Below, one piece after another: positions 1 to 64,000 of a stretch of 64,000 nucleotides of DNA (position 1 is its first letter; every line of letters begins with the position of its first letter). The stretch is taken from positions 18,375,905 through 18,439,904 of the forward strand of contig NC_092094.1 of the NCBI RefSeq assembly GCF_045679555.1, written 5' to 3'. Origin of the DNA: Salvelinus alpinus (lineage: Eukaryota; Chordata; Actinopteri; Salmoniformes; Salmonidae). The notes beneath the pieces are model-generated. The model was not told the origin of the DNA. It was given only the letters and a program-made list of their open reading frames with translations, and ran no database searches. The position numbers and the translations under genes were made by a program.

Positions 1-89
1 CGACTGCAGGCAAATTATCATTGGACATCATAGAGATTGTAACTTGATCATTAAATAATTAAAATACCACTTTTTCTGTTTCTGTACAG

Positions 90-6016
<5,927 letters not shown>

Positions 6017-6590
6017 TGACGGCCCAAGAGGAACGAGGCATAGCAGGGCTGTTGGAACTCTTGGGCTAAGGCCCACAGAATTATGTCAAAACCCTGAATT
6101 GATGTGCAGTGGCATCATCAGGAACCATGGCACTGTGGGACTTATTGGAGCCGAGACCTCCATGTTGGGACTGGGACAGGTCATTTCAAAGTATACCTGT
6201 AGGTGCCCTCCCTAGCTTGCTGCTGGACATTCTTCCATTGACCTTCGCCACAGGATAATTCAGCATTTTTCAATGGCTATTTTCCTGCATTATCCTACCA
6301 GGGATTTCTATTGAAAACCTGTTTGTGTTTTGATGTTTTTACACTACAGTACACATTGGTTTTCCTTGTTGGATAACCCCATTTGAAAATGTTATCAAAT
6401 CTTTAAATAGTATCATGTAAAAAATACTTTATGCTAAATATATGGTGTGTGTATTGTATCAGCAGTGAAATATTGTGTCAGCAGTTAAATATTTTTTATT
6501 AAAAGTTTGTTTTGTATCTCTTTCCAGAAGACTTTGAGCTATAAACAGAATTTGATGCAGTATGTTATTGACGCTAATGAATAAATTGTA
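6017..6590 (+). other. bmal1: bmal1 3' UTR with polyadenylation signals
   Basis: Non-coding AT-rich sequence follows the TGA. It contains an ATTAAA at 6498-6503 and a canonical AATAAA at 6580-6585, the likely cleavage signals. The exact cleavage site cannot be read. Confidence 0.7.
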
Positions 6591-8037
6591 TCCATATTTA
6601 CAATGTTCAAATGTCACTCTCATACTATCAGAAGCATTCTGAACATGAATCCGAGGGTGGGTGAGTGAATCATTCAGGGAATTGCGTGTAACGGAAGCAA
6701 TTCAATTAATTTATTTCACAGATTTCCTCCATTGAGCCTATTGGTGCAACGCTGGGATATTTTTATCATGTTGCCATCCAGTGGCAGAAATTCAGTCAGT
6801 CAGAGATAACAGGACTGCATTGCTAATGTGGTGGTGAGGAGAAACACCTGGAAAGACAAACTGAGCTGATGGAAGCCAGTTAGTAACATCCGCACACAAG
6901 GATTTTAGGTCATATTTGAATATTAAAAGAGCAATATAACAGTTACTGGTTTTAAATCATTTGAATTAATGAGGAATATGTTACAGCCTTAAGATTAAGG
7001 AATCTGGCTTTGGAGGACAGGACACATTTTCCTACATTGAGAATTATTAGAGAACCTTGCATTCAATAAAGGTATGTCCCCACTGCTAGATACCTTGACA
7101 TCCAGCAGCTGCTGACCATCACCACAGTAGCTGTTGACCACTTAAAGGCCCAGTGCAGTCAAATGTGATTTCTGTGTTTTATATAGGTTGGAATAATACT
7201 GTGAAAATGATAATACCCTTTTAGTGTAAGAGCTGTTAAGAAAGACCGCCTGACATTTTGGCCTGTTTTTGTTGGGATGGCATTGTGGCCTGCCTGGTGT
7301 CATCACCAGGCGGCAAATTAGTTAGACCAATAAGAGTTCCAAACCTCTGCCAAGAACAGTTTTCAGTTTTTCCCTTCCAACACAGACCACTCTCAGCAAA
7401 ACTTATTGCTTGAGAAATAGCTCTTTGCTAAGAAGCGGTTTCTTTAATTGAAAACAATCACAATAAGGTACTTAGTTATCCACAAAAAATTTGATATGGA
7501 GATAAAAACAGCTACACTGGACCTTTTAAGTTCAGTATACAAGCTATTGATGACTGAGTCAGCTGATAAGGTGCGACTATGTTAGGCTTGCTCTCCAGTT
7601 TCAAGTGTTGGACCATATTGGATCTTTACGCTCCATTGACTAAGTAGGAGTGGCTAATGAACAACATGTCAGCTTAGCATGGGTCCTCTACAGCACAAGC
7701 AGACATTGCGAATATATAGCAATGTGATAAGAAAAATTGACAATTAAATAATATATTATACGCATTGACAAATTGGGATACGATTCTCAATCAAACTGAT
7801 GGAGTCATGAATGATGAAAGTGAGATGAATACAAATGTATTTATTCTGAGACCAAAGCATCACAGCGAGGCTTCTCTGGTGGTGGAGTACCTATAGTAAG
7901 ATTCTAAATCCGCACCGCCATACCACATCACCAGGGGCAGGGGAAGTGGAGAAAACCAATCCCTTTAGGAACTACTGTACTGTAACTACACAGCAGCACC
8001 ACACACACACCTCATCACATGAGGACCCACAGACAAG
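6591..8037. other. bmal1-btbd10 convergent spacer
   Basis: Between the bmal1 polyadenylation signal and the btbd10 3' end. Apart from the MITE at 7141-7530 I see no gene, RNA or repeat that I can name. Confidence 0.5.
7141..7530. mobile_element. Non-autonomous DNA transposon (MITE) with TTAA-AGG terminal repeats
   Basis: The ends are inverted repeats: TTAAAGGCCCAGTGCAG at the left and TTAAAAGGTCCAGTGTAG at the right read from the other strand. About 390 bp lie between, with no ORF. I recognise the interior (GACCGCCTGACATTTT..., CATCACCAGGCGG) as a common salmonid interspersed repeat. The TTAA at both edges would fit a TTAA-targeting superfamily, but this is inference. Confidence 0.65.
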
Positions 8038-8327
8038 TTTATTGTGATATAATCTGCTTTTTCCCCCCTTCAAAATGAAAAGAATACGTCAAATATTCTT
8101 AATAAAAATAAATCTCCTTTGGTTAGTTAAAAAAACAGTGCAGACAGTGCAATGAGGCAATCGTTTACTGTGTGCTTTGCTTCTCCTTCCTTGGCTATTG
8201 ACAGTATATACCAGTTATCTTTTGAGGCTTGTAAAGGCAATGTGGTTTCTGCTGCCCAACTTGCTTGTCACTACAGTGCTCTGTGGAGGGAGAAGAGGGG
8301 GGAGTGGAGAGGGACGGGGGCCCAGTC
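8038..8327 (-). other. btbd10: btbd10 3' UTR and polyadenylation signal
   Basis: TTTATT at 8038-8043 is AATAAA on the minus strand, 285 bp past the stop codon, giving a plausible short 3' UTR. Confidence 0.5.
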
Positions 8328-15470
<7,143 letters not shown>

Positions 15471-16150
15471 AAATAAAATAGCTGGCTTGCGGATGAAGGA
15501 CATGACAGAGCACCATTTGACCTCTGGACTTGACTTGGCTGTCAACGAATATGCCAATATGTGCTTAAAATGTGTTCTGTTAGTTGATGTTAAATTATGT
15601 AATTTGAGCTAGAGATTTTCTTATAACGATTGACTCCCCAGATAAGGGCTATGATTGACAAGAGGTGTGTGGGGATTTTTTGAATAGTCCATCCAGAGAT
15701 GTAGGACTACAACCATAGATGTATCAAATGATACCCAACACTTTGACACATGGTGCATATTGTGGACTGTTAATCATGTCATTCTCTTGCTTAATAAACA
15801 CTTCATAACACTATTTTGATATTTGTATTTAATCTATAGGCTACTTTTCATTGTCTGAATTAAAATAATGTATCGAAATATACTTAGCTTCTTATGCCAT
15901 TATCAAAAAGCCTGTTAATGCATGCAGATGTCAAATTATTGATTCAATCTGTACATGTTTACAATAATTGCAATTTGCAATGCAAGTGTAAGCTAGATTT
16001 TCAGTGAGTGTTTAGGTGGAAGAAGAAACATATCAATATGGTTGTCGTCATTGGGCTTAACTGATGGACCTTTGTGCATCTCTTCCACATGAGGAAATAG
16101 CCACCAGGGGTAGACAACTAAATACAGCAGTTTTTTTACAGCAATTTTTG

Positions 16151-16325
16151 TCAGAGTGGCTGGTCGGGGGGCCAAACCCGGACGATGCTGGGCCAGTTGT
16201 CTACCACCCTATGGGACTCCCAATCACGTCCGGATGTGATACAGCCTGGGATCAAACCAGGGACTGTAATGACAACTCTTGCACTGAGATGCAGTGCCTT
16301 AGACCGCTGCGCCACTCGGGAGCCC
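16151..16325 (-). mobile_element. tRNA-derived salmonid SINE, tail missing
   Basis: The minus strand begins GGGCTCCCGAGTGGCGCAGC, a tRNA-like head with an A-box, then a B-box-like GGTTTGATCCC and the typical body (TGATTGGGAGTCCCATAGGG). The LINE-derived 3' tail is absent, so the copy is 3'-truncated on this strand. Confidence 0.85.
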
Positions 16326-16330
16326 AAGCG

Positions 16331-16515
16331 TATGAAATAAACACTATTATAAACTGGGTGGGTCAAGCCCTGAATGCTGATTGGCTGACAGCCATGGTAT
16401 ATCAGACCGTATACCACGGGTATGACAAAAATAAATTTTTACGGCTCTACTTACGTTGGTAACCAGTTTATAATAGCAATAAGGCACCTCAGGGGTTTGT
16501 GATATATGGCCAATA
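16331..16515. repeat. Salmonid interspersed DNA repeat
   Basis: The stretch with ATTGGCTGACAGCCATGGTA and ACCAGTTTATAATAGCAATA is a very common salmonid interspersed repeat, probably a non-autonomous DNA transposon. No ORF. Ends are not clear here. Confidence 0.6.
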
Positions 16516-17294
16516 CTGATGGCGCCGATAGAGATGGCAGCTTCGCTTCAAGTCCTTAGGAAACTGTGCAGTATTTAGTTTTTTTAATGTATTATTTCTT
16601 ACATTGTTAGCCCAGAAAACCTTAAATGTTATTACATACAGCAGGGAAGAACTATTGTATATCAGAGAGACGTCAACTTACCAGCACTACGACCAGGAAT
16701 ACGACTTCCCCAAAGTGGATCCTTTGTCTGCACCTCCCAGGGCATTTGAACTGATTCCAGAGGCCGACCCAAAACAACACAGTCGGAGGAAAGTGTGCCG
16801 GAGCAGTCTTCTAGTGAAGCTTCGGATGCGGGCACACCACCCACCGCTTCCGAGTATATTGCTTGCTAATGCCCCATCCCTAGTTATCAAAGTCGACGAA
16901 ATTAGGGCAAGAGTTGTTTTCCAAAGAGATATGCGTGATTTTAACATACTCCGTTTCACAGAGACATGGGCTAGCTGGGGACATGCTGTCAGAGTCTGTA
17001 CAGCCAACGGGATTTTCAGTGCATCGCGCCGACAGGAACAAACATCTCTCTGGTAAGAAGAAGGGTGGGGGTGTACATTTCATGATTAACGACTCATGGT
17101 GTAATTGTAACAACATACAATAACTCAAGTCCTTTTGTTCACCTGACCTAGAATTCCTCACAATCAAATGCCGACCGTATTCTCTCCCAAGAGAACTCTC
17201 CTCGGTTATTGTCACAGCTGTGTATATCCCCCCGCAAGCGGATACCGAGACGGCCATCAAGGAACTTCACTGGACTTTATGCAAAATGGAAACC
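16516..17294 (+). mobile_element. 5' part of an L2-type LINE (ORF2 endonuclease), broken
   Basis: Starts with a GATGGCGCCGATAGAGATGG-like 5' region. It contains endonuclease-domain remnants in shifting frames: the FTETWASW-type motif near 16957, then HRADRNKHLSGKKKGGGVHF (from about 17018) and TAVYIPPQADTETAIKE (17214-17265). The same sequence recurs at 52760-53110, so both are one family. It stops at 17294 where the LTR element starts, and no right half of the LINE follows the LTR element. Confidence 0.75.
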
Positions 17295-17691
17295 TGTAAC
17301 GGCAGCCTTCCTCCTCTTCACGAGAAGAGAAGGTGTAGCAAGGATCGGACCAACACGCAGCGTAGCCAGTGCTCAACATGTTTAATTACGAAAACTGTGA
17401 ACACTTACAAATAACAAAATAATAAATGTGGCAAACCGATACAGTCCTAGCTGGTGCAGAGAAACACAAAGACAGGAAACAACCACCCACAATCCCCAAC
17501 ACAAAACAAGCCACCTAAATATGATTCCCAATCAGAGACAACACAAAACACCTGCCTCTGATTGGGAACCATATTAGGCCAAACATAGAAACAGACAAAC
17601 TAGACACACAACATAGAATGCCCACCCAGCTCACATCCTGACCAACACTAAAACAAGCAAAACACACAAGAACTATGGTCAGAACGTGACA
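17295..17691 (-). repeat. 3' LTR
   Basis: 397 bp; TGTCACGTTCTGACC at one end and GGCTGCCGTTACA at the other on the minus strand. Pairs with 20091-20488. Confidence 0.88.
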
Positions 17692-17729
17692 GTACCCCCC
17701 TCCTGAGGTGGGGACTCCGAACGCACCCC

Positions 17730-19623
17730 CTAAAACTCTAGGGGAGGGTCTGGGTGGGCATCTGTCCGCGGTGGCGGTTCCGGCGCTGGACGAGGACACC
17801 ACTCCACCATTGTCTTTGTCCCCCTCCTTAGCGTCCTTTGAGTGGCGACCCTCGCCGCCGACCTTGGCCTAGGAACCCTCACAAAGGGCCCCATCAGACT
17901 GAGGAGACAGCTCCGAACCGAGAGGTAGCTTAGGACAGAGAGGTAGCTCAGGACAGAGAGGTAGCTCAGGACAGAGAGGTAGCTCCGGACGAATGGCAGC
18001 TCCGAACTGAATGGCAGCTCCGGACTGAATGGCAGCTCCGGACTGAATGGCAGCTCCGGACTGGAGGGCAGCTCATGACTGGAGGGCAGCTCATGACTGG
18101 AGGGGAGCTCATGACTGGAGGGCAGCTCATGACTGGAGGGCAGCTCATGACTGGAGGGCAGCTCATGACTCATGACTGGAGGGCAGCTCATGACTGGAGG
18201 GCAGCTCATGACTGGAAGGCAGCTCATGACTGGAAGGCAGCTCATGACTGGAGGGCAGCTCATGACTGGAGGGCGGCTCTGGCAGCTCCTGACTGGCGGG
18301 CGGCTCTGGCAACTCCTGACTGGCGGGCGGCTCTGACGGCTCGGGACAGACGGGCGGCTCTGACGGCTCGGGACAGACGGGCGGCTCTGACGGCTCGGGA
18401 CAGACGGACGGCTCTGACGGCTCGGGACAGACGGACGGCTCAGACGGCTCGGGACAGACGGACGGCTCAGACGGCTCGGGACAGACGGACGGCTCAGATG
18501 GCGCTGGGCAGGCAGGCAGCTCAGATGGCGCTGGGCAGGCAGGCAGCTCAGATGGCGCTGGGCAGGCAGGCAGCTCAGATGGCGCTGAGTAGGCGGGCAG
18601 CTCAGATGGCGCTGAGTAGGCAGGCAGCTCAGATGGCGCTGAGCAGGTAGGCAGCTCAGATGGCGCTGAGCAGGCGGGCAGCTCAGACGGCGCTGGGCAG
18701 GCGGGCAGCTCAGATGGCGCTGGGCAGACGGGCAGCGCAGGCGGCGCTGGGCAGACGGACAGCGCAGGCGGCGCTGGGCAGACGGGCAGTGCAGGCGGCG
18801 CTGGGCAGACGGCCGACTCTGACCTGCTGAGGAGCACAGTAGGCCTGGTGCGTGGTGCCAGAACTGGTGGTACCGGACTGGAGACACGCACCACTAGGCG
18901 AGTGCGGGGAGCAGGAACAGGGCACACTGGACTCTCGAGGCGCACTATAAGCCTGGTGCGTGGTACCGGCACTGGTGGCACCGGGCTGAGGGCACGCACC
19001 TCAGGGCGAGTGCAGGGAGAAGGAACAGTGCGTACAGGGCTCTGGAGACGCACAGGAGGTTTGGTGCGTGGTGCCGGAACTGCTGGTACCGGGCTGGAGA
19101 CACGCACCACAGGGAGAGTGCGTGGAGGAGGAACAGGGCTCTGGAGACGCACAGGAGGCTTGGTGCGTGGTGCCGGAACTGGTGGTACCGGGCTGGAGAC
19201 ACGCACCACAGGGCGAGTGCGTGGAGGAGGAACAGGGCTCTGGAGACGCACTGGAAGCCTGGTGCGTGGTATTGGCACTGGTGGTACTGGGCTGATGACA
19301 GGAGAGCTAGTACGTGGGGCTGCCACGGGAGAGCTGGTGCGCTGAGCTGGCACAGGACGTGCAGGGCTAGGGAGGCGCACAGGAGGCCTGGTGCGTAAGG
19401 CTGGCACAGTCTTCACCAGACGGCTAGCCCGCATCTCAGGACGAGTATGGAGAGCTGACTCAGGTGATATCAAATCCCTGACACGCTCCGTCGTGCAGAT
19501 GTCGTGCCTCATGCACCAAACCAGCAAATCCCTCATTTCTCTCTCCTCCAATTTCCCCATTAGATCCTTCACAGTCTCTACTTCGCTCACCTCCAATACC
19601 GCCCTCACCGGCTCTGGTTCCAT
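17730..19623 (-). CDS. LTR element ORF B, Pro-rich repeat protein, frameshifted
   Basis: Starts at ATG 19623 with a short globular-looking N-terminus (residues ~1-55, with VKDLMGKLEEREMRDLLVWC and VRDLISPE). It then becomes low-complexity repeats: PAPRTRPPVR/SPVPPV units, CPAPSELPA units, CPEPSEPS units, then SSHELP units encoded by an 18-bp minisatellite. The frame ends at 18163, where an extra CTCATGA within the repeats shifts frame. The same repeat register resumes in the frame that runs to 17730 (SSPELPFSPEL..., ending HPDPPLEF). The undamaged protein would be about 630 aa. No known enzymatic motif; the N-terminus may be a degenerate gag matrix/capsid part, but I do not recognise it. Confidence 0.5.
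17925..18830. repeat. Coding minisatellite inside LTR element
   Basis: Successive blocks of tandem units on the plus strand: GGTAGCTCAGGACAGAGA (18 bp), CTCATGACTGGAGGGCAG (18 bp, about 12 copies at 18071-18270), then 27-30 bp units built on GGCTCTGACGGCTCGGGACA and GGCAGCTCAGATGGCGCTG. All are multiples of three except one 7-bp extra piece at 18163-18180. Confidence 0.9.
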
Positions 19624-19692
19624 CCTTGGCTCCTTACGGTAACCAGGGGGAATTGGCTCAAGTCTCCTACTTGACCCAGCTACACACCCCCT

Positions 19693-20205
19693 TTAGCCCC
19701 CTCCAATACATTTTTGGGGTTTCTTCTCGGGCTTCCTACCGCGCCGTCGTGCTAACCTCATTCGCCGATATCCCTCTGCACATTGCTCCATGGAATCCCA
19801 GGCGGGCTCCGGCACTCTCCCTGGGTCGACCGACCACCTGTCTATTTCCTCCCAAGTGGTATAACCCAGATCCTGCTCACGCTGCCGAGCTAGCTCCTCA
19901 AAACGCCGCCTCTCCGCTTTTGCTGCCTCCAACTCTGCTTTGGGGCGGCGATATTCCTCTGGCTCTGCCCAGGGTCCTTTACCGTCCAGCTCGTCCTCCC
20001 ATGTCCAGGAGTCCTGTGTAATGGGCCGCTGCTGCTGCTGTTGCTGCTGCCCGTTACTACACTGCTTGGTCCGAATTTGGTGGGTGGTTCTGTAACGGCA
20101 GCCTTCCTCCTCTTCACGAGAAGAGAAGGTGTAGCAGGGATCGGACCAACACGCAGCGTAGCCAGTGCTCAACATGTTTAATAAACGAAACTGTGGACAC
20201 TTACA
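19693..20205 (-). CDS. LTR element ORF A, charged gag-like protein
   Basis: An open frame on the minus strand starts in the 5' LTR; it extends up to 20328, with a likely ATG near 20178 (MLSTGYAACWSD). It continues through the leader into the element and ends in GGG-stop at 19693. After a poly-Gln run (Q7, CAG/CTG repeat at 20027-20050) it has an acidic, Trp-bearing part (SWTWEDELDGKGPWAEPEEY), an Ala/Glu/Arg-rich probable helix (AKAERRRFEELARQREQDLG) and a basic C-terminus (RRRGRKPEKKPQK). The function is unknown. By position it is the first protein of the element and may be gag-like. The start codon is uncertain. Confidence 0.5.
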   Translation of the reverse strand, partial: CKCPQFRLLNMLSTGYAACWSDPCYTFSSREEEEGCRYRTTHQIRTKQCSNGQQQQQQQRPITQDSWTWEDELDGKGPWAEPEEYRRPKAELEAAKAERRRFEELARQREQDLGYTTWEEIDRWSVDPGRVPEPAWDSMEQCAEGYRRMRLARRRGRKPEKKPQKCIGGG

Positions 20206-20488
20206 ACAATACAAAAATAACAAACGTGGCAAACCGAAACAGTCCTCTCTGGTGAAACGAACACAAAGACAGGAAATAACCACCCACAAACCCCAACACA
20301 AAACAAGCCACCTAAATATGATTCCCAATCAGAGACAACACAAAACACCTGCCTCTGATTGAGAACCATATTAGGCCAAACATAGAAACAGACAAACTAG
20401 ACACACAACATAGAATGCCCACCCAGCTCACATCCTGACCAACACTAAAACAAGTAAAACACACAAGAACTATGGTCAGAACGTGACA
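20091..20488 (-). repeat. 5' LTR
   Basis: 398 bp partner of the LTR at 17295-17691. The halves nearest the TGTCACG end are almost identical between the two copies; most differences lie in the other half. Confidence 0.88.
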
Positions 20489-20862
20489 GCTGGCCTACAC
20501 AATTACCCGACCTCAACCCATTTGAGATGAGATGAGATGAGTTGGACTGCGGAGTGAAGGAAAAGCAGCCAACAAGTGCTCAGCATATGTGGGAACTCCT
20601 TCAAGACTGTTGGAAAAGCCTTCCTTGTGAAGCTGGTTGAGAGAATGCCAAGACTGTGCAAAGCTGTCATCAAGGCAAAGGGTGGCTACTTTGAAGAATC
20701 TAAAATATCTTTTGATTGGTTTAATACTTTTTTGGTTACCCCATGATTCCATGTGTTATTTCATAGTTTTGATGTCTTCACTATTATTCTACAATGTCGA
20801 AAATAGTAAAACTAAAGAAAAACCCTTGAATGAGTCAGTGTGTCCAAACTTGATTGGTACTG
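20489..20862 (+). mobile_element. Tc1 transposon 3' fragment
   Basis: Begins inside the transposase C-terminus (ACCTCAACCCATTTGAGATG, cognate of DLNPIE) and runs to the right terminal repeat ending GATTGGTACTG, with TA at 20863-20864. Same family as 42177-42718 and 52473-56657. The left part is gone, replaced by the LTR element. Confidence 0.85.
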
Positions 20863-20924
20863 TATGTTAGTAAATGTTGTATACAAAAATATCGTTAAAC
20901 ATCACACACAATATATAAACCTAG

Positions 20925-21115
20925 TACAATAGGAGCAGGCCAACCTTGCTGGAAGTCTGAAGGATTCTGTTTCAGCCAAGGAATAACACACCTAATTAAA
21001 CTGATCAAATCTAATGAGTTGATAATCAAGTGTGCTATTGTGGGGCTGGAATAGAAGTCTGCTCATCCAGTAGATCAGGGATCACTGGAGCAAGGTTGGG
21101 CACTGCTAGTATGGA
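20925..21115. repeat. Interspersed repeat fragment
   Basis: CACACCTAATTAAACTGATC...CAAGTGTGCTATTGTGGGGC...TCACTGGAGCAAGGTTGGGC resembles a widespread teleost DNA repeat. Ends and class are unclear. Confidence 0.4.
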
Positions 21116-21463
21116 GTTGTTTTTGTTCCCCTGAAATTATGCTTTAGTAATAATAGCGTACAATTATATATTGTTGTTTAGACTAAGATGTCTAATCTTT
21201 ACATACAGGTAATCTTATTTGTACATTTTGAAGTGATAAAGTGTTGATTCTTTGAAGTTACGTTTTTATTTTTCATTGTTAAACTATTATTTAAAATGAA
21301 CTAGTGTCAATGTTGATTAATCACATATCAGCAGCCATAGGCCTACAGTATGATGGCATTACTGGCCTTATGGGCATCTGTCATCTGAAGCAGAAAATAG
21401 CTCAACTCACACATTGTTTAAATGTTGAGCTATATGTTCTCAATATAAAATGATACCAGTAGA

Positions 21464-22695
21464 CAATATACACTACGTAACCAAATGTATGTGGACACCT
21501 GCTTGTCAAACATCTCATTCCAAAATTATTAGCATTAATATGGAGTTGGTCTCCCCTTTGCTGCTATAACAGCCTCCACTCTTCTGGAAAGGCTTTCCAC
21601 TAGATGTTGGAACATTGCTGTGGGGACTTGCTTCCATTCAGCCACAAGAGCATTAGTGAGGTTTTCCACTGGTGTTGGGCGATTAGGCTCGCAGTTGGCG
21701 TTCCAATTCATCCCAACGGTGTTCGATGGGGTTGAGGTCAGGGCTATGTGCAGGCCAGTCAAGGTCCCATGTGGCTCAGTTGGTAGAGCATGGTGCTTGC
21801 AATGCCAGGGTCGTGGGTTTGATTCCCACGGGGTACCAGTACAACAACAACAAAAAGTACAAGAAAATGGTGTGCACTCACTACTGTAAGTTGCTCTGGG
21901 TAAGAGTGTCTACTAAAATAAAATAAAAAACAATTCTTCAACATCGATCTCAACAAACCAGTTCTGTAGGGACCTCGCTTTGTGCACAGAGGTATTGTCA
22001 TGCTGAAACAGGAAAAGCCCTTCCCCAAACTGTTGGAATCGTCTAGAATGTCATTGTATACTGTAGTGTTAAGATTTTCCTTCACTGGAACTAAGGGGCC
22101 TAGCCCGAACCATGAAAAACAGCCCCAGACCATTATTCCTCCTCCACCAAACTTTGCTGTCGGGCAGGTAGTGTTTTCCTGGCATCTGTCAGACTACCAG
22201 ATGGTGAAGTGTGATTCATCACTCCAGAGAATGCATTCCCAGAGTCTAATGGCGGCAAGCTTTACACCACTCCAGCCGACGCTTGGCATTGCACATGGTG
22301 ATCTTAGGCTTGTGTGCGGCTGCTCGGCCATGGAAACCCATTTAATGAAGCTCCCAACGAACAGTTCTTGTGCTGATGTTGCTTCCGGAGTAGTGAGTGT
22401 TGCAACAGAGGACAGCACTTCAGCACTTGGCAGTCCCCCCCGTTCTGTGAGCTTGTGTGGCCTACCACTTCGCAGTTGAGCAGTTGTTGCTCCTAGACGT
22501 TTCCACTTCACAAAAACATCACTTACAGTTGACCGTGGCAGAGCTAGCAGGGCAGAAATTTTACAAACTGACTTGTTGGAAAGGTGGCATCCTATGACGG
22601 TGTCACGTTGAAAGTCAATGAGCTCTTCAGTACGGGCCATTCTACTGCCAATGTTTGTCTATGGAGATTGCATGGCTGTGTGCTCAATAGCGCAA
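21464..22695 (-). mobile_element. Tc1-type transposon, degraded, split by a SINE
   Basis: Left terminal repeat TATACACTACGTAACCAAAT at about 21467. The minus strand encodes transposase pieces: an N-terminal HTH (MARTEELIDFQRDTVIGCHL at 22640-22581, then NKSVCKISALLALPRSTVSD), a central part near [12 protein letters not shown] (22130-22095), and a C-terminal part (21762-21535) after the inserted SINE. Several frames are broken and internal pieces are deleted; the right terminal repeat is not recognisable past ~22695. Confidence 0.85.
21766..21930 (+). mobile_element. tRNA-derived SINE inserted in a Tc1 copy
   Basis: tRNA-like head GTGGCTCAGTTGGTAGAGCA (A-box) with B-box GGTTTGATTCC at 21818-21828 and a Cys/Ala-like anticodon stem region. 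The 3' body is GTAAGTTGCTCTGGGTAAGA...GTCTACTAAAATAAAATA, the common salmonid SINE tail. It interrupts the Tc1 transposase C-terminal region. Confidence 0.85.
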
Positions 22696-22699
22696 CCAT

Positions 22700-24177
22700 G
22701 TAGTCTATGTATCAATGACCCTGGATAAGCTAGCGACTGGGCTAACACAGCTAACTTTTTAAGTCAATAATAAGCTGTTTTTATTAACATTTTGTTGGCT
22801 TTATAATCATGAGAGGGATTTAACTAGCTAGTAGCTAGCTAGTTAGTTATACCTAGGTTACAAGGTTAGCTGACTTCTCAAAACTAACCTCATTGTGGCT
22901 AGCTATTTCTTTTCCCTCATGGTAGCCTTTACAGCCAAATATCAGTTCAGAAACATCAACATTTAAAATATTTGTAGATAATTTCCCCCCTCTTGCTGCA
23001 GCTTTAGCTAATCTCAAAATAACAGAGGAATGCTGTGAAAACCAGTGTGCTGCAAACATTCTAAAATATTTTGTCACCAGTGCATGTTTTGATTATATTT
23101 TGAGTCCTCATGCACTGTTGCTCCTATGGCACTAATCTGTGAGCATCTTTGTAGCTCTGCCCAAGCAAGGCATTTGATTGGTTTGAGGTGTCGTGAGGCA
23201 TCACTGATTTACACCGGTTCCGACCAATGACAGTGGATTGCTGACGCTATATATTGGCCATTAAGAGGCTTTATAGGCACCAGTCGGCCATATTGGAACT
23301 CCCTAGTAGGAACAGTCCTCCATAGGAATGAATGGAATTCAAGGACAAAATTACATTTATTTAAGTTTTGTTTTGTTGTATTGGGGACAGTACATTAGTA
23401 CAACAACAAAAAAAGACTTTAAGGAAAATCATATATACAGTGGTTCCTCCTTTAAAAGTTTAGAGCTTACACCGCGGGACTTAGAGGTACCCAGTGTCAC
23501 GGCTTCATTGCTCCAGACCACCACAAGGGGGAGTTAGAGCACTCATTATGCATTTGGGTCCCAAGGTTTTTATATGACCAATCATATCGAGTGGTTCCAA
23601 TGACGAATTTGACGTGAGCCACCTGTCCCTGGTGACTTTCTTCAGCAAAGATGGCTGACAAAACATTACGAGGGAAGCATATTTAAGTAGTTTTAACATA
23701 ATGAGTCAAACAATTTTTTTGTCATAAAGTTAATTTACAGAAATCGCTATTTAGCAAGTTAGCTGACTAGCTAACATTAGCCAGCTAGTTGGCTGGTGTA
23801 ATGACATGAGTATAACATTGTGATTAGTGTTGTTTAATGTTTAGGGACTCCTGTGAAAACCAGCTAACCAGGCATTTGTCTTGGGAAATAGTGGATGTAA
23901 AGAATCTAGCTAGCTAAAGCATTTACTGCAAATTGAATGTACAATTGTGTAAGCTTGCCTTGCCGTGCAAGGCCGCTAAAGTAACATAGCTAGCTAACTA
24001 TTTACTTGCTTATTGTGTAGTGGAGGATAAAAATAACTATGCCTATGGATGTGTAGCTAGCTACAGTATGTAGCCGATCTGTGTATGGACCCTAAAACGT
24101 TCAGTATAAATATTAGTTCAGAAGCTATCTATGAACCTCAGTTATCATAGTTGTTGTATCAACTTCAAGTCTGAATG
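22700..24177. other. Spacer without recognisable genes
   Basis: AT-rich, with many GCTAGCTA/AACTAGCT motifs. 23440-23560 (CAGTGGTTCCTCC..., CACCACAAGGGGGAGTTAG) looks like another salmonid repeat, but I cannot set its borders. No coding exon seen. Confidence 0.4.
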
Positions 24178-24580
24178 TGTAACGACTTTCCTCTTCTTCT
24201 GACGAGGAGTAAGAGATATCGAACCACTGTGCAGCGTAGTAAGTGTCCATTTTAATATATAAAAACTGAACACTACAATAATACAAAAATAACAAAATGA
24301 ATGCACAAACGAAAATCGAAACAGTCCCGTATGGTGCAAACACAGACACAGGAAAAAAACATCCACAAAACACAAAGGAAAACAGACTACCTAAATATGG
24401 CTCCCAATCAGAGACAACGACTGACACCTGCCTCTGATTGAGAACCATACTAGGCCAAACACATAGAAATAGAACAACAGAACAAAACATAGAAAAACAA
24501 CATAGAATTCCCACCCCAACTCACGCTCTGACCAAACTAAAATAAAGACATAAAAAAGGAACTAAGGTCAGAACGTGACA
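24178..24580 (-). mobile_element. Solo LTR with 5-bp target duplication
   Basis: 403 bp related to the LTRs at 17295 and 20091: it starts TGTAACGACTTTCCTCTTC and ends CAGAACGTGACA on the plus strand. It is flanked by GAATG at 24173-24177 and GAATG at 24581-24585, the expected 5-bp duplication. No internal sequence, so a product of LTR-LTR recombination. Confidence 0.9.
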
Positions 24581-24834
24581 GAATGGCATTAATGAAGCCT
24601 ATGGATTGAGTAGAATATAATAACTATATTGTGTCTAGGATCAAAGTCCTCTATACATGTACTGTAGTTATTACCACGCATGAGATCCCCACATTGTCGC
24701 CTGTACATTGAATATATTCACCGATCATATACTCTTCCTTGGCAAATAAAGGTGTGGTTCAGGTATGAATCTCTGTGAGACATTCTTTTTCAGTCATATC
24801 CAATACCAGGTGTATCAAACTCCATTCTTTGAAT

Positions 24835-26258
24835 GATTCTGTGTCTGCAGATAATTCGTAAAAATCAAAATAACTTCACAGATCTTCATTGTAAAGGGTT
24901 TAAACACGGTTTCCCATGCGTGTTCAATGAACCATAAACAATTAATGAACATGCACCTGTGGAACGGTTGTTAAGACACTAACAACTTACAGACGGTAGG
25001 CAATTAAGGTCACAGTTATGAAAACTTAGGACACTAAAGAGGCCTTTCTACTGACTCTGAAAAACACCAAAAGAAAGATACCCAGGGTCCCTACTCATCT
25101 GCGTGAACTTGCCTTAGGCATGCTGCAAGGAAGCATGATGACTGCAGATGTGGCCAGGGCAATAAATTGCAATGTCCGTACTGTGAGACGCCTAAGACAG
25201 AGCTACAGGGAGACGGGACGGACAGCTGATCATCCTCGCAGTGGCAGACCACGTGTAACAACACCTGCACAGGATCGGTACATCCGAACATCACACCTGC
25301 GGGACAGGTACAGGATGGCAACAACAACTGCCCGAGTTACCCCAGGAACGCACTATCCCTCCATCAGTGCTCAGACTGTCAGGCTGAGAGAGGCTGGACT
25401 GAGGGCTTTGTAGGCCTGTTGTAAGGCAGGTCCTCACCAGACATCACCAGCAACAACGTCGCCTATGGGCACAAACCCACCATCGCTGGACCAGACAGGA
25501 CTGGCAAAAAGTGCTCTTCACTGACGAGTCGCGGTTTTGTCTCACCAAGGGTGATGGTTGGATTTGCGTTTATCGGCGAAGGAATGAGCGTTACACCGAG
25601 GCCTGTACTCTGGAGGGTGATTGATTTGGAGGTGGAGGGTCCGTCATGGTCTAGGGCGGTGTGTCACAGCATCATCGGACTGAGCTTGTTGTCATGTGCG
25701 TTACAGGGAAGACATCCTCCTCCCTCATGTGGGTCATCCTGATATGACCCTCCAACATAACAATGCCACCAGCCATACTGCTCGTTCTGTGTGTGATTTC
25801 CTGCAAGACAAGAATGTCGGTGTTCTGCCATGGCCAGCGAAGAGCCCGGATCTCAATCCCATTGAGCACGTCTGGAACCTGTTGGATCGGAGGGTGAGGG
25901 CTAGGGACATTCCCACCAGAAATGTCTGGGAACTTGCAGGTGCCTTGGTGGAAGAGTGGGGTAACGTCTCACAGCAAGAACTGGCAAATCTGGTGCAGTC
26001 CATGAGGAGGAGATGCACTGCAGAACTTAATGCAGCTGGTGGCTACACAAGATACTGACTGTTACTTTTGATTTTGACCCCCACCTTTCTTCAGGGACAC
26101 CTTATTCAATTTCTGTTAGTCACATGTCTGTGGAACTTGTTCAGTTTATGTCTCTGTTGTTGAATCTTATTATGGTCATACAAATATTTACACATTAAGT
26201 TTGCTGAAAATAAACACAGTTGACAGTGAGAGGACGCTTCTTTTTTTGCTGAGTTTAT
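24835..26258 (+). mobile_element. Tc1-type transposon (second family), degraded
   Basis: Transposase remnants in broken frames: HTH part MLQGSMMTADVARAINCNVR and VRRLRQSYRETGRTADHPRS (25120-25413), the first catalytic region VLFTDESRF-like (about 25515-25535), and C-terminal [20 protein letters not shown] (25820-25885) running to RYTRY-stop at 26058. The right terminal repeat ends at GTGAGAGGACGCTTC...GCTGAGTTTA near 26258. No left terminal repeat found, so the left is truncated. A small deletion before 25696 removes the second catalytic region's context. Confidence 0.82.
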
Positions 26259-27242
26259 TACAATTATACACTTCAACAGTGTTTACCACTCCTGCTCCTG
26301 GGACATCAATGATTATAAATTGTAACTATGCAATAGACTAGAAACATGATTTAAGTAAATGCTGATTTGTAATTCATATATACAGAAAGAAACAATGCCT
26401 ATCTACCTCCCTTCATCTGCATTAATCTGTGGACACAGGATAGTATTTCAATGACATACTTCATTTCGTCTTTCTTATCTGTACTTCAATGCACATATGG
26501 TGTGCATTATAAAACAAGGAAGAAAGACGAGGTGGGGGAGAGGTGTAGAAGAAAGGTAAAGAGGTAAGAACAGAGGCAGACAACATATGATTAATGAATA
26601 CAGTGCTACCCTAATATTCTCTCAGTTCATCACAATTACAGTGTCTCTAGCGGTGTCTCCTAACTAGCCTTGGGCCCCCAGTTGGCCCGAAGGTTATCTT
26701 AAGAGCGGGTGAGGTGGCGATGACGGGACTGGCTTCCTCTCTCACATCAAAACATACCGGCAGACGAGAGACAGATGGATAGAGATAGAGCATGATTAAG
26801 CCTTGTTTTTTTATTCTAATATGGTCAGTCAACATAATCAGGAGGTGAAATGCTTAACTGACCTTGGATCATTAACTCTGGGACTACTACATCTCTATCT
26901 GTATTTAAATGTAAAGCATCTCTTTAATAATACTTCCTGTTGACCCGACCAAGTGACCTCTCACCTATGATCATGCTGTGCCGTCTGTGTCAGCCAGTTC
27001 AGATGCGGGAGGGGTTCACCAACACAGCTGATATAACCTAGAGGATTAAGTGAGACGGGGGAGAGGGATGAAGTGAAGGAGAGAGACTGTTATGTGTGTG
27101 TGGTCTCACCTGGTGTCCACACTAAGTGGCTACAGAGTACTTTATGCTGAAAAACAGACACACGAGGACAAACAATAGAAGATAATGTCATTATTAGACA
27201 TAAATACCACTGGAAGCTTGATGATGACTTGATTTATTTGAA
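26259..27242. other. Spacer, nothing recognised
   Basis: No ORF with family features, no RNA gene, no repeat I can name. Confidence 0.4.
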
Positions 27243-27500
27243 TCAACTGTGTAGTGCTAAGGCAAAAACAAAAATGTGCACAGGTGTTTGGAGCATTCCG
27301 ATATGCCACAGCTGGTGAGGTGTCAGGTTCGCCTCTGTATTTAAAGGGTGATTATTCCAACTCTCTGTGAAATGCTGCAGATCTGCCCGCAGACGAGGTA
27401 GGAACACATATCCCACACAGAAGAGGTGGATAGAATTCGACAGGTCAAGGTATCCTTCTTCCTCCAAACTGTGCATGTGAGACAGGTTCCATGTACAACA
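27243..27500 (-). pseudogene. Integrase-core (rve) gene fragment
   Basis: On the minus strand the frame LEEEGYLDLSNSIHLFCVGY followed by VFLPRLRADLQHFTESWNNH and LNTEANLTPHQLW resembles the C-terminal end of the integrase-like proteins widespread in fish genomes (pattern: leader, HLFCxxYVFLPR, WNNHxxxTExNxTPxQLW). Only this end is visible, with no catalytic DDE residues and no terminal repeats. It is probably a relic of a transposon-derived gene. Confidence 0.5.
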
Positions 27501-27544
27501 AGACAGGCAGAGAGGAAGAGAGAAAAAGAACACAGAACAGTTTA

Positions 27545-28441
27545 ATTACCTCTGGTTATGAACACTTTTGACAGCAATAAAGCTTCCACGGCTTTATTCC
27601 ACAGCAATAAAGCTTCCAAGTCTCATCTGACCAGAGTACCTTCTTCCATATGTTAGGGGAGTCTCCCACATGCCTTTTGATGAACACCAAATGTGTTTGC
27701 TTATTTCTTTCTTTAAGCAATGGCTTTTTTTCTGGCCACTCTTCCGTAAAGCCCAGCTCTGTGGAGTGTACGGCTTAAAGTGGTCCTATGGACAGATACT
27801 CCAATCTCCGCTGTGAAGCTTTGCAGCTCCTTCAGGGTTATCTTTGGTCTCTTTGTTGCCTCTCTGATTAATGCCCTCCAGGTTTGTTGTGGTGCCATAT
27901 TCTTTCAATTTTTTAATAATGGATTTAATGGTGCTTCGTGGGATGTTCAAAGTTTCTGATATTTTTTTATAACCCAACTCTGATATGTACTTCTCCACAA
28001 CTTTGTCCCTGACCTGTTTGGAGAGCTCCTTGGTCTTCATGGTGCCACTTTCTTGGTGGGGCCCCTTGCTTAATGGTGTTGCAGACTCTGGTGCCTTTCA
28101 GAACAGGTGTATATATATGGAGATCATGTGACAGATCATGTGACACTTAAATAAAGTCCACCTGTGTGCAATCTAACTAATTATGTGACTTCTGGAGGTA
28201 ATTGGTTGCACCAGATCTTATTTAGGGGCTTCATAGCAGAGGGTGAATAAATATGCACTCATCACTTTTCCGTTATTTTTTTTTTTGAAACATGTAATTA
28301 TTTGAATTTCCCTTCACCAATTTGGACTATTTTGTGTATGTCGATTACATGAAATCCAAATAAAAATCCATTTAAATTCCAGGTTGTAATGCAACAAAAA
28401 GGAAAAACGCCAAGGGGGATGAATACTTTTGCAAGGCACCT
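27545..28441 (-). mobile_element. Tc1-type transposon (third family), 5' half only
   Basis: The minus strand encodes the N-terminal transposase: MKTKELSKQVRDKVVEKYIS with a helix-turn-helix (YKKISETLNIPRSTIKSIIK, 28040-27900), then ITLKELQSFTAEIGVSVHRT in the next frame (27833-27774) and DE-region remnants to about 27600. The terminal repeat at the right ends in GGGGATGAATACTTTTGCAA near 28430. The catalytic C-terminus and the other terminal repeat are missing. Confidence 0.8.
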
Positions 28442-28444
28442 TAT

Positions 28445-29810
28445 GTGGGAACTCAGGACAGTTGTTACTCAATTAGCATAATGTGACAACGTCTTTTTAA
28501 CGAGATTTTTTTTTTTGTACATATAAGTGTCTTATACGGGCAGAAATCTTAAATTCTTGTTAATCTAACTGCAGTGCCTAATTTACAGTAGCTATTACAG
28601 AGAAAAAATACCATGCTATTGTTTGAGGAGAGTGCACAACAACAAAACACTTTTAGCACAGCGACAGGTTTGATACATTCATATCTTAATGTAAATAATG
28701 TACTTACATGCTGTAATCTTGCTCTGATTTGTCGTCCTGAGGGTCCCAGTGATAAAATGTAGTGTTTTGTTTGATAAAATAGATTTTATAGCCTAACACG
28801 AAACATTTTGTAAACCGCTTGTGTTGTGAATTCCATCTCATTCAACTTTAAACAAAACATTCAATGTAATAAGACACGCTAAACCTATGTTTATCCAGTC
28901 TTGATTGGTTTGTTTGCAATACCCTCCTTGTTAGTAACACAACCATACTTCCTTTCACAGTATGTATTGACTGAAAAAAAAGAAGGTTTCATGACACCAA
29001 GCAATGACTTCATTGCGCACCAATGAGACGAGCGGCGTTCACTTGATTGACTGTATCTTGGCCCAATGACCACAAAACAGGAGGATACATTTTTATTTGG
29101 AGAGGACATAACTTTAGACAGGTAAGTGAAATATGTTTGTTCTTCTCATGCTTATGTCGTTGTTTGAAATAAATAATATCAAATATTATTCATTTGAGAT
29201 ATTTTTTTGATTTTTTTCCTTTGATTGCTATATATAAAATCACTAATGAAATGTTTACGAATAATGAACAAGGCACTATAAAAGTCTAAATAAAATACAC
29301 ATTGGCTATACATTGTGGGTATATATATATATTATAATGATGAGGGGGAATACAATCACTATGGTGAAGTGTGTGTTTACCAATGGTAATTAAGGCTGGT
29401 CAGGGGAGAACGGCTCATAGTGGTGGCCGGGGTGGGGTGAGTTAAATGGTATCAAGCACATGGTCTGTTTGGTGCTGTTCCATTCTACTCCTTCTACTCC
29501 TGCCACCAGTGGTGTTCACATGCCCAAATTCATAACTGCAGACATGAATGTGCCTCATGGCCAAAAGGGCACAGCAGGGAGTTGTGCAGTGTCGTTGTGC
29601 TCTGTGTCACAATAAATCTCCCATCACCTGCACTACTTGTTCTGTTACCCTCTGCTTTACAGCAGAGAGACTGCTATGGGACTTGGCATCAGCAGCACGC
29701 TATTGTGTAGAGGACTGAGGGTCTTCCAAATACTGTAATTCTAAAGTGTGTAAATATTTTTATTTTATTTTTTACTTTGTTTGTGGTTAGTGATGTGTTC
29801 ACAACACTGA
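28445..29810. other. Spacer, nothing recognised
   Basis: AT-rich with a short (TA)n near 29320-29333. No coding exon or known repeat identified. Confidence 0.4.
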
Positions 29811-29812
29811 TA

Positions 29813-31415
29813 CAGTGAGGGAAAAAAGTATTTGATCCCCTGCTGATTTTGTACGTTTGCCCACTGACAAAGAAATTATCAGTCTATAATTTTAATGGTA
29901 GGTTTATTTGAACAGTGAGAGACAGAATAACAACAAAACTATCCAGAAAAATGCATGTCAAAAATGTTATAAATTGATTTGCATTTTAATGAGGGAAATA
30001 AGTATTTGACCCCTTCTCAATCAAAAAGATTTCTGGCTCCCAGGTGTCTTTCATACAGGTAACGAACGGAGATTAGGAGCACACTTAAAGGGAGTGCTCC
30101 TAATCTCAGTTTCTTACCTGTATAAAAGATACCTGTCCACAGAAGCAATCAATCAATCAGATTCCAAACTCTCCACCATGGCCAAGACCAAAGAGCTCTC
30201 CAAGGATGTCAGGGACAAGATTGTAGACCTACACAAGGCTGGAATGGGCTACAAGACCATCGCCAAGCAGCTTGGTGAGAAGGTGACAACAGTTTCTGTG
30301 ATTATTCGCAAATGGAAGAAACACAAAAGAACTGTCAATCTCCCTCAGCCTGGGGCTCCATGCAAGATCTCACCTCGTGGAGTTGCAATGATCATGAGAA
30401 CGGTGAGGAATCAGCCCAGAACTACACAGGAGGATCTTGTCAATGATCTCAAGGCAGCTGGGACCATAGTCATCAAGAAAACAATTGGTAACACACTATG
30501 CCGTGAAGGACTGAAATCCTGCAGCGCCCGCAAGGTCCCCCTGCTCAAGAAAGCACATATACATGCCCGTCTGAAGTTTGCCAATGAACATCTGAATGAT
30601 TCAGAGGACAACTGGGTGAACGTGTTGTGGTCAGATGAGACCAAAATGGAGTTCTTTGGCATCAACCCAACTTGCCGTGTTTGGAGGAGGAGGAATGCTG
30701 CCTATGACCCCAAGAAACCATCCCCACCGTCAAACATGGAGGTGGAAACATTATGCTTTGGGGGTGTTTTTCTGCTAAAGGGACAGGACAACTTCACCGC
30801 ATCAAAGGGACGATGGACGGGGCCATGTACCATCAAATCTTGGGTGAGAACCTCCTTCCCTCAGCCAGGGTATTGAAAATGGGTCGTGGATGGGTATTCC
30901 AGCATGACAATGACCCAAAACACACGGCCAAGGCAACAAAGGAGTGGCTCAAGAAGAAGCACATTAAGGTCCTGGAGTGGCCTAGCCAGTCTCCAGACCT
31001 TAATCCCATAGAAAATCTGTGGAGGGAGCTGAAGGTTCGAGTTGCCAAACGTCAGCCTCGAAACCTTAATGACTTGAAGAAGATCTGCAAAGAGGAGTGG
31101 GACAAAATCCCTCCTGAGATGTGTGCAAACCTGGTGGCCAACTACAAGAAACGTCTGACCTCTGTGATTGCCAACAAGGGTTTTGCCACCAAGTACTAAG
31201 TCATGTTTTGCAGAGGGGTCAAATACTTATTTCCCTCATTAAAATGCAAATCAATTCATAACATTTTTGACATGCGTTTTTCTGGATTTTTTTGTTGATA
31301 TTCTGTCTCTCACTGTTCAAATAAACCTACCATTAAAATTATAGACTGATCATTTCTTTGTCAGTGGGCAAACGTACAAAATCAGCAGGGGATCAAATAC
31401 TTTTTTCCCTCACTG
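29813..31415 (+). mobile_element. Nearly complete Tc1 transposon with IR/DR ends
   Basis: 1.6 kb. Inverted terminal repeats about 205 bp long begin CAGTGAGGGAAAAAAGTATT and contain an inner direct repeat (TGAGGGAAATAAGTATTTGA), the IR/DR layout. The two repeats differ at about 6 positions by eye. It is flanked by TA at 29811-29812 and 31416-31417. It encloses the transposase at 30178-31199. Confidence 0.95.
30178..31199 (+). pseudogene. Tc1 transposase, one frameshift
   Basis: ATG 30178 opens a frame with two N-terminal helix-turn-helix parts ([40 protein letters not shown]) and the first catalytic Asp in [13 protein letters not shown] (30625-30661). Near 30715-30725 one base is missing, so this frame runs out at 30876. 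The frame from 30753 carries the rest: [11 protein letters not shown], the second Asp in [11 protein letters not shown] (30896-30928), and the Glu in [11 protein letters not shown] (30990-31022), DD34E spacing, ending at the TAA 31197-31199. All catalytic residues are present. Apart from this one frameshift I see no stop. The expected length, about 340 aa, is normal for Tc1. Confidence 0.93.
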
Positions 31416-31419
31416 TACT

Positions 31420-32057
31420 AGATCACTGTGGGCTGCTAACTTGGCCCTTATCTTAAATATTTCACTTCTGTGTTTGGAGACATTGGATCAGCATTCTTGT
31501 CACATCTCCCATTAGTACCTTTTATGTAGGGAAGCTAATGATCCATCATTTATGATATTCCTGGGAGTGTGTAAACTTGTATTCTTTTATTAGCATAGCA
31601 TTTTTGTATGTTCTATATAGTTATTTTCTTGAAAATGTATCAATTTACCAATCTGGCCACATTTGGGCAACTCCTGTGGGACACCTGGGTGACTTCATAC
31701 TTAATGTCATGTAGCTCACTCATTCTTGAAGTTATCAGTCTGAAACTTTGCACATATACTGCCCTCTTGTGGACACCATCTAAAATTACCTCTAGCATCC
31801 TATCTGAATGTGTGGCTTTTCTTGTTCATGTCAAAGATGATGCAACAAAAATTTAAATAGAAAACATATGTTTTCTTGTTTGTTTTATCTTTTACCAGAT
31901 CTGTTGTGTTATGATCTCCTACATTAATTTCCTACATTAATTAGTTTACTTTCAAATTATATCAAGAACATGAATATCCTTGCTTCCAGTCCTTAGCTAC
32001 AGGCAGTTAGATTTGGGTATGTCATTTTCAACGGAAACTGAAAAGAAGGGCCTGATC
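31420..32057. other. Spacer, nothing recognised
   Basis: No gene or repeat recognised between the Tc1 element and the next Tc1 fragment. Confidence 0.4.
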
Positions 32058-32302
32058 CTTAAGGAAAAGCAGCCAACAAGTGCTCAGCATATGTGGAAAC
32101 AAGGCAAAGGGTGGCTACTTTGAAAAATCTAAAATCTAAAGTCTATTTGGATTCGTTTAACACTTTTTTGGTTACTACATGATTCCAAATGTGTTATTTC
32201 ATCATGTTGATGTCTAAACTATTATTCTACAATGTAGAAAATAGTAAAAATAAAGAAAAACCCTTGAATGAGTAGGTGTTCTAAAAGTTTTGACCGGTAG
32301 TG
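32058..32302 (+). mobile_element. Tc1 3' fragment with internal deletion
   Basis: GGAAAAGCAGCCAACAAGTG joins directly to AGGCAAAGGGTGGCTACTTT and runs to the right terminal repeat ending TTTTGACCGGTAGTG. Same family as 20489-20862. Confidence 0.85.
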
Positions 32303-32540
32303 TATAGATCTCTATGTTTAGCTCACATAATATAATTCAAAAAGTATGCATTAACATGTCTAATAGAATAAATGTGTCAAAAACAAATGTAGACATAAGA
32401 AAATGTCTACAAAATTGCTGTGCGGTGGTTTCAATAGAGCGCCCCCTGTCAGTCATGCAAGATTTATACACATCATTGGTTCAAACCACTCTAGCTAATT
32501 TTTGCCATGAAACTTCCCAGGGAAGTCTGGTTCGAGGCTA

Positions 32541-34120
32541 GAGGGGGACATGAGCAGAACTCCGGAAGGGGAAAATGGAGTCCCTGGAGAAAGCAAGTAC
32601 AAGATAGGTGTCAGGGATGGGGCGGCAGTATTATCATAAGGAGACGTGTACTTGGAAAACGGAGAAGGAATGGAGGGAAAAAGAGAGGGAGAAGAGGTCT
32701 AAGAGAGTGAGGGAAGAAGAGGGTGAGCTTGAGTCGGATAAAAATGGTGGGAAAAAAGGGAGATGGTTGTCAAAGAAGAATGGTAGAAAGTGTAAGCGGA
32801 GGGAGCTGAAGACAGGAGGAGAATGAAGTTGAAGTATCGGAGGTGGTAGGTGCGGTAAAGTTATCGGAGACCGAGGTATGCACCGAGGATCACGATGAAG
32901 AAGACGCTGTGACAGTAGTAGTGAAGTTTATTGAAAAAGTGGACTCTTGCCTTTTGGCTGATCCATTTGTGGTTTCACAGTGGGTGAAAAAAGAGTTGCA
33001 TCATGTGGAATCGGTGAGGGTAACTAGAAGTGGTCTAGTGATAATTGTTTGTGTTTCTGTTGGGCAGAGGAAGAATGTGCTCGAAGTAAAACGAATGGGA
33101 GCAAGAAAAGTGAATTGTTTCGTTCTCAAGAAAAGGGCACCAATGAAAGGAGTGATAACTAAGGTAGCAGTAGATATACATTTTGACCAGCTGAGGGCAA
33201 AGTTTCCCAGTGTATGTGATGCTCGTCGTTTGAAGCGACGCAGACAGGGTGGGGAAACAGAAGAGTCATCGTCTGTTCTTTTGAGTTTTGAAGTTGAGTC
33301 TGCCTGACAAAGTGAAGTTAGGATATATAAGTTATCCTGTATGAGCGTATGTGCCGAATACATTAAGATGTTACAGGTGTCAAGCTTATGGGCATGTGGC
33401 AGCAGTGTGTATGGGGGAGGGGTCTAAGGTGTGAGAAATGTGCAGAAGGGCATGAGACAAAGGAATGTGTAGTACTGGAGAAAGTAGTGGAATGTGTTAA
33501 TTGTAGGGGTGCCCATGGAGCTGGGGATCAGAAATGTCCCGTGCGAGAGAGGCAGGTTGAGTTTTCCAGGGTTAGAGTAGAGCAGAAGTTGTCATATGCT
33601 GAGGCAGTGAAGAAAGTAGAGGAAGATGGGTTAAGGGGGCGTTGTGGTGAGAGTAGTAGATATATACCAGTATAGAGGGATAGGCCAAAAAAGTGAAATA
33701 AGTTTCAGTAAGATTGGATTTTTAGCATTTATAACAATGGTTATTAATTGTACTGCAGGGATGGATCGGAAGTCTCAGAAAATTGAGGTTGTGGTGGCAA
33801 CTGCAGAGAGGAATTTGGATGTACAAGACTTGACAGCAGAAGAGTTATAGGATGTGTTAAGTGGTGATGTCCCATCCTTTCAGGGTGATGGCATGAGGTA
33901 GAAATAAATACATTTAATTAGTGGAGTAGGGGGGTGTTCATTTTATTTTATATAATTTTGAAATTAGTGAGTACTGTATAGTGGTAGATGGCAGGGTATT
34001 TATTTAGTACATTTTCCGTTTTCAAGTAAAGTATAAGGGAGTTGTACTCCAGTCTAGTAGGTGGCGGTAATGCCAGAAATTAGATGCCAACAGCCGTTAA
34101 ACCTCATAGAAGAAGAAGAT
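32541..34120 (+). mobile_element. ORF1-only non-LTR retroelement with 12-bp target duplication
   Basis: An insertion of 1580 bp flanked by GGTTCGAGGCTA at 32529-32540 and again at 34121-34132. It contains a degenerate ORF1: a Lys/Arg/Glu-rich region (32608-32826), then VVGAVKLSETEVCTED... through a conserved-looking domain (32840-33307), then three zinc knuckles: CYRCQAYGHVAAVC (about 33371-33412), CEKCAEGHETKEC (33433-33471), CVNCRGAHGAGDQKC (33493-33537). The 3' end has TAGGTGGCGGTAATGCCAG and an AGAAGAAGAAG-type tail. There is no endonuclease or RT region. The ORF has two frame changes and at least two stops, so this copy is dead. Confidence 0.85.
32608..33675 (+). pseudogene. Retroelement ORF1 (gag-like, CCHC zinc knuckles), broken
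   Basis: Known ORF1 proteins of jockey/I-like non-LTR elements bind nucleic acid and carry two or three CCHC knuckles. Here knuckle 1 is CX2CX4HX4C, knuckle 2 CX2CX3HX4C and knuckle 3 CX2CX3HX6C. The reading frame shifts by one near 32822 and again near 33413-33420, and TGA codons occur near 33340 and 33428. The part before the knuckles ends ...LSFEVESA at 33307 because of a further stop. The basic N-terminus (KKNGRKCKRREL) fits RNA binding. Confidence 0.7.
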
Positions 34121-34132
34121 GGTTCGAGGCTA

Positions 34133-34619
34133 CTACTAACGCTACCACCAAGCTAGACATGTGACAACTTGATTGTAGCATATAGGTAGCTAGCTAGATA
34201 TATTGTAACTAGCTAGCTAAGTGTTCAAGTTAGCAACTATTAGCATTATCTAACTGTTAGCTGGTAGTTATTAACGTTAACTATAAACGTTACAACAACG
34301 TGAAAACACTAGTTAACACAGCCAGTCATAAACCCCGCCTATTTCTACAATGTACATTAGCTAGCTAAAACTGATTTTACATCGGTTTTATCAAAAACTT
34401 CCATCACCATGGTTAGTCGGTTAGTCAGCTAACCGTATGCCTAATATAACCTTAAATTAAGACCAAAAAGCACTGTTTTCAATCATTTGTACGATATTTT
34501 GACATTGTGGCTGTGTTATCTAGTGGAAACCAGTATCGTTGGTTAGACTGTTAGGTAACATTAGCGGTAGGCTAGTTAGCTAGAAGTTTGCTAGGCTAAC
34601 TACTGCAGCTGGCTAAAAT
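34133..34619. other. Spacer with GCTAGCTAACGTTA-type simple motifs
   Basis: Rich in AGCTAGCTA and TTAGCTA motifs, frequent in fish DNA. No gene. Similar sequence continues at 34815-35400. Confidence 0.4.
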
Positions 34620-34620
34620 G

Positions 34621-34813
34621 TTTTTCATTTATTTTACCTTTATTTAACTAGGCAAGTCAGTTAAAAACAAATTCTTATTTACAATGACAGCCTAGAACCA
34701 GTGGGTTAACTGCCTTGTTCAGGGGCAGAATGACAGATTTGTACCTTGTCAGCTTGGATCTAACAACCTTTCGGTTGCTGGCCCGACAATCTAACCACAG
34801 GTTACCTGCCGCC
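34621..34813 (-). mobile_element. HpaI SINE, near full length
   Basis: On the minus strand: GGCGGCAGGTAACCTGTGGT (tRNA-derived head, A-box), the B-box region GTTAGATCCAAGCTGACAAG, the body TGCCCCTGAACAAGGCAGTT and TAAGAATTTGTTTTTAACTG, and the tail CTAGTTAAATAAAGGTAAAA. This is the typical salmonid HpaI SINE, about 190 bp. Confidence 0.93.
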
Positions 34814-35403
34814 AACAATCAGTGGTCACATTTGCTTAGCAAATGATAACGTTATGACTCATGCTAGCAATCAATAAAGACTGTGTTGAGAGGATTTACC
34901 AAAATAAAAAACGGATAAAGCTAGCTATCAAACAAAGTTCTAACCAGTAAATCAAACGTACTGGTGACTACCTAACCCATTTTGTCTGTAAAAGCTAACT
35001 TTAGCTAACGTTAAATCTCGTTAACGTTAGCTTACTGAAGCAGTTAGCTATACAATGACGCTCCTCTTTGGATTCATTGTTGGCCGAGTTTTATCCAAAA
35101 GTTAATGTAAACAAAATCCTAATAAATATTGCTAGATTGGTGATCGACTGATTACAATAATAGTGAGAGACATTTCTCGCAGATAGTTACAACAAGGAAG
35201 CAACTGTAATCCTTTGTTTTGACAGTTTTAAATAAATGCTGCTGAGCAACGAACAGGACATATCACGAGACTATATAACCGGCATGTTCACAAAGGTTAG
35301 AGATGCTGCTGGCTGCGCAATCTGCAGTCTAAAAACCACATCAAGCAAGCACCCAAACATTTAGGAAATTAAATATTTGTATTAATTGATATATGTGTAT
35401 ATA

Positions 35404-35580
35404 ACATTTTTTTTTTTTTTTTATCAACCCTTATTTTACAAGGTAAGTTGACTGACAACACATTCTCATTTACAGCAACAACCTGGAGAATAGTTACAGG
35501 GGAGAGGGGGGATGAATGAGCCATTTGGAAGCTGGGGATGATTAGGTGGCCATGATGGTACGAGGGCCAGATTGGGAATT

Positions 35581-35613
<33 letters not shown>

Positions 35614-35870
35614 CATAATAAATGCTATGGGATCTTTAGTGACCACCCATTTAACATCCCATCTGAAAGACAGCACCCTACACAGGGCAATGTCCCCAGT
35701 CACTGTCCTGGGATATCTTTTTTTGACCAGAGGAAAAAATGCCTCCTACTGGCCCTCCATCACCACTTCTAGAAGCATCTGGTCTCCCATCCAGGGACTG
35801 ACCAGGACCAACCCTGATTAGCTTCAGAGTCAAGCCAGCAGTGGGATGCAGGGTGGTATGCTGCTTGCTA
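35404..35870 (-). mobile_element. 5S rRNA-derived SINE (SINE3 class)
   Basis: The minus strand starts at about 35864 with a head resembling 5S rRNA: GCATACCACCCTG, then GAAGCTAATCAGGGTTGG (box A region of 5S internal promoter) and CTGGATGGGAGACC. After this comes a ~300 bp body with no ORF, then a 3' tail with GTAAATGAGAATGTGTTGTC and TTACCTTGTAAAATAAGG, and finally a poly-T/A run at 35407-35424. The tail resembles the 3' end of the LINE at 177-1625. 5S-derived SINEs are known in fish (SINE3). Confidence 0.82.
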
Positions 35871-36142
35871 TATCAAGTTCTATTTTCATATAGGCACCAG
35901 GCTACTCACTATGATTAGAGACTATGCAGCCAGTGTATAGCCTACATTGACAACCACTGAGGAGCTAAACTCAGCAACCAATCACCTCCCATCTGAGGCA
36001 TAAAGATACTGGGATGCGTTCAGTTCACTTGAACATTTGCTATGTTGCGGAATGGTTTATACGTTTTCCCAAAACCTACGCTCTTGAACAGACTTTCCTA
36101 TACAAAAAAAGATTGCAGTCAGAGTGCAGTATAACTACAGTA

Positions 36143-37682
36143 CAGTCGTGGCCAAAAGTTTTGAGAGTGACACAAATATACATTTTCACAAACCTGCCTC
36201 AGTTTGTATGATGGCAATTTGCATATACTCCAGAATGTTATGAAGAGTGATCAGATGAATTGCAATTAATTGCAAAGTCCCTCTTTGCCATGCAAATGAA
36301 CTGAATCCCCCAAAAACAGTTCCACTGCATTTCAGCCCTGCCACAAAAGGATCAGCTGACATGTCAGTGATTCTCTCGTTAACACAGGTGTGAGTGTTGA
36401 CGAGGACAAGGCTGGAGATCACTCTGTCATGCTGATTGAGTTCGAATAACAGACTGGAAGCTTCAAAAGGAAGATGGTGCTTGGAATTATTGTTCTTCCT
36501 CTGTCAAGCATGGTTACCTGCAAGGAAACACGTGCCGGCATCATTGCTTTGCACAAAAAGGGCTTCACAGGCAAGGATATTGCTGCCAGTAAGATTGCAC
36601 CTAAATCAACCATTTATCGGATCATCAAGAACTTCAAGGAGAGCGGTTCAATTGTTATGAAGAAGGCTTCAGGGCGCCCAAGAAAGTCCAGCAAGCGCCA
36701 GGACCGTCTCCGAAAGTTGATTCAGCTGCGGGATCGGGGCACCACCAGTAGAGAGGAATGGCAGCAGGTAGGTGTGAGTGCATCTGCACGCACAGTGAGG
36801 CGAAGACTTTTGAAGGATGGCCTGGTGTCAAGAAGGGCAGCAAAGAAGCCACTTCTCTCCAGGAAAAACATCAGGGACAGACTGATATTCTGCAAAAGGT
36901 ACAGGGATTGGACTGATGAGGACTGGGGTAAAGTCATTTTCTCTGATGAATCCCCTTTCCGATTGTTTGGAGCATCCGGAAAAAAGCTTGTCCGGAGAAG
37001 ACAAGGTGAGCGCTACCATCAGTCCTGTGTCATGCCAACAGTAAAGCATCTTGAGACCATTCATGTGTGGGGTTGCTTCTCAGCCAAGGGAGTGGGCTCA
37101 CTCACAATTTTGTCTAAGAACACGGCCATGAATAAAGAATGGTACTCCGAGAGCAACTTCTCCCAACCATCCAGGAACAGTTTGGTGACGAACAATGCCT
37201 TTTTCAGCATGATGGAGCACCTTGCCATAAGGTAAAAGTGATAACTAAGTGGCTCGGGGAACAAAACATTGATATTTTGGGTCCATGGCCAAGAAACTCC
37301 CCAGACCTTAATCCCATTGAGAACTTGTGGTCAATCCTCAAGAGGCGGGTGGACAAACAAAAACCCACAAATTCTGACAAACTCCAAGCATTGATTATGC
37401 AAGAATGGGCTGCCATCAGTCAGGATGTGGCCCAGAAGATAATTGACAGCATGCCAGGGCAGATTGCAGAGTTCTTGAAAAAGAAGGGTCAACACTGCAA
37501 ATATTGACTCTTTGCATCAACTTCATGTAATTGTCAATAAAAGCCTTTGACACTTATGAAATGCTTGTAATTATACTTCAGTATTCCATAGTAACATCTG
37601 ACAAAAATATCTAAAGACACTGAAGCAGCAGACTTTGTGAAAATTAATATTTGGTCATTCTCAAAACTTTTGTACATGACTG
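36143..37682 (+). mobile_element. Nearly complete Tc1 transposon (fourth family)
   Basis: 1.54 kb flanked by TA (36141-36142 and 37683-37684). The terminal repeats are CAGTCGTGGCCAAAAGTTTT at the left and CAGTCATGTACAAAAGTTTT at the right read inward. The transposase gene lies at 36474-37507. Confidence 0.93.
36474..37507 (+). pseudogene. Tc1 transposase, frameshifted by a small deletion
   Basis: The frame from ATG 36474 includes HTH parts (KETRAGIIALHKKGFTGKDI, ASARTVRRRLLKDGLVSRRA) and the first catalytic Asp in VIFSDESPFRLFG (36932-36970), then [10 protein letters not shown] (37070-37099). Near 37143-37150, after NKEWY, some 8-10 bp are missing relative to the expected pattern. The frame from 37139 carries the second Asp in FQHDGAPCH (37203-37229), the Glu in [14 protein letters not shown] (37302-37343), and the C-terminus ending KKGQHCKY at 37507. 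The catalytic triad is complete. Confidence 0.92.
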
Positions 37683-37689
37683 TACAATG

Positions 37690-38651
37690 CAGCATAACTG
37701 CAGTTCAAGTGCAGTCTAACTGCAGTATGTTGCAAATACTGCGTCCAAAATAATAACTCCGGTCGGGGGTGTGGCTTGAAGCAATGAGTGACGTAGTTAA
37801 AGGGCAGCGGTGCATTCTGAACCCACAACCCAACACCTGCTCGTTTTTCAACTGGTCGGTCAGTACAGCACCGTTTCTGAACGTAGCCCTGGTCTGAGGT
37901 GAAAATTATACAATAAGCTTCCAACTTCGGAAACATTAGAATTGATACATTAATTAGCAATATAAACATGCAGCCATATCAATTAAAAACCTCCCAAAAA
38001 ATGTACTCAGAGCAGAGGATTCACTCAATTGTTTATTGCAAAACATATATCAATTTTGGCACTTCTGGAGTTAGTTGATTTAAAAAATATAAGTGGTTAC
38101 ATTCTACAGTTAAAGTGCATACATTTTTCCTCAGTTATAGCTCAACTGTAACGATCCCTATTCCCAATTACTGCATATCTTGCAGTAATTTGACTTTTTA
38201 CTAGTAATTGCTACATACAAACACAGAACCCCACATATAAAAAAATAGCATGGCACTTTAATTAAGAACACGAAAATATAGATATACATTTTCTTTATAG
38301 ACAGCACATATCATCAAATTAATAATCAAGTTAAATCAACAATTGTATAACACTTTATCAAATAATAAAAACAATGTGTTGGTCCTAAACAGTTTTTGCC
38401 ATTAATTTGATGTGGTTAGGATAAAGAAATAGCTTGAACTACCTAATAAAAAATAAACGTGCTTTAAGCTAAAACCATGGAAGCTTAGCCTCCTCACAAC
38501 TGTATTTCTCCAATAAATGTTCTAAATCACATGCCCTATAAATAAATACGAGTTTTTTAAATATAAAATAAAAACTATAAAAATATAGAAATGTCAAACG
38601 TGGTGACCTACAGTCCGCAACGCTGGACGCTCAAACTGCAGCAATCCAATT
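37690..38651 (-). other. pth: pth 3' UTR and downstream sequence
   Basis: TTTATT at 38032-38037 (AATAAA on the minus strand) is a plausible polyadenylation signal, giving a 3' UTR of about 620 bp. The 37690-37740 stretch holds short TGCAGTNTAACTGCAGT repeats that continue the sequence left of the Tc1 insertion (36117-36140). Confidence 0.45.
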
Positions 38652-39175
38652 TCAATGAGCGTTGAGGAGTTTCTCCAACATGTATTTAACTTCGTTTGGC
38701 GTTAACTCCTCCAAATCCGGAAGATCCTCGGGAAGAAGGCTTCTGGTTCTCACTTTCTCCACTCTCTCTGCATTTCGGAGCGAGGCTGTATGGATGTCCC
38801 TCAGTTTCATCTGAAGCCAATCTTGCCTCAACTGCACGTGCTTGTGTTCTCCAAGGTTGTGCATTAGTTGTACTTCACTAACAGATCTCTTTCTGTAGGA
38901 AACAATACATAGTAAGTTAGATGTGTCTGATTTAAAACAAGACTTTATAATTTACAACAAGGCTATAGGCCTACTTGTATCCTGTCATATCCAATCATGT
39001 TACAATACAATATAATATAGCCCATAATATAAAGGTATTCCATTAGGTTATTTCCAAACACTGCATATAGAGTTCAAACCTACCTCAATGGTCGTCCTTC
39101 TGATAGCGTTGAATAGTATAAAATGCAGAGTGATACGAGTACCACTTTTATGTCCAAACCTCTGATGGGAAACAT
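38652..39175 (-). CDS. pth: pth, preproparathyroid hormone
   Basis: Secreted calcium-regulating hormone acting through PTH receptors. Two coding exons: 39175-39084 (part of exon 39184-39084) and 38892-38652, joined in phase. The product is 110 aa: a hydrophobic signal peptide (VVLVSLCILYYSTLS), a short pro-segment ending RPLRKR, and a 77-aa mature hormone starting SVSEVQLMHNLGEHKHVQLR. The N-terminal 34 residues needed for receptor activation match the PTH family (SVSEIQLMHNLGKH in human), including Leu7, Met8, His9 and the Trp23-region helix (QDWLQMKLRDIH). The C-terminal part (RSLLPEDLPDLEELTPNEVK) is typical of fish PTH1 and unlike mammals. The position next to btbd10 agrees with human PTH. 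Which fish paralog (pth1a or pth1b) is not decided here. Confidence 0.97.
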
Positions 39176-39423
39176 TTTGATAACCTGTCAAAGAAAAATA
39201 AACAAAGGTTTAGATCATAAACTCATATCTGGAATACATTTCTGTGTTTCATAAACCACAATTTTTCATTCCAAATAAAGTAAAATAAGACTTAATTTCT
39301 ATGTTTGATAAGCAACCATTTGTACTACAAATAAAGTTCAATAGGCTATACAATTGTACTTAGAAAAGACATGGCATGTCATGCAGACAAAATAATGACA
39401 AAGTTGCTGAAGTTCAACTTGCC
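39176..39423 (-). other. pth: pth 5' UTR exon end and intron 1 with a GC donor
   Basis: The second exon starts at 39184 after CTTTGACAG. A non-coding first exon likely ends at 39423: the minus strand reads CACAAGAG then GCAAGT, the strong consensus for a GC-AG intron (39422-39185). No better GT donor lies nearby. Confidence 0.5.
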
Positions 39424-39532
39424 TCTTGTGTGACAGGCTTCTCTGGAAAGTTGTGATGTGGCGTGCAGGGGTTTAAACCCGAATTGTAGATCAGCCTATC
39501 TGTTATGATTAGGGTACGTCTCCCAAAGTTCC

Positions 39533-39539
39533 TTTTATA
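39533..39539 (-). promoter_or_regulatory. pth: pth TATA box
   Basis: The minus strand reads CTATAAAAGG, a strong TATA box, about 110 bp upstream of the presumed exon 1 end. Transcription would start near 39508. Mammalian PTH genes also have TATA promoters and a non-coding first exon. Confidence 0.65.
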
Positions 39540-39559
39540 GCCCTCTGCCCATTGATGAG

Positions 39560-42170
39560 CCGCCTTCATTATTGGTGTTGATGTCACTTGCCTTGACAGG
39601 GATAGGCATTCGCATGAAAACACCTCCGCAACTCCGAGCTTTCAGCACTTTTGCCCGGGGATAACTAATTGCCCTGCTCCTGATACTGCGCTATTTTCAA
39701 TAGCAAATATTTATAATCGACTACTAGGATCAGCCTTTCAGTGAATGTTTACATTACTGACATATTGCAACTTTGGGGTGGAAGCCTTTTATACAGTACC
39801 TTTTTATATTAAATTGGTTTGGTAGACTTTGTCAAATTGTGTATAGTAATAGCGTATAAAGTATATATTTATATTGTAAATATATTGTATATTTATTGTA
39901 GGCCTATAGGATTTTTCCAGTCCTTATGAGTCTAAATAGATGGATGATTTGGGGGCATTTCGTGTTTTTTTCTATCAAGATTCAAATGAGAAATTAGCAA
40001 TAGGCCTTTAGACACATTTATGACCACAGCTTAGGCTTTAGGGTATTATCAAGTTTCCCTGGGATACCAACAACCATCCACTCACAATGACGTCACAGTA
40101 ACGTCCAGTGGGCTCAACCGTAATAAGTAAAGTGTGCCGGGAAAATACCGATTCACTTGTTTGATCATCCACATAGTGTAGGCCTAATGTTTCGTCAAGT
40201 TTAAAACGTGCAGTTGCTGTCTGTAAGCAGAACAAATTCACTGTGGAACATCGGGTAATTCATGACTAACTCAGAGATGTAGTTGCACTGTTATGGATTC
40301 AAATATTGCTCAGATGAAAAAATAAACCATAATGCCTAATAAATTGATTAGCCTAATGTTATATATTAATTTCCTATCTTGTAATGCAAGTTCACTCAAA
40401 TGTAGGCTCACACACCTCATTGGTTCAAAAGCATTGCCTTGTATGTCACATTTTCTGTAAGCCATGATAAAATAATAGGGTACTAGAAATGCATAAAAGT
40501 GATTGAAAAATAACCTTCAAAGGCTAGTCTATCATATGAATTACAAACCCACAGAAACATTTTAAGAAGAACCCCCACACCCACCCTCTCTATCCCGTAA
40601 TTGATGTGCACTGTCAACTCCCTAACTAGTATCAACTATAGGCCCCCTCCTTCCAGATATATGGACATAAGAAACCCCATTGGTCTTCATCTATCCAACT
40701 GATATGCCACACATCAGCTCTATTGACACATGCTATGCCATATAATAGCCATAAGTCATTATAGCCATAAGACAAATCTCTTTCTTCCTGATGCCCGGAG
40801 TCGAGATCTCCTGCTGTGGCCACAGGTGTGTAGGATGATCCATGGGAAGTGAGCCACCCCGTCCTACTTTTATGGGCGCAGGGCGCGCAATGACACATTA
40901 GGTAACCGTGCGGGAATCTTTCTAAATGTGGAAGAGGAATGGCTATGTCATGACACAGAGAATACATCCCAGAGAGGAACCAAACAGGTCCGACCTATAG
41001 ATCTTCCCTCATGGACTGGTTAGGGTTTCTGTCAGGGCTGCAGGCATGCATGCCTCCAAAAAGAACATGACGACAGAGAGTAGGCAGTCCATGATGTTAT
41101 GTGAGGACATAGGCAACTTTCAGGTGCTTCTGGGCAAAGAACATAAGATTTGCTATTCACTATGGTGGAGAAACAATGCAACTTTGGGTATTGGAAAGTT
41201 CTGGAATATGTTTGAAGATGCACCTTGATGCACTTTTGTTCATGCATAGTAGCACATGTTTCAAGCAATTTCAAAGCACTCTTCCTATTAAGAAAATGTA
41301 AATCATTTTATTAGCTTGGCATATCCAATTTAGTGAGTGACTTATTGTTTGGATGAAGTAACTATCACCAAATCAATGTCCTGAACTGCTTATATTGATA
41401 ATGATGCTCCGAGACTGAAACTGAATTTGCACATTGCACCTGTTTTTGATTTACTATCATCCTGTAAAACAAACTTCACAGGTGGTGGGCAATTAAAGTT
41501 GTTTACATACCAGTTTAACAGGATTTATGGCCAAGCTGACCTGCATGTTAAAGATGTTTGCCCTTTTACTGGTTTCGTGTGATACTATTATGGACCACAG
41601 TGGGCATGTCCTGTTTAGATGACACCCACCAAACAAAATGACATTTGAACTTAGCATGAGATCCTAAACCATGTAGTTCTCATTACCTCATGCCGGCTCA
41701 ATGTAAGCCATGTCACCGGTGGTAGTCCAATGTGACAGTATTGGGGTGGATGGGAATTCTCGCGGGATTAAAGAGAAGGTATTGCTAACGACATCTACCC
41801 TTACAACAATGACAATCAGGTGCACAAAAATCTAGCAGACCCTTACTTATTCATAATTCAGTCAATACAGTGAACAATATCAATAAGTAGCATAACTGTA
41901 CTCTTCTTGGGTTTCTTTTTGGTTATATAGACTATAAAAAAAGCTGGAGCAAGACTTAATGCATAACATAGCAGAAATACTCTTCATAATTCATCAAAAT
42001 AGTACATTATGAATTAGTTTAAAATGCACTACATTATTTAGATAGTTTACATTTTAAAGGATCTATAGCTGTATGTTTTGAAATTTCTCCATCATATGAG
42101 TCCAACCCAATCATACAGTACTTAGCCGTATGTAACTAATGACAAAAGTCTGATTAATTTGGGATTGCAA
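39560..42170. other. Spacer upstream of pth
   Basis: No coding exon or named repeat seen. The first kilobase upstream of the TATA box may hold pth regulatory sequence, but I see no site that I can defend. Confidence 0.4.
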
Positions 42171-42176
42171 TACCTA

Positions 42177-42718
42177 CAGTACCAGTCAAAAGTTTGGACA
42201 CACCTAGTCATTCAAGGGTTTTTCTTTATTGTTACTATTTCTGCATTGTAGAATACCACAGTATTCTGCAGTGATACGCCATCCCATCTGGTTTGCGCTT
42301 AGTGGGACTATAATTTGTTTTCAACAGGACAATGACCCAACACACATCCAGGCTGTGTAAGGGCTATTTGACCAAGAAGGAGAGTGATGGAGTGCTGCAT
42401 CAGATGACCTGGCCTCTACAATCACTTGACCTCAACCCAATTGAGATTGTTTGGGCTGAGTTGGACTGCAGAGTGAAGGAAAAGCAGCCAACAAGTGCTC
42501 AGCATATGTGGGAACTCCTTTAAGATGGTTGGAAAAGCATTCCAGGTGAAGTTGGTTGAGAAAATGCCAAGAGTGTGCAAAGCTGTCATCAAGGCAAATA
42601 TATTTTGTGTTATTTCATAGTTTTGATGTCTTCACTATTATTCTAGAATGTAGAAAATAGTAAAAATAAAGAAAAACCCTTGAATGAGTAGGTGTGTCCA
42701 AACTTTTGACTGATACTG
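42177..42718 (+). mobile_element. Internally deleted Tc1 with both ends
   Basis: 542 bp flanked by TA (42175-42176, 42719-42720). Left end CAGTACCAGTCAAAAGTTTG, right end ...CTTTTGACTGATACTG. Only the transposase C-terminus remains (QDNDPT, LDLNPIEIVWAELD region at 42327-42523), so it is a non-autonomous deletion derivative. Confidence 0.92.
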
Positions 42719-42770
42719 TAAATCAAATACGGGTTTATGAATCACACAATAATATGTATTGCCACATATC

Positions 42771-43201
42771 GTGGGGATGTTCCTACGTGTGACTAGGTGG
42801 TAGAAAGTCACAGTGTAGGCTAGAGTATTGTCAGAGTTCTAATTTGGGCTACCATATAGGTGGCTAGTGTCCCATTGCAGAAATGGGCAAGCAGGATATG
42901 AGGCAAAAGTTTCAGAATATCTGCTCCACTGAACTTGCAAAATATCTTCTGGTTCTTTTTTTAAACAAAAATGTAGAGCAAACTCAAGAACCTTAAATGT
43001 CTGTTGAATTTTGTTGTATTATAATATAAACTGTATTTTAAATATATGGCTTAATAAAACATCATTAGATTTATGATTATAAACAAAATAAGTGTAATGG
43101 AAGTATGTGTTATTGCACCTGATTTTCTCTCCAACTCCGTCACAGGCGCACCAAGTTGTCACCAGAAAGAGGAAATTCCTGAAAAACAACCAAAAGCAGT
43201 T
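42771..43201 (+). repeat. Direct duplication, copy 1
   Basis: From GTGGGGATGTTCCTACGTGT to AAAACAACCAAAAGCAGT. It matches 45867-46289 along its whole length with scattered substitutions and small gaps. No ORF. Confidence 0.88.
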
Positions 43202-45866
43202 ACTCCCTAGTAACTATAGGAGAATGTATACATGGAACGCATTTGTATGACTCAAAAAGCGAAATGGTAATTCATGTATTGTATGTTTATTAGTATAGCC
43301 TACCTTCAGGATTTGCAGTGCAAGGCAAAAGTATAACAAGTAGAACCTTTCGACGTAAGCAGTCACTTATATCTGACACTACAGACACCAAATTACTTTT
43401 GCTCTACTTAAGGCTGCACTTTTCCCCCAGAAGTGTCCCATTGACTTTCTATCCTCCTGGGGCAAAGCACCATGATGGGCTGGACTCTAACTCATGGCAA
43501 GCCAGCTTTGACTTTGGTTGATGGTCTGCATTTCCTCACCATCTCGGATCCAGTGCTCTCTAGTCGGCACACGCTTTGAATCATGTAAAGCAGCCCCATG
43601 GGTATTTTGTTGTGTACAGAAGCATGTCGATTACCTTACAGATTGAAGTATGCTTGAGGTATCTCATCTGTGGCATTAGCTTCTGGTGGGGGGAAAGGTG
43701 TCATATCACACAGACATGTAAATGATGGCTTATGATGTACATATACATCTGGATTTTCACTGTAAGGAGAAATCTCAGGCACGTGTGTTCTCATCAATGC
43801 TCTTTTGAACAGACCTTTTCCACCAGCTATGTTGATGCAACTTGATTACAATAATAAAGCAAGATGAGATAACAAGTGTCCAAGTTATTTCAGAGCCACC
43901 AAACTAATCTTGTATGCCTGACTCATCGACACTGTGTCGGTTGGAAGTGACCAATAAACCAATCATACTAGAAAGAAAAACGTTAATATCCAAGACCTTA
44001 TCTGCGAAAGCCATCCAAAATGAAAACAGCAGCATGCTGTGTAGATATCTGAATGACGGCAGAGACTTGCTGTGTTTCAGTAGGATTCACGTGTGACTGA
44101 GAAGGAAAAACGTTATTCTAAGCACAACATTAGACATTTCCACTTCCTTTGACTCAGACTGGGGTTTGGGTTCAACAACTGAGTGGAAGCCGGAATTTGT
44201 TCATTTAGAACGTCAGTGCATAATGCTGAAGAGATCGTCTGGGCTGATCCGGACATCCAGGAGGGAATGATGGCATTACGGTATGATATACACTATTGTG
44301 AACTGGAACTATCGAGAACGTCACAGCCTCTGTGATGCCATTTATCAATGGCTTCATCCCGATTAATCACAACTGTGAAGCTGTTCGCCACCATCTTTAT
44401 TCTCACATGTCTAAATGATTGATACTTGAAGGACAACAGAAGCGTGTGCCTTTTGAAAGGCTATCCCAGGGAACCATGTGCGGTTCATGGTTCCGTTGGC
44501 ATCCAGTCACCAGCTGAGGACTTTCATGTAAAATGTTACAAAGAGATAAGGTAGTGGCCGCATCATTACAAGCACCTCCTCAGCAGTCAGTACCTTCACA
44601 CCTGATATAAGCTCCAAAAAGTTCACGATGGGCTTCCTTTGTACCCACAGGGTTACCATGTCAACACAACAGTCTCCCCAGATGTGTTCGCAGAACAAGC
44701 CAAGGCAGTCTAGATCAAAACTAAAAACATGAGCACATGAATCGCATAATAGAAAGTTACTATTTTAATTAATTAGACTCAATGAATGATCTCAAACATT
44801 TCTTGTGTGTTTCATCAATCTTGTCTTTCCACAGTGTGAGCCTGTTGCAGTGCGGGTTCGATTTATTTTTACCCAGAGACACATGAAGCATCAGGAAGGC
44901 TTACTGTATACCATGGATAATTATGTATGTAATGTCCCATACCTTAGTGATCATCGGAAAGTCGACTGACCCATAGACCCAGACAGCGTGGGTGGATGGA
45001 ACAACTGAAATGATGGAAGGCATCTGACAATAATGCACCCCTGACCTTCCCTGTAATTCAGGGATCTAGGTAAAGCTGTAGCTTCCGCTGCATATTTCGA
45101 TGCCACCTCGGAAATGGCTCATGACCACCACAATAAATTGACTGGTTACTACTACAAGTACTAAGACAGTAAGACAAACAGTATACTCACATTATCATGT
45201 GCTATAGCATTAACAAGCTAGCAGATTAGCACTTTCTTTTAATAGTAGGGGCTCGCTTGTTTGGAGTCACCGATATATTTAATGATGTATTTCCATATCC
45301 GCAACATCTGCTGAGGTAGTGAAAGGTCTGTAGCTATGTGCTGTGTATTTTAACACTTAAGGGGTGATGTTTGCTTCCAAAGATAAGCAAACCCATGGTT
45401 TTGACACATTCTTCCTTATACCTCCACAGATAAAGCGAATCCCTTGGGTGTGTAGAACATTTACAGGCAGAAGTAATGTAGCGCTTGGACAAATGGAGTG
45501 CAAAACAGAGTGCAAAACAGATGAGAGTCTCGTTCTGGAAGTCATCCATACATTAGTCATCCAATCATATGTGCAGTGTCTAAATACTGCATGCTCAATA
45601 CATCCGGTTCGCCAGAGCTGCAGCCACTGTAAATGTGAATAACAAAGTTGTAATGGCCTCAATGTCAGAAAATGAATGCTGTTGACTAAAATAATACATG
45701 TAATTCAGCAGACACTTTTATCCAAACAGGACCTCATAGTGTCAGCCACCCACGCCAGCGTAAAGCTGGAGCCTTCACTGCCTATTACCTAATCTACACA
45801 CTCCAATAAACACTTCAACAACTACATTAGTTTCAGATATAAATACTTTCCTTCCATGTTATATTG
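43202..45866. other. Sequence between the duplicated blocks
   Basis: No gene recognised. A small fragment at about 45704-45730 (CAGCAGACACTTTTATCCAA) resembles the 3' tail of the salmonid SINE seen at 21766-21930, inverted. Confidence 0.35.
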
Positions 45867-46289
45867 CGGGGATGTTCCTACGTGTGACCATTGTGACCAG
45901 CTGGTAGAAAGTCACAGCGTAGGCTAAAGTATTGTCAGTGTTCTAATTTGGTTTACCATATAGGTGGCTAGTGTCCTATCACAGAAATGGGAAAGCAGGA
46001 TATTAGGCAAAAGTTTAAGAATTTCTGCTCCACTGAACTTGCAAAAGATCTCTTGGATCTTCTTTTAAACAAAAATGTGGCACAAACTCAAGAACCTTAA
46101 ATGTCTGCTGAACTTTGTATTATAATAGAACATGTATTTAAAATGTATGGTTTAATAAAACATTAGTAGATTTATGATGCTAAACAAAATATTGTAATTC
46201 AAGTATATGTTATTGCACCTGACCCCCCCACACACACACCAAGTTGTCACCGGAAAGGGGACATTGCTGAAAAACAACCAAAAGCAGTA
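45867..46289 (+). repeat. Direct duplication, copy 2
   Basis: Second copy of 42771-43201, about 3.1 kb downstream in the same orientation. It differs in a (C)n/(CA)n stretch at 46222-46239 and several small indels. Confidence 0.88.
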
Positions 46290-46565
46290 ATCAATGACTA
46301 AGCTTTGCAGCCGTACACTAGGCTATTACTGTATCAACCTTATTGTACAAAGGGCACAGTCTATTTTCACAGACAACATTCTCAGTCAGCCCTGATCAAG
46401 GCCTCAGATGATAGTTGAGAGAAACTTTTTCCCACAATAAAAAGAGAAAGGAGTCCCCCCATTATTATGAGCATGGCATTCCCCTCTCAGCCTGTGAAAA
46501 CATTAAGCACAGTAGGACCTGAAGGTCGCTGATGCTATGCTATGAGACATGATGGGAGCTAGACT

Positions 46566-46785
46566 GCAAAAACTGGTTGAATCAATGTTGTTTCCACGTC
46601 ATTTCAACAACAATAAATCAATGTGATGATGTTGAATCAACGTGGGAAAATGATTGGATTTTTTAAAACCTAAATCCAATGACATGGTGAAATGTTTTGT
46701 TGATTTCACTTTGAATTCAAGTTAGTTGACAAATGTACATAAAATCTACCTTGAAATGATGTCTGTGCCCAATGTGTGGTGACTC
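46566..46785. repeat. Palindromic MITE-like repeat
   Basis: CTGGTTGAATCAATGTTGTT, TCCACGTCATTTCAACAAC and a closing TGATGTCTGTGCCCAATGTG resemble a common fish MITE whose ends read CCCACTGGGCACAGACGTC. Related to 62655-62735. Confidence 0.5.
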
Positions 46786-47265
46786 ATTAAGGACTGAATG
46801 GGTGTAAAAAGGTTACTTCTGTACTCACCACCCTGAAGAACGCTGTGAAGGAAAACTGGAAAGTCTGTTGATTGCCTATACAGTAAACACTGACCATGTA
46901 AATATTTTGGTGATTTAGGATTTTGATATTCTATTCACTTATTCTGAAATTGGAATTGAGATCTATATTAATCTTTGGACAAATAATATTATCTTTACCT
47001 TCATACCATGTCATCATCTTGCAAGGTCCAATTGAGATTGCTGATGGTAGTCCTAACAGTCCCAAACACATTTATAGACAGACCCCCTTAAAATTAAACA
47101 GTTTGACACTTTACATTAGGCTATATTATTTTTGCATCTTAATATTCTCATTTAGGTTAATTACCTGGTAGACAAACATTATTTGTAGATGCAGGTGAGT
47201 GGTGGCAAGATTCGCATACAGTAGGTGTGTCACGAGATCAGCCAGTAGTCTTGTCAAATGAAAGG

Positions 47266-47273
47266 GCATGCGC
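47266..47273. promoter_or_regulatory. NRF1-like GCATGCGC site in probable promoter
   Basis: GCATGCGC lies about 90 bp upstream of a good splice donor (AGAAG/GTAATT, exon end at 47358). It is the core of a bidirectional-type NRF1 site in housekeeping promoters, placed right for the gene at 48023. Confidence 0.35.
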
Positions 47274-48022
47274 GTTAGAAAGATGCCCGCTCTCTGAAGT
47301 TGAAGAGGTGGGTGGCGGGAGTCTGTCATGTGTCAGGGCCGGAGAATGACTTGAGAAGGTAATTCATCGCTATATGATTAATATAGTTTCTCAAAACTTT
47401 ATTTGGTACCAATTTAGATTTATTTATTTATTTCAGTGTTCCGCATCTGACATAATTCCAGACTATTTGGTGTATGCTAACCTTTTTTTGTTGCGGTCGG
47501 TAGGCTAACGACCAAGGCCTGTAGTTAGCTCAATTTAATGTCGTTGTCATTTATATTTCTTACTTTGTATTGGAAGACCACAGCCTGCAATCGCCGATAT
47601 TTTCTAAAGTTTGCCTAGTCAGGCTACTGTAACAAGTTCCATCATTAATACAAAATGTTACATGTCGAGATGATTGATGTGCAATGTATCAAGATGTACC
47701 GTATGAGGCTCTATGTGTTTAATACAGGTGTTGGGTTACATGGTTTCAAGAGAGGATACAAGTAACGTTAACAGTTCCCCAACATTGGAGGAACAGAAGG
47801 CGTCTTGAATAACTGGTAAGACAACCAATTACAGTATGCTATAGTCAGAGAGAATTCTCATTTGATAAACAGCCTTAAAGCATTTTTTTTAAATCCATTG
47901 TGATGGGCAGCCCCTAGACTGCATCCATGTAAATTATTTCATATTTCTATTTTGATGTCAAGAGGCCCGATGATGAATAATTATATATAATAATTTCCAC
48001 ACATTCTCTTTTCTATATTGAG

Positions 48023-49201
48023 ATGGCTGAAAGAGCGGAGACGGAGTACACAGAATCTGACACATTTTGGGATTCACCCAGGAGAGGAAAAATAAAAAAT
48101 AAATCAAAGAAAGACAAATGTCTAAAAAAGGACAAAACCCACAGGACAGAGTTGAAAGAGGCTGGTATTGAAGAGAAAAAGAAAACCAAAAAGTCCAAAG
48201 GTAATAGGAAGAAGAAAAAGAAGGGAAAAGTAGCCCTGGGATTACAAGATAGCTATTTTCTTTTTGAGGGAAACAGTGCACCAAACTCTCCAATAAAGCC
48301 AATTAAGTCTAGGGGAAAGTCCACTGTAAAATTTGCTGTAAAACATTACATTCAGAAACAGGAACCTGTGCCGGTGGTTAGTGACTCAGTGAAGGTACCC
48401 AAGAAGAAGACCCAGAGAAAAAAGAAAGTTGCATTTGATTTATTCCCTGATTACATACAAGCAAAACAGCCAGAAGTAGTCAAGTGTTGCACCTCAACAA
48501 CCAAAGGCACTTTTCCCTGGGAAAGCCCCAAGAGTGACAATGAGAGCAACTTTTCTGGGACTTATCAGTGGGGAGAGGGGCAAGAAAATGGGACAGAGTA
48601 TGGAAAGGGACAAACCAACTCTCAAAGTACTGCTGAAGATGCCAACAGTGAGGACCTGTTCATAACTCAGAAGAAATTCAGAGTACTAACATCTTCAGAT
48701 CACTCCAGCAGTGGAGGCACTGGTGAAGCCAACACCATAAAATTGGCCAGGCATACCAAGTCACTCATAGAGCCAAAAGAGGAGCCACTGCTCTGGAAGT
48801 CAACATCTGAGACAGCCACTCAAACAGAGAACTTCTTTACCTCAGAGATCTCCACATTCCTCAGGTTTCACCAGTCGTGTGGAGCTGCCGAGTGCTCAGA
48901 GCAACCTACTGACCTGAGTCTCCCTAACAGGATGAGGGCAGAGATGGGCATACATCCCCCATCATCTCAAAGAAAGGCTAATGAAGAGGAAACCAGCCCC
49001 CCACTTGGCCAGAAGTCAGACACAACGTCAAGTGAGGAGAATGACCCATTCTGGCGGTGCAAGAGTCAAGTTAAGGCAGTTCAGATGAGACTGAATGAAT
49101 CTTTCTTCTTTAAGATGAAGGGCGATGGACAGTCCCCAAGACCACAATCTCCCTTGATGAAACTTACACAGGCCCGTGGTGGGAAGAAAACAAAAAAGTA
49201 A
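48023..49201 (+). CDS. Unrecognised Lys-rich nuclear-type protein, 392 aa
   Basis: A clean 392-codon ORF in one coding exon. The ATG follows directly a possible acceptor (TCTATATTGAG, 48022). Plausible 5' UTR exons end at 47358 (AG/GTAATT) and span 47728-47815 (ACAG/... /GTAAGA). AATAAA is at 49394-49399. Residues 1-75 hold an acidic start with TFWDSPRRGK and then very basic runs (KNKSKKDKCLKKDK, KKKTKKSKGNRKKKKKGK), probable nuclear or nucleolar signals. Further parts: KVPKKKTQRKKKVAFDLFPD (~120-140), DLFITQKKFRV (~212), an acidic Ser-rich middle, and a C-terminus DPFWRCKSQVKAVQMRLNES plus SPRPQSPLMKLTQ. The motifs xFWDS/PFW and DLFITQK look conserved-protein-like. I do not recognise the family and assign no function. 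Confidence 0.8.
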   Translation: MAERAETEYTESDTFWDSPRRGKIKNKSKKDKCLKKDKTHRTELKEAGIEEKKKTKKSKGNRKKKKKGKVALGLQDSYFLFEGNSAPNSPIKPIKSRGKSTVKFAVKHYIQKQEPVPVVSDSVKVPKKKTQRKKKVAFDLFPDYIQAKQPEVVKCCTSTTKGTFPWESPKSDNESNFSGTYQWGEGQENGTEYGKGQTNSQSTAEDANSEDLFITQKKFRVLTSSDHSSSGGTGEANTIKLARHTKSLIEPKEEPLLWKSTSETATQTENFFTSEISTFLRFHQSCGAAECSEQPTDLSLPNRMRAEMGIHPPSSQRKANEEETSPPLGQKSDTTSSEENDPFWRCKSQVKAVQMRLNESFFFKMKGDGQSPRPQSPLMKLTQARGGKKTKK

Positions 49202-49620
49202 CAAGTGAAGTTCAAACCTGAACTTCCCCTCAAGAACTAAAGGTTGAAAAAAAGAGTCAAAAACAATACAATTTTATTAGTGATAGTCATTCACAAGGAT
49301 ACATTTGCTTTGTGGTGTTCTTTGTCCCAGGTTTCCAAAATAGGTTCATTTTATAGGTTTATATGTTTTCCAAGTTGAATTAAAAACACATTCAATAAAA
49401 AAATGTATTAATGCACATTTTATGGAAGAAATTGCAAGTCACTCATCAAATGAAGTTCCTTAATTTGTCATTTTCTTCTTACATAATCATTTAGTGGATC
49501 ATTAGCTGTGGTAGCAATAGCAGCTTCATGTGCAACGCCATCACCACAGTACACATCACTAATTGATAACCTTTATTATTAGTGACATTCAACTGAAACA
49601 CTATTCATGTAAAGCGTACA

Positions 49621-49833
49621 CTAATTGTGTCTGAATAGCTTGATTCCAATCCACTTCCATAGATGGAAAAACACATAGACTGGGATGGTGACTGGTAACA
49701 GAAGACTGTAGAAACACACACTGCTAGTGCTTGTACATCCCTGAGGGAAATTATCATCCACAGTCGCAGAATAGAAAAGTCCAAATAGGGAGACTATAGG
49801 AACCAGTACTGTGAGGGTAGAGAGAGATAACAT
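49621..49833 (-). CDS. pigy: pigy, GPI-GlcNAc transferase subunit Y
   Basis: A 70-aa protein with two hydrophobic segments (LTVLVPIVSLFGLFYSA and FYSLLLPVTIPVYVFFHLW) separated by NFPQGCTSTSSVC and ending GIKLFRHN. This matches PIG-Y (71 aa in human), a small ER-membrane subunit of the GPI-N-acetylglucosaminyltransferase complex that makes GlcNAc-PI, the first step of GPI anchor synthesis. In mammals it is the second cistron of the PYURF mRNA; here too its ATG lies 121 nt after the pyurf stop codon on the same strand with no intron between. AATAAA on the minus strand at 49577-49572. It is full-length and undamaged. Confidence 0.96.
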   Translation of the reverse strand: MLSLSTLTVLVPIVSLFGLFYSATVDDNFPQGCTSTSSVCFYSLLLPVTIPVYVFFHLWKWIGIKLFRHN

Positions 49834-49954
49834 CTTGACTTCTAGCTAACAACTAATTTAAACACTGTTCAGGGTCAAGATCTTCTTGAGTCTTTACTGT
49901 TTGTGTTTTATGCCTGCTGTGCTGGTTTCACTGGTGTTTCAGGTTATTTTTTAA

Positions 49955-50417
49955 TCAATCTTGCATATTGGGAATCATGTTGGGAATCCCATCAAATATT
50001 GGGTATGCGATGCCAAGCTCCTCGTTGATGAGTTCATTGGTATTTACCTCGTACCTGCGTGATAAGACGAGAGTACAACAATTAGGCTAGCTAGCTAACT
50101 GTTAGCTGATGCTACCTAAACAGCTGAGACAAAAAGTGGTGTTTCTGTCTCAGCTATGCCATAGCAAAACAAGATCGTCGTTGGATTAGGTAAAATAGTA
50201 TAAATCGGGTAATGTATAATAACATGACTCACCTCAATTGCTTTTTGGATAGTGGACAAACAACAAATTTGAGCAAGGAAGTGTCGAAGTCCTTCACAAC
50301 TGTCAAATGCCTTCCAGATACAGGCAGAGGTCCTACGCCCCGTAAAACAATCACATATTTGACAAACCTTTGAATACTCCGAGTTTCATTAACTCATCTT
50401 CTTGAATTCTGAAACAT
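49955..50417 (-). CDS. pyurf: pyurf (PreY), first cistron, with an in-frame TGA near the start
   Basis: Mitochondrial Trm112-like protein, the first cistron of the PYURF-PIGY mRNA, known to support methyltransferases of complex I and coenzyme Q assembly. Exon 1 ends at 50233 (CAATTGAG/GTGAGT); exon 2 runs 50054-49955 (TGA 49957-49955) after ATCACGCAG. The joined frame reads DFDTSLLKFVVCPLSKKQLR, then YEVNTNELINEELGIAYPIF and DGIPNMIP, a near match to human PYURF. Upstream the frame continues with a basic, hydrophobic leader (RSIQRFVKYVIVLRGVGPLP), which suits a mitochondrial presequence. It reaches an in-frame ATG at 50417-50415, but codon 8 is TGA (50396-50394) and I see no other in-frame ATG in the exon. 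So either this allele is disrupted, or the start is elsewhere (an upstream exon or a non-AUG codon). Confidence 0.8.
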
Positions 50418-51015
50418 GACCGAAGTAGCCAGCAGATGTGCCTTTTAAGGTGTTGTTGTATCCGCAATGAACAACAGCTCAAGCTAAACTGGAAGAACAC
50501 ACGAAATTGTACTGGTGCATCACAAATGTAGTCCCCAGTATCTGATTAACTAGTTCCGTCCTCTAGAAATTCAACTGCACATTTCAGATTTTCAACAGCA
50601 AATAGTGAAAATATTAAAAAGCACTTAAAAAATCAGAGCCGGTGTTAAATTGTCAGCTATATAAATATTACAGACGACTGATACAGGCTAATATAAAAAA
50701 TGAGTGTGCAGATTTGACAAGTATTATACATGCCTGACCACGAGATGGTAGCACAAACTCACACAGGTATTTTACTCAAATATAATGCCCGTGTTCGAGA
50801 GGATCAAAACCGTAATGTGTCATTGGTAAATCGCCTGCACTGTCGGCGGCAATGTCGAACAAGCCCAAAGTGTGTGGTTATTTACATCAGCGTTGCCATG
50901 TCCTCAGTTTTCCGAAAATTGGTCTACTTAGAAAACGATGTCGCGGGTGAAAATGTATTGTAACGACCCTGGGTTTATAACCGCGGAAATCGACTCTGCC
51001 ACATGAGCATGCTTT
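50418..51015 (-). other. Upstream region of pyurf-pigy
   Basis: Expected to hold the promoter of the pyurf-pigy unit. No TATA box or strong known motif seen. Confidence 0.35.
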
Positions 51016-51017
51016 TG

Positions 51018-51090
51018 CGGCACAGTCGATAGCGAGCTGGACTTCGGACCAGAAGGTCGAAGGTTCGAGGCCTGCTCCCTGCTGTTTCAT
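51018..51090 (+). repeat. tRNA-like sequence (SINE head or tRNA pseudogene)
   Basis: GATAGCGAGCTGGACTTCGG (A-box-like) is followed 30 bp on by GGTTCGAGGCC (B-box, 51061-51072). I recall this as a recurrent tRNA-derived salmonid sequence. No intact cloverleaf or SINE tail visible. Confidence 0.5.
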
Positions 51091-51288
51091 TACAGTGTTA
51101 TTGGTCGCGGATAACGGGTTTTTGTCCTACTTTTAAATTGCACCGCGGCCGCCATGGCATTTCTCTTTCAATTTTTTTATTTTTGTACTGTTACCTGCTG
51201 CTGACTATCAGAAAGTGAGTCGTCTTGAATAACTGAATAGCTGTTGCTGAGTGAAAAGGTAAGTAGTGGGAGGGGGAGTACTGAGCGG

Positions 51289-51290
<2 letters not shown>

Positions 51291-51320
<30 letters not shown>
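51291..51320. repeat. (GT)n microsatellite
   Basis: About 14 GT units. Confidence 0.95.
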
Positions 51321-51426
51321 ACAGCTGAGTGATAGAGAGCAGAGCAGTGATGCTGGTTGCTATTTTTTAAGCCTTGTGGCCGGGTTTTGAGTGGTAATTT
51401 TGCTAGATTTTTTTTCCAGGCAACCC

Positions 51427-51492
51427 TGATTTACATTTTAGTCATTAGCAGACGCTCTTATCCAGAGTGACTTACAGTTAGTGCATTTATCC
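51427..51492 (-). mobile_element. SINE 3' tail fragment
   Basis: The minus strand reads CTGTAAGTCACTCTGGATAA and GAGCGTCTGCTAATGACTAA, the tail of the SINE type seen complete at 21766-21930. Confidence 0.75.
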
Positions 51493-51499
51493 CATGATA

Positions 51500-52465
51500 T
51501 ATCCTTACACATGATATGGAAATGAGTCAAGTAGAGATTATGTTTTATGCATATAAAGTCATTACAGCCTTTATTGTTCAAATGCAGCTTTAATGAAAGT
51601 CACATAGGCCTACAGAAAAAGTAAAGGCCAAATATTACATTGAGATGGTTAAAAAAACTTGGAAGAAGAAAGTGATGTATTATTGTAGAGTTGCGGATAT
51701 TGCTCTGAGAGTTTTTAGTGAAGGCATCCAAGTGTTTTAGGTTCTGTGAGCGCACTGCTAACATAATAGAATGCCTCCGGGCTCTAAACTGCAGCAGTGT
51801 AATTAGATTGAAGCCTGTGAGTATCCAGTTCACCGTTACCATCATTACAGACCCTGAGGACAAGCTTCTGCTTCAAGCAAGAACACATAACGTGATGAGG
51901 CTGAGGCTCCTCTCTGATTACATTCCATAAAGAAATATCAAACTTTGCTACCCAGTGGAGTCTGATAACCTATTTCTGATTCATACCGTAGACTACAGTT
52001 CACTGTGTGCAGATACTGAATAAAATAATCCATCTCTCAGAATGATTTGATATCTATCACAAACTTCAAGGTAAAGTCTCTTTAAAAGCATGTTCACAAA
52101 AAAACAACAGATACTGCAATTGTTTTTTCCAATAAAGTTCACTTTGCCTCTCACTTCTATCTTTCTAACTGACATTCTTTCATCCATCCAGGCACGTTTC
52201 TCCTGCCCAGGCTTTGTTGATGCCTGCCAGCTCTTACAACGCCTGGATAGGTGTTTTACGTATCAGCTAACCACATCATATGCTATAGCAATCTGTCAAT
52301 GACACAGTCAATGATGTGACATGCAACCATAGGTTGATGGATGGGACATCTGGGCAGAGAAACGCAACCACTGTCTCTTCATGTGACCCTTAAAGCTCAT
52401 GAGTGACATGATTCATTCAGCTGTACTGAGAAGTACATGCCTCAAAGGGTAGAGGAGGAAATTAT
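51500..52465. other. Spacer, nothing recognised
   Basis: No gene or named repeat. Confidence 0.4.
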
Positions 52466-52472
52466 AAATATA

Positions 52473-55400
52473 CAGTACCAGTCAAAAGTTTGGACACACC
52501 CAGCTTCACGAGGAGTGCTTTTCCAACAGTCTTGATGTAGTTCCCACATATGCTAAGCACTTGTTGGCTGCATCTCAATTGGGTGATTGTTGGGTGATTG
52601 TAGAGGCCAGGTCATCAGATGCAGCTCTCCATCACTCTCCTTCTTGGTCAAATAGCCCTTATACAGCCTGGAGCCTTTCTATTAACAGGTGTGCCTTGTT
52701 AAAAGTCAATTTGAGAAAATCGAGCAAGGGTTGCCTTCCAGAGAGACATCAGAGATTGTAATATTCTCTGTTTCACAGAAACATGTCTCTCTTGGGATAT
52801 GTTGTCGTAATCGGTTCAGCCACCGGGCTTCTCCATGCATCGCGCCGACAGAGCTAAACACTTCTCTGGGAAGAGGAAGGGCGGGGGTGTATGCTTCATG
52901 ATTATCGACTCATGGTGTAATCATAACAACATACAGGAACTCAAGTCCTTCTGCTCACTCAACCTAGAATTCCTTATAATCAAATGCTGGCCATTTTACC
53001 TACCAAGAGAATTCTCGTCAGTTATAGTCACAGCTGTGTACATTCCCCCTCAAGCAGACTCCAAGACGGCCATCAAGGAACATCATTGGACTATATGCAA
53101 AGTGGAAACCATATATCCTGAGGCTGCATTTATTGTAGCTGGGGATTTTAACAAAGCAAATTTCCTACCGTGTTATAGACAGAAACTCGTCACAGGATGT
53201 ACCAGTGACGAGAACCATTCAACGCTGGTCCGACCAATCGGAAGCCATGCTTCAAGACTGTTTTGATCACGCAGACTGGAATATGTTCTGGTCAGCCTCA
53301 GAGAACAACATCGACCAATACGCTGACTCGATGAGTGCGTTCATAATGAAGTGCATTAGAGATGTTGTACCCACTGTGACTATTAAAACCTATCCTAAGC
53401 AGAAACTGTGGATGGATGGCAGCATTCGCGCAAAACTGAAAGCGTGATCCACCGCATTTAACCATGGAAAGAGGTCTGGGAATATGACTGAATATAAACA
53501 GTGTAGTTATTCCCTCCGCAAGGCAATCAAACAAGCGAAATGCCAGTACAGGGACAAGGTGGATTCGCAATTCAATGGCTCAGACACGAGACATATGTGG
53601 CAGGGTCTACAGGAAATCACAGACTACAAAAAGAAAACCAGCCACGTCATGGACACCAACGTGACGCTTCCAGACAAACTAAACACCTTCTTTGCCCGCT
53701 TTGAGGATAATAGAGTGGCACAGTCGCAGCCCGCTAACAAGGACTGTGCCCCCGCCCTCTAGTTCTCCATGGCTGACGAGAGTAAAACATTTAAACCCTC
53801 GCAAGGCTGCTAGCCCAGACGGCATCCTCAGAGCATGCGCAGACCAGCTGGCTGCTGTGTTTATGGACATATTCAATTGCTCCCTATCCCAGTCTGTTGT
53901 ATCCCACATGATTCAAGATGGCTACCATTGTTCCTGTACCCAAGAAGGCAAAGATAACTGAACTAAATGACTACCGCCCCGTAGCACTCACTTCTGTCAT
54001 CGTGAAGTGCTTTGAGAGACTAGTCAAGGATCATATCACCTCCACCTTACCAGCCAGCCTAGACCCACTTCAATTTGCATACCGCCCCAACAGGTCCACA
54101 GACGACTCAATCGTCATCACACTGCACACTGCCCTATCCCATCTGGACAAAAGGAATACCTATGTAAGAATGCTGTTCATTGACTACAGCTCAGCATTCA
54201 ACACCATAGTACACTCCAAGCTCATCATTGAGCTGGAGGGCCTCTGTCTCAACCTTTCCTTGTGCAATTGGGTCCTGGACTTTCTGATGGCACCCCCAGG
54301 TGGTGAAGGTAGGAAACAACATCTCCACTTCGCTGACCCTCAACACTGGCGCCCCACAAGGGTGCGTGCTCAGCCCCCTCCTGTAGTCCCTGTTCACCCA
54401 TGACTGCATGGCCATGCACGCCTCCAACTCAATCATCAAGTTTGCAGACGACACAACAGTAGTGGGCTTGATTACCAACAACAACGGAAAAGTCTACAGG
54501 GAGGAAGTGAGGGCACTCGGAAAAACAAACTCTCACTCAACATCAAAAAAAAAAGGAGATGACCGTGAACTTCAGAAAAGAGCAGAGGGAGCACCCCCCC
54601 ATCTACATCGAAGGGACAGCAGTGGAGAAGGTGGAACGTTTTAAGTTCCTCGGCGTACACATCACAGACAAACTGAAATGGTCCACCCACACAGACAGTG
54701 TGGTGAAGAACACGCAACAGCGCCTCTTCAACCTCAGGAGGCTGAAGAAATTTGGCTTGTCACCCAAAACCCTGACAAACTTTTACAGATCCACAACCTA
54801 GAGCATCCTGTCGGGCTGTATCACAGCAACTGCACCGCCCTCAACCACAAGGCTCTTCAGAGGGTGGTGCGGTCTGCACAACACATCACTGGGGGAAAAC
54901 TACCTGCCCTTCATGACACCTACAGCACCCGATGTCACAGGAAGGCCAAAAAGATCATCAAGGATATCAACCACCCGAGCCACTGCCTGTTCACACCGCT
55001 ACCATCCAGAAGGCGAGGTTAGTACATGTGCATCAAAGCTGGGACTGAAAAGCTGTTTTTCAGTCTCTATCTCAAGACCATCAGACTGCTAAACAGCAAT
55101 CACTAACTCAGAGAGCTGCGGCCTACATTGAGACCCAATCACTGGCCACTTTAATAAATGGATCACTTGTCACTTTATACAATGCCACTCTAAATAATGC
55201 CACTTTAATAATGTTTACATATCTTACAATACTCATATCGCATGTATATACTGTATTTTACACCATCTATTGCACCTTGCCTATGCCGCTCGGCCATCGC
55301 TCATCCATATACTTACATGTACATATTCTCATTCGCCACTTTAGACTTGTGTGTATTAGGTAGTTGTTGGGGTATTGTTCGATTACTTGTTAGATATTAC

Positions 55401-56657
55401 TGCGCTGTCGGAACTAGAAGCACAAGCATTTCGCTACACTCGCATTAACATCTGCTAACCATGTGTATGTGACAAATAACATTTGATTTGATTTGAGCCA
55501 GTCAGTTGCGTTGTGACAAGGTAGGGCTGGTATACAGAAGATAGCCCTATTTGGTAAAATACCAAGTCCATATTATGGCAAGAACAGCTCAACAAGAAGG
55601 TAATTCAATCTGGAAAATGTCCAGTTGTAAAAACCATCAAGCACTATGATGAAACTGTCTCTCATGAGGACCGCCACAACAAAGGAAGACCCAGAGTTAC
55701 CTCTGTTGCAGAGGATAAGTTCATTAGAGATACCAGCCTCAGAAATTGCAGCCCAAATAAATGCTTCACATAGTTTAAGTAACAGACACATCTCAACATC
55801 ATCTGTTGCAGAGGAGACTACATGAATCAGGCCTTCATGGTCAAATTGCTGCAAAGAAACATCTACTAAAGGACACCAATAATAAGAAGAGACTTGCTTG
55901 GGCCAAGAAACAAAAGCAATGGACATTAGACCGGTGGAAATCTGTCCTTTGGTCTGATGAGTTCAAATTTGAGATTTTTGGTTCCACCTGCCGTGTGTTT
56001 GTGAGACGCAGAGTAGGTGAATGGATGATCTCCGTATGTGTGGTTCCCACTGTGAAGCTTGGAGGAGGAGGTGTGATGGTTTAGGAGTGCTTTGCTGGTG
56101 ACACTGTCTGTGATTTATTTAGAATTTAAGGCACACTTAACCAGCATGTCTACCACAGCATTCTGTAGCGATACACCATCCCATCTGTTTTTCAACAGGA
56201 CAATGACCCAACACGCCTCCAGGCTGTATAAGGGCTATTTGAACATGAACAAGAAGGAGAGTGATGGAGTGCTGCATCAGATGACCTGGCCTCTACAATC
56301 ACCTGACCTCAACACAATTGAGATGGTTTGGGATGAGTTGGACCACAGGAAAAACAGCCAACAAGTGCTCAGCATATGAGGGAACTCCTTCAAGATTGTT
56401 GGAAAACCATTCCTCATGAAGCTGGTTGAGAGAATGTCAAGAGTGTGCAAAGCTGTCATCAATGCAAAGGGTGGCTATTTGAAGAATCTCAGATATAGAA
56501 TATGATTTGTTTAATACTTTTTTTGGTTACTACATGATTCCACATGTGTTACTTCAAAGTTTTGATGTCTTCACTATTATTCTAGAATGTAGAAAATAGT
56601 AAAAATAAAGAAAAGCCCTTGTATGAGTAGGTGTTCTAAAACTTTTTACCGGTAATG
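52473..56657 (+). mobile_element. Tc1 copy split by a LINE insertion
   Basis: Left terminal repeat CAGTACCAGTCAAAAGTTTG at 52473, next to rearranged inverted Tc1 pieces (52503-52675), then left-side Tc1 sequence AACAGGTGTGCCTTGTTAAA (52685-52705). After the LINE (52712-55495) the Tc1 resumes at GAGCCAGTCAGTTGCGTTGT (55495) and continues through transposase remnants: [40 protein letters not shown] (55806-56084), DNDPT and SPDLNTIEMVWDELD (56200-56345). It ends at the right terminal repeat near 56657. Frames are broken and the acidic catalytic motif is altered (DLNTIE). Confidence 0.82.
52712..55495 (+). mobile_element. L2-type LINE, full RT region, many frameshifts
   Basis: Endonuclease remnants: LFHRNMSLLG-type FTET motif near 52770 in another frame, HRADRAKHFSGKRKGGGVCF (52836-52895), VTAVYIPPQADSKTAIKEHH (53026-53085) and AAFIVAGDFNKANF (53123-53164). 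Much of the rest of the endonuclease is deleted at about 53165. The linker and RT follow: KAASPDGILRACADQLAAVF (53797-53862), [20 protein letters not shown] (53971-54031), [14 protein letters not shown] (54077-54116), [13 protein letters not shown] (54175-54213), a NTGAPQG-like site in a shifted frame (54341-54363), FADDTTVVG (54443-54469), then FKFLGVHITDKLKWSTHTDS (54639-54698). The tail is GCACAAGCATTTCGCTACAC and repeated ATTTG at 55483-55495. At least six frame changes; dead. Confidence 0.88.
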
Positions 56658-57463
56658 TTTACCAAATTGTTTAACATAAAAAAAAAGCTTTTAGAAGACA
56701 GAATGAGACACTTCCAAAGAGATATAGTCATTGTGATAATTTAAAAAATCAAAGATTAGCTCTTTATGACCTTTCACAGCTCCTGAGCATGACCAAGAGT
56801 AAATGGGATTAGGAGGTTCACTTTCTTAGCTTTGAATTAAATGTAGGGGCTCTCATTTAGACAGCATTACAGTCTCATTATTGTTTGAAATGCTCGAGAA
56901 CAAGCTCATCATCTCTCAGACAGATTTAGTTCCCAGGTACAATGTTGCCACAATTGTGATTCCTTGCATAGGGTTGAGATTATTAAAACAGGAGTCTTTC
57001 TCTGCAAGCAGGGTTTTCATTTCCAATTCCACGTTATTTAAGTATTGCCAACCCAGCACACTCTGTGTCTGATAATCAGCTCCCCATGGGCCTCTTCTCT
57101 CCCCAACACCTGAGCTTCCCCATCAATGAGACATTAAAACGAGAACTGCAGCAGTGCCTTAATACCCCTGATATACGACCATGCCCAGAAGTAACAAAGC
57201 TTACCCTGAAATTAAATCTCATGGTTAGTCAGCAGCGAAACGCAGCAAGGCGTGAGAGGGCCCACATTCTGCATCATTACTGTTCCTTCAAGGTCCCCAA
57301 GTGCTTCATTGCCCATGTAAATCACTGGGCTGTATTTAGCAGTGACTGTATTGTGTTTATTCATTTTGAGTGTTAATTGGATGAGCTGTAATGCAGCAGT
57401 GTTAATGGGAGGAGATGCTATGGTTATAGACACTTGTTTGACCTTTCTTGTCATTGATCAGCC

Positions 57464-60100
57464 CAGTGGTGATTTTAGTATTTAAATCTTGGTGGGGCAA
57501 ACACATTTTTTTGGGGGGGGGGGTGCATGCCAGCAAAGCCACTACATAATACAAAACAACACTAAACAACACATTAATTGCACACTAACGGTGATAAACG
57601 GTGCCCACAAACTGTTAGGGCCTACATAAAGCTGTCCCAACAGCAGAGTTCCAACAGCAGTCCTAACACCTTACCACTGCTACACCTGGCTATCAATGGA
57701 GCCTTGTCTGGCAGCAAACAGTTAATTCTAGGCAGTTAACTGTTCCTCAGGCGCCAAATATGCGGAAGACACATTTCAGTTGAAGGCATTCAGTTGTACA
57801 ACTGACTAGGTATCTTCCCTTTCTTAGAGTGTACACCAAGTCAGAAATTATTACATTTCTCTAAAACAGGTTATAGACTACATGTGCACCACGAAGTCAG
57901 AACAGTGAATTTAAGAGGGGAAAATAGACCAAATTATTAGGTTGAGGTAAATGTGCTACTAACAGCTTACTACACAACATACACTTAGTATTACTTTCTT
58001 AGCTACAGAATACATATCTCCCTGGCATATTACATCACTTATGCAACAGCATACAAAACATTTTTGGACTCACCTTGTTTTCTGTGCTCACTTGAAAAGG
58101 AAGGTTGTGCGGCAGTCCTTCGCGGGAAAATTTTGTCATCCAACTTTGTCATCAAAGTCTGCCATTCTCTGGATTTATGGTGCTTTCAAGACAACTGGGA
58201 ACTCATTAAAAAAAACAGGTCGAATCATGATGACGTCAGTGATATTCAGGTCGTAGCTCTAGAAAGAGGCCTGAGTTCTCGACTTAGTTGGATGACCGTT
58301 CAAAACGTATTTTCCCAGTCAGAACTTGTTTTTCCCCGAGTTCCCAGTTGTCTTGAACTCACTGAAGTCAGATTTCCCAGTTCCGAGTCAACAGTTGTTT
58401 TGAGCAGGGCACAAATCATGCTGGATTGACAGCATGGCCAATGTTGAATGTTTATCATTTTAAGCTTGGAAAAGAGACCCTTAAAATGACAACATCCGGT
58501 GACAACATCCGGTGAAATTGCAGAGCGCGAAATACAAATTAAATTATTAGAAATATTTAACTTTCATAAAATCACAAGTGCAAATGTCCCATAAACATCA
58601 CAAATGGTCATTTTTGTTCGATAAATTCCATCGTTATATCCCCAAAATGTCCATTTATTTGGCGCGTTTGATTCAGAATAACACCGGTTCCAACTCGCCC
58701 AACATGACGACAAATTATCTAAAAAGTTACCTGTAAACTTGGTCCAAACATTTCAAACAACTTTCCTAATCCAATTTTAGGTATTTTAAAACGTAAATAA
58801 TCGATAAAATTTCAGACGGAATATACTGTGTTCAATAGTGGATAAAATTAAAGTGGAGCGAGCCCCAGGTCGCGCGCCCCAAACAAAACAGTCCACTAGG
58901 CTCGACACCCAGAAAGGAAAGGGCTACTTCTTCATTACTCAAAAGAAAAACATCAACCAATTTCTAAAGACTGTTGACATCTAGTGGAAGCCATAGGAAC
59001 TGCAACCAGATGCCTCAGAAATCTAAATTCCCATAGAAAAACAATTGAAAACACAGTCACCTCAAAAACAAATTTTCCTGGATGGTTTGTCCTCGGGGTT
59101 TCGCCTGCCAAATAAATTATGTTATTCTCACAGACATAATGTAACAGTTTTAGAAACTTTAGAGTGTTTTCTATCCAAATCTACCAATTATATGCATATC
59201 CTAGCTTCTGGGCCTGAGTAGCAGGCAGTTTACTTTGGGCACGCTTTTCATCCGGACGTGAAAATAGTGCCCCCTAGCCCGAAGAGGTTATTAATTAAAC
59301 CCAGACTTGGGACCACACAGCCACCCCACTGAATAGCAGGCTAATGATTGCTTTGCAATGCTTGCAGTTAGCCACTGATTCTTTCCAAACCACTCATTGT
59401 TGAATTTGCGATTTCCAACTTGTGTAATGTTTATGTTCAATGGCCGATGAGCACCGATACGTTTTATCCATAATTTCTCTTCATATGACAAGGATTAAAA
59501 AGGATTTGCCAGTAGATTGTCGACTTGATTCATGATGATGACTGCTAGCTAAGATTTTGAAAGTATGATGTTGACATGATCAGTCCAATCAAAGCTACTG
59601 TTTATATAATGTGATTTGACGTAATTTTATCTGTGGCCAATGACCTTGAGCCTTCTTGGATGGGCACTTCTAATGTAACTCTGTGGCAGCACCCAAGGGG
59701 CTTGCATTTTCGAGCTCTACCCATAGATTTGGCGGTGACTTAGTGTCCCCATGAGTGATAGAACACAGCCAATCACGGCGCAACTAGAGAACATTACCAA
59801 CCTCTACGCTCCGTATTTTCCACTGGTTACCCCACCACAGAAAACACTGAGCTAGACTGAAACACCTGCATTCTGGAGCTTCCTTACTCAAGAAAGCAAA
59901 AAAGAGACCATGTTTGTATGCGGCTTTATTAACTAGATGAATTTTAATATTTTTTTTACATTGTTTCCAAACTGATATGTGACACATATTAATGCCAAAA
60001 TAACGTGCAAAACAGGCAACTAAAACATTTTATTTTTTATTTTATTTTAGTTAAAAACGTGGGGTTTAAAACATCTACCCTGAATGATGGGTCGCCACTG
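57464..60100. mobile_element. hAT DNA transposon, non-autonomous, 8-bp target duplication
   Basis: 2637 bp flanked by GATCAGCC at 57456-57463 and 60101-60108. The ends begin CAGTGGTGATTT and, read from the other side, CAGTGGCGACCC, a typical hAT-type CAGTGG terminus. No transposase reading frame found. A second repeat is nested at about 58488-59290. Confidence 0.9.
58488..59290. mobile_element. Nested salmonid DNA repeat inside the hAT element
   Basis: GACAACATCCGGTGAAATTG, GACATCTAGTGGAAGCCATA, GGGCACGCTTTTCATCCGGA and CCCCTAGCCCGAAGAGGTTA form a very common salmonid repeat that I recognise. GACAACATCCGGT is duplicated at its left edge (58488-58500 and 58501-58513). The left part of the full repeat is missing. 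Confidence 0.65.
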
Positions 60101-60108
60101 GATCAGCC

Positions 60109-62640
60109 ATTTAGAGGCTTCAGTCCATAAAAAACGGATCGTGAATAGTTATATTTGACGTTGGTTGCCTGTATTGTACTGTATTGTACTGAAGGATCTG
60201 CCATTGAATTATCATCTGGCTGTGTGGTAACTGGTAACATTGTGACCCATGTGCTGAAGTCTCAGTCTACGGACCTTGAGTGATGCAGAGAATAAAGGTC
60301 AGGAGTACAGGGTTAGGTACTCAGCTGGTAAAGTGGACTATAGCCTACTGAGGCACCAACCCAGAGCAGCTAGATTAGTCTGCCCTCAGATAGATCTCTC
60401 CTCCGAATATGTTTTTATGCATTATGGCTTTAATGTCCTGAAATCCTCTTACATGACTTAAAAGGCATATCATTTCCACCTCTCTCCAGGGTCAGCAAGG
60501 AGGGAGGGGTTCCTTTTCACCCTACATTCTTGTTGCTGACAGGTCCTCAGCCACAGCTCTAAAGTCAGTGGGGTAAAGTGAGTCAGTGAGAGGAATTATA
60601 GTTGGGGTCGATATGGGGAGAATAATGTTTGTGCAATGAATTATTTAGCAGTGGGAAATAGATGTATTTATATACATTAATGAATTCCTTTATTTCAGGG
60701 GTCAAGTGAATTGTACTAATTCAATCTGTCCTCAGCTCCTCTCCCCTCTGTTAACTTCATTCAGAGGCTTACCTGGATCAGTGAAATACAAGAGTTACTG
60801 TAGTTTCAAATAACATGTTTTATGGATGGTTTGCAGTGGCTCAGTCAGTGTAGTGATGTGCAACCCATCTTAAAAGGGACCAAGGAGATGGAGTGTGGTT
60901 TCCAAGCTTATACAATCTTAAATGTTGCAGTCATACTAACAGGAACATGTAGAACCCAAAATGGTTTCTGCTAGGGACCCAGTGCAGGGTGTGTGTAGTG
61001 AAATAATCTAATAGACAACATCATGTGAGGTCTTCATAGTCAAGGACTCTTGTTCCCTTTAAGTCTTTTAATCGTCACAAGTAAATAAATAGTTTTTGTT
61101 CATCAATTACCACGGTACATTAACACTGTAAAATGGGCTATGCTCAAAGGTTCTGAGCTGTGTAACAGTCAGATTGCCAGTGATGTTCAGAGTAAGGAGT
61201 AAGGATTACTATTCAATAGTCACTGTCAAGGGGTCTTGTGAGTACAGTGATAGTTGTTCAATTGTCAAAAGTCTTATACTCAATACTACTAGTTGTGATA
61301 GTTGGAGATACATTTCTAAACTGAAAAAAACAAACTTCTCTCCCATTCCAAACATTCAACTTGTGCCAGCTTTGGGAGCTTCAAGTAGTAATGAGCTGTC
61401 ACTTTCCAATGTGTCCTCCCACCGTTTACACCCTCACAAATTATGTTACTCAGCTCCATCTTCTGTGACAGCTGCTTATTTTGCCAGGGCAATTCAAACA
61501 CTTCATCATTACTTCAGCAATAACTGAAATTCAAAAAATGCTCCGTGCTGTTAGTGCATCTCTATGAGTGACGTGAGTGGTTTGACAAGACTGAAATAAA
61601 ATATCACTTTTTGGATGTTTACATTCCATTAACCCTTTACACTCATGGAAATTGGCCTATATGGATAGGAAAAATTGAAATGTTTCTTACAGAAGAAATA
61701 TGAAAAGCATATGCATAACCATGCCAGCAATAGAAAATAAATAGTTAGATTATGGAAAAATTATTAGACCAAAGGGTGAGGCCACAACAGTTCACCTGAC
61801 AATACTGAATCCAAACATTACACTGTTGATTTTATGTGCATTTTACATTTACTGTACTTTTCACCACATTTGTTGATAATGAAATCTGAAAATACTCTGG
61901 ATACATTCACTAAACCTAAGAATATTTCTGAAAATGTGGGGTAGGTGCAACATAAGACCAACAAAAATTGCAAGGGTTTGTGTGAGATGGCTAACTGGTG
62001 TCTCCAAATGGCCAGGCATACACCTCTCCAAAGTGTGCACAGTTCCTAAGTAATTTCAATGCACTTTTATGACTCAAAGAGTCAACTATAAGGTGCTATT
62101 TTGTAGCTTTCCTGGCTGTGCCATTGAGGAACTAGAGCAAGCACACTTGTTGTTTTGGTTGGAAAAACAACCCTGCATCCACCCCATCACACAATTACTG
62201 TTTATGCAATCCAAAAACGGTCCATTATAAATGCAATCGGGGTCAGGTGGGCATCATTTGAAAGAATGTTTTATTGCAAACATGACTAGCTAAGTTATAA
62301 AATACAATATTACAGTGTTAGGCTTTCACAATGCAATTCAGCAAAACCGATCATAATTTTGGTGCGCATAGAAAGGTATCATGAGTGCATTTCACTGTAC
62401 TTGTGCATATGACATTAAAACTTGAAACATTCAGGTGCGTGTGCCACGGCGAATTTTCCTTACAATAGACAAGACTCATTCTGTTCAGAACAACGCAGGG
62501 TGACGCCTTGTCATCTTGTAACTGTACATCATACTGATCATAAACACGGTATATGACATGAGTTTTATGCTATGGAAATGTGAAGTGCACATTTGGGCTC
62601 ACGGGTGTTTGGATGACATCAAAGCGGTATTTATTATAAT
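60109..62640. other. Spacer, no gene recognised
   Basis: AT-rich. A LINE-tail-like fragment lies at 62375-62428 (GTGCATTTCACTGTACTTGT, CATTAAAACTTGAAAC). Nothing else named. Confidence 0.4.
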
Positions 62641-62654
62641 CCTCAACGTCTCAT

Positions 62655-62735
62655 CCCACTGGGCAGACGTCAATTCAACGTTGGTTCAATGTAATTTTAT
62701 TGAAACATTGATTCAACCAGTGTGTTCCCAGGGAT
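62655..62735. repeat. MITE-like repeat, inverted relative to 46566
   Basis: CCCACTGGGCAGACGTCAAT and CAACGTTGGTTCAATGTAAT, ending TTGATTCAACCAGTGTGTTCCCAGGG, with complementary ends (CACTGGG/CCCAG). Short copy of the family at 46566-46785. Confidence 0.55.
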
Positions 62736-62739
62736 TTTC

Positions 62740-64000
62740 AAAATACATAAAGTCCTCTTATTTTACAGCATTTCCCGCACTGAAACAAAAAACGTGCAAA
62801 AGTTGCCCCATTAGCCCAAGTTCAGAACGGCTGTTAGTCATAACCCATACAGTGCTGTGAAGCGCAGAGCCAGAGCTCGGACTTCATGTAAAGCATGTTA
62901 CTTGTCAGCCAGTGTGTTCCAATTAAGGCATTTATCAGTTCCTAAATCTGCCATTTTCAACCTGTATACAAGTATGAGTGTAAAGGGCTGTGCTGTCCCA
63001 TAGAATCACAGTTGTTTTCAGAAATTCCGGTGGTGCATGTGGATGCTGTGCTTCCTACACTGCTTCAACAATTAGTGTAAATTGCCTATGTGACAGATAC
63101 AAGCATGAACATGATCGGAGTGATGCGTTTTGAGTGCCATCACGTGCATCTTTCATGACCTTTAACTCAATTTCTAGAAGCTAATGAGGACTGACATGTT
63201 AAATCGATGAAAACATCTCTCCTGCACTCCTCTTCAGGAACCAAGTCATAATTTAAGAATATATTTCTCTGTAGGACACGCAAGCAGTGTAGTGAAACGG
63301 GAGTTAGTTCTACAAAGTACTTTTAATTAGCAACATATGAAAACCAACATGAAAGCATTAATTTCTCACTTGAAATATACAGGACATTAAGTAAATTAAA
63401 TTAGTGTCCTTATATTGGTAATAACAGTGATAACATAATATGAGGACATTTGTTTCATCATACAGAGGATATTATTACTGGACGTTTCAATCATGCTCCA
63501 TTATTACCCAGCTGCTGCTGTAAACAAGTCCTGTATTTCTCAGGATATGGGGAAAATAATGATTGCATTCCTTGCAAAAGCCAACATTTTTCTGCGTTGT
63601 GAAAAATAATTATCGTATCAAATAGACTATTAAGGTGTCTTCACAAAAACAAAACTGAGATGGACCATCTTGATTGACTTTCACAAGAGCATAAGGAATG
63701 ACTCAGGATGGAAAATCAGCCACAGAATATATATTTTTCTCATCAGTATTTTTACAATAAATATCCAGCATATACACTTATAAAAAAAGTGTGTATATTC
63801 GCTCAAAATATATTGGCGACAGTTCCTCGAACCCGACCACTTGATCTTATAATAAAATCTGTCTACAAAAGAAACCAGAATAAGAAAGGTTTTTCAAACA
63901 CATGCTACACAGTAGCAGAAATTACATAATGTATATTAGAGCCAATGCCAGCCTAAATTCAGCATAACAAAAGACAATCTGACACTTAAATCCCACATAC
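62740..64000. other. Spacer to window end, nothing recognised
   Basis: No coding exon, RNA gene or named repeat found. Confidence 0.4.

Follow-up and report, generated by a model that had tools for sequence, protein, structure and literature searches.

To our knowledge, LINE derivatives that keep ORF1 alone are known mainly from mammals (HAL1) and from the telomeres of Drosophila (HeT-A). HAL1 is described as non-autonomous, with ORF1p as the only protein of this LINE derivative (PMC5753468, PMC4859970), and it arose several times from L1 (PMC5753468). HeT-A maintains the telomeres, and its reference copy, as mapped in PMC3357415, consists of a 5' UTR, Gag and a 3' UTR only. For salmonids, PMC3747384 lists the SINEs HpaI, SlmI, SmaI and FokI with heads derived from tRNA and with RSg-1 or SalL2 as the partner LINE. 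Here we analysed an ORF1-only element in a stretch of 64,000 nucleotides from Salvelinus alpinus (C9:18375905-18439904), referred to below as the window, together with its relatives in the same genome.

The element in the window is one decayed, 5'-truncated retroelement copy (Table 1). The sequence GGTTCGAGGCTA has exactly two occurrences in the window (32529-32540 and 34121-34132), and two matches occurred in none of 100 shuffles, even with one mismatch allowed. The exact 12-bp target duplication proposed in the initial annotation is therefore real, and it is 13 nt long if the T at 32528/34120, common to the element end and the duplication, is counted. The GAA-ending tail abuts the 3' repeat directly. 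Base composition supported the boundaries independently, because the GC skew covers the inserted stretch and stops with it: the skew was +0.50 over the 1580-bp element, against a maximum size of 0.31 elsewhere in the window (1580-bp stretches, 20-bp steps), and strand bias was strong from the bin at 32541 through the bin at 34140 (200-bp bins). Both ends of this copy had also been taken as true ends of the element, which does not hold for the 5' end, since other copies extend further upstream.

Several other features lie in the window. Tc1-type transposase genes lie near the element at 30010-31199 and 36450-37235 (HTH_SB and HTH_Tnp_Tc3_2, with DDE_3 in the first). Dense minisatellites with main periods of 18, 27, 36 and 99 bp occupy 17909-19357, where long open frames run on both strands. 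A PAS domain (PAS_11, E 1e-11) is encoded by an open frame at 3894-4358, probably part of a host gene.

Table 1. Features of the window copy and its insertion site, in window positions.
Feature	Position	Strand	Basis or remark
5' target-site duplication TGGTTCGAGGCTA (12 nt without the shared T)	32528..32540	+	
ORF1-only non-LTR element, window copy	32541..34119	+	colinear genome copies, GC-skew boundaries
Leftover 5' leader, truncated in window copy	32541..32574	+	
ORF1, 448 codons in family column majority	32575..33901	+	alignment of copies; window copy broken
Expected RRM-like domain ahead of the knuckles	32903..33301	+	predicted from sequence pattern
Zinc knuckle 1, CX2CX4HX4C	33369..33410	+	
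Zinc knuckle 2, CX2CX3HX4C	33430..33468	+	
Zinc knuckle 3, CX2CX3HX6C	33493..33537	+	
Family-specific 3' part	33902..34045	+	nucleotide match to 12 helper loci only short, chance-level
Tail like that of an RNase H-bearing LINE	34046..34119	+	hairpin 34060-34095, (GAA)n end 34109-34119
3' target-site duplication	34120..34132	+	

ORF1 is not intact in the window copy. Read from the family start, it carries four frameshifts (near 32820, 33300, 33412 and 33687) and four in-frame stops. The family gives a different picture from the single copy. In the column majority of 23 aligned copies (the window copy and 22 others) the frame is open for all 448 codons, the other two frames having 42 and 34 stops, and the majority remained stop-free when 52 sequences were used. 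Of the other aligned copies, 15 have bases at the start codon, and 14 of these read ATG; the stop codon at 33899 is TAG in 20/22. Every one of the 23 copies has a frameshift or an in-frame stop, and none of the four frameshifting indels of the window copy is common to any of the other 22, whose pairwise identity averages 0.90 (range 0.84-0.94). Because the majority frame is open and the indels of the window copy are private, the source element encoded an intact ORF1, and the copies decayed after insertion. An ATG at 32550 was tried as the start and rejected, as it needed five frame changes, all in one direction, and the copies favour 32575.

The picture of a basic, gag-like ORF1 with three CCHC knuckles survived in part. 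The three motifs lie in order, and among 2000 first-order Markov resamplings of the element 20 had one motif and none had more; the protein is only mildly basic (K+R 83, D+E 71, pI 8.9; 81, 74 and 8.5 from the other start). The read-through protein matched zf-CCHC with E 0.041 and 14.4 bits, below the Pfam cut-off of 20.8. Sequence searches of PDB and Pfam returned only weak zinc-knuckle matches and, still weaker, Fn14 from PDB (E 0.38) over the knuckle region. The presence of three knuckles agrees with the Jockey-like class of ORF1 outlined in PMC3905857, in which one or more RRM domains stand immediately before the CCHC knuckles. Pfam gave no RRM match in the ORF1 region pieces or the read-through protein, and the AlphaFold single-sequence model of ORF1 was too poor for fold comparison (mean pLDDT 44.3). 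The element had also been said to lack an endonuclease (EN) and a reverse transcriptase (RT), and this stands for the plus strand of the ORF1 region, where four pieces gave no Pfam match and hence no EN or RT. No relative was found in viral, phage, plasmid and bacterial collections; 32 pattern matches in viral contigs were inspected by eye, and a GAA tail followed none of them.

We searched the genome that holds the window (2.37 Gb, 928 contigs) with the whole element. Of 2311 first-look candidates 40 were scored, and these gave at least 49 matches. Many of the genome copies are colinear with the element at 80-91% identity. We examined 61 other loci, a part of all matches: the 20 best after the window, 20 chosen among the tail matches and among copies that are broken or in tandem, 19 found by the tail only, and L063 and L065 (L041-L060, L069-L107, L063, L065). 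The window or repeat places (L033-L040 and the rest of L061-L068) were not counted, nor was L108, an extended L105. In 59/61 of these loci ORF1 runs straight into the same 3' part, without ORF2 between. The junction is crossed by a single aligned piece in 54/59 loci when L063 and L065 are set aside, and also in these two; L055, L058 and L101 cross it with small deletions beyond. The two remaining loci are L105, a truncated stub that starts beyond the junction, and L081, where a LINE of a different family is nested 33 nt before the end of ORF1. A search with the last 64 nt of the tail gave 40 places, 19 of them new, with ORF1 joined to the tail in 18/19.

Two loci were considered as ORF2-bearing or full-length elements and rejected. 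In L081, the 3.2-kb interruption is the nested LINE. In L069, where ORF1 and tail lie 3.8 kb apart, the gap is an expanded internal minisatellite, with units of ~39 bp inside ORF1 (element 1106-1140) grown to ~3.7 kb (L069 about 1668-5426). The LINE nested in L081 is ~81% identical to a LINE fragment in the window itself (188-1631), which includes an RT domain.

Of the copies tested, 17/34 are flanked by duplications of 10-16 nt, all of them different, against 11/1122 mismatched pairs. An earlier, narrower test gave duplications of at least 11 nt in 6/24 copies and 3/552 mismatched pairs. The larger test took the longest string shared near the two ends, which was not required to abut the boundary, in the window copy and 33 of 40 loci; L045 and L057, in which the 3' end was not reached, and the broken or tandem copies L071, L073, L076, L081 and L086 were omitted, and L089-L107 were short fetches without 5' flank. 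Because the copies share one junction and carry different duplications, the ORF1-only form inserted many times. The initial annotation had reached the same conclusion, that the element moved in its short form, by arguing that both ends of the window copy were inserted together. That argument is invalid, as a later internal deletion would leave the duplication intact, so a duplication cannot prove that ORF2 was absent at insertion. The conclusion is supported instead by the family, for which the same annotation had proposed a shared junction and separate duplications as the test; copies with ORF2 between ORF1 and tail, the outcome that it named as contrary, were absent among the 61 loci. Thus ORF1 is present, ORF2 is absent and the same junction recurs in many independent copies, as in ORF1-only LINE derivatives, and the varied 5' starts, common 3' end and variable-length target duplications are those of a non-LTR element inserted by target-primed reverse transcription.

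The family probably comprises some hundred copies or more. One 32-nt piece of the tail has 39 exact matches in the genome and none in the reversed control (11 of the 39 lie in one tandem array on C28), and it is intact in only 7/26 aligned tails, which were chosen as close relatives. The array, at about C28:744700-782800, repeats the 3' half of the element; its tail matches are on one strand, and the distance between neighbours is 3,334-3,337 bp in six cases and 4,312-4,315 bp in four.

We used non-CpG variants within ORF1 to look for selection during spread. The count covered 52 of 60 sequences (the window and 59 loci), omitting the tandem or minisatellite copies L069, L086 and L098 and five loci whose longest aligned piece was below 400 nt (L084, L094, L103, L105 and L106). 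Variants in one copy comprised 105 synonymous, 440 nonsynonymous and 30 stop changes; those in two or three copies 48, 142 and 6; and those in four or more copies 12, 41 and 0. These counts do not show selection on ORF1 during spread, and a Fisher test on 23 copies at all sites gave P = 0.26.

Beyond ORF1, the 3' region as a whole (33899-34120) has 9, 6 and 5 stops in the three frames. The 26 aligned tails have a GAA-type end and mostly keep the hairpin, and L043 runs into an A stretch. Each of the nine pairs of the hairpin stem is kept in at least 24/26 copies, and no compensatory change was found among the 26. A structured 3' end had been suggested from the window copy; the hairpin is kept across copies, although the 3' end of the window copy alone is not unusually stable (z -0.97 over 76 nt, -0.35 over 55 nt and -2.06 over 141 nt). 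The hairpin is consistent with recognition of the tail by a helper, but is no proof of it.

A partner LINE had been expected to be traceable by its 3' end, and a candidate with RT, RNase H and a similar tail was found in this way. A sister-tail pattern, with ACC replacing AAC after GGTAATGC, had 95 exact matches in the genome and none in the reversed control. Twelve of these loci were fetched with 2 kb upstream. In 11/12 the final 63-77 nt match the element end at 78-82% identity, a similarity that is partly due to selection in that the search pattern holds part of the tail, although the remainder of these ~75 nt, as well as the GAA end, lies outside the pattern; the remaining locus, L115, aligns over 27 nt only. 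Upstream of the tail, the 12 loci match the element only over short, chance-level stretches. In three helper copies traced further upstream (L121-L123), no ORF1 piece matched (best tblastn E 1.3). Ten of the 12 (not L109 and L115) are alike upstream of the tail, over lengths from ~70 nt (L119) to ~2 kb (L117 against L118).

Of six helper pieces searched against Pfam, two matched above the cut-off, two matched below it and two had no match. The two strong matches were RNase H in L111 (E 6e-16) and RT in L117 (E 1e-9). L117 also holds an RNase H match, placed by coordinates, that is 88% identical to that of L111, and the order within L117 is RT at 178-528, RNase H at about 1041-1523 (C12:1639067-1639549) and tail at 2001. 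As both domains stand on L117 before its tail, RT and RNase H belong to one element. A non-LTR RT followed by RNase H in one element marks the I/Nimb group, to which the helper may belong. On these matches, the tail-sharing RNase H LINE is the likely helper, and the family may have acquired its tail rather than inherited it. The true helper could also be another LINE with the same tail.

The 5' ends of the family are less uniform than the 3' ends. In 11 of the 17 duplication-bearing copies, similarity to the window copy begins only 25-127 nt inward of the duplication. These leaders are of at least three kinds on one common body (L042, L044, L069 and L088; L047, L053 and L056; L046, L048, L059 and L075), and they look as if promoters had been swapped or first exons spliced on.

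A dispersed family with one ORF2-less junction, separate target duplications and an open majority ORF1, in a genome that also holds a similar-tailed LINE with RT and RNase H, is very probably a trans-mobilised family of non-autonomous ORF1-only LINE derivatives, with a Jockey/I-type ORF1 and the machinery of a separate RNase H LINE. The family, its junction, its duplications, its majority frame and that LINE are direct observations; from them we infer the trans-mobilisation by the RNase H LINE and the role of ORF1p. The source element would have had an open ORF1 and no ORF2. Its ORF1 protein would carry the zinc knuckles, probably with RRM domains before them, and would probably bind the RNA of the element that encodes it. 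The 3' hairpin and GAA tail would be recognised by the EN and RT of the similar-tailed RNase H LINE, whose machinery would insert the RNA by target-primed reverse transcription and so leave 10-16 bp duplications and variable 5' ends.

A related possibility is a two-part system, in which the element supplies the ORF1 protein and a helper that lacks or has lost this ORF1 supplies EN and RT. Each partner would then depend on the other and neither would be a parasite. We consider such mutual dependence very unlikely.

About as unlikely is that the copies are retrotransposed spliced transcripts of a full-length LINE, with the junction a splice junction and no ORF2-less source gene behind it. Splicing would give an identical junction each time, and different leaders on a common body resemble alternative first exons. 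Against it, none of the 61 loci examined carries an ORF2 of its own at the junction. Nor did any listed RNase H match lie within 6 kb downstream of a listed ORF1 match on the same strand, as judged by eye within top-scoring subsets (156 matches for RNase H). On C28, one RNase H match is 1.1 kb away from an ORF1 match of the same strand, with the order of the two reversed. On C30, an ORF1 match (C30:11656585) is followed after 2.9 kb by a sister tail (C30:11659922) on the same strand, and this pair could be an element with both ORF1 and ORF2.

It is very unlikely that the copies are instead processed pseudogenes of a host gene, gag-like and with CCHC knuckles, that acquired a LINE-like tail by chance. 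The heterogeneous leaders and the open majority frame speak for this reading. Against it, the 26 aligned tails end in GAA-type repeats with a mostly kept hairpin and not in poly(A), even with L043 running into an A stretch, and the ORF1 relatives, whose protein identity is as low as 57% among the matches listed (at least 152, from 150 scored of 5050 candidates), suit an element lineage better than one gene. That the window copy is a single full-length LINE whose ORF2 was deleted once the element had inserted, a process documented for non-LTR elements such as Hebe in rotifers in the account of PMC2861651 and compatible with the target duplication taken alone, is refuted by the junction shared with 59/61 other loci, along with the different duplications in 17/34 copies, and has next to no probability left.

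The ORF1-only family mobilised in trans, our preferred reading, can be set beside the described systems. No description of such an ORF1-only element in fish was found in the open literature searched, and the sequence may be catalogued in repeat databases such as Repbase without the ORF1-only interpretation. Like the salmonid SINEs, which share the 3' end of a partner LINE, the family is non-autonomous, and its tail resembles that of a candidate partner LINE. Those SINEs have tRNA-derived heads, whereas this family has an ORF of 448 codons, and no Rfam or tRNA match was found in window 32400-34250. With HeT-A it shares the form of a gag-only non-LTR element, but HeT-A is telomeric and this family is dispersed inside long contigs, with target duplications in half of the tested copies.

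The closest parallel is HAL1, which is likewise non-autonomous and encodes only ORF1p. HAL1 is L1-derived, whereas the present family has three CCHC knuckles and a tail like that of an RNase H LINE. Pfam holds models of L1 ORF1, and ORF1 of the window copy matched none of them in Pfam-A, where a sub-threshold zf-CCHC was the only match. The family is HAL1-like in its logic and apparently not derived from L1. A dispersed fish family with an ORF1 class unlike that of HAL1 and with a candidate helper is a further system in which to ask why ORF1 is kept by an element unable to copy itself: the protein might serve the RNA that encodes it, in cis, or be exchanged with the helper.
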